DNA from: Cristatella mucedo
Lineage: Eukaryota; Bryozoa; Phylactolaemata; Cristatellidae
Direction of reading: 5' to 3'
DNA length: 64,000 nucleotides
Assembly: GCA_009760855.2 (NCBI GenBank)
Contig: WPIO01000008.1
Location: 10,016,001 to 10,080,000, forward strand
The translations under genes were made by a program, and so were the position numbers. The notes below the pieces were generated by a model, which did no database searches, was not told the origin of the DNA, and worked only from the letters and a program-made list of their open reading frames with translations. Position 1 is the first letter of the stretch; the number at the start of each line of letters is the position of its first letter. Shown here in pieces: positions 1 to 64,000 of the stretch.

Positions 1-47
1 AATTAGGCTAGTTAATCAGCTAATCTTTAAAATCAACTTCCTTTTGG

Positions 48-350
48 CCACCCTGCCTTTAGTTCGTTTGCTTCCAAAACCTGGAACTTACTCATGACTG
101 GCATCACAATATCCCCTGACTTAAAGGCATTTAAAATGAAGCTAAAAGCACACCTGTTTCTCACAGCATTAACTGGGTCTGTGTGAATTTGTCTTTTGAA
201 TGCTTGTCCTTACTGCCTACAGTGCTTATTGTCTATGTTATCACTAATCATATTTACATGGTACTAGTGCCTATAAAGAGATTGAAGTTCCCTTTTTCTT
301 GAGGGCACCGTATAAATACCTCATTATCATGATTGTTATCATTATCTCAT
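48..350 (+). mobile_element. LINE-A 3' fragment (CR1/L2-like)
   Basis: This is the last part of a non-LTR retrotransposon family called LINE-A here. The reverse transcriptase C-terminus is recognisable near 50-110 as a decayed version of the family motif AFSSYAPKAWNSLP, followed by the usual 3' UTR (AAGAGATTGAAGTT near 278-291) and a degraded ATT-rich tail. It is 5'-truncated and much decayed compared with the copy at 54790-55808. The family call rests on comparison with the other copies in this window; the clade (CR1/L2, Jockey superfamily) is from general knowledge. Confidence 0.75.
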
Positions 351-1737
351 CAGGCAGTAATGACAGTGGCAAGGTAACAAATGAATTTTTGGGGTTGGTG
401 CCACCTCATCTCAGACCCTTTTCAACTTTATTTCGGCTGCTTTATTGTAGGTGGTGCACCTGGCAAGTGGCTGCAGAGAAGTCGCTCACTCAAAATGCTG
501 AAGCCATGAAGGTTCTGTGCCAGAGACTGCACTTTGCTGGAGGGCGTATCAAAATGATAGAAGGTCAGTCGGCAGCAGTAAGCATTGCAGCAGCAAGCAT
601 TGCAGCAGCAGCCATTGCAGTAGCAGCCATTGCAGTAGCAGCCACTGCAGTAGCAGCCACTGCAGTAGCAGCCATTGCAGTAGCAGCCATTGCAGTAGCA
701 GCCATTGCTGTAGCAGCCATTGCTGTAGCACCTGCTGCTGCAATGGCTGCTGGACGTTTCCTAAGCTGGATCTCGAGAAGCCTCATCTCGTAGCTTAGTC
801 TGAATGCACGGGTGCTAGACTGTGCTACATCCACCTGTTCCTTTCTTTTATCTTTCACCCAATTCACCGTGAAGCTTCCTGTCGTAGCTTTCATCTACCA
901 GGCGATTGTTTCTATCAGAATTAGGCCACATGCTTTACTGGGAACCGAGTCAAACTATCCTTGTAATGGATATTTGCTATTGAGAAATCTGCTCTTGGCT
1001 TTCAAGTGGCAGTTTATGATAGCAAGCAACCACCTAAGCATCGAGAATACTGATCCTGGTGGGGCTCATTTTCTTTAGTCACATTAGTGCTGGCCGTTGT
1101 GGCCCATTGAGAATGTGCATGGTTTAAATGTGAAAGGTTGACAGCTCTTCATTTGTTTCTGCATGCATACTTCACTTCAATGGCATGTATTCCAGCTGAT
1201 TTTGAGGGAACATTTGCTCGATGTGTGTTGATCCATAATTTTACTCAGTACGTTATGGTACTGTCATATTAAACATGCAATTAAAAACTCTTCCAGTGCA
1301 ATGGGTAGCGTTGTAATTGACTCGTTACTATGAATTGAATGAGCCTGCCAAGAGGTGCATTACTATTTTACTAGCCAACACTGAAAGCCCTGCACGCAGC
1401 CGTACTTCTTATTTACTACTCGGAAGGCTTTACTTGAACTAAAGAGTAATGACTCAATTCCTTGGCCGTTCTCAGCTTAATAACTTTGATTTGGCTTTCA
1501 CCTGGTCACTCACCATTGTTCATGCCGTGTCCTTCAGCCCTGCCTAAGCATGCAGTATTTAAATGGATTTGCTGTAAGTTCACTAGTGTTATCGAAGTTC
1601 TTCTATCTATCACGGGCTGTCAGTGTCTGTAAGTGGTACTGCATTCGAGGCATCGGCATCTAGAGCTGTGCACACTCGAAATGAAATTCGGGGCACTACA
1701 TTTGGCTGACTGCAGGTGATGCAAGCCTCAAAATTAG
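351..1737. other. No gene recognised; contains one minisatellite
   Basis: Apart from the 15-bp minisatellite at 572-735, nothing recognisable is seen. Open frames over the minisatellite exist on both strands, as expected when the repeat unit is a multiple of three, and they carry no family motif. The stretch from 800 to 1737 has only short uninformative frames. Confidence 0.5.
572..735. repeat. 15-bp GCA-rich minisatellite, about 11 units
   Basis: The unit is ATTGCAGTAGCAGCC with small changes (GCAGTA/GCAGCA/GCTGTA). Because the unit is 15 bp, all frames stay open: AAIAV-type, SSHC-type and, on the minus strand, WLLLQ-type repeats. None of these looks like a real protein, so the open frames are taken as repeat artefacts. 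Confidence 0.85.
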
Positions 1738-1970
1738 GTGCAAAACTCAGTGGCTCGTATGGTCTGTCGTCAATGGTGTAGTTACCTTATCGCACCACTC
1801 GTGTCGGTTCTTTGTTTGAAACGATTCATGATTCTCAGTCTGGCTTACCAGTCACTTTGGTCGCTTGCACCAGCCTTTCTATCCGACCACCTTGCTCCTC
1901 CAGTGTGCTGTCTCACCACCCACTCCTCGGCATCTAGTCGTGTGGCCGTCCTGGCACGAAATTGAAATCT
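1738..1970 (+). mobile_element. Strongly decayed LINE-A RT C-terminus
   Basis: The frame at 1800-1900 reads LAYQSLWSLAPAFLSDHL, the counterpart of the LINE-A segment LTFRSLHSLAPAYLSDLL. No intact tail follows. It is a weak fossil fragment identified only by this motif. Confidence 0.55.
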
Positions 1971-2256
1971 TTTAGTGATTCAATCTAGTCTCTGTGCATA
2001 AGCACCGATAGTCCAGAGCTTGCTTTCGGCTATGGTCACTACATGCAATGACCTTGAATCCTCTAAGTCTCAGCTAAAGGCCATCTGCTCCTGTCAGTTT
2101 TTTCATTGGTCCCGTAAACGTGTCTTTTTATTGGTTCTGTATGCGCTTTACGTGCTTATCTGTGCATGATTCAATGCATGTTTGTAGCCAGAGATTTAAC
2201 TAACTGGTGGCCATGAGTCTCTTAATGTCTTCATGGCTTTTTCATGCTTTCCTAAA

Positions 2257-2257
2257 C

Positions 2258-2294
<37 letters not shown>

Positions 2295-2350
2295 ACTTGA
2301 CAAAGCGCTCTCAGAGAACTCAATCTCTTTCTACTCGCTTTACATTTGCT
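2257..2350 (-). mobile_element. LINE-A 3' end stub, minus strand
   Basis: An AAT run at 2262-2293 (the ATT tail read in reverse) is followed by the reverse complement of the LINE-A terminal sequence (AAAGCGCTCTCAGAGAACTC, then TTTACATTTGCTGCAA). Only about 90 bp of the 3' end is present, so it is a severely 5'-truncated insertion. Confidence 0.8.
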
Positions 2351-2444
2351 GCAATGGTGCTTGTTTGTTCGTGCACACTGGATATGGCATGTCTCTAACC
2401 CTTGTGTATTGATGTGTGTATTGATGTGTGTCTCTAACCTCTAA

Positions 2445-2515
2445 TCCTCGAGCTGCAAGTTGTAAAATACCTGGATAGAGAGTAAGTTCTTTTAGGGCGC
2501 TATTAAAACGATCTA
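2445..2515 (+). mobile_element. LINE/SINE 3' tail fragment
   Basis: The segment ACCTGGATAGAGAGTAAGTT followed by TTTTAGGGCGCTATTAAAA matches the 3' tail shared by the SINE at 13145-13275 and, more distantly, by LINE-A. There is no tRNA-like head, so it cannot be assigned to LINE or SINE. Confidence 0.45.
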
Positions 2516-2559
2516 CTGATATTGCTATTATTATGGATATTAGAATTAAACCCAGCTAA

Positions 2560-3475
2560 CTTGCCGTGCCGACATTCGATCCTGGATGTCGGAAAATGTC
2601 TTGAAACTAAATGGCGATAAAACTGAACTGCTGCTCATAGGAAACCCTTAGCGTGTGGCTGGATTAGAAGGCTTTGTTCTTCTAATAGGTGATGCTGTCG
2701 TGCGACCATCTCTGCGTGCTCGAAATTTAGCTGTCGTTTTCCGACAGCTGCCTAAATTGTAAAAGCTTCATTCAGAAGACTGCTTCTACAGCTTGCCATC
2801 ACATTCGATCCCTATCTAAGCTAAGGAACTGTCTTCTATGGTGGCTTGCAAACAATTTAACTAGCTCCTTAGTTCTGTGTCGGCTTGATTATTGTAATTC
2901 CCTTTTGGCTAGGCTACCAAAAAAAAGAAGCTAGGCTGCTGCAAAAAGCTATGAATATGGCTGCAAGGCTAGTTTTTTCAAGTCCCAGAGGTTTCACTGT
3001 GTGTCTCTTTTGCTAAAAGAGCTAGGATGGCTGATCAACGGATACAGAGCAAAGTTCTTACACTGACCAACAAGGGCCTCTTCTCGCCCTCAGGTCGTGC
3101 ATGGGCAATAAATTAGCTGTTCCATGCTTCTGCTTAAAGATCGTTACCGTTGGCGACAGAAGCTTTAGCTCTGCAGGTTCAAGACTGAGCAACTAGCTTC
3201 CGAGATTCTTATGCAACTACAACTACTCTCCTGCTGCCGACTATGGCTCATTCTTTCCAGGGGTCCTGAGCTGCTATTTCCATGCTACTCGCTACCTCAA
3301 CTGCTCTCATGACTCTGCTATGCTTCCCACTTTCTTTTTGTTGCGTGAGATGAAGTCTGTTGGCTACCGAATGCGTACCGAAAGCCACTTGGGCTGTGAG
3401 TACGCTATGCAAAACTATCATCCGTGACACCCCGAGTAGTCTTTGTGGCTTTGTGGAGGTAAAGACAGAGATGTA
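2560..3475 (+). mobile_element. LINE-B, 5'-truncated and decayed
   Basis: This is a second CR1/L2-like family. The RT thumb region begins with a WMSENVLKLNGDKTELLLIG-like segment (2585-2645), continues with a CRLDYCNSLLARLP-like motif near 2880-2925, and ends with a GDRSFSSAGSRLSN-like segment near 3150-3195. It shares its 3' end (CGTACCGAAAGC, then GTCTTTGTGGC and a TGTA-type tail) with minus-strand copies at 4925-5285, 32655-33190 and 44955-45200. Stops and frameshifts make it a fossil. Confidence 0.75.
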
Positions 3476-4323
3476 TTACTAGCAATCGAGCTAATCCGCC
3501 CCCTGCATCCCCGTTCCGCCCCCTGACATAGACTCGGGCGTTCCTGACCCGGTTTCTTCGATGTTAGGGACGGTAAGGTGATTGCACTTCACAGCCCTGA
3601 TCGTGGATTAGAATCATGCAGGAGAAAAATTTTCTTGCAATCTGCTAGTGGGTGCGTGAATTTTGCTAAGGCTGTTTTGCTGCCATATACATGAGACCGT
3701 TGAGTCGGCAGACCTATTACTCAAAAATAGCTAGTTTTAATTTAAGCAGCCTTGTTTTCCCGGTTTTCCTTTGCGGTCGTAGATTGCCATTTCCCTTTGA
3801 TCCTAGCTTCAAAAGTAGTACAGTGTCGTATGTGCACGTACATCGTTTAGCCGTACAATCTTTATTGAATTTGTCCGAGTCTGAGCTGTCCGCATCCATA
3901 GCACTGAAAGTTTGTTTGATGATGGGGAAAAAATGGGGAGGCCAGGCAGACTTGGCATGTGTGCCGATGCCACTGTGGCTATTACCGCATCGTCTCTAGG
4001 CCACAGGCGGCACACCAGTGGTGCACAGGATTGCACTAAAGCTTCCCTGTCTGCCGAGTGCTTGCTGGCTAGCTAGCTTTCCGCCTGCCGATTTCCTGAT
4101 CGCCACCGGCGCACCGCTGCAGCTTACATGGTGAGGAAGATGAGGGTCCAGCTCGCGCTCGAGCCTGAGCGTACTTCCTCCACTCGTCAGCCGCATCCGT
4201 CGGATGGCTCAGCGCCCGACGCCCGATCCCAGACCTTCCGGATCAGGTAGCAGCTCGCTCCAGCATCCTGCGGCTTTGCGGCGCTCGCTCTGAAGGCAGC
4301 CGCCACTCTTGCTCACTTAACCG
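3476..4323. promoter_or_regulatory. Upstream region of coiled-coil gene with CpG-rich segment
   Basis: The first 550 bases show nothing recognisable. From about 4060 to 4490 the sequence turns CpG-rich (GCCACCGGCGCACCG, CTCGCGCTCGAG, CGCCCGACGCCCGATCC), unlike the AT-richer flanks, and ends at the start codon of the coiled-coil gene. This fits a promoter or 5' UTR region. No TATA box is evident. An ATG at 4129 opens a frame of about 40 codons that does not continue into the gene; it could be an upstream ORF if transcribed. Confidence 0.4.
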
Positions 4324-5568
4324 ATGCCGCCGCGCCACTCCAGCGACGAAGCTTCTGCAGCAGCAGCTTCGCCGGCCTGCTTCTCTGAGCTGGAGCAGGT
4401 GACGAAGGAGCGCGACCTGCTCGCGTCGAAGCTCCAGGAGGACGCGTGTCTGTTCGAGCAGACGGTCGTGAACCTCAAGCGCGACCGTAAGCAATCACTG
4501 CGCATGAGTCCGGCGGCTTCTCTTTCGGCTGTGGCTTCTCAATCTGCCACTAATGCATTCGACACTGGCTGACCTTCCTGTGCTCGGCAAGAGCACAGAG
4601 TTGCCGACTGCTTGATGTGTACGAGCAGTGTAAAAGATTGCCTGCACACAGCAGTTTTATCTGTCACTTGCGACAGTGGTGGCGGTTCCCGGCAGTCGAC
4701 CACCACGACCTCGTGGTCTTGGGTGGAAAATTTAAGCTTCACCTGCTCAGCTAAGCTTTGCCCTCTGCCTGGCCAACGGCTAGTTTCGGCTTGCTTGCCC
4801 GCTGGTGGTCTTAACATCGCCTAAAATGTCGGTCAAGCTGACACTGATTGCTCGAGGCGAAGCACTGGTATAGTAGTGTGCAAATGCCGCTGACCCGAAC
4901 CTTATCTTGTGATCGAATGGCGCGACATATCTCCGTCTGTAACTCCACAAAACTACTACAAAGATTATATTGGTGTCACACGAGAGTTTTCTATTGTGCA
5001 CTCTCAAAGCCTAAGCTGCTTTCGGTATGCATTCGGTAGCCAACAGACTTCATCTCATGCAACAAAGAGAAAGTGAGAAGCATAGCAGTCAGGAGAGCAG
5101 TTGAAGTAGTGAGTAGCACGGAAGTAGCAGCTCAGTACGGCTGGAAAGGATGTGCCACAGCCGGCAACAGGAGAGTAGATGTCGTTGCATAAGAATTTTA
5201 GAACCGAGTTCCACAGGTAGAACTTGCAAAGCAAAAACTTTTGTTGCCAACGGTCTTCAAGTGAAGGAATAGAAGAGCTCATTTATTGTCTATAGATTTG
5301 ACGACTGTGCATCGTGGCTTGTAGACATACATCCTTTTGGGTGTGCTTGTCGATGCCAGAGAAATTTTTTTCGTGCACACTCGAGCACTGGGAACGAAGC
5401 TGGGGATCTTATTGCAGGCATAGTGAAAGAAAAACTTCAGTGTGCCATTCAGTTGTTGGCAGCAGTGAGAGTGAGAGCAGGGGAGGAGTGCTGAGTGCCG
5501 GTCTCTTGTGCCTGTGCTCGCTGAATGCTCTATCCACCGAGGCTCCCTCCTCTTCTACTCTCTCTCCC

Positions 5569-5599
<31 letters not shown>

Positions 5600-8401
5600 C
5601 CCCTCTTCCAGAAGGACTTGGTGTGGTTACTAAGGGACAAATGGAACTGTTAACCTCTTCCACCTGTAAGGTGTGGTGGAAGGGGTTGACAGTTCTATTT
5701 GCACATCAGCTCCATCCACAGCCTCTCGAGCAGCATAGAAACCGTTTGCTGATGGAGAGCTGTGGGTGCCTTGTATTTAGGTGACAAATCGAGGCATTGT
5801 TCCGTTATAGACAGCACTGGCCTCGTGGGTTAGTCGCTATACATATGGGAAACGTACTTGGCAGCTGTCAGAGCTTGGACATGCAGGCACGGCAGATAGC
5901 AGGGCTTGTCAGACGTGAGATAGCTACTTCAGTCGAAAATGCTATAAGCAAATCAACGAGACCTGGTTCATAAAGCAACGTGAGGATGCTGAAAGTTCTG
6001 TTACTGTTGCTCTCATGATGTGGAGATGCAGGCCAAGATTCAATGAATGAATAGGCTTGGAAAGTGCTCGATAGAAAACTCTTCTTCTTAAGACCCACAT
6101 AGTCTCATAGTCGCTGCTATGCTCTGGAGTCGTCAGCTTGAGATGATTTTCCGATGGCAGCATGACAAGCGTTTACTCATAGATATGACCATATATTGCC
6201 TTGGGGTGCGGCTAGCCTCTCCCCCTCGGAGCAACACAGCATAAAAAGGCAGCAGCTGTACATGCATCATGGGTGTGACGACTGGTGCTACCGTGCCTTT
6301 AGTTCATATGCTCCCAAAGCTTGGAACTCACTCCCGACTTCCATCACGACATCCCCTGACTTGACAACATTTACAAAAAAATTTTTAATGCACCTATTTA
6401 TCACAGCATTTAGTGGGTTCCCGTGATTCATCCTTTATGTGCTTATGCATGCTGACACGGTGCATGCTGCCACTAACCACACTTGCATGCTGACCCTGTG
6501 CATGTCAACCCCAACCATGTTTATTTTTGTTGTTTATCGAGCATGCTGCTACTAACCATCCGATCGTGTTTCCTTTGCAACAAATGCAGAGTGCTTTGAA
6601 AGAGATTGAGTTCTCTGAGGGCACTTTGTCAAGTATGTTATTATTATCATTATTACTCAGAGCCGGCAGCCGAGACACTCGCCATGCCAGCAGTAGTGGA
6701 ACCAGGGAATGTTTCACCTGGCTCTCTCAGACCAGTCGTCCCTGATGTCTAGCCAGCTGACCAACCACCAACCGCCTTTTAACAATTCGGTTAATCGAAA
6801 AACGTGCCACGACGTTCATGTGGAATGGCAGCAAATTGTGGCACAGAGATCGCCAAAGGCTGCTTACTGTCTGTACTCGTGGACAGCAGCCACCGTTGTT
6901 CTATCGAGGTCCTAATTTAAGCATATTGCGAATATCAGAAGCTCGGTTCTCCTTGGCGGTCTTGTTGTACCATAGAGTTGTTAGCTCGGCTCACATGAGA
7001 GCATGTTTATGAATCTGCACTAGGTTACCTTAGCTTGGCAGTAAAAACCATGCTGAGCTGAACTAGTGCATATTAATGCACTCATGAATCGAGCTAACGA
7101 CAGTATTATACATCTGGACTGCCAAAAAGCTTCTATTGACAGAAGCAGCAGAAAAGCCCTAGCAGCTTTAAGCACAGCTTTCAGCAGGCAATAATGGATT
7201 GTCTGCTACCGGACTCCATCACCCGAATTGGGTCGTGAACTGGGAGCACTTAACCCTTCGGATACGACCTAGGGGCACCACTTTATTGGCAGCTAGATGC
7301 ATTTGTAATAACCCAGTAGTGCCCCACCTCTTCAGTGGATGAGCTAGCATGTAGGGACGACTATATCTAGATGGATGGAAAGCAAGTATTTGTGCTTGCC
7401 GAATCATTGTGCAATATTGCAAAGATTCGTGACATCAGATGTGTTGTTCTGCTGACTGCTGGTCAGGAACTGTGAAATGGTTGTACCTTGCAGATGCACT
7501 GCAGATGTCAGAAATGCAGACAAAAGTCCAGTCACTAGAAGACATCATCCGAAGCAAAAATGAAGTGAGCTAGGTTTTCTACCAACTTTTCTTTCCTGTA
7601 ACTACTGCTGCTGGAGCTGTTTGCTGGGTGACATTTTTACTACTGCTATTTGCTTCGGTGCTGCACAACCACAGCATTGCCACACTTGTTTTATCTGATC
7701 CTAGCTCCGGTCTCATTAGTGGGTTGGTTTTGTAGACTTGATAGCAATATAAGAGAAAGTTCTTCGCTCAACAAAGAACTTTCCAGATCTCACTGTGTAG
7801 ATGACCTTAACTGCCTCATATTTTGATGACAGAGTCCTGACTTGATCTGTCTGCTAGCTAGCTTTTACCTACACAATTCACCGATCTTGGGTATTTTTTC
7901 TATGCATCCTAAAGGGAAATTTATCGGTACAGCATTTTGAACCCTTGTCATAATAGGAATCTTGTCTTTGTTCGAGCCAATCCAAGTCGTGTTCGCTTAT
8001 ATCCGAAATTAGTCGTCTTATCTAAGCTCATCCATCTAGTTTCGTGCTCTGCATTGTATGGCTGTGTAGGGATATTGACGAGTAGAAGCCTAGCCCTGTG
8101 TGCTGGCTGGCTTTTTGTGGCTGCACGTAAGTGATCTTTTCCATACCCAATTGTGTTGCCTCACTGCACCTTTATCGATATTTAGTTGTGTAGCCTCACT
8201 AGTCTAGTGGCTTTGGATAAGGGTTTATTCTCTCAGTTTCCGGCTTCTCTTTATTCTTTTCTTACTCTACTTGGTTGTACAGTTCTCTATCTCTGCTCCT
8301 GTCCCTATCTCTATGTCTTTCTCACAATCTCTCAGCTCTCACTTTGCTCTCACACACTCTTCTCTTGCTTCGTCCTGCTTCGTCCTGCTATTTCATCACC
8401 T

Positions 8402-8473
<72 letters not shown>

Positions 8474-10428
8474 ATTCTCCCCCTCATTCTCTCTGTGACT
8501 CCCTGCCACTCTTTCTCTGTACACCTACCTTTTACCTATATCTTCGTTTACTTTCTGCCTCTTCCCTGGGTCTTAGCCGAAGGCAGAGGAACTTCTCGCG
8601 ATCGGGATTTTGAGTCCTGCAATCCTATATTGCTTACTTTAAACAGAAGTGTTAGCTGCCATGAAATTCCCGGCACTCAGCTTCTCTCTCCTCTCAGCCT
8701 CTCTGTTCCTGCTCTCTACCCCCTCTCTTCTATCTCTCAACCTGTCTCCCTGTAAATGTGTAAATAAATTCTCTACCCTACAATGAATCATATTGTCCAA
8801 AGTAGTTTTTAAATAGCTGAATCAAGTTGACACCAAGCTGATTTGTGCCAGCTGACTTCTTGACGTTTGATGCAAAATTCTCTCAACAGTTTTTTTTATG
8901 CACCAATGGGATGAATGGAACAGGTTTATTCTTGATTTAGCTCTATAGCTCTCACTGCTGCATGTCGTGGTAGTGATCGGCCTCACATGCTCAGTCTGTA
9001 CCCTGGCACATCACTCCGTTGCATCGGCGAGTTACTTGGTCGGTTGCCTGAAAATTTGCCAGCACTGTTCCATCTTCTCACTTGGTTGCTACCTGGATGT
9101 TGCAGAAGCTCTCGGTTCTCGCAAGCCAGCTGAGTAACAGTGAAAATGAGCTCGAGCTCTTGCGAAGTCGAAGTGCACAGCTCGAGCAGAATGTCGGCTC
9201 CTTGGAAGATAACCTTCAGCAAGGTGCGGCTCGTGTCTTAATCAGAATCTCTCTGCCACTGTCCTCCCTTCTTTTACTACCTCTCTCTCTATCTGTTCCA
9301 CTGTCTTGATTCATCTCTCTACACATGTCCGGCTTTTTTTGTCTGTTTATTTATCTGTCGTTCTCTCTCCTCTCTTTCTGATTCTTCCTCTCCCTCTCTC
9401 TCTCTCTCTATAGTTTTCTCTCTCTCGGTCTCTGTCTTTGATTGCATAACTGTCCTAGTATCAATATTGGTATGTTTGTCCCTTAAATTACTGTGTTTTT
9501 TATTATTGCCATCGACATCGCTTCGTATTCGCAGTCGACCTGGGAGCTCTGCTGAACAGTGATCTCTCTTCCTTTCAGCTGTGGAGCAAGCGAGGAGCGA
9601 GCAAGCCGACAGCTGGAACGGCAAGCTGCTCGCCTGCCAGCGGCAGCTGACAGACGCTCGTGCGCAGCTAGCCAAAGCCGGTGAGACGAGTTTGCTGCCG
9701 AAGCTGCTGACGTCTGCCTCCACCTCCGCTGCCCAGCTGCTGGCTACAATGCATGCTGCAGCTGATGCTTGACTACTTCAGCCCCAGCTTTTTGGCTGGG
9801 CACGTGACCCTTACTTATTCATCGGTTAATCTCTCGGCTTATTCATGCTATAGAAGTGTGGGCATCAAGAAAGGAACGTGAGCTCGGACGTGACCAGGCC
9901 CGACATCGGGATGAGCTGAGCGAACTTCGACGACGCTGTGCCGAGTCCACTGAGCGGTTGGAGGCAGAAAACAGGAGCCTGCAAGCCGAGCGGAACATGC
10001 TGATGGTGAGCACGTGACTGAGCAGCTGAAGGCAGGCCCTGGGTTGCTGCTTCGTGTGCAGTACTCAGGATACTCGGATATCCGGTACCTGGAGCTTGCT
10101 TTGTATGCATATTTGTTCATTAATCCGTGCTCCTGCAAGTGCGCTGCAGCAAGTGAGCAGGCCGTGAGTGTGCTGCAGCAAGTGAGCAGGCCGTGAGTAT
10201 GCTGCAGCAGACGGCAGTCTTTCTGGGCTCGTTCTGCTCGAGTGCCTTAAACGCCTACCCGTCATGCGAGCCTCCTTGTGGCTGTGCTTTGACCGACTCG
10301 AGTGCTTCATTCGAATGCAACTTCAGTTTGGGATCCCAGGACCTTACAGGCGATCGGCTGCATTCCCCACACTCAGTACTCTCTCGTTGCCGTGTGCATT
10401 CAACTGGCGATAAACTTTCGCATGCCCA

Positions 10429-10512
<84 letters not shown>

Positions 10513-13039
10513 TCTATCTCTCTCTGTCTATTTCTCTCTTCAAGGTTGTGAAAGTATTTGCACAGTGGCTGAATTTCGTACCGGTTTTGGCTTGCCGCCT
10601 CGTCGTTTTGGGCGCTCGGCAGACCTTTGGCACCTCTTTGGCAGTCTTTGCGAAGCAACGTGTTTCTGCTGCAGTAATGGCTGAGTTTGCTCATTCTATG
10701 TCACGAATTGCTCTTTGTAGACCACCATTCGACAGGAGGGGCTTCTGAGCAAACTAAAGTCTGCTCGGCAGAGACCTGTGGAAGACACAGGGGTTCCGAT
10801 CGTGGCTGCTTCGGAGCACCTTAACAAAGGTAAGAAGGCACTGAGCTGCCATCCATGCAGACTCGACACTTTCCTGCCATTCTGCACTTGGCAGCAGTGA
10901 CATGCCCCTTCCTCTAAGCCAGCCAGGCCAAGATGCAGTGCTCCTTATGGCTGCCGAATGACTGCATACTGCAATTACCTCCCCTGAACAAATAACCTAA
11001 ACAATGATTTGATTGTTGGACCAATCTGTTCAGTATTTAGGTTGGGATTATCTTGAAGCCTGCACAATCTGCTGTGTCTATGCAACTTAGTTTATCTATA
11101 TTGACTAGACTTTGAGATTTTGGTTGTCTTATTTAATAACAAAGTGTCTTTATAGCATGATGTAAGCACATTAAGGATGCATCACAGGGAATCACTAAAT
11201 TCAATTACAGTCATGAGATATGACAGAGTTCAGTAATGACTTCCAGGCTTTGGGCGCATACGAACTAAAGTCACAGTCTCCAAAGGATTTTAGATTTGTA
11301 CAAACAGTTGGATTCCGAAAAGTGGTTGGTGCAATGCTTAGCCTGGTGGGGCAGTAGATGTAATAGATAGGCTGGAGCCAAAGAATGAAGAAACCTAAAA
11401 TTGAGTGACAAAACCTTGAAGTCGATGCATTGCTTGACTGGGAGCCAGTGCAGGTCAGCAATAAGCTGTGTGATGTGGCAAGTACGATGCTTACGACAGA
11501 CAAGCCCAGCTGCAGAGTTTTGCACCTCCTGTAAGCGCCTGAGTGCACAGGCCAGTAGACCAGCAAGCAGTGAGTTACAGAAGTCAAGACGGGATGTCAC
11601 AAATGCATGGACCAATTCAGGTGTGGTATCCCTGTCTAAACAAGCCTGAATTGTAGCAATGTTATCTAGCTGAAAGTTGGCAGACTTGTCTGTGGTGCTG
11701 ATGTGGTCGTCTAACGAAAGGTCACCTTGGAATATAGCACATATATTTCGTGCAGATTCAACAGGAGATATGCTGCCAGAGCCGATTGTGAGCATGAGCC
11801 TTTCCAATTTTTTAATCACACTTGGTTTTTTCATAACTAGCAAGTTGGTATTTTACACCATTCAATTTAAGAAAGTTTGCTGCCATCCATGTGCAGATGT
11901 CATCAGTACATGCAGCAAGGGAGTTGAGAGAATTCGACGTGCTGGAAGGCTGAGCGGGATCAAAGCAAAGGTACAAGTGAGTGTCATCTGTATATAAGTG
12001 AAAGCCTAGGCTATGCTTTGCAATCATATCGGTAAGAGGGAGAGTATAAACCGTGAAAAGAACGGGACCAAGCACTGAGCCCTGAGGTACCTCATATTTC
12101 AGAGGTTGCCATGGAAGTAAAATTAAGGATATTTGTCTTTTGAATATTTGTATTTTGAAAGGTAACATAAACAATTATTCGATTAATGGACTAATCTTTT
12201 CTGTATTGTCTCAGCATTGACCCAGAGGATCTCCGAAAGATTTCGATGCAATGTAAGAAATGCAGCGGCGAATGGAAACCCATGTACACTAGAGGTGTGA
12301 GGCTGCACTAGAGGAGCTCCGTGTCACACGTGGTTGGGGGGATCTTGAAGTCGATTCGACGCTTTAATGGTGTCGATTTTGTGTAGCAGTTTTCAGGTTT
12401 GAGAATCCTTTTGGCATGCCACTATTGTTTTCGTTGGCCTGCATGCTGAACTCGGAACACACTTTGATAAGAGTGATGTCTTATTAGCTGTAGTCAGTGA
12501 TTCCTCACATCCCCCCTCCCCACACCTCTCCCTTAGGGAACCTTTGGAAAGGTCTGTACAACAGATTCTGACCTGAGCTCACAGCTGTAGAGCACCAGTA
12601 TCTTTGGGTGCACAACTTACCTTTGGCAGCTCTTCGTGTGCACCGATGTTTTAAACTTAATAGACGACACTCACTTGGTTACCAATCCTGTTTCTTTCCG
12701 GACATTTTTAGTTCTTGTGGCCTTCGTTATCAAAGGTAGCCCATCTCGAATCGCCAGCTTTTCAGCAGCAACGCCAAAGTTTGGCCGTAGTTAAACCGGT
12801 GATCAGTGTCCCGTAGGCAATGCATTTAGCAAACTGTTGCTTGTGGTGTCATGACCAGGCTTGTGGTGACCTTTTCACGTATGGACATGAGTTGGTTTGA
12901 CTTTGTCATGCTGCTCACTTGCATTGCAGATGCCTCATCATTGCTCAACTCGGTCGAGCTGTTGACCAAGGAACTGCTCGGACCCACCAAAGCGTCGTCT
13001 CGGTCGTCATGCTCATCTTCGGATGACGAGAGTGACTGA
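4324..13039 (+). CDS. Unrecognised 274-residue coiled-coil protein, seven exons
   Basis: Exons: 4324-4486, 7494-7564, 9106-9223, 9579-9680, 9854-10005, 10721-10829, 12930-13039. Every intron has GT-AG ends, all junction phases agree, and the lengths sum to 825 nt (274 residues plus stop). The start is the first ATG after an in-frame TAA at 4318-4320. A Ser/Ala-rich N-terminus leads into a nearly continuous predicted coiled coil (ELEQVTKERDLLASKLQED, QTKVQSLEDIIRSKNE, ENELELLRSRSAQLEQ, then ELRRRCAESTERLEAENR), followed by a proline-containing break (exon 6) and an acidic serine tail ending SSCSSSDDESD, a likely CK2-type target. The composition fits a centrosomal, ciliary or scaffold protein, but I know no specific family match and assign no function. 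Introns hold LINE-A, LINE-B and CT microsatellites. A decayed second copy lies at 57246-60885. Confidence 0.8.
4925..5285 (-). mobile_element. LINE-B 3' fragment, minus strand
   Basis: Reverse complement of the LINE-B end: ATCTCCGTCTGTAACTCCAC at the 3' tail, then GGTAGCCAACAGACTTCATC and GTCGTTGCATAAGAATTTTA. It lies in intron 1 of the coiled-coil gene, antisense to it. It falls outside the segment shared with the second copy. Confidence 0.8.
5573..5602 (+). repeat. CT microsatellite
   Basis: A short pyrimidine tract with CT units inside intron 1 of the coiled-coil gene. Its homologous position in the second copy has grown to about 44 units (50626-50713). Confidence 0.9.
5845..5973 (+). other. 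42-codon ORF starting MGNVLGS, kept in both copies
   Basis: The frame reads MGNVLGSCQSLDMQ and ends SKSTRPGS before TAA. The second copy (50925-51053) is open over the same length with two amino-acid changes (S7N, R23G) and no silent change. The minus strand is also open here in both copies. The N-terminal MG could suit myristoylation, but the lack of silent changes argues against purifying selection. It lies inside intron 1, so it is more likely chance or an unrecognised repeat than a gene. Confidence 0.15.
6290..6656 (+). mobile_element. LINE-A 3' fragment with empty site in copy 2
   Basis: The segment runs from CGTGCCTTTAGTTCATATGC through AAGAGATTGAGTTCTCTGAG to an imperfect ATT tail. 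In the second copy (around 51424) the flanks join directly: ACTGGTGCTAC runs into TCAGAGC. This is an empty site, so the insertion came after the duplication. Any target-site duplication is only 2-3 bp (TAC) and is blurred by the tail. Confidence 0.9.
8401..8470 (+). repeat. CT microsatellite, about 35 units
   Basis: A nearly pure CT tract in intron 2 of the coiled-coil gene, pyrimidine on the sense strand. It marks the left edge of the block nearly identical to 58720-60285 in the second copy. Confidence 0.95.
10142..10203 (+). repeat. Tandem repeat, about 30-bp unit, two copies
   Basis: The unit GCTGCAGCAAGTGAGCAGG plus CCGTGAGTGT occurs twice, followed by the start of a third. The segment missing from the second copy (10170-12680) has its left breakpoint inside this repeat: there GCAGCAAGTGAGCAGG runs straight into TTACCAATC. 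Confidence 0.85.
10434..10500 (+). repeat. CT microsatellite, about 33 units
   Basis: A pure CT tract in intron 5 of the coiled-coil gene, followed by TATCTCTC variants. It lies in the part absent from the second copy. Confidence 0.95.
11155..12175 (-). mobile_element. LINE-A, RT palm to 3' region, minus strand
   Basis: Read on the minus strand from 12175, the RT shows PQGSVLGPVLFTVYTLPLTD then GFHLYTDDTHLYLCF, where YTDD is the catalytic box. This is followed by ICTWMAANFLKLNG, VTSRLDFCNSLLAGL and a SSYAPKAWKSL segment. The terminal ATT tail is missing. It is broken by frameshifts. It lies antisense in intron 6 of the coiled-coil gene, within the part absent from the second copy. Confidence 0.85.
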
Positions 13040-13144
13040 GATCATTGGTGACAGTGACCATTGGTGCACCAAAGATGATCCACGTACTTGCACGAAAATT
13101 CCTCTCCCTTGCTGGAGTGTGTGCAGTCGAAGAAAAAACATATA

Positions 13145-13275
13145 AGTCATTCTTATAGCGCCCTAGGAGAACGAATCTCTATCCAGGTGCTTTGCATGTG
13201 CCTGAGGGCCTTGAGCCCACGACCTCGGCCTTAATGGTGAGCACCTATATCTTAGTCGGTTAAGACGAGCACCCT
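13145..13275 (-). mobile_element. tRNA-derived SINE with LINE-like tail, minus strand
   Basis: On the minus strand a tRNA-like head carries an A-box-like TAACCGACTAAGATATAGG and a B-box-like GGTCGTGGGCTCAAGGCCC. It is followed by GCAAAGCACCTGGATAGAG and CTCCTAGGGCGCTATAAGAA, which resembles the LINE-A 3' end (GCAAATGTAAAGCGCCTAG, then GGGCGCTTTAT). At the homologous site in the second copy (about 61000-61040) only the tail part remains. Confidence 0.65.
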
Positions 13276-13353
13276 TTGCTCGATATAATCAGCATGGTGC
13301 AGCTGCTTCTGCATACATGTTGAGAGAAGCCTGTAATCATTTGCAGGTGGAAA

Positions 13354-13357
13354 GAGA

Positions 13358-13404
<47 letters not shown>
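13354..13404 (-). repeat. GA microsatellite
   Basis: A pure AG tract just 3' of the coiled-coil gene, present in copy 1 only. Confidence 0.95.
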
Positions 13405-13406
<2 letters not shown>

Positions 13407-14639
13407 GGTTGGTGATATGGTCCGATAGAGAAAGAGCAGGGGTGGAAACGTTTTCACTAAAGTGAGACCAGGTATAACCATTATTTCAGGAATCATTATT
13501 GCAGAATGGTGTCATGCAGACCTAGTCCCTTTATCAGTCGATTAAAAACTTGTGACTCGTTGCTTTGAGCACGGAGTTGGCTTTTTAGGTCCGTCTGGTG
13601 CTCTGTTCTTATGCAGCTTATCTTGACAATGGCCAGCATTGTACGACAATTTTGCCGTATTCGGTGGTCTAAGTTGCCACGTGAGCATTGCTCATATCAA
13701 TTTCCATGAGATAGCACCCTTCTTATGTCCTTAGTAACTAGGATCGTGGCTGTTCATCGCGTTGACCCTGCCCAATGCCAGCCGTGCACTCAGGGGCAGT
13801 CTTGGGCTCTGGAAAAGGTGTTTGCTGCCACTCTCGTAAAGGGTGCGATTACCTCCCCCCCCCCACCAGCTACCCCCCATGATTACCCCTCATTACCCCA
13901 GTGTCAATCTTTGTGTGAAAGCCAGATTTGACTGCTGAATATTTAGCTGCGACCTAGTCTTTTAGCCTCATCGAAAAGAACTCGCCTGCCCACTCGGGTG
14001 AGAACTGCTCTCCACAATTTGATACCTCCCCTCTCTGGCCTCCTGTAGGCATGCTACCATGCAGCTAGGGTTCTAAAAAAGGGCCTGCCAATGGGTACAC
14101 TATCATCCCTGTGGCTTCCGTGTGGACGTCTTCCAGATATGTGGCACTGCTAGTAGCCCTGCTTCACCAGTTTGTAACACAAATATGAAATATACTGCTC
14201 TGGTTACAAATGCTGCATTATGTCTAAGCAAGAAAAGTCAGCTTCGCTAAAATTGCAAATGTTGACTAATGAGAACTCCAAGAATTAGTAGCAGCATGGA
14301 AGTACAACATCTGACTGACCTTTTCAGGGCTCAGTTTAGGCAGCTCCCTGATACTGCATTCTTTCTAAATAATGACTCGTTATTAGACAGAGCTTTTTTA
14401 TGTATGCAACTAGGTCCTTAAATGTGGCTAGAGTATCCAATATTTTGTACATTCTAGATATATTTTGGATGCGCGTTCATTTATAGTCACCTAAATGTAG
14501 GCCTTTTTGTATGTAAACTATCTTCTCTTATTTTTGACTTGCATAGTTGCTATGCAATCGTAGTACTACTAGACATCGAGTTAAAGGCATAATGTAGATA
14601 TGACGTCAATGAATGTGACAGACTTTAGCTCGGTATTTG

Positions 14640-14690
14640 TATGTATGTAACTCCATCTGTAACTTCACAAAGCCTTAGGTCTACACTGGC
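14640..14690 (-). mobile_element. LINE-B stub of about 50 bp, minus strand
   Basis: TGTATGTATGTAACTCCATC followed by GTAACTTCACAAAGCC is the reverse complement of the LINE-B 3' terminus. The second copy reads GACTTTAGCTGGGTCTATAC across the same point, so this is a very short, 5'-truncated insertion that came after the duplication, or was lost from copy 2. Confidence 0.65.
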
Positions 14691-15484
14691 TATCGTTCGG
14701 GCTTAAGATTCCCAAGAACTTGAGAGTGCAAACTAGCATCGAATCAGCCTTGCCTACACGTGGGACAGTTCATAGTCGTGACTAGCCACTTTTTCGGGCC
14801 GTGGATGGTACAATCGCTCTCACTTGGCAGCAAGGGAGATCTCTGAAGTGTGAAGGTCGTGAGGTTTCTCATTTGGCGGCACTGGAAATTGAGTGGATGC
14901 TATCTACGGGCACCTATCTGCTGCTGCATATATAGGCTTACATATGAGTCATTGAAAATTTAGTTACCGATCTTCCTACAAGCAGCTTCCCTTATGAAGA
15001 CATTCCTGTCTTCTGAACCGTTGCACTCCCACCATACTGGTATCCCCATGCAACCTGTCTATGAAGGCGGTATTCCATGGTGCTTTTTATGGTCCGTTCC
15101 TAATTGGTTGGCTACCTCCCAAGTCTACGATCTACTGCCAAGAAGAAGACACGTCCGGCTAATTTTTCGAACCCGGCTCTTGAGACTCCTTGATCCATCG
15201 CGTCAGCCACCAGTCCTTACCTTTTACCAGTGAAGACTGATGATGTGACCTCAAAATCCGGGTGTCTCGAGTCCGAACGTTTGCTAGTGTTTACGCAGCC
15301 TCACGGACAAACCTAGCTTATTATAAAGTATTTATTTTCCTGCTGTGCTTGGAGCTGCTGCTCTTATTTTCCACTACTCGAAATATGCAGTGGTATTGCG
15401 CCGAGCTCCAATTTTTATTACACATTAAATCGCATTGTGTCGTGTGCACACCCACTATATATGCTCACTCTGGCAATTCGTAGT

Positions 15485-16110
15485 AATCGCCCGAAATGGC
15501 ACTGGCAAATACCGCAATCCACTCTAATCCACTGCAAATCATCAAGTCGTCAACGTGTAGCTCTAATTTATGTTGCTTGTAATACTAGACTCAGTTCAAA
15601 GTGCTCACACAGAATTTTACTCCATTGTGAATGCGTGTTCTCATGCATTGCACTGCAATTGACTGCAACGGCCTGGTCCCAGACCGCAATCCACCGTTTA
15701 GCGACCAGAACGCATACATTAGAAGCTATAATTGTGATTGCACATTGCTGTACTCTTCGGTTATCGTGTATTGGCACAAGTTCACTACAATTGCCTTGAC
15801 CATTAAGCAGCAATGCACTGCAATGGCCCGGATGAATGTCGCAATATGTGGCAAAACTATCAGAAGCGTTCATTTGAAGCTCCAATTGTGGTTGCACGTT
15901 GCTCGAATTCTTGTGTATAGTTTACTCGCACGATTTCACTACAATAGCCTTAAGCATCCTGGTGCAATGCATTGCAATCGATTGCAATGGCCCAGACCAA
16001 CACCACAATCCCAGCAATCCGCTGCAAAATGCCCCGAGACAGGTTTCTTAATGCTCCAATTTTGAATGCATATTACAAAACACTCTGTTTAAAGTGCAAC
16101 CACATCGCTA
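15485..16110 (+). repeat. Divergent satellite units with palindromic core
   Basis: About three to four diverged units repeat with a period near 155-160 bp, judged from the motif GCAATGCACTGCAATGGCC at about 15651, 15811 and 15965. The core at 15970-15989, CATTGCAATCGATTGCAATG, is a perfect 20-bp palindrome. The same family forms the larger array at 51890-54785. Short open frames here have no coding character. Confidence 0.75.
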
Positions 16111-16114
16111 TAAT

Positions 16115-17005
16115 CAAATCGGCTCTGCCAGCATATCTTCTGTTGAATCTGCACGAAATCAAGGTGTCATGTTCCAAAGTGACCTGTCGTTAGACGACCA
16201 CATCAGCTTCACAGTCTAGTCTGTCAGCTACATATCATTGCTAAAATTCCGGATTGTTTAGATAAGGATACCACATCTAAGTTGGTCCATGCATTTGTGA
16301 CATCTCGCCTTGACTTCTGTAACCCACTCTTGCTAGCCTACCGGCATGTGCAATCAGGTGCTTAGGGCTGGTTTAAAACTCAGCAGCTAGGCTTGTCTGT
16401 CGTGAGTGTCGCAGTTGCCACTTCACACCACTTCTTGCTGACCTGCACTGGCTCCCAGTCAAGTAATGCATCGACTTCAAGGTTATGTCACTCACTTTTG
16501 GGTCCCTTCATTCTTTGGCCCCAGCCTACCTATCAGATCTACTCCCACGCCAGGCCAAGCATCGTACCACCTGCTTTTCGGAATCTAACTGTTTACCTAT
16601 ACCTTGTACAAACCTCCAATCCTTTGAAGACCATGCATTTAGATTGTATGCTCCCAAAGCCAGGAAACTCACTCCCGACTTGTGTCAGGAAATCCACTGA
16701 CTTGACCACATTTAAAAAGAAATTAAAAAATGCACTTATTTATGATAGCATTCAGTGGGTCCTTAAGATCCGTCCTTTATGTGCTTATGCATGCTGACAC
16801 TGTGCATGCTGCCACTAACCACACTTGCATGCTGACCCTGTGCATGTCACCCCTAACCATGTTATTCATGTTTTTTTATCAAGCATACCACTCACCATTC
16901 GATCGTGCTTCCTTTGCAGCAAATGTAAAGCGCCTAGAAAGAGATTGAGTTCTCTGGAGGCGCTTTAACAAGTGTACTATCGTTCATTATTATTATTATT
17001 AATCG
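16115..17005 (+). mobile_element. LINE-A 3' half inserted in the satellite
   Basis: It begins at TCGGCTCTGCCAGCATATC, runs through GACGACCACATCAGC, a SLHSLAPAYLSDLLP-like segment (about 16500-16545) and the standard 3' end, and closes with an ATT tail at 16988-17003. Satellite sequence resumes straight after it. Broken by several frame changes. Confidence 0.9.
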
Positions 17006-17340
17006 AACTTGCACAATCTGGGGCAATGCATGGCTATCTACAGCAATGACACTGCTCGAAACAAATATCCATAACAATCCGTGGCAAATCGACCACGAAG
17101 TCGCTGCACGAAGCTCTAAGTGTCATTGCATGTAACATTTCATTGTGCTCAAAGTGAAACCATAGAATTTTCAAGCTATTTTGCCTGTTACATGTCAACA
17201 ATGCACTTCAATTGACAGCAATGGAAGGAGAGAAAACCGAAATTCCTGGCAAATCGACGAGAAATCGGCTGCACTAAGTTTCAGTTCTAATTCCACGCAA
17301 CATCTCACCGTGTGAACGTATTTCAACCCATTCTGTGCGT
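17006..17340 (+). repeat. Continuation of the divergent satellite
   Basis: GGCAATGCATGGCTATCTAC (17022) and ACAATGCACTTCAATTGACA (17198) are spaced by about 175 bp, with CAATCCGTGGCAAATCGACC and GGCAAATCGACGAGAAATCG between. It continues the array interrupted by the LINE-A insertion. Confidence 0.65.
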
Positions 17341-18419
17341 TCAATCACTTATTGCATACTCCTGTTTTGCGCCGACCCAGCTCAGTTCCATCGCAGGAAA
17401 ACCCAGACCAAGCTGAGAGCGACCCAGCCATGTTGCATTCAATAGGATAGGATGCACCACAAAGCAGGTGGTGGCGCTGCGCCCTACTTCACACTGCAAG
17501 CTCACTTTGCTGTGTGTGGTAGAGCCTGGGCCCCCATTCCGGGCCGAATGAACCACTATTACCTCTTGGCTGTGGGGCAATGCTTGCGTTTTGATGGGGT
17601 CTCGGCTTGCAGCAGTGCAGCTTGTAAGGCTACAAACTGGCATGGGTGCGAAGATCAATATATTTCATTCATGAAGATCAAACCTCAACTGCTTAACCGT
17701 AGAAGCAGTTACGCTGACAATGCTACAAGAAGTAGCAGGTGCTTCACATAGTCGAAAAAGTTTACGAGAGAAGTCTGTAATTCTGTAATTTAATTTCAGT
17801 AAGCCCGAGATAGATATATATGTCGTTTTCTCCATCATCATGAAGCACCACCGAAGTCAAATGGGAAAATGTTCATCCAGCATGTAGCCAAGGTTACCAA
17901 GCAAAAATAGTGCTGAGCCGCTAGCAAACGAGGTGGCTGACGTCGCTGCCCTGTGAGGCAGCTATCTATTCGGTGGGGACGATATTAGCATCGTGTGCAA
18001 TGTGCGCCCTGCTTTATGCACCCTATGTACGCAATATAATCACTAGGTCTGTTGCCCTCGGTCGTAGTGGATGCCCCTGCCGTACAATTGCAATTTTCTT
18101 CCACCACACAGTATACTACTCATCGACAATTCGAAACGCAAAGAACGGGAGAATTACACTCCGGCTAATAGAGCAGCAGCTCGAATAGAAATGGGAGCAG
18201 AGCTGCCCGACTCAGAGCAGACTCTCTCGACCGGAAAATGAGAGAAAATAGCTGAAGTATGAACGATGAGCCTTTCTCGCTGACGGGCGAAATCTAGCTT
18301 GAGAAGCATTGCCTATGGACAAAGTCAACTTTGTATGGAAGACAGTGCTCTGCCTACATCTCCGAAAGACAAGCGACAGTCTAGACACACATTTGCATTT
18401 TATTCATTTTATTCTACTC
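17341..18419. other. Nothing recognised
   Basis: Open frames up to 105 codons occur on either strand (17341-17658 minus, 17452-17751 plus), but they overlap each other, lack motifs and lack supporting splice signals. No repeat family is recognised until the LINE-A stub at 18420. Confidence 0.4.
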
Positions 18420-18585
18420 ATTTTATTCATTTTGTTTATCAAGCATTATATTACTCACCATTAAATTGCATTTCCATTCGCAGCAAATGTAAAGCGTCTA
18501 GAGAGAGATTGAGTTCTGAGGGTGCTTTATCAAGTGCATTATTATTATTATTATCAAGTGTATTATTATTACTATTATTAACCAT
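18420..18585 (+). mobile_element. LINE-A 3' end stub
   Basis: It contains GCAGCAAATGTAAAGCGTCT, GAGAGATTGAGTTCTGAGGG and TTTATCAAGTGCATTATTA with a double ATT tail. It is severely 5'-truncated. Confidence 0.85.
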
Positions 18586-18762
18586 CGATACAAGCAGAGA
18601 CAGCACCGTCAAAACAAGGCTTTTTCTAGTGTGGTACACTGAAGCAAGAATGGGCTGAATTTTTTTATAGGCCAGAAGTTAGTAACTCTGCCAATCAAAG
18701 CTAAACCTGTTTCTGTGATATCATGCATAGTCCATACTCAATGCAGCCTGCATATACATATA

Positions 18763-18764
<2 letters not shown>

Positions 18765-18844
<80 letters not shown>
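18765..18844 (+). repeat. TG microsatellite, about 39 units
   Basis: A pure TG/GT tract of about 78 bp. Long frames on both strands across it (Cys-Val and His-Thr repeats) are artefacts. Confidence 0.97.
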
Positions 18845-18847
<3 letters not shown>

Positions 18848-19089
18848 GCACTCGCGTACGTGGGCATGTAATAGAGCGCCGGTGCAGCAGCTGCGGATTC
18901 TCCAGCCGGCGTCGACATGAGTTTGCACTGCATGAAATGTAGCACCACAAGGTAGACGAAGTTCAATACACTGAGTGTGGCAGGTCAAGGAAGTCAGGGA
19001 AGCTCCCGAAAGCATCTATTCATGGTGCATGACTTCCGAGACTTGGAAGCCTACATTAAAGAGTAGATGCCTCGACTGACCAAACATAT

Positions 19090-21110
19090 ACCTAAATATA
19101 TATATATATATATATAATATGCATATATTTTAAAAGTTTTAACCAATTATATCTTAGCCTGAGGAGCCTTGCCCCGCCGGGGCCTCGGGGAGCTACCCAC
19201 TCCTTCGGTTCAATAACAGGGACCACACGGCCTCCGACCCAGGAATGGCGTCGGAGACTCACAGCCGCTGCAGTGCCGTCTGTTCCTTTTGCGGAATGCC
19301 GAGGTCCGCGAGGAGAGCTTCATTATCCGGCCACCAGGAGCACCAACCACAAACCGCAAAGGGCCTTACCACTGCCGACCGATAGCCAGCGGTCAGGAAA
19401 GACCGAGCAATGGCCTCATACTTATCAACCTTATTTTTCTAGCAACCATCACCAGAGCATCCTTTCTGCCGTCAAACGGCACTGTTATGTCGACTATGAC
19501 CGGGTCGGTTCCCGTTGTCGGTGACCAGGTGTGGCTCTCAAGCCGGACCCCCCCCCCCACGGTGTGGGGGGGAAGTGCGACATGCCGAGAGGCAGGAAAG
19601 CATGGTGGCCGGAAGAGCATCGATTAGGCATCCCAGAACAAGAATTTGGCTAGCCGTTATGGCTTGCAGCATCGGCCGGTATGAGCTTAGGACGTGGCAG
19701 ACTGTCTCAGCCTCAGTGCAGCAAAGGTGGCAGTTGGTCTGTGGTATGACTGCCTCCTAGCGGGCCCAACGGCAGCACGTCCAGGCAAGCACGGTGAACA
19801 AACCACCAGGCCAAGACCCGTGGCCTGAAAGTGGCTGTGAGTCGCGAATCTGACCGTGGCCAGGCAAGGGCTGACCCTGCCTTAAGCAGGCTGTGGCACC
19901 CAAGCATGGCCTTCATCCAACCTGGTGCACTCTTGCGTTTTGATCGGCACGAACGAGTGCTCCATCTCGTTGGGGTTGGTTGAGACCACCAGGACGTCCG
20001 AGCCGCGGCCAGCGAGATGCAGAAGGAGAGCCGCTTAAGGAATCATCGCACATCCGCCGACAGCGAGGCTGGGCCGACCCTGTTTCCATGGCCGGCGACG
20101 GCCGGACTAAGGTTCCGTGAGCGCTTCTCGTCAGATGAATGTGTACCATCCACTCTGTCGACGGCCCGATCGAGCCGGGGACGTGCTACACGCACACGTC
20201 GGAGGAGCACATGGGGCAGGCCTTAACGACTCTGATGATCGCCCTGTTGGTCGCGAAGCTTGTGAGACCAAGGCTTCCGCCTGAGCGAACGGGAAGTGTT
20301 TCGGGTTGAACACGGACCGGCTTAGGCACCAGCCGCACCCAACAGAATTAATCGAGCCATGGCTGAAGGAAAGTCCGCAAGGCATGGAGCTTTTGCCAGG
20401 GGGCAAGAATACTTGCCTGCAGTAAGCTAAGATCCCTGTCAATGGATGAATAGGCCTGCTCAATCTCGGTCCTTGGCAGCCCGGGGCCCTGTGGAGCTCC
20501 GAGTTAGGTCACGAACTCCTTCTCCGGCAGCTCGGAAATCTGTTGGCCCTGCAAGCAGACAAAAGCAGGCACGGCCTTCGTGCTCCTGCAGGCGTCCATG
20601 CAGGACTTTTCCGGCCGGAACTGCATGCCCGGCGTCAGGAAGGACCACTCCACACTGCAGCCCACACCTGGGCCTGCAGGCAGTTGGACGAGCCCGAGAA
20701 TAAAGCAAGGTCGTCTGCCAGGGCGCAGACAGACACAGTGGTATCGCCCACCATGAAGCTGGACCCCAGGGTGCTGCTGGAGAGCCTGATGATGGATCCA
20801 TCGCCAGATCAAATAAGATCGGCAATAGAGTCTCGCCCTGTCAGACACCATCAGTCATTGGGAAAGCTGTCAATGATTCGTCGCACACCCGTAGCTCCAG
20901 GTGCGAGCCGGCGTAGAGACGCTCCACGAAGCCACAGAAATCCTCGTCTACCTCGGCAAGCCGGAGTGCACGGGGCAGAGGAACGTGAGGAATGCTGCCG
21001 ACGGCGTTTAGCATGTCGAGGAGCGCCGAGTAGACCATGCCGGCTCCTTGCCGATCCCTGGCCTCGTCAAAGGCCTATTCCACTAGGAACGACTGCTCTC
21101 TCTGCTTGGC
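19090..21110 (-). mobile_element. R2-like LINE with restriction-type endonuclease, 5'-truncated
   Basis: Read on the minus strand. The RT fingers and palm region lies near 21040-20840 (DEDFCGFVERLYAGSHLELR, then QGETLLPILFDLAMDP after a TGA in the usual R-QGD position). The catalytic box reads CALADDLALF at about 20703-20732, and a GMQFRPEKSCMD thumb and LPEKEFVTYLG segment follow. Downstream is a zinc-knuckle-like CHLCCTEAETVCHVL (about 19700-19745), then DPVIVDITVPFDGRKDA (about 19460-19510), as in the restriction-like endonuclease of R2, NeSL and Hero elements. The 3' end abuts a TA dinucleotide run (19098-19120). Several frame changes make it defective. The exact clade is uncertain. Confidence 0.75.
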
Positions 21111-24100
21111 AAGAACACGCTTCTGCTTTCTGAGATCACAGATCTCTTCTCTACTACTCACATTACATGACTCTTGATGGATGAAGCAACCCACCATCGG
21201 CGATTTGATCTAGAGCGTGCCAAGCTCACACTCTCGGTGGACCAAAAAGCTCAGACGTTGCATCAGAAAAGTACCAACCACGAAAGAAGCAATGGATAAG
21301 ATGTTTGAGCATGTGTGATTGATCTAACCGACAGATGAGAAAAGAAGAAGCCATTAGGCACCGACGAATCTGTCGTTCAATAGGTGGCCGCTTTGTCAAT
21401 GTCAGAAGGCATAATACCGCTTGCCACACGAAACCGTGCATGCATCCAACGAAAAGCAGGTGCTAACTTTGGTCTTAACACTGGCTTTGGTGGCGATAGC
21501 TCATAGTCAGAAACTATACAGGAAATTCGGAACGTTAGAATGGAAACTCGAGGGTGTGACTTGGCCACATTGTGAGCTCCCTTCGGACATCTCGGCCATT
21601 TCAAGAGGCAGACCAGCTCGCTGATGTCAATATGGCAGGAAATGTGCGATTTCCACTCGCTATATATCTATCAGCCTAAGATTGCATGCCAGTTATTGTT
21701 GGAAAACAGCCGGAACGGCCATCGGCGACGCAGAGTGTAGCGAGTCGATTATTCTGCACAGGAATATCGCAGCAATACATCAAGTGGCCTCGGCCGCTGC
21801 AATCAGTTAGTCAATGCCAGGCTATCCTGCATTACGTACAGGGAGGCAACGACCCTGGACTCACTGGATTCAGTGCAAGTGTCTTCGGAAGGAATTGGTG
21901 TCTTCAGAAGGAAAGGTCAGAGCACTCTTGCACTAGAGAAATGATGATTGATAACGATACAGGCTAGAGGCTCCAGCTCGACAATAGAGCTGAAGTCAAT
22001 ACGATAATTGAAGGGTTCTTATGCAAGCTTAATATCGTGGGTACATAACAACATCTTAATCTTAGGACAATGGATAGGTATTTCCAGTCGAGACGGCCAA
22101 CCCTGCCTCGACGGACCCGAATGCAGGCGCCGGCGCGACTGTCGTTTCGTTGACTGCTAGGTCAGCACAAGAGCTTGCCTAGGGAAAGAGCATTTCGAGA
22201 CCTTTCGAGGCTGATGGCCGTGCATTCCCTGCGAGTTGGTGGCATCGCTGCCGGCACTGTGACTGGTCGAATCTAGCTCGAGATTGCTCTTTTGACCATG
22301 ATCTTCGGCACGTGGTTCGGTGGAAGCAGCTGCAGCAGTTTCCGGCTCTGACGAGGCTCCACAATCAAATACGAAGCTTGCATTTCTAAGGAATAGCATG
22401 CAAAATGCAGTTTATTGAGTCGTTCTGTAGGCAGGGGGCCTGGAGGAATGATCAGCGACGAGCTTCTATCAGCATACAAGGTAAATTTGGCTTCCCACTG
22501 ACTATTTGCCCGAGTTGGTGGCTTGGCTGCCGGTACTGTGACAGGTCGAACCTCGCTCGCGATTGCTCTGTTGACCATCATCTTCAGTCGCGTGTCGTCT
22601 CGTTTTGATACTGATCAGCTTTATATCGAGTCGCTCCATCGTGGGCTGCCGTGCCGTATTCTGTGTATGCTGCTGCTAGTTCACCCAAAGCATTTTTCGG
22701 GGAGCTGTGCTGAATGGATGCCCAACTTGATCGCATTGTACAGCAATACTGGAAACATAAACTGGAAAGATAAACTCAATTATCGCAGGCTTCGATTCTC
22801 TTTGGTTCCAAAGCTGGTCATGTCAGTTCATGGACTGGTAAGGGAAATGTCGACCAACTTTTTGCATTGTACCTTCTCTTACTCTTTGACTTCTTTGAGC
22901 CATTGCAACATCGGCACTGCTAGCATCGTTTGCACTTACTGTGCAGGCATACTTGGTATGCGCGACCTCTGTCGTGCAGCTTCCCGCGGATTCACTGAGA
23001 CTATGCATAGGGGAAGAGGTGACGGTGCGTGACCTAGTAGTCCTAAGTCTGCGCTGCCGAGTCTCATTTGACGTCACTTCGCTAAGCAGAAGAGAGCAAG
23101 CAGCTTTGCTAATGTAGAGCTAGGAAAGACTGAATTAAAATGCAGTGTGCGTTTTAGCTGGTCGGCATTCAGCTCAATGCCCGAGGGCAGACCTCAAAGA
23201 ACGTGAGCAAAGAAAGTGCTTCTACATAAGATAAGCCAGATTTACGCAGAATAAAATTAGCAGATTGAACAGAACCACTGTTGCTTTAGGCATGCAGTGT
23301 TACATGTGTACGTTCCCCAGAAACCTTTTGCGGAGCATGTTTCGTGCAGCGACTATACTACGAAGAGCTGTTGCCACAGAGAGGAGGAGAAGCTGTCGGC
23401 CTCGCTGACCGAGAGGGGCAACCTCGAGGACTGAATGACTACCCGACGACAACTACCGGTAGCAGCCGAATGTTAAAGTCGGCAGCTCACGGCAGCGACT
23501 GGAGGACTAGCTTAGTCATTTAATTGTTAGTGCACTAACTTTCGAAATTAAATCTAAATATTCTTGAAATTTGCGGCATTTCGTTGTTCCGATTTAGAAA
23601 CCGTTAAACTCGGATCAATTGTCTTTCTCAGATCTCTTCAGCGAGGCGCACACACTTCAGCATCGCATGCAGGCTTCATCCAGATTGAGAGAGGCAAAGG
23701 GCAAGGTCGACAACGGGTCGACATCCATAACGCCTATTTGTTCTTCACCTCACTGATGAGATACATCGAGGCTGAGCTGAGCTGAGCCAATATTTGTCGG
23801 AAACTGAAGGGTTCGATTAGACTGTGCCATGCCAGCAAAATATATTCAACTCAGTCAAGCTCAGTCTGCTTGGCAAGATGCCTCTATTGTAGCGAAATGC
23901 TTTTTCACAGAAGAACAAGAAAAACCCATTCGTGGACGTCCGTTAGGGCGAGGATTTTTACAGGTGCGATGCCTGAGCTGGCCCATGCTGGAGATTTATT
24001 TATGGTTGACGATTTATTGATTATTGATGGCAGGCCCATGTTGGAGATTGGGAGAGCTATTGATTGAGAAACGTTAACATCAGCTGAAACGAATTTATAG

Positions 24101-25389
24101 CTTTCAGTAGGGGCAGAGGTTTTTAATTTGGTACTGATATCTAGGTATGACGACGAAGAAACGACACAAACAGACTGATTTTTTAGCTGCTAGTTGAAGC
24201 ACTACTACCCTACTGACTTTAAAGTTCTCAAGTCTATTCTGAAAAACAGGCAAACATCCAGAACGACCTGATTTGTGTAGCTTCTGATCTACAGCTCATA
24301 GTTGCAAACCTTCTACAGAAGAATAGAAGCCATACAATTCTGCCGTTATCCTTTGGATCCATTCACTGGTAAATCGACCAAGTATCAATTGTAAAAAATT
24401 CTAGAAAATGTGTCATCCCATGCAGGGGTCGTAGTTGTCATCAGCTTTTACGATACCAACTCGACAGAATGAACCGATACAAGTTCAGTTTACTCAGTTA
24501 ATTACTATTTACAGCGTCTATTTTTAAGAGCAATCGCCTCTAGTCCAAATTGCACTTTTTTGCATTGAATTGCATTGAAGTGATAAACGCTCAATATTAA
24601 ATGATGAGTACAGCTTCGCACTGTCGCCGAACGTCGCCTCTTTTATGTCAGAGGCTATTGCTCGGTGCAAAACTCTGAGGAAAAAATGACAGCTAACTGA
24701 TGCCTGCTGAGCGACTGAAAGCAGAAGGCAAGCGAGGACAATAATTATTAACACGGTGGTTACGGGGTAGAACGGCACTTATAAGACTCATTCGAACCAG
24801 AATATGGGCAAGGAGCCTGCTCCGATGGAGGGAGTAGACTGAGCACCTGAAGTGAGCCTCGACGATTGGGAGCGCCTGTGGAACTCGACTGAGCGAGCAC
24901 CGACCGATTCTTTAGTGCGGCACAGCTTGAAGCCAGCTTGCGTAGGGTAGTAGTGCTATTAGCGAGCGACCTGTGAGGTGCAGCTGGCTTACGGACTACT
25001 GGCACGGCTTTAGAGATCGGGAGTCCGGGAGGGAGTGGTCAACCAACGCTGGAGTGGGGCGCCCGACATAGAGCGCTAGAGAACGGTCGGTAAAAGGAGA
25101 AGCTAAAAGGAGGTAAACGAAAAGGTTGGTCAGCCGGTTGGTCTTGGGGTGAGGTCTTTTTTGCTGCTGCTGTCAAGATTGATTGAAGGGCGCTAGGGAT
25201 AAACTGATCGAACACTATACTGGAATGCTATTTTAGTAGGCCTAGTGGTTTCACATGTAGCAAGAATGCTTAGATTTCATTGCGTTGCCAGGCGGGATTC
25301 CAATCTAGGGCCTTTAGGTTGTGCCCAACTAGTTTCCGAAGCGTACTACTGGCAGCTCAAGATCTCTCAAGTACAGAGTCTTGACTTAG
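21111..25389. other. Long stretch without a recognised gene
   Basis: Apart from the direct repeat at 22228-22587, I recognise no gene, RNA or mobile element. The longest frame (22523-23032 plus, 169 codons) overlaps one arm of that repeat and has no recognisable domain. A minus-strand frame at 24778-24524 starts with a hydrophobic run (VLIIIVLACLLLSV) but begins with GTG right after a stop, so it is not called. Confidence 0.4.
22228..22587 (+). repeat. Pair of diverged direct repeats, about 78 bp each
   Basis: Arms at about 22228-22305 and 22510-22587 share GAGTTGGTGGC, CTGCCGG(C/T)ACTGTGAC and GATTGCTCT, then TTGACCAT(G/C)ATCTTC. The arms are some 280 bp apart and clearly diverged. Confidence 0.75.
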
Positions 25390-28300
25390 TCACTAGCTAC
25401 AAAGAAAGAACTGAAGATCTTTAGTCTCTAGTAGGTTCGTTATAATCTCAGTTCATCGCGTTTGAATCAAAGTGCAAAACCACTAGAGGGTAAGCTAGCC
25501 GGTAGCGAATGCTGCGTCGAAACGAGCAGGTTTTCGAGTCAGAACTGTCGTGGCGCCTACGGCGGTCTCGGATTCTTGACGACGGCCAGCTTCGGCGAAC
25601 AAGGCCGTGTGGTTAAAGGTCAAGGTACATTACCACTGACCATTATCCAGTCCTTCGGTCTGAGGGCGTATTCCAGTATTTTTGTAAATAAGGATTCTTT
25701 TGAAACTTAAATTGGATAATAATTTTTCAAGAATTAGGTTTGCTCCTCAATCGTTTTCGGAAATCATGTTACCCCTCCTGGTAAACCGTACTTGTACTCA
25801 GATCAGCCCTCGGGCTGGAAGTAGCCGCTTGACAGAATGAGCAAGGCAGCTGAAAAGCTCGTGAGGCTAATAATGGACCTCAGGAGCGTGCTCAGGAGAG
25901 TCCGTAAATATAAAGGGACTCGATTTAAAAAGTCTGGCAGCTGATTACAGTATGTGTTTCGCTCCTGCAGCTTATGGCAGGTAGGTACTAGGCGCCGGCG
26001 CCATCAGATCTTTCGCCGACGGTCCGACATGTTCTGTTTTCGTGCTGCCTGTCCGGCTCTGTCAATATTATTGCTGGGGCTGCGTGGACTTTTTATTTCA
26101 ATCTTCAAATGTTATTCCATTTTCTGCGGCCATTAGCCAGGCAGAATAGGCCGAGAAGCAGTTATTTGCTGCATAACTATCTGCTTGCTGGTCGTCGTTC
26201 GAAGTTGACTTAGCAGCCGGCAATTAGCTCAAGGTCTGTGTATATAATCTATGTATCTATCTATGTAATGTAACAGACAAGTCTGTGGACTAAATTTCCA
26301 GTAGGCTTTTGATAGGCTTTATAGCTTGGTGTAACGTATATGTTCTTGTGCAATTGCTAGCATTAGTGCTTCGTTGTCGACTTCAAGCCATGATGATTAG
26401 AACCGTCGATTGCTAGTCGGTAGCGGCATCATTAGCACGTTTTTAACGAAGTAGTAACACTACAATGGGCCTATGTTTTGGCATAGACCAGCGAAATATT
26501 GAATTTTGAGGTGAATGCGAGCTGATTTTGGTCCAAGTATCTTGGCAGTGCCTCTAAGGAATCGACCTGCAGGATTAGCAGACACGAACACCTGCCTGGC
26601 AGTTACAGGGCAATGCAAGCTTCTATGAACTGCAAGGGAAGCATGAATTCGGTGCCATCGCATAAAAACAAAGACTTGAAGTAACCACTTCCGACTGATG
26701 GTTGGAACTATCCAAGCAGAGTAAATCTATTCAAATTTTTACTGGCTAAGCCAATCCTGGACAAGAGAGTAAGCTGCACATATGGCAGCGATCAATGCAC
26801 ATTCGCAACTATTTGGAATATCAATTGCTTTTGGAAGTGTTCGAAGAGGTTGGCTGAGATAGGGTGTAGAGAGAGTAGAAATAGCAGCATGCTAATATAT
26901 GGCAAGCTGCTAGTGCTAACACATGGGCAGCCTGTAGGTGCTATTGCCTGCAGGTTCTGGCGTCAAAAGACACTAGAACTAGCAGCACGTAAAAAAATTA
27001 ACCTGTAATCCTGTCAATTTCTGGCCATTTAAGTGCCTGCCGGATCATTATCCAGACCAGCAGGGCTTAGCCTCCTGAGAACATTCTTAGTGCTGAATGG
27101 TGAGCAAACGGGAGACTGCTACCCAGAACAGTGCTAGGATTGATCTAGAAACTTGATAAGCATACTCGTACTGGGCAGTGAAGGCGTGCACATATTAGCA
27201 TCTAGGCAGCCACACTCGTGCCCTCATGCTATGAGGGAGAGAAGTAGAAGAATGCAATAAGGGCATGACATCAGTCGATTCAACGTCACATGTCTTGCAG
27301 GTCGAGCCACAGCCTTCTTCCAAAATGGTGAAGTCAGCTGATTAGGTGTAACCCGGCCAGGTCTGCAAATAAACTGACCTTACCTAAGCCTTCTGTGAGG
27401 CAACAAGCATCACAAATACAAATTTCGAGCTGCTCGGGTGGCAGCCACTCGTTATAACGTACCTTTGTGGTTTGGTTGTCCAAGTCGTTGGATAGCTGCC
27501 AATTTGCCTTCATAGCACTCACGCCTTCGGGAGTGCCACGAAAAGTGGAGCGTTAGTGCTGTAGCAGCTTGTAGTCAACCGTAGACCACTGTTTGTTGAC
27601 TCGTTTAAGAGAAGGGAGCCAAACGGCTGAACTTGCCGTTAAAAATTTGTGAGACATGACCACTTGTTGTACCACCGTCCGGCCGGCCGGCCGGCGCCGA
27701 ACGGAAGGCTCACAAGAGACAGGAAGTGGAAAGTGCTCGGCACCTGTGCGCTTTCTCGAAAGAGGTCGTCGATTCCGTTAGACTTTCATGTCGAGTATGT
27801 ATGTTAGAGGGACTTGCTGTTTTGCCTACCCGTCTGCCACATTTGTATCACTCGATGTCGCCATGGTCCATGTTGAACAGTCTGCCACGAGCACTGTGCC
27901 CATTGCAGTCTGACACGGCTGTATGAACAAGGAGGCTGTATTATTAGCTCAGCTAATAACTGTGGGTTTTGGGTTTAGAGTTTAGGTATAAGGTTTAGGG
28001 TTTAGTAGATAAGCATTAGAAAGAAACTCTCAATGGAAAAGATAACCAAAAACGAGTTTATTTAAACTTAAAATATAAACAGATGCCGGCGACCATGAAG
28101 ACCCTGCTACAAGCACTGCGCCCACAGCAGACATATACTGCTGTATGAACAAACGAGGCCGTATTAGCTGAGCTGGAGCAATCTGTCTCGTAGAGGGCTC
28201 TCACCGATGGGCCAGAGCAGGCCCTGTAACACGATTGTCAGCTGGTGCTGAGCAGTGACATGGTTGGCTTGCATTTGACTTGCTGCCCTGTTGTGAATCA

Positions 28301-28720
28301 GGTGGGTGGGGCTGGTCATGTGCTGGGTCACGTTTCAGGTCGGTGTCGACACGAACTGGTAAGATTGTGACTTGCATTTGCACGGCCACTACTATCTTTT
28401 GTAGGCTCATGTGTTATCATGACTTGTTGCACGAAGTGAGAGAGCAGGGCTATGCAACAATTGAAGACTTTTGCCGGCACCTTGCTGTTAAGCAACGATA
28501 CGATAAAAGACTTTCTCTGGCACCTTGCCGCTAGTGGTGCATTGAAAGTGGGAAGCGGCCAGCGAGGTCAACTGTTCGTGTCCTCGGTGAGTGCTAGGGG
28601 TGGGCCATGCTAGCTTGCTCGTGCCTGCCTCGTTTTCGTGCGTGTGCATGGCACACCATATTGGATTCTGCCTACTATCCCCACCTTGTCTTGACCTAGT
28701 CATTATAAACTTACAAAAAT
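25390..28720 (+). pseudogene. Decayed tandem copy of TDRD5 LOTUS-1 exons (copy A)
   Basis: The segment matches 28790-29860 (leader, exon 1, intron 1, exon 2 and the start of intron 2 of the TDRD5-like gene) apart from the insertion at 26237-28337. The exon 1 counterpart starts at ATG 25838 (MSKAAEKL) but carries an extra base in its middle, so the frame shifts and meets TGA, and its donor reads CAGTATGTG instead of CAAGTAAGT. The exon 2 counterpart at 28407-28586 keeps CYHDL, EVREQGYATIEDF and QRGQLFVSS but contains an internal duplication of about 45 bp around ACTTT(T/C)NCNGGCACCTTGC that breaks the frame. It is read as a non-functional relic of a tandem duplication. Confidence 0.8.
26237..28337. 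mobile_element. Unclassified 2.1-kb insertion in copy A
   Basis: Copy B reads CTCAAGGTCGGTGTAGACAC without interruption at 29611-29630. In copy A the same point is split: AAGGTC, then TGTGTATATAATC, and 2.1 kb later CACGTTTC followed by AGGTCGGTGTCGACAC. The repeated AGGTC (or GGTC) looks like a 4-5-bp target-site duplication. Ends TG...CA would fit an LTR-type insertion, but no coding domain or terminal direct repeats were recognised, so the class stays open. Inside is a direct repeat of about 75 bp (27884-27960 and 28107-28180) and a GGTTTAGGGTTTAG run near 27990. Confidence 0.6.
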
Positions 28721-29169
28721 AGTTTAGTACTGTGGTTGTTCCTAGCTTTTTGCCTGCTTGGACACAGTGGACCTTTCTTACTGCGTCCTCTAGCTACAAA
28801 GGAAGAACCGGAAATCTTCAGTCCCTTGTAGGTTCGTTATAATCTCAGTTCATCGTGTTTGGCTGCAAGTGCAAAATCACTAGGTTGTAAGCCATTCCGG
28901 TAATGAATGCTGGATCGAGATGAGCAGTTCTGTGAGTAGAACTGGTGAGGTGCATACCCAGGCCTTGGATTCAAGACGTTTCAAGCCGGCTTTAGCAAAC
29001 CTGGCCTTAAGGTTAAAGGTCAATGTGTATTTCGAAGGATCCTTTCTCTGGTCTGTCGATCCTACTGTCTTCATAGTTTTCACAAATAAGGAATTGTTTA
29101 TACTTAAATTTTTAATTAATAGTTTCAAGAGTTACACTTAGAACTGACCGGAAGTCAGGTTGCCCAGCC

Positions 29170-29229
29170 CGGTAAACCGGACGTGTGCTCAGATCAGCAC
29201 TCCTGCTTAGTGCAGCCATATTGGCCGAG
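29170..29229 (+). promoter_or_regulatory. Leader of the TDRD5-like gene with YY1-like site
   Basis: GCAGCCATATTGGCCGAG lies directly before the start codon and contains CCATATT, a match to the YY1 core CCATNTT found around the starts of many TATA-less animal genes. An in-frame TAA at 29173-29175 excludes an upstream start. The decayed copy A lacks the CCATATT motif, while the folded fragment at 32362-32525 keeps it. Regulatory function is inference. Confidence 0.3.
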
Positions 29230-29821
29230 ATGAGCAAGGCAGCCGAAAAGCTGGAAAGGATGGCAACGGAGCTCAGGAGCGTGCTCGAGTCTGTTAATTT
29301 TAATGGACTCGACGTAAAAAGTCTAGCATCAGATTACAAGTAAGTTTTTCACTCCTGCAGCTTATGGCAAGTAGGTACTAGGCACCGTCATAACAGCCAG
29401 CGATGGTCCAGCGTTTGTTTTCTCGTTGCCCGTCCGTCCGGCGCTGTCAATGTTATTATAGCCGGGGCTGCTTTGACGTTTATTTCAATCTTCAAACGGC
29501 ATCCCATTTCGGTTGCCACTAGCCAGGCAGAATAGGTCAAGATACAGTTATTTGCTGCATAACTATTCTTGCTCGTTGCCGCTCGAGGTTAACATAGCAA
29601 CCGGCTATTAGCTCAAGGTCGGTGTAGACACAAACTGGCAGATTATGGCTGGCGTTTGCACGGCCGCTACGATCTTTTATAGGCTGTTGTGTTATCGTGA
29701 CTTGGGGTGCGAAGTGAGAGAGCAGGGGTTCTCAACAATTGAAGACTTTGTCTTGCACCTTGCCATCAACGGTGTATTGAAAGTGGAGAGCAACCAGCGC
29801 GGTCAACTGCTCGTCTCCGCG
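29230..29821 (+). CDS. TDRD5: TDRD5 exons 1-2: LOTUS domain 1
   Basis: Exon 1 encodes MSKAAEKLERMATELRSVLE and ends with VKSLASDYK split by the intron. Exon 2 supplies LLCYRDLG, EQGFSTIEDFVLHLA and QRGQLLVSA. This is the winged-helix LOTUS pattern: a first helix, then DYK, then the LGY-like turn, then a last helix and strand. Position at the extreme N-terminus matches TDRD5 and TDRD7. Exon 1 contains a short inverted repeat (CGAGTC and GACTCG, 14 bp apart) that coincides with the breakpoints of the rearranged fragment at 32044-32525. Confidence 0.85.
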
Positions 29822-32800
29822 GTGAGTGCCAGAGGCACGCTATGCTAGCTCGATCTCACTTGCCTTGCCATCCTGCAGCGCACTTCGTCGTGCACTAGTG
29901 ATTCACACCGTAAGGGATTCAGCCTACCCCTACCTTGGCTTGGAAGCGGGTTGGAAGTTCATGTTAGAGAGGCTCTCACAGTCCTTCTGCCCTCCTGTAA
30001 TTGGCTGCCTGTGCAACTGTCCCCCTCCCAGCTTTATTATCTAAAACATGCATAACGTCCTTAGGAAAGCCCATGCCAGTGCCGGCTGGGTTCACCAGCT
30101 GTGTGCCGGCCAGGTTAGACAGTCTTGAAAGGTTACGAACTTTAACCCCGAGTGGTTTTAACTTTAGAGAGACCTGTGGTAAAGCCGTGGAGGGATGAAA
30201 AAGTGTTTTCTTCCATATATACGGACTTTACAGCTCAGTGGTGGACTGTCGAGTTTCTGAGAAAGACTGGAAACGATTAAAGAGCTTCAGAGGCCATAAC
30301 TTCAGGGTCTTCTCGTGTCTGGAGCATCAAAGGACTACATCGAAAGATACATCTTCAAACGGTTAGAGCCACTTCCTGATCAAGCATGACTTAATACTCC
30401 CGAGTCACCTGCCACAAGAGTGTAGGTGCCTAGCCACAAATCGTGCTGTCGTCCAAGGTGAAGCAAGCAAAGCAAGGCGGCCAAGAGACGTGTCTGCGGT
30501 GCCACGAAAGAGACTAAGAGGGAGTGAGAGAGAGAGAGAGAGCAGGAGAGAGGAGAGTCCTTTATATTAGTGCTCTGCAGACTTTGAAGAAGTGCTCCGA
30601 TAGATATCACCAGCTAGCACTGACAAGTGCTTACAAGTTCTGCTCCAGCAGTTTCTTGTCGGCGCCATTGGTGGCTTGTTGGTGAATAATCTAGCCTGGC
30701 TTTGGGGGGCAGTGCATCCATCTGTCAGAGAAGGCTCTTCCACGATTAAGGTAATGAGCAGGAACCGTGCTCATGTAATCAGTATGCATTTCCCCTCCTT
30801 CCCAGGGCGCAAGCTTGCAAGCTGTGCCTTAACAATATTGCTTGGGTGCCGATGTTATAGTTAACTGAGAACCAGCTAGGGTACCTTGCTTCCATCAGCC
30901 TACCGAGCATTATAACTTGATGATTAATGAAGCAAGCTGTAACATCACTGCAATCACTGAATTAGTTCTGGGTTACGCAGGCTTCACATTCCTGACTCCG
31001 GCTAATACTGACTGGTAGCTGGCAACAGCTATTAACCAGCCCACCAAACCACTCTGACTTAATAGTAATAATAATACATTTATGTAGTACCCTTAGAGAA
31101 CTTAATCTCTCAAGGCTATTTACATGTGCTGTAATGATGATCAAATGGTTTGTGGTAGCGTCGACATGTCAACAAGCGTAGCATGGTTAGAAGTGACATG
31201 CACAATGTCAACATGTAAATCTAGTTGGTTGTGGCAAGCACAGTGTCAGAAGGCTTAAGCACACAAAGGAAAAATCGCAAGGACCTACAAAATGCTGTGA
31301 GAAAAGTGCTTTTTTCGAGTAGTTCTAAAAGACAGGCTCTAGCCAGACAATGAAGGAACCTGAAAACAAACGAGTGACAGAGCCTTGAAGTCGTTAGGCT
31401 GCTTGATTGGGTGCCAGGACAGGTCGGTGAGATTCGGTGTGATGTGGCACCTTTGGCCGCTCGTGGCAGACATGCTTAGCTGCAGTGCTTTAGATTGCTC
31501 GTCCTCTCCAGCTGCCGAGCCACAGAGTGACAAAAAGTAAGGCTGAAAGGGCATTTTGTCAAAAAGGACGTTCCTTCTCTTGCTCCTCCAACCTTTTCTC
31601 CTCTGTCATCTCGTTCCTGTCTTTCGTCTCCGTCGCCTCTGCAGAGCAGCAGAGTTGCACTTGCTTACTTGGTGGTTGCAGGCACCCGACGAGAAAACGG
31701 CACACCTCACACGACTCGTGCAACGCCAGGTCACTTCGAAGAAGAAAAAGAAGCCTTTGCAGAATACTCGCCATCAGGTCAGTTCTTCACTGTACTGTAA
31801 TGTATATCCGGCTCGTACTTCCACCAAGCCACTAGGACTAAGTAAGTAATACCCTGAAAGAGCTTTTTTGTGGCGCACCCAAAGTCTGAGGGGACCAATA
31901 GAGTTCCTTCTCGAAAGTTGGTTCGTTCGTTTGCTCAGGGCCTGCTCTGATCGCGTGGATGGTAAAAAAATCGTTCACACGTTATTACCCTCTCTAGCAG
32001 AGGTATGCAGCTGTGATGCAGCCTAGCAGGATGCAGGTACTGTTTTTCATAACGGACTCGACGTAAAAAGTCTAGCATCAGATTACAAGTAAGTTTTTCA
32101 CTTCGGCAGCTTATGGCAAGTAGGTACTAGGCACCATCATAACAGCCAGCGTTTGTTTTCTCGTTGCCCGTCCGGCGCTGTCAATGTTATTATAGCCGGG
32201 GCTGCTTTAACGTTTTATTTCAATCTTCAAATGGCATCCCATTTCGGTTGCCAGTAGCCAGGCAGAATAGGTTAAGATATTTATATATTTATATTTAGAT
32301 ATATATATTTATTTATTTTTATTTATTTAGATATTTATAGATATTTTAAGTTATTTGCTGCATAACGGACTCGAGCACGCTCCTGAGCTCCGTTGTAATC
32401 CTTTCTAGCTTCTCGGCTGCCTTGCTCATCTTGCCAATATGGCTGCACTAAGCAGGAGTGCTGATCTGAGCACACGTCTGGTTTACCGGGCTGGGCAACC
32501 TGACTTCCGGTCAGGTCCAAGCATAACTCTTGAAACTATCAAATAAAAATGTAAGTTTCAAAAACAATGTTTGTCTTGGTGTGGAAATGATTTATGCTGT
32601 TGGTAAATATTAAACTCGTGTGCATGGTCGGTTCAGCCGATGCTCAGATTCGACTCCAGCTTTGTAATGTAATGTATCTCCGTCTGTGACTCCACAAAGT
32701 CATAAAGACCATGTGGGTGTTACACAGGAGAGTTTTGTGTAGCGCACTCACAGCCTACGCAGCTTTCGGTACGCATTCGGTAGCCAACAGACTTCGTCTC

Positions 32801-35800
32801 ACGCAACAAAGAGAAAGTGGGAAGCATAGCAGAGTCAGGAGAGCAGTTGAGGTAGTGAGTAGCATAGAAGTTGCAGCTCAGGACCACTGAAAAGGATGTG
32901 CAATACGGCAAATAGGTCGGCAGTACGAGAGTAGTTGTCGTTGCATAAGAATTGTGGGAGCAAGTTCCACAGTTTAGGACCTGCAGAGCTAAAGCTTCTG
33001 TCGCCAACTGTCTTTAAGCAGAGGAATGGGACAGCTAATTTATTGTCCACACAGGACCTGAGGGCGCGAACAGGCTGAAACTGATGCAGCAGTTCAGCTA
33101 GGTTCGAAGGAGCCAAGCCGTGGCGGGCCTTGTGGGTCAGCGTAAGAACTTTGCTCTGTATAGCTTTGGCTGATGTCTGCACACGCATGCTGCTTTGCTC
33201 ATTGACCAGAGTGACCTTTGCGGCTTCCGCTGCTGTCGAGCTTTTGCTGCTGTGCCTGCCGGACCCAGCTGCTGCTGCGTCCTTTGGTCTGACTCTCGAA
33301 GCATAGTGCGATTTTTGCCTATCCTGACTGCTGCAGCCGTCGATGCCCCATTTGCCCAGTCCGGTGCTGGGCCAAATCGTCGCGTTGCTGGAGCAGCACC
33401 GTGCGCAAGGACGGATGCTGCTGCTCTCACAGCTCGAAGCCGCCTACTGGAACAACTATGGGGCAGAGCTGAACGTGGCTAGATTCGGGTTTGCCAATTT
33501 GCGGGCAGCAGTGCTCACTCTTCCCCACGAAGCACCGAGCATCAGCGTCAGCGCGATCGGCAGAGAGGCTGAAGACCTGCAGATTACCCTGCGTCGGCCC
33601 ACGACAGCAGCACCAGCTGCCAGCCGCTCTCTGCCTTCAGGTAAGAGAGACCGAGAGACAGACGAACAGAGCTAGAGTTTACGCAGACTATGGCTGCAGC
33701 TGCTCAGCACTAGGTTGTACTTCCCTTAAGAGTCTGAAAGGGAGTGAAGGCTTTGCTGCTTCTATCGGCCGTGAGTGCAAGTGGCTGTGCTGCTGCATAG
33801 CTTTACTTGAGTGCCTCCAACGACAAAGGCACTCGCAGTCAATGCAGAAGCCATGCTGGGCATCGCTTGCCTCGTGGCATCATTTAGCTGCATCCCCTTC
33901 CGGCAAGCTGGGGCAATCAGCTTCTTGTCGGTGACTGAGTTGCAACAGCTTGCTCCCTTTCTCGTTTTAGCCGAAGTGCGCTTCGTTGCCGTGCAAGCGA
34001 CTTCAGCCTCTGTCAGTGACCACCAGTCGTCAGCGACCACAGATCCGTGCTCTCGCGCCGGTGCTCCGACAGCCAGAGCACACGTGGCTACTGCTTCTGC
34101 AGTGGCGCCGCAGCATCTCGGAGGTGCTGGGTGCTCAACGGCTGCTGCTGCCATCGTGAGCCTTCCGGCCGATGCCTCGGCCTGCAGAGCAGCCCACCTG
34201 TCCCAGCTGGTCTTGCCCGTGGCAGCAGCCGAGCGGCAGCAGCTCAAAGTGCGAGTGGCCTGCATCGAGTCGCCCTCGCGACTCCACGTGCAGCTGGCCG
34301 CCGAAAGCACAGTCAGAGCGCTCACCGACCTTATGGATCAGCTGAGGTAGGGGTGCCGGCAGCAGGTGTGACCCGTTAGCCGCCTTGACCCGCTGCCGCT
34401 GCGATGGCCGAGTCGCTACACCGGCATCTTTTCTATGCTGCCTTGGCCTGACAGCACGAGACTCCGGTAGCGTTTCGCTCGTGGGCTCTTCATCTGGTCC
34501 GAGTGATCTGGTAGAAACATGGCCTCACTCTGTCAAGGCTCACATTTTGCAGCGACGTTTCTCCTGCAGTTAGCCGAGGCTCCTTTTCTGGCCGTGACAC
34601 GTTGCGCTAGGCCAGTCTGGTTGCTGCTGCCACACCGTCCTTTAGCTGGGCAGAAGGGCGAGAATTGGTGCTTGCGACGCCGGCGTTCGAGTATGTTTCC
34701 ACACAAAAAACCGTGCATTTTCTCTAAGCAGTCGAGAAGCTAACTGAAGAAAGCACATCTTTGCTCGTAATCTAGTTCTTCAGAATGTCTATTTGTGCCC
34801 TAGTGTGGCAGCAGTAGCAGCATGGAAGCAACCATGGTAGCAGCGTTATCTGGGAGCAATTGTAAATCGTGCTTCTCCCCCACTCGCACCTCAGGCATGA
34901 TGGCTGAGGCCCAGTATTCGCATGATATGCTTACGATTGCAATGACTAGCCTTTTTTTTCTCACAATACTAACCTTATCTTAGCATATCTTGGCCAAGAA
35001 TTGCCATGCATGCTCAAAAATCTAATTGTTTGCTTATGTTTGACCATCAGGAAATCGAACTTGCTCATGTTTTTGACTAATACAAACGTGTGTGCATCAA
35101 ACGTTAACATTTCTGCTGTTTTTCTGTGCAAGCGACCGCAGCCTTCCATTTCTTCGGCTGTCGTCTTTAACTCGGAGCTCTCAGTGATGCCACTTTTACC
35201 CATTTAAACGCATGTGCGAGCGGGCAGTGCCAGACACAGGGAGCGTTTGCTTGCAGTATTTGCTCTGGTCTTTGAGTGGTTAAGTAGAAAGCTAGCCTTT
35301 TGCTCTCTCAGGGCTCTGTGTGGATGTCACAAATGCATGGACCAATTTAGATGTGGTATCCCTGTCTAAACAAGCCCGAATTTTAGCAATGTTATGTAGC
35401 TGAAAGTAGTGCTTCTCCCCATTCACATCTCAAGCATGATGTCTGAGGCCTGGGACTTTGATGAAATGTTTATGAACGCAAGGACTGGGCTTCTTTCTTA
35501 CAAGAATAACCTTATTTTAGCATGTCTTGGCCATGCATGCTCAAAATCTTACATTTTTGCTTACGTTTGACCCTCCTGAAATTGAGCTTGCTGTTATTTG
35601 TGACTAAGGCAAAAGAGTGTGCATCAAGCATTTATCACTTTGCTGTTTTTTTCTCTGCACGCGACAGCAGCCTGACATTTCTTTGGCTGGTGTCTTTAAC
35701 TCGGAGCTCTCAGTAATGCCATCTGAACCCATTTAAACGCGTGTCCAGTAACCTATGGCAAAATTGCCTGACTTGAACATTACTGGAGCAGCCGTTTGTT

Positions 35801-38800
35801 GCTATTTGTTTATGACACTAAATAGGACGATTTGTTGTTAGTTTCGTCCGAGCTCACTCTTGCCCACAAGTGCATCTGAGCAGGCATGCACGTTTGCTGC
35901 CAGAGAGCTGCTTGTGGTGCTTGTTTGAATGTGTTATTTTTTAAATTTCCATCCTCTTTTCAGAGAGACTTATGCCGGGCCTGCTTACTCGGGAGTGTGT
36001 GGTGTCAGCAGCGATCGCTCAAGTCGGCCTGCTGTGTGCTGCTCAGTTCGGGCCGAACCAGTGGTACCGCTCCATCGTGGTCGCCGTGCCTGAGGCGGGG
36101 CGCGTGCAGGTGTGTGCACAGCTGCTGCGGTCGCCTGCTGCATGGCACTGCAGCTGCTGCTGTGCTGGGAGGGCAGTGCAGCCAGCATGGAGGCTGTCAG
36201 TGTAGCTCGTTCGTGGATGCACTTCTTGCCTCTCACGTGGCTTGTGGTGACGTCACTGACACAGTTCTCTTGTCTGGCTTGCTTAGGTTTCAGCCGTCGA
36301 CTATGGCAGTACTGCTTGCCTCAACGTGACGTCACTCCGACTGCTCAAGTAAGTGGTTGAGAAGAGGGTCTCACTTATTTTGCTCGCAGCCCTGGTCGCC
36401 TGCCTTGAAGCGACTGGCTAGCAGTCCTTGTCAGGCAAGCAGCTCCAGTTTGGATTGGCCTTCGGGCGACCAGCTCGGAATTGTAGCTTGATCCCCCACA
36501 CGAATAATAATAATACGCATAAGAAAGCGCCCTTAAACAACTCTTTTTAGGTGCTTTACATTTGCTGATTGTGGCAACACTTGCAGCAAGCATTGACAGT
36601 TGCTGTCGAGGACTCTTGTCACCGACGGTGGCCGGCTGTCGGTGCACTTCGTTGACCTGTCGTTGCGTTTTCTTTGCAGGCCCGAGTTCCTCCGGCTGCC
36701 CAGTCAAGCCATCGCGGCTTGCCTTGCCGAAATAGCTCCAGCTACCTATGGTAGAGCAGGTGATGGTGGCAGCTGGACGGATGCTGCAGCCGTCGAAATG
36801 CGTCGAATTTGTCAGAGGAAATGCTTCACAGCCGACATCATTGGTTTTACATCTGATGTAAGCTGCCAGTGCCACCCTTGCAAACGAACTGAGAGGATGG
36901 GTGCTCTGTTCTTTTCCTGCAGCACTTGGCACACCTCAGTTATGGTAGAGCTAGTTTGTGTCGGGACTTCAATTGAATGTTCGGTGAACTGCTTGCACTG
37001 GCACGTTCAAACGAACCTGCAGCGAAAAATCAGTCAGTGGAAGGATGCAAGAGACATTAAGTAGACTGTGCCCTTCATTTTGACTGGCGATCGGCCAGAA
37101 AATGTTATACGAGGTTAACTGGGTTTACAGCATCGAGTGTGTACAGGTTCGCCACGCCACTTTGAGCAGTAGGTTACGGGACAGCTGTCGTGAGCAGCAT
37201 CTCGATGTAAGCCAGTGGCATCTTGGTTCGAGTTTAGGTATCGTATACTATATTTATACATTCCTAATAAAAAAACACTGCCAACACTGATGTAGCACCT
37301 AGGAGAACGTAATTCTTTCTAGTCGCCATGCATATGCTGGAAAAGAAGCATGTCGATTGGTTAGTCTTAACGTGCTCGATGGAAACTCCCACACAGTCGC
37401 ACTGGGGACAGTTCGCATGGACAGCACGAAGGCTGTGAGGAACAGGTAGGTGTTTAGCTTATTTTTTGATGTCATCAAATGAAGAGGTGCCATGCCAGTC
37501 AGTCGGTACTGGGTTCCGGATTTTGGGACTTGACATTCGCTAGAGGCACAGCCATACGATCCAAGCAAGTGCAACTGTTGATATGATAGGAAGCAGGACA
37601 AGGAGCCAGAGGTCTCGTCTGGCTCGTGTCTGTAGCTGCCACCATTTTGCTAGCACTTGATGCTGCCTCCGGCCACCCTTTCGCTTCGTTGGCTCGGTGC
37701 CCTTGAGTCAATGCCGGCTTGGCACATTCGTAAGAGTGCATCATTAATTGCATGCACTTTCCTCCGGTCGTTGCTTCAGGGCCGCCAACTCGTTCGCCTC
37801 TTTGATGACAGCGGGTCGCAGCGCATCGACGTCGCTAAGATGCTCGTGCAGCTCTCCTATGCGATATACTCGAACAGCGAGCCGCCTTTCGACCCTGCAC
37901 ACGGAGGTGCTGCCACCCCTGCCGGTGCCGCCGCTTCAGCTGACAGAGAGAGTGGCGGCAGCAGGTGTGCTGTCTCCTCTTCCAGTATCCGTGCTTGCTC
38001 GGAGGTGCGTACACTCGAGGCAAATGGGGGCACCGTGTGGCATGCAGCTTACTGTGCTGCTGTAGTGCACAGACTCTTGTGAGGTTTTGTTTGAGCACGT
38101 GGCTTTTCTTTCTCTCCTTTCTTTGGCTGGGCTGCAGCTGGAGCTGCTTTACTTGATGCCGAGGCTGCTGTGATGTGTAAGCTGGTAGCTCAGTGAGCAC
38201 GGTCAGGCCATTTTAGCATTTTCTTTTTACGTGTGGGGGATTATTTTAAAGTCCATGCAAACTTGTATTTCAAGCGGCTTTCTGTGTGCTATCTCCGTGC
38301 ACTTGATGTCACTGAATTCTGTTGTGATGTCTGTACAGCCTTCCGGTAGCATGGCCTTAGTTATTGCTGCAGTGTTGAACGTCTGCAGAGATCAGCAGGT
38401 CAGCTGGTGACGATTCTGCTTGGAGCCTTCTCTTGTGCATTCTAGTAGTCGCTCTTTGGCTATTCGCTTTGCCTCTGACTCGCTTTCACCCACCCCGACT
38501 GAGCTTGTGCCCCTTGTTGCGCACACTTGGAACCATCGAACCACGCCTCGCGTTTGCCGTTGCAGGCACCCACTTCCGGTGCACCGGCCTGCGATGCAGG
38601 CCTTCTTCGGCATCAGTTTTCGAACGACGATGGTGACGAGGTGACACACATATCGAGAACGAGCCATCTGTACAGACGGTAAGACTCACCACAGAGCAAA
38701 GCCCTGGGCCAGTTCGGACCTGCTGCTTTGACTCTGGCCTGGAGGTGGCGTGGAGTTAAACCTCTGGCAACGTTCTCTGGGCCCCCATCGTCGGAATGGC

Positions 38801-41800
38801 GGTGCCCTGCTTGGATGCTGTGTCAGTTGCAGACACGGCTGCTGGCTGTTGCCAGTCTTCATTGGCTTCGTTCTGTTGTTTTTGACCGACTGCCACTGCA
38901 TGCACACCAGCTAGCTTCCTCGTACGTCGGGCTAGCTCGTGGTCAAGGAGCAGAAAGGCAAAGCTGAAAGATGGTGCACGGTGGCCCTTAGCGTGTGCGA
39001 CTCGTGTGGGGCTTGAAAGCTGGTGCATTTAGCTGTTAGCCCAACCGATTTGTTTGGTAACCTGCAACCGAAAACGAGCTCATGTGGCACGCCCAGTGCG
39101 ACTCGAATGCAAGTGGAACTTTCGATAGATCCCGACACACAGCCGCAACAGCTCTGTCTATGGAGTCGAATCCAGTCGTAATTGACATTTCTGCCTCCGT
39201 TGCCGGAAGTCACGGGAGCCTGTCCGTGACTTTGCTTGCTTCATCCTCGCCTGTTGCCATTGTGGCGCCTGCGGTCGGCTTTGATCCGAGATTTGATCCG
39301 AGAGTGCCAAGTCGTCGTGGACGTGGTAGCTGGCCAAGCACCGTGTTTTTTTGTCCTCTAGTCATGGACCATCGTCAATTGCAGAACTGCTTTGAACGAC
39401 CAAGGGCTGAAGATATATATCGTGAACTGCGACGGAATAGACTACGTGACCAGCAGCGAGCTGTACACTCACGTGGCTTGCCGTCCCCAGCGACTGGCTG
39501 AGATGCTGGAGCAGTGGGGTTTCCCACACATTAAGCTGTGCATCGAAGACAGTATTTGCCTTACCAAGGAACTGCGAAGGTATGTGCTGGCAGTGAGGCT
39601 CGGAGGTTTTGCACTCCAATGTCATTCGTATTCGACTTGTAGTAAGCTCTGCCAGTTTCCGAGAGAGTTATAGCGTTTAAGTCAGCAAAGGATAGTTGAG
39701 AGGAAAGCATCTTGACTTGATGGAATTACTATGTGCTCTGGTGATATGGCAGCCCTCGTAGAGCTTCTGTGCTGCAGAACCGATGTATTGGCCTGACTGC
39801 AAGATCTTCTCATGATCAAGTGTGGAGTGAGATTAGTGGATATTGGGTTGTGAGGTTCTAGGTTCAATTCCTGCTATCAAAATCATATTTTCGGCATATG
39901 TAGGTGTCAAGTGTTGGTAGGCCATTGGTATGTAGTCCTCGATTTTGGCGGATTTGTGGCCGATGCATTCATTATCAGCTAGTCGTAACACCCAAATTTT
40001 ACATCTACTTACAACTTTTAAACAGGTCTTAATAATGTCTTGTCTCGTTAAAAATCAGAATTCGTAAAGCAGATTAAACATTGTTGTTATTTTTGGCCCA
40101 TGTTGCCATTTTCTTGTGAATTACATATGACATGGAACTACCTGATCGCCTTGCCTGTGATGTGCCTAAGCAGTTTAGCAAGCGGTCAGCACGCATTGCT
40201 ACCCTATACTCAGCCATTGTTGAAAACTGCTGATGCAAGAAAATATTGTCACATCTTCCGCACATTCTATTTTACATCAGCCTTGGCTTCAATCGGGGCC
40301 TTATACTAGATCGAAGTCAAAACTTTGCGTGTGCATTCTGAAAGCTAGCAATTTGTGAGATTTGGTGGGAGCTGAGCAGGCGTTCATAGGCTTTAGCTAT
40401 TGATTTGCTTGCAAAAACCTGCCAAATTAAGACAGTTTATTATAGTGTGAACTATGTGTATGCTAAGGAAAAAGGTTTTTCTTACAATCTGGTGATCTAT
40501 GCAGAATCCTTGTTGTGTTGAGTAGGCCAAAGTCCGGCTGGCTTTGACACTGACGTCTTTTCAAAGCCTCTGTGTATGTGAATTTGAATTTTCTGGGCTT
40601 CGTTGATTTTTTTAGCCTGTGTAGATGAAGTGCTGCTTGCCATAATTGTTAGTGGTAGGGGCAGTAGTAAGAGCAGCATCAAACAACTGATCAATTACAC
40701 GCAACTCGGAGCAAGAGCTCTGACAAGTCACTGGTCGTTTCTGGAATTAGCACAGTATGTAGGTAAAGCAGCAACGTCATCTGTGGAGGCCCAATTCTCC
40801 CAAAGAAGCACACCAGGCGATTCCTTGAGATCCGATTGTGAGAGATTGGCGATTCTTACACGGCCCGGTCGTCGTAGCCATTCAGGCCACACAGCTGCAG
40901 CTTCACCGGCGAGCCATCACATGGCGCGGCTGCTCTGTCTTATGCTTTCCCTTTAGCCTCTGGCTGCTGCTCCCTGCTTTGCCATTCATTCCCCTCCTCT
41001 TATTCTCCTCACGATGTCATTCTGCCCGAGCCTCTTCTTGCGGTCAGCTACAGCATGACATGCTCTCGGCTCCATCGTATTTATGGTTGGCTGGTATGGT
41101 GTAATATGCTGTTTTGCATTTGCTGCACCCCTTCTTGACATCCCAGGGTGGCCTTTGACCTTTTGCTGCTGCACAGTACTCAGACAGGAGAGCCTCGTTT
41201 TTAATTCAGCATTGCCTTTGCTGCAAGCGATTACTTACTTGGCATATCACAGAGATTAATTGTTGTCGGCACAATTTGTTTTTCTCCTGAACTTGGACTG
41301 GCTGCTGCTTTGACATTGCTGTAGTTGAGAGTTGTTTGTTTGCGTTTGTTGAAGGCTCGGCTTACGATGTGACGACGAAGGTTGCTCTGGCATCAGTCTC
41401 TATGAACTGCAAGAGTATGACGGCTGTCTTGATGGCGCAGCAGCGGCAGCTCTCGTGTGTCTGTTTGTTGTATAGTCGGCAGACAGCTGTCCCACAAAAA
41501 CCTAGTGTTGCCCGAAAGTTTGAATTCCTAACCCTAGAAATTGATTCAGACCGCATTACTCCTATCATGTCGGCCTTGGTATACCTTTCTAAAAGTTGCT
41601 TTTCATTAGATGAGCACTTTTCCTCTATCCAGCCTAGTTTCAACTTGGAAATATCCCCAAAATCAGAGAATGTCATAATGTAAATGTGTGTCGAACTCAA
41701 CTTCGTAATTTTGGCGGTCGTGGCTACTGCCGGAATCAAAGAGAGGGATTTATTTATGAACATATGCCTGTATGCATACCTGTCTGTGTGTGCCCGCTCG

Positions 41801-41832
41801 TGTGTTGTATATAACGAGATAGACGGGAACAC

Positions 41833-41869
<37 letters not shown>

Positions 41870-44800
41870 TTGGCTGCTAATTCTGACGGCAAGCAGCTCC
41901 GGCTAGCTGTGTGTGGGGGAGAGAATAGCCAGCCGTCCTGCTAACTGTAGACACTGTATCATCGTCTGCTGTGCTCTTGTCGGAGTGCAGCTAGATAGCT
42001 TAGCTTTGTCGAGAGCAGCATAATGATAATAGTACATTTGTTGTACAACAGAGAACTCAAACCTTTTTCTAAGCACTTTGCTTTTTGCTGCAAAGGAAGC
42101 ATGATCGAATGGTTAGTGGTAGCATGCTCAGTGACAACATCATAACATGGTTATAGTTAACATGCACAGGTTTAGATGCAAATATGGTTAGTGGCAGCAT
42201 GCACAGTGTCAGCATGCATAAGCGCACAAAGGGCAAATTACGGTGGACCCGGCTTGGGCTGTTCGCGTGATGCCAGAATTCGAAAGATGTTGACGGCTGA
42301 AAGAACTCATTTGAACTGAATTCGCCTTACGTTCCAGCGATGTCGCCAGTTTCGTTTAGAGCGAACCATTTTTTTTGTGCTAGCGGATTTTACCGAGAAG
42401 AAAAGCATTGACCGGGCAGTCGGCCAAAGTTGGGGACAGGACTTCGACTGGGCTGTACTAACGGTGCCGCACTGCCATCGGCTTCCTTTTAACACACTCG
42501 TTTATCGCAGAATTTAGTGGTTCCTATGATTTGACCTTTATGTGCCTACATGTGCTGAAACTGTGCATGCTGACACTAACCACACTTGCATGCTGACCCT
42601 GTGCACGTCATCCCTAACCATGTTATTGTTGTTTATCGAGCATGTTACCACTAAACTTTCGATCGTGTTTCCTTTGCTGCAAATGTAAAGCACTTAAAAG
42701 AGATTGAGTTCTGTGAGAGTACTTTATCAAGTGTCTTATTATTACCTGCAGTTGTGTGAGTGCACAACCGACACGCCTCTTTCACCGGCCTCGTTACAGC
42801 ATCAGTGCCGTGCTTGTGGCTGGAGGCTGCCAGGATCAGCAGGTGATACAGGCGTTTCGACGTTTTGACACCACCGACTTGTCGAAAGTGAGCTGGCATA
42901 GTTTCGTCAATGCTTTTGCGAGTCCACCTGTGTGTCCTTAGGCCGTGCAGAGCGCCTTGTCATGTGCGCGATCGCCTGCTCTGTGAGGTGGCTCTGCGAG
43001 GCCACATTATGTGTGTTTGGCCTGCACATGCCTAGAGCGAATGCCTATAGCAAGATCTGACCGTTTTTGTTCATTGTTGTTCCACAGCTGCCAAGCCAGG
43101 ATTCTGAAAACTACCGACGTGCTCGCCTCTTTGAGCTAACGAAACATCGACCGATAGTGAATCCACCGCTGGCTTCCTCTGGTGGCGATGTCGGCTGCTG
43201 TCCGTACGTGTGCAGCTGCAGCTAGCCAGCAATCCAGCAGCTGCAATGTCGTCAGGGGGAACCAGCCCCGGTGATCCCAACGTCAACCGCCACCCACCCA
43301 CCCTGCTGCTGCTGTGCTTGCCCCCCCCCTGCATCTGGTTGCAAGCAATTTTTTTTTGGAGTGCTGACACTTCTGGTGGGGGGAGACTGCCTGCCAATTG
43401 ACCAGAGGTGTTTGCTGGGAAATCACCCTTAAAAGTGAGGCTGAATTTTGTCAATTTGCTCGATGGCTATGCACCCTTTCTGGTGGGCCTTAGCAGGTGT
43501 AGGCAAGCAGCCCTCTGACTATGCTCCTGCTGCTTGTGCCGCTGCTTTGATGACCGATACTGAGTTCCAGTTTCTTGTCTTCTCAGGCCGAAGCCGATTG
43601 CCGACTTGGCCTGCGAAGGTGGGCCAGTGTCTGATCGGATGGATAAGCTTGCCTTGAAGGCCGATGTGTCGAGCAAGCCATCGTACGGTCAACGGATCGA
43701 TGGACTGGTTTCGATCGGTCGAGGCAGAGGGATGGGCTCGGTGAGTGATATGCTGACACCGAGGGCCACCTCCTCCTCCTTTGCGGTAGCCTTTGCTGCA
43801 GTGAGAAACTGGGCTGGCTTGTGAGCGTCGGCTCCATGGTTCTCGGCACTTGGCCCGTGGCTATGGCTGCCACTTGCTGCCATGTTTGCTGCTGTCGTTG
43901 CTGGTTGTGATTCTTGATTTCTCGCCGGTCGTGTGTGAGTGCTTTGCTTGCCTCGATGGAGCGAACCATTGAAAGCAAGCCATAATGCCCGGCTATTTGG
44001 TGAGCCGCGAAGCTTCGTCAAATTTCCTGCGGGGATGTAGGCGGGCAGCAATTTTCTGTTGACGATGAGTGGGGGTTAGTTGGGTTTGGTCTGTAATCCA
44101 TTCTTTTAACGTAGCCGACATTCGTTTCTGTTGCGTGCACTTTGGCTGCTGGGGACGAGCTGTGGCTGCAGAAGGTTTGTTTGACCATGCAGATAATCTG
44201 CTCTCATTTGCTTTTATAAGCACATTTCAGGCACACCATGACCCATGGTGCCAGGTCTTAAAAAGGCTTATAGATAGCAGCAGACATCGGGGTTTGTGTT
44301 ATCCACCCCAGTCTGGCTTACAGGTGACATCACTAGCTTGCAAAAGCTTAGCTGATTTAACAGCCTCATCCATATAGCAGCAGAAGAACCTTTACCGTTA
44401 CCTTTGCTGGTTGCAGCTAGCAATAAGGAATCGCCCACTGCAGGATTCGAATCTACAACCTGGGTCGTGAAGAGCACGCACCTTCTTCTCTGGGCTTGGG
44501 CTTTCTCGGCCCATGAGAAGAAAAAAAATAGTACCACCTTGCTGATATGCAGTGCACTACCATATGCCTCTCTTGCTTTCGAGCGAAGGCCACCGGTGCT
44601 CGGAACGTGTGTAGTCTGTATAGTGATGCTGTTTGGGCTTTTGTATAAAGCAAACCTCGTATCTTCCAGAAGCAACAGCATGCATCTGCTTATACAAATG
44701 GTTTACTCAGTGTATTCTTCCAACGGTTTGTGCACTCATTCCATTGTACTAAGCTCAGTCACGCCGACTGGCCACCTCTAGGGCGACTGCTTGACTCTCA

Positions 44801-45562
44801 CTCTCAAGAGGTTCATTCGTTTCGTTCGCGAATCCTCGCCAGGATTGTTCCTCAGCCATGTGCACAAAGGCATGTCAGCAGCTGCACCTGACATTCAAAG
44901 TGAAGGCAGAGCCCCCAGTAAGTGGGGGAGGGGAGTGTGGGAGGCGTGGCCATGTACCTTGTATGTATTTATGTATGTATGTATCTCCGTCTGTAACTCC
45001 GCACAGTCATAAAGACCACGTGGGTGTTATGCAGGAGAGTTTTGTATAGCGCACTCACAGCCTAAGCGGCTTTCGGTACGCATTCGGTACCCAACAGACT
45101 TCGTCTCACGCAACAAAGAGATAGTGGGAAGCATAGCAGAGTCAGGAGAGCAGTTGAGGTAGTGAGTAGCATGGAAGTAGCAGCTCAGGGAGTAGTTGTC
45201 GTTGAGAGGACAATTGCACCTGCCATGAGCTGCCTGAGCACAATTCATGGGGCACTTTGCCTTGGGGTGGGGTTGGGCGGATGAGGGCACTTTGCTTTAG
45301 GCTTTATCGCCTCGACGGCTTAGGTAGCTATTGCTCCCACTGCTGCTGCCATGGCCGTCCCTGCCCCTTGTGGGTCGCTATGCTTTATCTGTCCGGTGCG
45401 CTACCTAAACCTTGGCCTGCTAGTACGGCCCTTCAGCCCTCCCTGCTCTCTGACCTGGCCATCATGCAACCGCTAATGGCGTGGCTGCTGTTTATTTTGC
45501 AGCTCACCATTGCCCCTGGCGTCGGACATGGACGTGGCATCATTCTGCCAAACATCTACTGA
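29230..45562 (+). CDS. TDRD5: TDRD5-like LOTUS and Tudor domain protein, about 801 residues
   Basis: Proposed exons: 29230-29339, 29683-29821, 31682-31777, 33337-33640, 33971-34346, 35968-36109, 36287-36348, 36680-36857, 37780-38004, 38566-38678, 39385-39579, 42752-42887, 43088-43203, 43587-43740, 45503-45562. All introns are GT-AG and all phases agree. The order is LOTUS 1, a basic linker, LOTUS 2, a low-complexity linker, an extended Tudor domain, a conserved-looking C-terminal module and an RG-rich tail. TDRD5 and its fly relative Tejas act in perinuclear germ granules, where LOTUS domains bind Vasa-type helicases and RNA and the Tudor domain binds dimethylarginine on Piwi proteins, supporting piRNA production and transposon silencing. 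TDRD7 is the nearest alternative, but it has three Tudor domains. Vertebrate TDRD5 has three LOTUS domains; only two are visible here. The exon 10-11 junction and the last two exons are the least certain. Confidence 0.85.
31065..31506 (-). mobile_element. LINE-A 3' fragment, minus strand, internally shortened
   Basis: An AAT tail (31063-31078) and the reverse complement of the standard 3' UTR are followed by AAACGAGTGACAGAGCCTTG and GAAGTCGTTAGGCTGCTTGA from the RT C-terminus. It lies in TDRD5 intron 2, antisense to the gene, and lacks part of the segment present in fuller copies. Confidence 0.8.
31682..31777 (+). CDS. TDRD5: TDRD5 exon 3: conserved basic linker
   Basis: The exon reads APDEKTAHLTRLVQRQ then VTSKKKKKPLQNTRHQ. 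From memory, vertebrate TDRD5 has an IPDESTKGIASLVAKQRSS segment at the same place after LOTUS 1, and this similarity is the main reason for preferring TDRD5. The exon begins and ends in phase 0, flanked by TTGCAG and GTCAGT. Confidence 0.8.
32044..32525. repeat. Folded-back fragment of TDRD5 exon 1 and intron 1 (copy C)
   Basis: The first part (32044-32280, plus strand) matches 29303-29545: the second half of exon 1 (GGACTCGACGTAAAAAGTC) and intron 1. After an AT-rich run (32281-32345) and AGTTATTTGCTGCATAAC (matching 29547-29564) the sequence switches to the reverse complement of the first half of exon 1 and the leader (32362-32525). The word AACGGACTCGA stands at both junctions and coincides with the inverted repeat in exon 1. 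Not coding. Confidence 0.85.
32655..33190 (-). mobile_element. LINE-B 3' fragment, minus strand
   Basis: On the minus strand it encodes KLAVPFLCLKTVGDRSFSSA and GPKLWNLLPQFLCNDN, ending in the LINE-B 3' terminus at a TGTAATGTAATG tail (32665-32676). It is the longest LINE-B fragment with a readable C-terminus, and it fills the intron before TDRD5 exon 4. Confidence 0.85.
33337..33640 (+). CDS. TDRD5: TDRD5 exon 4: LOTUS domain 2
   Basis: The segments LPSPVLGQIVALLEQH, MLLLSQLEAAYWNNYG and RFGFANLRAAVLTLP form a second LOTUS domain; the LLLS(Q/D)(L/F)E signature resembles TDRD5 LOTUS 2. The exon begins after CTGCTGCAG and ends at TTCAG/GTAAGAG. It lies just downstream of an antisense LINE-B fragment that fills much of the preceding intron. 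Confidence 0.85.
33971..34346 (+). CDS. TDRD5: TDRD5 exon 5: linker and start of Tudor region
   Basis: A Ser/Ala/Thr-rich linker of about 85 residues is followed by VRVACIESPSRLHVQL and ALTDLMDQLR, the opening strand and helix of an extended Tudor domain (compare the SP-x-(F/L)-(Y/H)-(I/V)-(R/Q) pattern and the LMxxM helix). No third LOTUS domain is visible. Acceptor CGTTTTAG, donor CTGAG/GTAGGG. Confidence 0.8.
34380..35745 (+). repeat. Two direct copies of a composite repeat in TDRD5 intron 5
   Basis: Part X occurs at 34868-35215 and 35407-35745 (GTGCTTCTCCCC, CATGCATGCTCAAAA, TTTAACTCGGAGCTCTCAGT, CCCATTTAAACGC). Part D occurs at about 34430-34520 and 35215-35312. Between D and X the second copy holds an antisense LINE-A piece (35313-35406), which the first lacks. 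A third, inverted copy with the same D, LINE-A piece, X order lies at 49710-50140. Confidence 0.7.
35968..36857 (+). CDS. TDRD5: TDRD5 exons 6-8: Tudor core and SN-like part
   Basis: Exon 6 encodes VGLLCAAQFGPNQWYRSIV, with the aromatic WYR strand of the barrel. Exon 7 (62 nt) encodes VSAVDYGSTACLNVTSLRLL, where the VDYG turn is the classical Tudor motif. Exon 8 encodes FLRLPSQAIAACLAEI, the conserved LP-QA segment that returns to the SN-like fold, then WTDAAAVEMRRICQ. Exon 6 uses the third of three overlapping AG acceptors (CAGAGAG/ACTT), the only one in frame. A LINE-A stub lies in intron 7. Confidence 0.85.
36503..36575 (-). mobile_element. LINE-A 3' stub, minus strand
   Basis: GAATAATAATAATACGCATA followed by AAGCGCCCTTAAACAACTC and GGTGCTTTACATTTGCTG is the reverse of the LINE-A terminus. 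It lies in TDRD5 intron 7. Confidence 0.8.
37290..37500 (-). mobile_element. Decayed LINE-A 3' fragment, minus strand
   Basis: AGCACCTAGGAGAACGTAAT and TTCTTTCTAGTCGCCATGCA correspond to the reversed LINE-A terminus, and GAAGCATGTCGATTGGTTAG matches the region just upstream in other copies. It lies in TDRD5 intron 8. Confidence 0.6.
37780..39579 (+). CDS. TDRD5: TDRD5 exons 9-11: end of Tudor and C-terminal module
   Basis: Exon 9 (37780-38004) begins GRQLVRLFDDSGSQRIDVAK, matching the last strands of the extended Tudor domain, then turns low-complexity. Exon 10 (38566-38678) is acidic (SNDDGDEVTH). Exon 11 encodes LNDQGLKIYIVNCDGIDYVT and WGFPHIKLCIEDS. Two joins are in phase: 38678 to 39385, used here for its better donor GTAAGA, or 38640 to 39362, which adds SWTIVNC before RTALND. 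The module in exon 11 is not one I can name. Confidence 0.65.
41838..41870 (+). repeat. GA and GACA microsatellite
   Basis: About eight GA units are followed by five GACA units, in TDRD5 intron 11. Confidence 0.9.
42025..42245 (-). mobile_element. LINE-A 3' fragment, minus strand
   Basis: Reversed LINE-A terminus (GAGAACTCAAACCTTTTTCT, GCTGCAAAGGAAGCATGATC) followed by AGTGGCAGCATGCACAGTGT and GCGCACAAAGGGCAAATTAC. It sits in TDRD5 intron 11, about 240 bp before an oppositely oriented fragment of the same family. Confidence 0.8.
42488..42745 (+). mobile_element. LINE-A 3' fragment directly upstream of TDRD5 exon 12
   Basis: It runs from ACACACTCGTTTATCGCAGA through AAAGAGATTGAGTTCTGTGA to TATCAAGTGTCTTATTATTA. 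The tail ends about 7 bp before the splice acceptor of exon 12 (ACCTGCAG at 42744-42751), so the LINE tail and its T-rich end may now form the polypyrimidine tract. Confidence 0.8.
42752..45562 (+). CDS. TDRD5: TDRD5 exons 12-15: C-terminus with RG-rich tail
   Basis: Exon 12 (42752-42887) encodes RPRYSISAVLVAG and VIQAFRRFDTTDLSK. Exon 13 (43088-43203) encodes SQDSENYRRARLFELTKHRP. Exon 14 (43587-43740) encodes GLVSIGRGRGMGS, and exon 15 (45503-45562) LTIAPGVGHGRGII before the final TGA. The GRGRG and GHGRG pieces join in phase into a coherent RG-rich tail, of the kind that can carry dimethylarginine. A shorter end is possible: reading on through the exon 13 donor gives a TAG at 43223-43225. 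Confidence 0.6.
44270..44520 (-). mobile_element. tRNA-derived SINE, minus strand
   Basis: On the minus strand the head ends with AGGTTGTAGATTCGAATCCT, a clear B box (GATTCGAATCC). The body continues GGTAACGGTAAAGGTTCTTC and GAGGCTGTTAAATCAGCTAA, shared in diverged form with the SINE at 56905-57085 (GCGGTAAAGATTTTTCAGAC, CTACTAAATCAGCTAGTAA). It lies antisense in the last TDRD5 intron. Confidence 0.7.
44782..44917 (+). CDS. Possible extra TDRD5 exon (weak)
   Basis: The open stretch begins after CACCTCTAG and ends at CCCCCA/GTAAGTGG, a good donor. It encodes GDCLTLTLKRFIRFVRES in the phase left by exon 14. Its end phase, however, does not join exon 15 in the frame of the RG-rich tail; it would give a different C-terminus ending at 45720. 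It could be an alternative exon or chance. Confidence 0.25.
44955..45200 (-). mobile_element. LINE-B 3' fragment with TGTA tail, minus strand
   Basis: TTATGTATGTATGTATCTCC is the reversed LINE-B tail, followed by ATGCAGGAGAGTTTTGTATA and ACAGACTTCGTCTCACGCAA. It gives the clearest view of the LINE-B tail (TACA units). It lies antisense in the last TDRD5 intron. Confidence 0.85.
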
Positions 45563-45970
45563 CGACGCTCGACCCTTCGCTCGATCAAGCACGTGACTGC
45601 TGTGTTGCCATGATTCGGACCACTCGATGCAGTGCTGCAGCTAAACCATTGCTCAGTCTTAGTCATGATCACTATCATTCCAAGGCAGCTGTAGCTGGCC
45701 TATTCTCGGTGCTGACTTAGCCCTGCAAATCTTGATTGCACTGCTGCTGTCGTATGTTCTCGATCCCTGCTCCTTTTTCTGATCTGACCGTAAGGCCCGC
45801 TTACTGAATCTCGTGTCTGGCATCAACTTTGCTATGTACATGCTGTATGTTGATGCTGACCAAATGCACAGCAGTACACTTTTATTTCTTTCTATGGTGC
45901 TTGTTATTCCATAATTAAGGTGTTCTCTTTCTCGCATTTTGCCACGAGTTGCCGACAGTTGGGTCAGTGA

Positions 45971-45976
45971 AATAAA
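45971..45976 (+). terminator. Candidate poly(A) signal AATAAA for TDRD5
   Basis: AATAAA stands about 410 bases after the proposed TDRD5 stop. It is the nearest canonical hexamer I noticed downstream; no cleavage site is visible from sequence alone. Confidence 0.35.
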
Positions 45977-46849
45977 GGATAAAAAAATACTTAGTACAAG
46001 GAAATGATAATTTCTAGAATGTGTGATCAAAATTGGGTCAAAAAATGTTTAATTAAACAAGACTTGATAACGGGAATATATTGCTATCATGGGCTTGTTG
46101 GAAAGACTCAATACAAGATTTGATACTCCTTCGAGAGGATTCTAAGCTTCTTTTAAGTGAGGGGGAAAACAAGAATAATCTCTTCACTTCCAGTTTTGAT
46201 TTATCTCGAAGTATTGAAGAGACAAGCCCTGTAGGGGTGGAAAAGCTAGGTCTTGGTTACAGCATTCGGTATTCTTTGGGCATGCCAAACCCGCACTTTA
46301 GCCAGCCCGAGCTTACATATACAGATATAGCATCTCTTGCCTGCATTGCATCGTTGCCGGTGTCGTAGGCCTGACCAGCTGTCGCAACATTGGCCGTTGT
46401 CGGTTGGCCTGATGACCGCTTAGAGCGATACAAGACAATGTTTAAATCTGATGACATTTACTCTTTAATTTACTCCGAAATTAAATGGACCACAGAAGGT
46501 GCAGATCTGTACAGGCCATCTTCATGCAAACAGCCATGGTTGTGTAGTAGATTTGTCTCCTGGATTGAGCCTTGGAAAGGCATTCTTGTACTTATATTAT
46601 TCGAATACAGAAACCGATACAGGTAAGACTTAGTTAAAGTTTGTTGTTTGACCATAGCCCCTAATAATTTACGTGCCTATGAGCATCTAAATGCATATCG
46701 CTTAAGGTTGGTTCTGCCAAGCCGGCGGCTGCATAAGATTTGCCAGCAGCTAGTAACCTGCGTGTTATGATCTTATGATCGTAAGTACTTTTTAGTTTTG
46801 TTAACGTAGTTCAAATTCAGTCTAAATGTTATTGCTGTTGCTAAGATCC
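45977..46849. other. Nothing recognised
   Basis: Overlapping frames of 60-95 codons occur on both strands between 46081 and 46655 without known motifs. It could be the 5' part of an old element, since LINE-A sequence begins to be readable downstream. Confidence 0.35.
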
Positions 46850-48176
46850 CGTCAATTATGCATTAGCAAAAGAAACGCCTCGGAGCAGACCGGCTGGGGG
46901 TGCTGGCCCCGATTTGAGTCAGGGCTCGTCTGGTGGGAGCTGAGTATCAGTTCGTGTTGGTGTTTCTAGCATTGTCTCGAACCGCTCAGTGAGTTCTCTC
47001 GAGCTTTACTGTGAGTCTCTCTAACTTTGTGGTTATCTGGCCTCCTCCAACTCCGGTGGCCCAACTCAACGCTTGTCTTTGGAATCGTTGCTTAACGTGC
47101 AATAGGCCCCTATTCATAAGCGACCTTATTTCTGAAAAAGGCATCGATCTGCTCGCGTTGACTGAAAGTTGTCTAAAATTGCAAAACTGCCCGACAAGTA
47201 ATCACGCAATGTCGAGTGGCTCCTCCTTTCGCACCCCTAGGTCAATCAAAACTGGCAGTGGAGTCGCTACTATTACGAGCTCGAATTTCAATTTTAATCC
47301 ATTTGCAGTATCCTCGAAGCAGTCTTTCGAATCTAGCCTTGATTTCTTCCGACAACATGCTACCGATGGTGGCAGTAGTCTATCGCCTACCAGGTACCAA
47401 TTCTTCCTTTATCCCTGACTTATCTGATGTCTTTCGATTCTGTGTGCAAGAAATAGATCTTTCCACATTATGGGTGATTTTGACGGTCAATTTGATAGCT
47501 TATCTGACGCCTTCAGCACCGAATTTTGTTTTGACTGATTCATTGTCTCGTGTGGCTCATGTGCATAGCAAGGGTCACACACTTGACCAAATGTTTTCAC
47601 ACAACCACTCTGTCATTACCAATTATTAGCAAATTCTGCTTGTCTGACCACATGCAGATCTCTTCAATGTGTGCCCTCCTATAAAATTGCATGTGAATCT
47701 CAAAACCCTCGACGTTGCTGCTGTTCGTGCGAGAATATCTACTTTGCCTCTGCTCCTCAATCACTCTTCTGACCTGTCATTGTTAGTAGATTGTTACAAC
47801 ATGATTGTCACTAGCTGACATGCTTGATGAGTTTGCACCTCTGACTAAGAGCACTTCGCCCTCACCCAGACGGCCTTGGGTTTACCGCAGACATTACACT
47901 AGCTATACGTATTAAGTGCGAACTTGAAAAAGCACACTAGCTATACCAAGTGCAAGCTTGAAAAAGCGTTCATAAGATCAGGAATGCCTGTCTATTGACA
48001 GGCACACTAGGACTACTGTAGATCGTACCAATCAATCAATAAAGGCTAAGGCTAGCTTCTATAAAAACTTTGTTGAATCCCGGGTGTACAATCTAAAAGT
48101 GCTGATGCCTACGATGAACCACCTTAATCACTCCCGGGTTAGCTCCTTACCTTGCGATCCCTGTGATTATCCAGCT

Positions 48177-48343
48177 GAGCGGTTCTCAACCTGTGGGTCG
48201 CGATTCCTTTGGTGGTCCAACGACCTTTTCACAGGGGTCGCCTAAGAAATTACGCATTTTGTACACTAATTTTATGGTTGGGGTGTCGCCACAACATGAA
48301 CTGTGTAATAGGGTCGCAGCATTAGGGTTGTTGAGAACCGCTG
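48177..48343 (+). mobile_element. SPIN-like hAT MITE, 167 bp
   Basis: The ends are inverted repeats, GAGCGGTTCTCAACCTGTGG at the left and GGGTTGTTGAGAACCGCTG at the right. Inside, GGTCGCGATTCCTTTGGTGG, CGACCTTTTCACAGGGGTCG, CCTAAGA and TAATTTTATGGTTGGGGTGT closely follow what I remember of the SPIN (Space Invaders) non-autonomous hAT consensus, also seen as URR1 in rodents. Flanks ATCCAGCT and ATCTAGTT match at 6 of 8 positions and fit an 8-bp hAT target duplication with a central TA, as in the Buster group. It carries no transposase and sits inside the decayed LINE-A. Confidence 0.85.
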
Positions 48344-49071
48344 ATCTAGTTGATCGATTCTCTAGCTTTTTTGTCAACGAGATAGCGAATAGACATGTCG
48401 ACAAGAATAGCGACTCAATCCCTAAGATCGCAGCACCCCATGGAATCTTATCCCTTACTTCCACGCGGCACATCAAGATCTACATTCAAGGTCGTTAGTG
48501 ACCTTAAACCTGAAGTTCATATCTCAGTCTAAAAAGACAGCTAGTACTCTGGACCTTATTCCCACTATCCTGTTTTTACGTTCTGCTGCTGCCATGCATG
48601 ACTAATATCGTAGATGTCATTTGTCTAGGGTCATGTCACAGCACTTTTCAAAAAGGTTGTAATCAGGCCACTACTCAAGAAAGCCACATTAAATCAAGAC
48701 AACTTGAGCAACTTCCATCCAGTCTCCCTTCTACCGTTCCTATCAAAAACACAAACGAGTCGTGGCAGACCAGCTGAACTCATGTCTTGAAAATTCAAAC
48801 CTTCCTAGTAAGTTACAGTCAAGCTAATCACTCCAGAGAGTCGGCATTTCATCGAAGGAATAGCGACCTACTTAGAAAGGTAGACATAGGTAGATTATAT
48901 GGGCATGTTGCTCGATTTTTCAGCAGTTGATGCTATCGAACACCAAGTTCTTCTCGAGCCCCTCTCATCACACTGGCATTGCAAGGCAATAGTTTGGTCT
49001 TACTTATCTCAGTGGGAGCCTCCATAGTATGGATGCGAATGGACAGAGATTATCTGAGGAACCTCATTCAA

Positions 49072-49168
49072 GTGTCAGCAAATATAAAACGTATACTTTG
49101 GGATTGAATTCTCTGAGGGTCCGTCATCAAATTATTATTATTATTATTATTATTATTACTACTATTAT
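49072..49168 (+). mobile_element. LINE-A 3' stub nested in LINE-A
   Basis: CAGCAAATATAAAACGTATA, GATTGAATTCTCTGAGGGTC and an ATT tail of about 10 units are the LINE-A 3' terminus, interrupting the RT of the host copy just before PQDSVLGPVLF. It is a self-nested 5'-truncated insertion. Confidence 0.75.
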
Positions 49169-49709
49169 ATGGTACCTCAGGACTCTGTGCTTGGTCCCGT
49201 TCTTTTCACGGTTTATACTCTCCCTCCTGCCGATCTGATTGGCATGCACAATCTAGGCTTTCACTTCTATACAGATGACACTCAGTCGCACCTTGGCTTT
49301 GATCCCTCCCAGCCCTCCATCACGTCGAATTCCCTAACTCCCTTGTTGCATGTATTGATCACATCCGCATATGGATGGCAGCAAACTTTCTTAAATCGAA
49401 TGTTGATAAAAACCAACCTAATAGTTATGGGCAAACTAAGTGTGATTCAAAAATTGGAAAGTTAACGCTCACTGTCGGCTCTGCCAGCATATTTCCAGTT
49501 GAACGTGCACGAAATGCAGGTGTCCTGTTCCGAAGTGATCTTTCATTAGAGACCACATCCGTTCCACAGTCTAGTCTGCCTACTTTCGGCTGCATAACAT
49601 CGCTAGAATTAGGGTTTGTCTAGACATGGATGACACATCTAAATTTGTCCATGCATTTGTTACATCCCGTCTTGACTTGAGCACTGCTTGGTGGTCTGCC
49701 GCCTGTGTG

Positions 49710-50140
49710 ATCCAACCTATGCCAAAATATGCGACTTTGAGCGTGCATTCATGGCCATGACAAGCTAAGATAAAGTTATTCTTGCAAGAAAAAAGTCAGT
49801 ACGAGCGTTCATAAGCATTTTATAAGTATCCCGGGCCTCAGCCATCATGCTGAACTGTGAGTAGGGGAGAAGAACTACTTTCAGCTACATAAAGTTGCTA
49901 AGAGTCGGGCTTGTTTAGACAGGGATACCACATATAAGTTGGTCGAAGCATTTGTGACATCCGGTACAGACCGCTGACACAGCGAAAGACCAGCTTTCTA
50001 CTAGATCACTTGGACTAGAGCCCAGCCCACGAGCGAACACTGTGAGCGAACGCTCCCTGCGTCTGGCACCGCCCGTTCGCCAGGCGAGGGGTGGTTGGGA
50101 AAAGATACCAGCTCCGTAGCTACTCGGCCATCGCAGCGCC
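49710..50140 (-). repeat. Inverted third copy of the TDRD5 intron 5 composite repeat
   Basis: On the minus strand the order is D (50135-49966: CTGCGATGGCCGAGTAGCTA, GCTCGTGGGC, AGTGATCTAGTAGAAAGCTG), the LINE-A piece (49965-49882) and part of X (49881-49710). The LINE-A/X junction (CTGAAAGTAGTTCTTCTCCCC when read on minus) and the D/LINE-A junction at GGATGTCAC are the same as at 35313-35407, so the composite was copied as a unit. Confidence 0.75.
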
Positions 50141-50182
50141 GCTTGTCGCTGTTGTGGCATGACAGTGTCTCTGGCGGTGGCT

Positions 50183-50452
50183 GTTCTTTCGTAGTCTCTC
50201 GGAATCACAGCATGGACGTGAGCGGTTAACGAGACACAATCTTTATTCCCTCAATGGGTACATATACAAGCTGGCTGACTCACCGAAGATGGGGGAGTCC
50301 ATCTGTGGTGGGCCAGAACCTTAAATTAAAGGCCGGAAGCCGCACCAAGTCAATTGCCGAACTACCTGCTGCAGGCGGGCATACATTAGTAGCCGATGCT
50401 ACTGCACTAATTGCAATAGTGGAAGCAGCAGGCTCACACAACACTGTGCCGA
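50183..50452 (-). mobile_element. Possible LTR-like segment (weak)
   Basis: Read on the minus strand, the segment starts TGTTGTGTGAGCC and ends CGAAAGAACA. It has a TATA-like TGTATATGTACC, and an AATAAA about 30 bases later, the order expected in a retroelement LTR. No partner LTR, coding region or clean target duplication is seen, so this could equally be single-copy sequence. Confidence 0.25.
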
Positions 50453-50623
50453 TCGATCGAGATGAGCAGCACTGACCCGAAGCTGGTTCCCATGATCGGC
50501 CAGTGCAGGCATTAATCAGCTACGGCTTATAAAGAGAAAAACCGAAGCTGTTCAGCTGCTGGAGGAGCACCGAGTACCTGCCGGTTGTGGTTACGTGCTC
50601 GCTGAGCTCTCTGGCCAACTCGG

Positions 50624-50724
<101 letters not shown>

Positions 50725-50924
50725 CCAGAAGGTCTTGTTGTGGTTACCGGGGGGGGGCAACTGGAACTGTCGATCCCCTCCACCATGCCTGACAGGTATG
50801 CCTCTCGAGCAGCATAGAAACCGTTTGCTGATGGGAGAGCTGTGGGTGCCTTGTGTTTAGGTGACAAATCGAGGCATTGTTCCGTTATAGACAGCATTGG
50901 CCTCGTGGGTTAGTCGCTATACGT

Positions 50925-51053
50925 ATGGGAAACGTACTTGGCAACTGTCAGAGCTTGGACATGCAGGCACGGCAGATAGCAGGGCTTGTCGGACGTGAGA
51001 TAGCTACTTCAGTCGAAAATGCTATAAGCAAATCAACGAGACCTGGTTCATAA
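50925..51053 (+). other. Second copy of the MGNVLG small ORF
   Basis: The frame reads MGNVLGNCQSLDMQ and ends SKSTRPGS, with two replacements and no silent change against 5845-5973. See that entry for why it is probably not a gene. Confidence 0.15.
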
Positions 51054-51889
51054 AGCAACGTGAGGATGCTGAAAGTTCTGTTACTGTTGCTCTCATGATG
51101 TGGAGATGTCGGCCAAGATCTGATGAATGAATAGGCTTGAAGTGTGCTCGATAGAAAACTCTTCTTCGTAAGACCCACATAGTCTTTGTGGAACATTATA
51201 AGCAGCTGAGATTGACCCATTGCCCATCTGCGGCTAGTGGATGCTATGCTCGGGAGTTGTCATCGTGAGAGATGATTTGCCGATGACAACGTGGCAAGCC
51301 TTTACTCAGAGATACGACCAGCCGAGTTCCCTTGGCTGGTGCTGCTGTCCTCACTCCCTCGGAGCAACACGGCATAAATAGGCAGCAGCTGTACATGCAC
51401 CATGAGCGTGACGACTGGTGCTACTCAGAGCAGCAGGCTGACGAGACACTCGCTATGCCAGCTGTATTAGGACCAGGGAATGTTCCGGTACGTCGGGCTC
51501 TCAGAGCAGTCGTCCTAAATGTATAGGCTGACCAACCAGCAACCACCTCTTAAAAAATTCGACCATTCAAAAAACGTGCCACGTTGTTCATGTGGAATGG
51601 CAGCGAATTGCGGCACAAAGATTGCCAAAGGCTTCCACTGTCTGTCCTCCTGGACAGCAGTAACCGTTGTTGTATTTTGGTCTTAATTTAAGCGTTTGGA
51701 TATCAGAAGCTGATGGTGGTCCCCCTTGGCGGTCTTAGTATACCAGAGTTGTTAGCTCGACTCACATGAGAGCATGTGTATGAATCTACACTAGCTTACC
51801 TTAGCTTGGCAGTAAAAACCATGCTGAGGTGAGCTACTGCATATTAATGCACTCACGAATCGAGCTAACGACTGGAGTTCGACGAATTA

Positions 51890-54785
51890 CCGCAATCCAC
51901 TCTAATTATGCTAACATCGAACGGTCATTAGCGTTGCCGAGCTCCAATTACGCTGATATTGTAATACACGTTCGATTTTATCTGTCCAAAAAATTCCATA
52001 TCGCGTGCACACCCGGACTTACGAAAATGAGCTTTAACGCCGGACGCCTGTACCTCAGTCGACCGAAATCCATTCCAGTTCTCGTCAAATCCACCACAAA
52101 TCAGCTACGAACAGCTCCAGAAAGTTTGGAATATCGAACTAGGCTACGTGTAAAATGTACCTAGAAAATCTCAGGCGTTCTCACGAAGCCCACTGAAATA
52201 GCAGCAGTAGCCCAGGCCAATACCGCAATTCACTGCATTCCACCGTGCAACGAAAGAAATTCTTTCCGAAAATCTCCTTTTTCGATTACATATGACAGCA
52301 CACTCCCTACAATTTTCTCAGTCCGTTGCCATAGATTGCCGCGCATCGCCCTCGAACGTATGTTCGAGATTAGTTAAAAGGATGCGGTTGCACTTTTAAT
52401 ACAGCGTACTCTAATACACAAGAAAAATTTGATCTTCTCCCGCTATGTGGTAAGATAATTACAAATTCAAACAGCCGATTTCCAGAAAATTGGAAACAAA
52501 TTGAGGTAGATGCTGGCTTATTGCCGTCGATTGACGTGCATTGCCCTCGATTGTGCCTTTGTCGATTGTCTAAAAGGATGTGGCTGCACCTTTAATGCAG
52601 TATAGTGCAATACGCAAGAAAAGTTGGAGCTTCTCTCAGCAACTGTCGGTCCATTTGTAACGGACCGCTATGGATTGGCGTATTTTCCCGGGCCATCGCC
52701 GTCGATCACCATGCATTGCTGTCGATTTCGAACAACAGGTGAAAACTATGCGAGCACAGGTACATGTTACGTGGAATAAGAGTTGCAATTTATTGCAGCC
52801 AATCTTGTCAATTATTCACGGATTGACCCATCGGCCCCTACCATTCCTGCGGATTGTAATGCATCGCTGACAGTTAACGAGTAAAGTATCTTGAAAATGC
52901 CACGGTTTTACCTTGGACGCAGCGGAATGTTATATATAATGACTATTGGGGCTTCGAGCGGCCAATTTCTCGTCTATTTGTCGCGATATGGGGTATTGGC
53001 CCGGATCATTGCTGCCGACTGCCATTCATTGTACGCGATTGTACGTGCACGTTTGGTTGAAAGGATGTGGTTGGACTTTAAGCACAGTTCGCTGTGGCAG
53101 GTAAGATATATTTGATCTTGGCCCAGTCACTTTTCAGCGATTTTTGATGATCATAATGGATTGTCGTATTTGCCAGGGTCATTGCCGTTGATTGCCATGC
53201 ATTAACAAAGATTAAACGGTCAGAGCTGGTCGAAAGTATGTGCCGCTAGTGAGGTGTTACGTGGAATGGGAATTGGAGCTTGCTGCAGCCGATTTCTCAT
53301 CAATTTGGTTTTGGTATTGGTCCCTGCCATTGCTGTCGATTGCCGTGCATTGTTGACAACTAACTTGCAAAATAGCTTGAAAGTCCTACGATTTCACTTT
53401 TAGCATAAAGAAATAGGAAATGCGATGACAGGTGGCACTTCGTGCAGCCAATTTGTGGTCAACTTGCCACGGATTGTAGTGGATTGCTGCTACTAGCCGA
53501 ACCGTTGCTCCAGATTGCCATGCATTGGCCAATATTGTACTAGTGCAATTGCTTAAAATGATGAGGTTGACTTTAATCAGTGTGCTTTGCGACATAAATT
53601 TAAAATCGGAGGATTGCGAATCCAACTTCAGGGCATTCTGTGTCAGATGGCTGTAGATTACCGTATTGGCCCGGGCCATTGCAGTTGATTGCCGTGCATT
53701 GCTCCCGAATGATCGAGGCAATTGTAGTGAAGATGTGCGGTTACCCAATAACCAAAAATTGGAGCAACATGCAATCACTATTAGAGCTACAAGTGTACAT
53801 ATTCTGGTCGTTTTTCGGCGGGTTTCGGTAGATTGACGAACTGGCCCGGGCAGTTGCAGTCGATTGCAGTGCATTGAGGTAGAATGTGTAGTTCGTATGT
53901 ACGTGTGTATGCATGTATTGTATGCCGGTTCCTTTGATGAGCCTGTGATGTGGCCTGGACACAGGCCGGTAACCCGCTGGTGGCCAGATGGTGGATTCAC
54001 CATCAGGGTCGGCAGGTGCACTGCTGTGGTCCGCCTTTGATGTGGCACGAACCAGCCGGTGGCCAGATGGTGGATTCACAATCAGGGTCGGGCGGTGCAC
54101 AGTTGTGGTCAATGAGTCATCGGAGTCGACCAGGGGAAGAGGGGTAGAGAGGAAGTTAGTTCGCGGCGGAGCAGTTGGGGCTCACTAGCTGGGAGTAATG
54201 CTACTGGTGGATAAACGATTTAAGAACTTTAGAATGGTCGAGAAAATTACAGGGAAGTTAAGCGAGTACACAGTAACCGAAGACCAGAACAGCGTGCAAT
54301 CGTAATTAGAGCGTTTAGTGTGCGCGTTATGGTCGCTGTGCTGCGGATTACAGTGGATTTCGGCGGATTGAGGTGGATTTCGGTAAAGAACCGGGTCATT
54401 GCAGTCGATTGCAATTCATTGCATGAGAATGTCTGTGCACAATGGAGCGAAATTTTGTGAATGCACTTCTAACTGTGTCTAGTCCTATAAGCAATGTCAA
54501 TTAGATCTTTGCGATGGCGATTTGAGGATGACTGGTAGTAACATAGAGTGGATTGCCGTAGTTTCCCAGGTCATTTCAGGCGATTGCCGCCTATTGCCAC
54601 AGTGCGAGGATGCACAATTTATTTTATTTTACATGGTTGTGCACACAATACGGTGAACTTTAGTATGCAATAAAAACTGGAGCTCGGCAAAATCTATTTC
54701 GATTTCTATGTGGTGGGGGATTCAGTGAATTGAAGTGGATTGTTGTATGGGCCCGGGCAACTGCAGTCGATTGCAGCAAATTGCA
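51890..54785. repeat. Divergent satellite array, period about 175 bp
   Basis: Motifs of the type GGGCCATTGCAGTTGATTGC followed by (C/A)GTGCATTG recur at about 52330, 52525, 52690, 53010, 53180, 53335, 53505, 53680, 53850, 54400, 54575 and 54755, mostly 155-200 bp apart. Between them lie shared pieces such as TTGCACTTTTAATACAG, AAAATTGGAGC and TGGATTGCGGTAGATT. Units are strongly diverged. A segment at about 53885-54185 does not fit; it contains a GATGTGG(C)-linked direct repeat (GGTGGCCAGATGGTGGATTC at 53980 and 54059). The LINE-A copy at 54790 was inserted at the right edge. Confidence 0.75.
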
Positions 54786-54789
54786 CGAA

Positions 54790-55808
54790 AACGGCCGTGG
54801 CATTGATGACATCCGCACATGGATGGCAGCAAATTTTCTAAAACTAAACGATGACAAAACTAACTTACTAGTTATGGGCAAGCCCAGTGTGATTCAGAGA
54901 TTGGAAAGGCTGACTCTCAAAATTGGCTCTACCAGCATATCTCCTGTCGAATCAGCTCGAAATCTAGTTGTCATATTCCAAAGCGACCTCTCGTTAGACG
55001 ACCATATCAGCTCCACAGTCAAATCTGCCTATTTTCAGCTTCATAATATTGCTAAAATTCGGGCCTGTCTAGATAAGGATACCACGTCCAAGTTGGTCCA
55101 TGCATTCGTGACATCTCGTCTCGACTTCTGCAACTCAGTGCTCACTGGCCTACCAGCATGTGCGATCAGGCGATTGCAGCTGGTGCAAAACTCTGCAGCT
55201 AGGCTTGTCTTTCGTGAGCGTCGCAGTTGCCACATTACTCCACTTAACGCCGACCTGCACTGGCTACCAGTCAAGCAACGGATTGACTTCAAGGTTTTGT
55301 CGCTCACTTTTAGGTCCCTTCATCCTATGGCTCCAGCCTATCTCTCCGACATACTACCCCATCAGGCCAAGCATCGTACCACCTGCTTTTCGGAATCCAA
55401 CAGTCTAGAAATACTTCGTACAAACCTCAAATCCTTTGGAGACCGTGCATTTAGTTCGTATGCTCCCAAAGCCTGGAACTCCCTCCCGACCTGCGTCAGA
55501 ACATCCCCTGACCTGACCACATTTAAAAGGAACTTAAAAACACCTATTTAGGACAGCATTTAGTGGGTCCCCGTGATTCGTCCTTGATGTGCTTATGCGT
55601 GCTGACACTGTGCATGCTGCCACTAACCACATTTGCATGCTGACCCTGTGCATGTCACCTCTAACCACGTTATTCATTTTGTTTGTTTTTCAAGCATGAT
55701 TTTACTTACCATTCAATTGCATTTCCCTTTGCAAGAAATGTAAAGCGCCTAGAAAGAGATTAAGTTCTCTGAGGGCGCTTTATCAAGTGCATTATTATTA
55801 TTATTATT
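54790..55808 (+). mobile_element. LINE-A 3' half, best-preserved RT C-terminus
   Basis: An uninterrupted frame to 55551 covers the RT thumb and C-terminal region: IRTWMAANFLKLNDDKTNLL, VTSRLDFCNSVLTGLPACAI, ITPLNADLHWLPVKQRIDFK and FSSYAPKAWNSLPTC, ending in TFKRNLKTPI. A UTR of about 250 bp follows, with AAAGCGCCTAGAAAGAGATT and GAGGGCGCTTTATCAAGTGC, then an ATT tail. The intact frame suggests this is one of the youngest copies. The upstream part of the frame (54730-54800) is satellite, not LINE. Confidence 0.92.
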
Positions 55809-56114
55809 AAGTGGGGGTGTGCACAGCGACAATAAGTTTTTTTGGACAGACAAAATCAAACCTGTACTAAAGAATCGGCGAAAAATGTGAGCTCGGTAAT
55901 GCTAATTTCTGATCGACGTTAGCCTAATTAGAGCGGATTGCGGTAGATTTCGATGGATTTCGGTCATTCGTCGAACCCCAAACGACGGTACGGCGCACCT
56001 GGACCGCCAAAGAGCTTGAGCTTCTATTCACAGAAGCGGCAGAAAAGCCTTAGCAGCTTTAACCACAGCTTTCAGCAGGCAATAAAGGATTATCAGCTAC
56101 CGAACTCCATCACC

Positions 56115-56692
56115 GATCGCCGACCTGCACTGGCTCCCAATCAAGCAACGGATTGACTTCAAGGTTTTGTCGCTCACTTTTAGGTCACTTCATTCTTTGG
56201 CTCCAGCTTATCTCTCAGATCTACTCCCCCACCAGGCCAAGCACCGTACCACCCGCTTTTCGGAATCCAACAGTCTAGAAATACCTCGTACAAACCTTAA
56301 ATTCTTCGGAGACCGTGCATTTAGTTCGTATGCTCCCAAAGCCTGGAACTCCCTCCCGACCTGTGTCAGAGCATCCCCTGACCTGACCACATTTAAAAGG
56401 AACTTAAATCACACCTATTTAGGACAGCATTTAGTGGGTCCCTTTGATTCGTCCTTGATGTGCTTATACGAGCTGGCACTGTGCATGCTGTCACTAACCA
56501 CATTTGCATGCTGACCATATGCATGTCACCCCTAGCCATGTTATTCATGTTGTTTGTTCATCAAGCATGATATTACTCACCATTCAATTGCATTTCCCTT
56601 TGCAGCAAATGTAAAGCGCCTAGAAAGAGATTGAGTTCTCTGAGGGCGCTTTATTAAGTGCATTATCATTATATTATTATTATTATCACCCA
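56115..56692 (+). mobile_element. LINE-A 3' fragment absent from copy 1
   Basis: It starts at GATCGCCGACCTGCACTGGC and is open through SLHSLAPAYLSDLLPHQAKH and AFSSYAPKAWNSLPTC, with a complete 3' end and tail. In copy 1 the flanks CTCCATCACC and GAATTGGGTCGTGAA are continuous (about 7212-7230). It is nearly as well preserved as the 54790 copy. Confidence 0.92.
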
Positions 56693-56743
56693 ACTTGGGT
56701 CGCGAAATGCCAGCAGTTTGCTCTTCGGGTAAAGACCTAGGGG

Positions 56744-56832
56744 CATAATAATAATAATAATAATAATATTGCACTTGATAAAGCGCCCTCAGAGAACTTA
56801 ATCTCTTTCTAGGCGCTTTACATTTGCTGCAA
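56744..56832 (-). mobile_element. LINE-A 3' stub, minus strand, absent from copy 1
   Basis: An AAT tail followed by TTGCACTTGATAAAGCGCCC, TCAGAGAACTTAATCTCTTT and CTAGGCGCTTTACATTTGCT. Copy 1 has GGGGCACCACTTTATTGGC at the corresponding place. Confidence 0.85.
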
Positions 56833-56904
56833 AGTGATACACAATCACTGTAGACGTAGCTAGATGCATTTTGGGTAATCCATTAGCGCCCAGCCTCTTT
56901 GGGA

Positions 56905-57085
56905 ATGAGTTTTTTACTAGCTGATTTAGTAGCCTCTTTTTTAATAGCGTCTGAAAAATCTTTACCGCTATCACGGCTGCTTGCAGTGGCAATATAGGAT
57001 CACCCTTTGCAAGATTCGAACCCACGACCTCGGTAGCGAGGTCGTAGAAAGTAACCGCCTTACCTAGTGCACCATCACGGCTAAC
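56905..57085 (-). mobile_element. tRNA-derived SINE, minus strand, absent from copy 1
   Basis: On the minus strand, GCCGTGATGGTGCACTAGGT, AAGGCGGTTACTTTCTACGA and GAGGTCGTGGGTTCGAATCT give a tRNA-like head with an A box (TGGTGCACTAGG) and a canonical B box (GGTTCGAATC). The body CGGTAAAGATTTTTCAGACG and CTACTAAATCAGCTAG is shared with 44270-44520. The head is well kept, so the insertion looks fairly young. Confidence 0.8.
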
Positions 57086-57500
57086 CGAATACCGCGGCTC
57101 GCCTGTGGAGCACGATTAGATCTAGATTGATGGAAAGCAAGTATTTGTGCATACCTAATCATGTAATATTGCAAAGATTCGTGACACCAGTTGTGTTGTT
57201 CTTCCGACTGCTGGTCAGAAACTGTGAAATGGTTGTATCTTGCAGACGCACTGCAGATGTCAGAAATTCAGACAAAAATCCAGTCACTTGAAAACAGCAT
57301 CATAAGCAAAAATGATGTGTGCTATGTTTCCTACCAACATATCTTTCCTGTAACTACTACTGCTGGATTTGTTTTCTGGGTGATATCTTTGCTACTGCTT
57401 CTGCTGCTGTAATGCACAACCACAGCATTGTCCCACTTTTTTTTAAAACTGATCCTAGCTCTCGGTCATATTAGTGATCTGGTTTGTAGACTTGTTAACA

Positions 57501-57792
57501 TGTGGTTTCGTTTATTCGTATCCCAGTCTACGACGGTGACAGCGCCTAAATGTGTAATCGGCCAATACTAGGCTGGGTTGCCATCCCAACCACCGACTAG
57601 CCAATCGGAGCGCAGTTATGCGTTAGCAACAACGCTAGCGAATCAGAGCACAGCGTTTCGGTACGGCAGCCGAGAGAAGCAGGCAAACGTCTGCGGGCGG
57701 ACAGTGGCGCTTCCGCCGGCTCGGTCGAATAAACTGGTGGTGTTGCTCGTCGGCTGGTGTTTTGTGCAGTGCGCGACGGCAACCAAACTACA
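57501..57792. mobile_element. Probable solo LTR, 292 bp, absent from copy 1
   Basis: The segment begins TGTGGTTTCGTT and ends AACCAAACTACA; these ends are imperfect inverted repeats (10 of 12) of the TG...CA type. A GAATAAAC poly(A)-type signal lies near 57728 and CCAAT boxes lie in the first half, consistent with LTR parts. Flanks AACA and AGCA could be a short, slightly diverged target duplication. Copy 1 is uninterrupted here (TAGACTTGATAGCAATATAA near 7734-7753), so the insertion came after the duplication. No internal coding region is present. Confidence 0.5.
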
Positions 57793-58635
57793 AGCAATAC
57801 AAGAGAAGGTTCTGTCCTCAGCATACAACTTTACATATCTCAGATTGTGTATGTGACCTTAACTGCCACACATTTGAACTCCGAGTGGACTTAATCTGTC
57901 TCCTAGGTTGCCTTTACCAATAAGATAGACTTATTCTTGGGTAGTTTCGCTGTGCATCTTAAAGGGAAAAACAATTCGTCTTGTTCACTTAGATCCGATA
58001 TTGATCGTCATATCCATGCTCATCCATCTAGTTACGTGCTCTGCATTGTGCGGCTGTGTAGGGATATTGACGAGCAGAAGCCTAGCCCTATGTGCTGGCT
58101 GGCTTTTTGCTGATGCGTGTAAATGCACTTGACTATATCCAATTGTGGTGTAGACTATCCATACACCTTTATCGATATCCAATTGTGTAGTCTCACTAGT
58201 CTAAGGATAAGGGTGTAGTTTCTCAGTTTCTGGGTTCTCTTGATTCTTATATTACTGTACTCGGTTGTACACCTCTCTATCTCTGCTCCTATCCATATCC
58301 TTACCTATATATCTCTCTCTTCTCTCACTACCCTTCAGCTCTAACTCTGCCTTCAAGCACTCTCTTTCTCTTGCCCTACTACCTCATCACCTCCTCCTCC
58401 TCCTCTCTCTTTCTCTGTCTGTCTCTTTCTGTCTTTGTCTCTCTGTCACTCATTCTCTCCCTCTGCGTACTCTGTACGCCTGCTTGTTATCAAAGTTTCT
58501 GTTTACTTTCAACCTAATCTGTGGGTATTTGCCCAAGGCAGAGGTACTTTACCCGATCATGATTTCAAAACCTGCAATCCTAAATTTCTTACTGTAAGCT
58601 GAAGTGAAAGCCACTATATGACATTTCTTGCATTC

Positions 58636-58639
<4 letters not shown>

Positions 58640-58712
<73 letters not shown>
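58640..58712 (+). repeat. CT microsatellite, about 36 units
   Basis: It lies between a diverged block (58260-58630) and a nearly identical block (58720 onwards), both of which match the same part of copy 1. Confidence 0.95.
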
Positions 58713-58714
<2 letters not shown>

Positions 58715-61156
58715 TCTCAGTCTCTCTCTCTCTCATTCTCTACTTCATTCTCTCTGTGACTCCCTGCCACTTTTTCTCTGCATGCCTACCTGTTACCTAT
58801 ATCTCCGTTTACTTTCTGCCTCTTCCCTGGGTCTTAGCCGAAGGCAGAGGAACTTCTCGCGATCGGGATTTTGAGTCCTGCAATCCTATATTGCTTACTT
58901 TAAGCAGAAGTGTTAGCTGCCATGAAATTCCCGGCACTCAGCTTCTCTCTCCTCTCAGCCTCTCTGTTCCTGCTCTCTACCCCCTCTCTTCTATCTCTCA
59001 ACCTGTCTCCCTGTAAATGTGTAAATAAATTCTCTACCCTACAATGAATCATATTGTCCAAAGTAGTTTTTAAATAGCTGAATCAAGTTGACACCAAGCT
59101 GATTTGTGCCAGCTGACTTCTTGACGTTTGATGCAAAATTCTCTCAACAGTTTTTTTTTTTTATGCACCAATGGGATGAATGGAACAGGTTTATTCTTGA
59201 TTTAGCTCTATAGCTCTCACTGCTGCATGTCGTGGTAGTGATCGGCCTCACATGCTCAGTCTGTACCCTGGCACATCACTCCGTTGCATCGGCGAGTTAC
59301 TTGGTCGGTTGCCTGAAAATTTGCCAGCACTGTTCCATCTTCTCACTTGGTTGCTACCTGGATGTTGCAGAAGCTCTCGGTTCTCGCAAGCCAGCTGAGT
59401 AACAGTGAAAATGAGCTCGAGCTCTTGCGAAGTCGAAGTGCACAGCTCGAGCAGAATGTCGGCTCCTTGGAAGATAACCTTCAGCAAGGTGCGGCTCGTG
59501 TCTTAATCAGAATCTCTCTGCCACTGTCCTCCCTTCTTTTACTACCTCTCTCTCTATCTGTTCCACTGTCTTGATTCATCTCTCTACACATGTCCGGCTT
59601 TTTTTGTCTGTTTATTTATCTGTCGTTCTCTCTCCTCTCTTTCTGATTCTTCCTCTCCCTCTCTCTCTCTATAATTTTCTCTCTCTCGGTCTCTGTCTTT
59701 GATTGCATAACTGTCCTAGTATCAATATTGGTATGTTTGTCCCTTAAATTACTGTGTTTTTTATTATTGCCATCGACATCGCTTCGTATTCGCAGTCGAC
59801 CTGGGAGCTCTGCTGAACAGTGATCTCTCTTCCTTTCAGCTGTGGAGCAAGCGAGGAGCGAGCAAGCCGACAGCTGGAACGGCAAGCTGCTCGCCTGCCA
59901 GCGGCAGCTGACAGACGCTCGTGCGCAGCTAGCCAAAGCCGGTGAGACGAGTTTGCTGCCGTGGCTGCTGCCGAAGCTGCTGACGTCTGCCTCCACCTCC
60001 GCTGCCCAGCTGCTGGCTACAATGCATGCTGCAGCTGATGCTTGACTACTTCAGCCCCAGCTTTTTGGCTGGGCACGTGACCCTTACTTGTTCATCGGTT
60101 AATCTCCCGGCTTATTCATGCTATAGAAGTATGGGCATCAAGAAAGGAACGTGAGCTCGGACGTGACCAGGCCCGACATCGGGACGAGGTGAGCGAACTT
60201 CGACGACGCTGTGCCGAGTCCACTGAGCGGTTGGAGGCAGAAAACAGGAGCCTGCAAGCCGAGCGGAACATGCTGATGGTGAGCACGTGACTGAGCAGCT
60301 GAAGGCAGCCGTAAGACAGCAGCCACATGCTCCGTTCTATGCCGATGCTGCCCCAGGTTGCTGCTTCGTGTGCAGTACTCAGGATACTCGGATATCCGGT
60401 ACCCGGAGCTTGCTTTGTATGCATATTTGTTCATTAATCCGTGCTCCTGCGAGTGCACTGCAGCAAGTGAGCAGGTTACCAATCTCGTTTCTTGGTTACA
60501 AATCCGTTGCTATGGACATTTTTAGTTGTTATGGCCATCGCCGTCAAAGGTAGCCCGCCTTGAATTGCCAACTTTGCTGCATCAATACAGAAGTTTGGCC
60601 TTGGCTGCCACAGTTAAGTCAGTGATCACTGTCTCGCATGTAATGCATTTGGAAAACTCTCAGCCATCCGCAACTATTCCCACCCAGCATCAACCACCGG
60701 GCCTTCGGTGTCATGACCTTGTCACTTATGCATATGCGTTAATTCAACTTTGCCATGCTGCTCACTTTCGTTGCAGATGCCTCATAATTGTCAATTCGGT
60801 CGAGCTGTTGACCAAGGAACTGCTCGGACCCACCAAATCGTCGTCTCGGTCATCGTGCTCATTTTGGAATGACGAGAGTGATTGAGACAGAGAGTGCACC
60901 AAACATGACAGGTGGTGCACCAAAGATGACCCACGTACTTGCACGAGAATCCCATTCCATTGCTAGAGTGTGCGCAGTCACAAAAAAAAACATATAATCC
61001 ATTCTTATAGCGCCCTCGTAGAACGAATCTCTATCCAGTCTTTTCAGGCCCGAAGAGGAAACGTTTTCACTAAAGCGAGACCAGGTATAACCATTATTGC
61101 AGGTGGAATCATTATTGCAGAATGGTGTCATGCAGACCTAGCTAGCCCCGTTTATG

Positions 61157-61514
61157 TAATAATAATAATAATAATAATAATAATGCACTTGATAAAGCGC
61201 CCTCAAAGAACTCAATCTCTTTCTAGGTGCTTTACATTTGCTGCAAAGGGAAATGCAATTGAATGGTGAGTAATATCATGTTTGATAAACAACATGAATA
61301 AAATGGTTGGGGGTGACATGCACAGGGTCAGCATGCAAATGTGGTTAGTGGCAGCATGCACAGTGTCAGCACGCATAAGCACATGAAGGATGAATCACAG
61401 GGACCCACTAAATGCTGTCCTAAATAGGTGTGTTTTTAAGTTCTTTTTAAATGTGGTCAAGTCCGGGGATGTTCTGATGCAATTCGGGAGGGAGTTACAG
61501 GCTTTGGGAGCAGA
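61157..61514 (-). mobile_element. LINE-A 3' fragment, minus strand, absent from copy 1
   Basis: An AAT tail, the reversed terminus (GATAAAGCGCCCTCAAAGAA), the UTR and the end of the RT frame up to GTTACAGGCTTTGGGAGCA. In copy 1, GCAGACCTAGTCCCTTTATC is uninterrupted (13519-13538). Confidence 0.9.
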
Positions 61515-63149
61515 GCAGCTTATCAGTCGATTAAAAACTTGTGACTTGATGCTTTGAGCATGGAGTTGGTGTTGGTCGGTCGGTCTGGTGCTCTGTTCTT
61601 ATGCAGCTTGCAGCCTATCTCGACAATGGCCAGCATTGTACGACAATTTTGCCGTATTCGGTGGTCTAAGTTGCCACGTGAGCATTGCTCATATCAATTT
61701 CCATGAGATAGCACCCTTCTTATGTCCTTAGTAACTAGGATCGTGGCTGTTCATCGCGTTGACCCTGCCCAATGCCAGCCGTGCACTCAGGGGCAGTCTT
61801 GGGCTCTGGAAAAGGTGTTTGCTGCCACTCTCGTAAAGGGTGCGATTACCTCCCCCCCCACCAGCTACCCCCCATGATTACCCCTCATTACCCCAGTGTC
61901 AATCTTTGTGTGAAAGCCAGATTTGACTGCTGAATATTTAGCTGCGACCTAGTCTTTTAGCCTCATCGAAAAGAACTCGCCTGCCCACTCGGGTGAGAAC
62001 TGCTCTCCACAATTTGATTGCTCCCCTCTCTGATCTCCTGTAGACATGCTACCATACATTTAGGGTCCTAAAAAAAATCCTGCCAATGGGTACACTATCA
62101 TCCCTGTGGCTTCCGTGTGGACGTCTTCCAGATATGTGGCACTGCTAGTAGCCCTCCTTCACCAGTTTGTAACACAAATATGAAATATACTGCTCTGGTT
62201 ACAAATGTTGCATTATGTCTAAGCAAGAAAAGTTAGCTTCGCTAAAATTTCAAATTTTGACTAATGAGAACTCCAAGAATTAGTAGCAGCAGGGAAGTAC
62301 AACATCTGACTGACCTTTTCAGGGCTCAGTTTAGGCAGCTCCCTGATACTGCATTCTTTCTAAATAATGACTCGTTATTAGACAGAGCTCTTTTATATAT
62401 GCAACTAGGTCCTTGAAAAAAATTGTGTGCATTTTAGATATATTTTGGGTGCACGTTTATTTGTAGTCACATAAATATAGGCATTTATTTATTTAAACTA
62501 TATTCTCCTATTTTTGACTTATATAGTTGCTATACATTCGTAGTAGTACTAAGCACAGCATAAAGGCATAATAGACGTGACATCAATTTAAGTGACAGAC
62601 TTTAGCTGGGTCTATACCGGCGATCGTTTGGACTTAAGATTCCTAAGACCTTGAGTGCAAACTAGTGTCAAACCAGCCTTGTCTACACGTGGGACAGTTC
62701 GTAGTCGAGACTAGCCTCGTTGTCGGGCCGTGGCTTGTACAATCGCTCTCACTGGCAGCAAGAGCGATCTCGGACGTGTGTGAAGGTCGTAAGGTTTCTA
62801 ATTTGGCGGCACTGGAAATTGAGCAGATGCTATCTACGGGCACCTATCTGCTGCTGCATATATAGGCTTACATATGAGTCATTAAAATTGTTTGCCACCG
62901 ATCTTCCTGCAAACAGCTTCCCTTTAAGAATACATTCCTTTCTTCTGAACTCTTACACTCCCAACAGACTGGTATCCCCATGCAACCATCTATGAGAGCG
63001 GCATTCCACGTTGCTTGTTTGGATCTGTTCCTAATTGGTTAGTTACCTCCCAGGTGTCAGACCTACCGCCAAGAAGGAGACACGTCCGGCTAATTCTTCG
63101 AACCTGGCTCTTGAGACTCCTCGATCCATCGCATCAGCCACCAGTCCCC

Positions 63150-63750
63150 ACCTTTTACCAGTGAAGACTGATGACGTGACCTCAAAATCCGGGTGTCTCG
63201 AGTCCGAACGTTTGCCAGTGTTTACGCAGCCTCGCGGACAAACCTAGCTTATCTTAAAGTATTTATTTTCCTGCTGTGCTTGGAGCTGCTGCTCTTATTT
63301 TCCACTACTCGAAATATGCAGTGGTATTGCGCCGAGCTCCAATTTTTATTACACATTAAATCGCATTGTGTCGTGTGCACACCCACTATATATGCTCACT
63401 CTGGCAATTCGTGGTAATCGCCCGAAATGGCACTGGCAAATACCGCAATCCACTCTAATCCACTGCAAATCATCAAGTCGTCAACGTGTAGCTCTAATTT
63501 ATATTGCTTACATTCTCTACCCTTTACCTGACTGATGACGTGACCTTAAGATCCGGGTGTCACGAGGCCGAACGTTCGCCGGTGTTTACGCAGCTTTACG
63601 GAAAAACCTAGTTTATTATAGAGTAAAAATAAGTTATGAATCACATATAATTATTCAATCAAGACAGTAAACGCTTGCGTATTTCGCTAAATAGTTCTTT
63701 TCCTGCTGTGCGTAGAGCTGCTGCTGCTCCTAATTTTGTCTACTCGAAGT
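63150..63750 (+). repeat. Partial tandem repeat at the end of copy 2
   Basis: The stretch 63155-63320 (CTGATGACGTGACCTCAAAA, TCCGGGTGTCTCGAG, GTTTACGCAGC, CCTGCTGTGC) recurs in diverged form at 63522-63750, with about 60 extra bases in the second unit (63630-63690). Copy 1 has only the first unit (15238-15370). Beyond 63750 nothing is recognised up to the window end. Confidence 0.8.
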
Positions 63751-64000
63751 GATGAGCTTGCAGACGAGAACTTAAAATTCTTGTTTTCCTCCGATATTCT
63801 AACCTGCATTACATAGCAGCACAGAATAGCGACGTAGAGTTCAAGATCATTATCGGTGGAAGGCTCTTGTTATTGCAGCTTAAATCTAATGCAGCCATTC
63901 AGCCGAGTAACGGTAGTGTTGGGAATACGCATAGCTGGAAATATATCTTTCGTACAAATGATAGCATGAACAGGTGCTAAAGCTCACAGCTGCATGACCG

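Follow-up and report, generated by a model that had tools for sequence, protein, structure and literature searches.

At positions 48177..48343 on the forward strand of the window, by which we mean the whole 64,000-nucleotide stretch analyzed (G000:C676:10016001-10080000, from a 572-Mb assembly of 688 contigs), lies a decayed non-autonomous hAT MITE of 167 bp with SPIN-family sequence. The first-pass annotation had described an element of this length with terminal inverted repeats, and these are present at 48177..48192 (+) and 48328..48343 (−), agreeing at 13 of 16 positions. The left subterminal block (48178..48247, +) matches a provisional SPIN/URR1-type consensus at 64/70 positions, and the right one (48267..48343, +) matches the same provisional consensus in 67/80 columns with 4 gaps, as well as a mouse Adh5-locus sequence in print at 52/66. 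Two internal blocks named in that annotation could be placed at 48234-48247 and 48270-48286. The element is flanked by an 8-bp target site duplication, ATCCAGCT at 48169..48176 and ATCTAGTT at 48344..48351, whose copies agree at 6/8 positions. The duplication claimed earlier is thus real, but its central TA occurs in the right copy only, the left having CA.

Together with the target copies, the inverted pair appears in a repeat listing of the window as 26 nt at 81% complementarity. The element contains two exact 12-mer inverted pairs, against 0-10 at such spacing in 20 dinucleotide-shuffled versions of the window. Because shuffling yields comparable pairs, the terminal inverted repeat by itself is weak evidence, and we dropped it as a stand-alone argument. 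It is the genome-wide family, not the inverted repeat, that raises the element above chance. An Rfam scan of the window at gathering thresholds returned 0 matches.

The insertion lies within an old repeat, LINE-like by eye, at 47954..48384 (+; limits from the alignment with L062 only). Once the element and one target copy are removed, the joined flanks form a single open LINE-like frame (..CDYPADRFSSFFVNEIANRHVDKNS..), and MITE-free copies of the repeat align across the joined site at the modest identities of 192/261 (L062, passing the junction ungapped) and 194/272 (L064, with a 2-base gap near the junction). These related empty sites support insertion of the element. A Pfam scan of the neighboring frame at 46993-47418 found no match. 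Further repeated frames judged LINE-like by eye occur in the window at 54664-55551, 56086-56514, and 11271-11852 (..DLHWLPVKQRIDFKVLSLTFRSLH..); scans of 54664-55551 and 11271-11852 against Pfam also returned no match. Separately, a long inverted repeat at 56598-56834 (arms about 56598-56654 and 56778-56834) is perhaps another MITE, and a sequence similar to it flanks L071, one of the Buster-group hAT copies described below.

Searching the genome with the element gave 1742 first-look candidates, and the best 40, once scored, all matched (40/40, E ≤ 3.6e-26) on 34 contigs. A 32-nt left-end pattern was found at 1060 places with ≤3 mismatches and its reversed version at none, so that counting further copies, a check proposed in the first-pass annotation, puts the family at ~1000. 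The family consensus is ~185 bp long and runs from CAGCGGTTCTCAACC.. to ..GGTTGAGAACCACTG. We read 20 left ends, the first among 78 exact ones listed with C66 skipped, and 19 of the 20 extended to a right end (15 with an intact CC[AG]CTG, 4 with altered last bases), the exception being L102. Target copies agreed at ≥6/8 positions in 21/30 copies and at 8/8 in 4/30. These 30 include the window copy and the L015/L021 pair, which is one duplicated insertion (99.4% identical), and two of the remaining nine are cut at the right end. The features of hAT membership are therefore in place: an 8-bp target duplication, short terminal inverted repeats in a recurrent mobile family, and empty sites. The consensus matched nothing in phage and plasmid collections; three exact patterns were found 0 times each in viral contigs, and one pattern 0 times in a genome-contig collection.

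Compared with the consensus, the window copy is identical in 148/187 columns, 22 of the columns being gaps, and it carries an internal deletion and an altered first base (GAG for CAG). Its distance (K) from the consensus is 0.118 or 0.170, depending on the alignment, and this range of 0.12-0.17 fits the earlier description of the copy as not very young. Mean K from the consensus was 0.099 for 19 exact-left-end copies (first 36 positions omitted, L102 dropped) and 0.082 for 30 copies, or 0.097 against a consensus of those 30 alone, with both samples biased toward well-preserved copies. Mean pairwise K among 48 copies (L021 dropped) was 0.157. Copies are thus almost two times as far from one another as from the consensus, a pattern as after a burst. 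Still, copies 8-10% from their consensus do not establish recency.

To place the family, we used as a lead a provisional SPIN/URR1-type rodent consensus in place of a repeat-library entry. SPIN/URR1, non-autonomous hAT elements of the Buster/Charlie group in rodents and other tetrapods, have the same terminal inverted repeats, 8-bp target duplication, and subterminal blocks. The family consensus agrees with the provisional sequence at 84/85 positions of the left end and 80/81 of the right (read off the alignment). Over the full length, only 177/225 columns agree, with 38 gaps, because the middle of the window family differs: a short middle of its own (about ACGCATTTCCACATTTTGCACAC) replaces the SPIN/URR1 internal segment. 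Since the match at the ends may not be independent of the window sequence, we searched the genome with the internal segment of the provisional consensus. The first few and last ~22 bases of this 90-nt query are common to the window family, and its middle (~55 nt) is absent there and therefore cannot have been prompted by the window. Of 107 candidates, 40 were scored and 40/40 matched at 85-92% (best E 1.2e-24). Every alignment began at query base 9-15 and ended at 87-90, and therefore covers the middle of the segment.

The window copy and its subfamily thus lack the SPIN internal segment, but a longer subfamily within this genome has it. We read seven of the 40 places (L116-L122), and all seven contained it. 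The SPIN left end was also found in L116, L117, L121, and L122, two of which do not match over their first five bases; within the stretch first read, no matching left end was seen in L119 or L120, and L118 is without either tip. A hand-drawn majority of the right part of this subfamily agrees with the provisional SPIN consensus in 136/141 columns (one 3-base gap, two substitutions). The seven copies, a sample of best hits, lie 0.042-0.084 from that majority. Compared with SPIN/URR1, the longer forms here carry extra internal sequence, in one case within an element of 642 bp (L123, which includes L119; G000:C442) that has SPIN ends, the left one further out, and flanks without a matching duplication. 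The internal sequence of this 642-bp element has no similarity to a transposase.

Fragments of mouse sequence in print, which we take to be SPIN and which their papers do not name so, also fit the family. They were found through 14-17-nt family strings matched against 5.39 million papers, which makes the primer matches in part a product of selection. In the excerpted source texts, mouse Ate1 primers (PMC2767504; same primers in PMC2837401) match the family consensus at 18/19 and 18/20, a mouse Kcnq1ot1 primer (PMC6221546) matches it at 18/18 locally, and a mouse Drc1 primer (PMC8522639) matches the internal segment exactly over 17 bases. A mouse Adh5-locus stretch, also from an excerpt (PMC8376875), agrees at 67/81 over the family right end and at 78/96 with the longer subfamily. 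The whole Drc1 match is itself a search string and thus selected, and the shuffle test does not allow for selection. What lies beyond the search strings, and so is unselected, is the other of the two Ate1 primers together with some 66 additional columns at the Adh5 locus. When the window copy was the target, the Kcnq1ot1 primer scored no higher than shuffles (20 vs. at most 23) and the Ate1 R2 primer was marginal (22 vs. at most 18 in shuffles). We regard the Adh5 agreement as strong and the primer matches as weaker support. The SPIN identity proposed in the first-pass annotation is thus backed by the ends, by the internal segment elsewhere in the genome, and by the mouse fragments, and placement of the element as a SPIN-family MITE appears supported, the reference being provisional.

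That annotation had also suggested looking for an autonomous transposase. hAT transposases are indeed present, but none between SPIN ends was found in the genome among the candidates scored (69 of 890 with a provisional TcBuster query and 74 of 1060 with a composite Buster protein), and where the ends of a hAT transposase were read, they differed from those of SPIN. A PDB search with provisional TcBuster gave a chance match only (E 0.17). One resident hAT is young (L061-L068): it is 3.2 kb long, with terminal inverted repeats TAGGGCTGTACCGG/CCGGTACAGCCCTA, a 640-aa transposase frame with zf-BED and Dimer_Tnp_hAT domains, 8-bp duplications, and copies mostly 98-99% identical. In a PF05699 profile search, 63/138 matches scored 69-78 bits, and 30 matches that were cut out form one family, ≥98% identical to L042 over the longest matching piece. 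This young family accounts for much of the PF05699 matches and was probably active recently. Its TAGGGCTGTACCGG ends differ from those of the MITE, and the MITE consensus had no match to L031-L060 at E ≤ 0.01. A Buster-group hAT of 2.7 kb (L070-L072, on G000 contigs C55, C442, and C645) has ends CAGGGGTGTCCAA/TTGGACACCCCTG, three copies 94-95% identical, and about 31% identity to provisional TcBuster. Among 20 further 3' flanks, the SPIN right end occurred in 0 at E ≤ 1 and GGTTGGACACCCCTG in 11. A third transposase type starts with CAGACATGGGCAAAC; no right end could be located for it.

The host is an invertebrate, as the first-pass annotation had supposed. COX1 on C688 (21,008 bp) has TGA for tryptophan, ATA at methionine positions, and in-frame AGA/AGG at serine positions, per code 5. 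Several of the AGA/AGG positions are conserved serines. A search with the mollusc hemocyanin profile PF14830 gave 0 matches, but its controls gave none either, so the result carries little weight. The gene order in the mitochondrial stretch, named by eye, is cox3-atp6-cox1-nad3. A copy of this stretch lies on the 5.6-Mb contig C166 (G000:C166:4374126-4377890, L114) at 96-97% identity with ~0.5 kb missing, and is evidently a nuclear insert. Further COX1-like pieces occur on C83, C549, and C299. C166 also carries the MITE (C166:1088315) and a longer form (C166:2499859), which ties the mitochondrion to the SPIN-holding genome.

Taking the observed anatomy, insertion, copy number, subfamilies, divergence, and invertebrate host together, the reading we consider most likely, and hold with good confidence, is that of a dead non-autonomous SPIN-family hAT MITE that amplified in an invertebrate genome after its family entered the lineage horizontally. 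After such an entry, a SPIN-type transposase acting in trans would have recognized the ends, and a cut-and-paste move, duplicating 8 bp, would have landed this copy in the old LINE-like repeat. The family would have spread to ~1000 copies of two or more forms (the window type of ~185 bp, and longer ones that carry the SPIN internal segment) and would then have stopped and decayed. Horizontal entry is favored because the consensus sequences, even through the internal segment, are near-identical to the provisional rodent SPIN. A sequence this rodent-like could also point to vertebrate contamination of the assembly, but the best 40 matches are spread over 34 contigs (five >10 Mb among those of known size) and the window copy is embedded in a repeat of the same genome. 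Moreover, AGA and AGG are stops in the vertebrate mitochondrial code, and the same mitochondrion that has them in frame in COX1 has a nuclear copy on MITE-bearing contig C166. Together, the code and that copy rule contamination out, and we put its probability as negligible.

Other readings concern how an invertebrate came by such a family. It could be a vertically inherited Buster/Charlie-type hAT of the host lineage, with SPIN-like ends kept through binding by a similar transposase. The ends of hAT elements are constrained by transposase binding, and other Buster-group transposases do occur in this genome. However, the ends of those families (CAGGGGTGTCCAA; CAGACATGGGCAAAC, left end only) are unlike SPIN ends, and a binding constraint poorly explains 136/138 ungapped identity through the internal segment. 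Vertebrates and invertebrates split >500 My ago, and neutral vertical descent does not easily account for an internal segment so alike in a rodent and an invertebrate; we regard vertical inheritance of the family as quite unlikely. Alternatively, the element might be not SPIN itself but a different family of Charlie type (OC1, hAT1, or one close to them), likewise transferred horizontally. SPIN, OC1, hAT1, and ET are found together in Rhodnius according to the excerpted report (PMC11614815), and OC1 MITEs can be of similar length (192 bp; PMC3621081, in excerpt). Still, it is an internal segment of SPIN/URR1 type that this genome holds, and we judge this alternative very unlikely, noting that OC1 and hAT1 entered the comparison by description. 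Horizontal transfer of SPIN itself is probably the best reading, with the SPIN reference being a provisional one.

SPIN is a leading case of horizontal DNA transfer among animal phyla, with vectors and a source that are still debated. It was reportedly also found in Lymnaea by Gilbert et al. in 2010. Against this background, ~1000 copies in more than one subfamily, with an internal segment near-identical to provisional rodent SPIN, would represent another countable invasion, and a named host makes donor, date, and route testable against relatives and ecology. It is also conceivable, though we think it unlikely, that the host lineage, which holds at least two SPIN subfamilies (one of them carrying an internal segment of the vertebrate type), is a SPIN reservoir or bridge, and that it may be nearer the source of the land-vertebrate invasions than known hosts.

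The first-pass annotation expected a copy in an invertebrate to extend the patchy distribution of SPIN. A further invertebrate host is indeed added, but the novelty is partial, since publications already describe SPIN from Rhodnius and a SPIN-like hAT from Biomphalaria; the finding is a further host for a known phenomenon. In its available excerpt, the Biomphalaria glabrata study describes a SPIN-like hAT with ~1,000 copies and "significant identity" to SPIN, and calls the DNA transposons of that genome not recent, without intact transposases (PMC5440852). The likeness to our family, an invertebrate host and ~1000 copies, is one of description. OC1_Das of the Tasmanian devil, as excerpted, had a MITE burst of 192-bp, star-like copies alongside an autonomous 2,571-bp element (PMC3621081). 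It resembles the present family in MITE length and burst, but is another family and has the autonomous element that was not found here. The same source, in the part available, places OC1 also in planaria (Table 1) and Rhodnius, and an excerpt of another reports SPIN in the painted turtle (PMC4054807). In Rhodnius prolixus, SPIN, OC1, hAT1, and ET are as much as ~98.1% identical to vertebrate copies, according to the excerpted text (PMC11614815). That species, too, is an invertebrate that received elements of this kind, and differs in being a blood-feeding insect.
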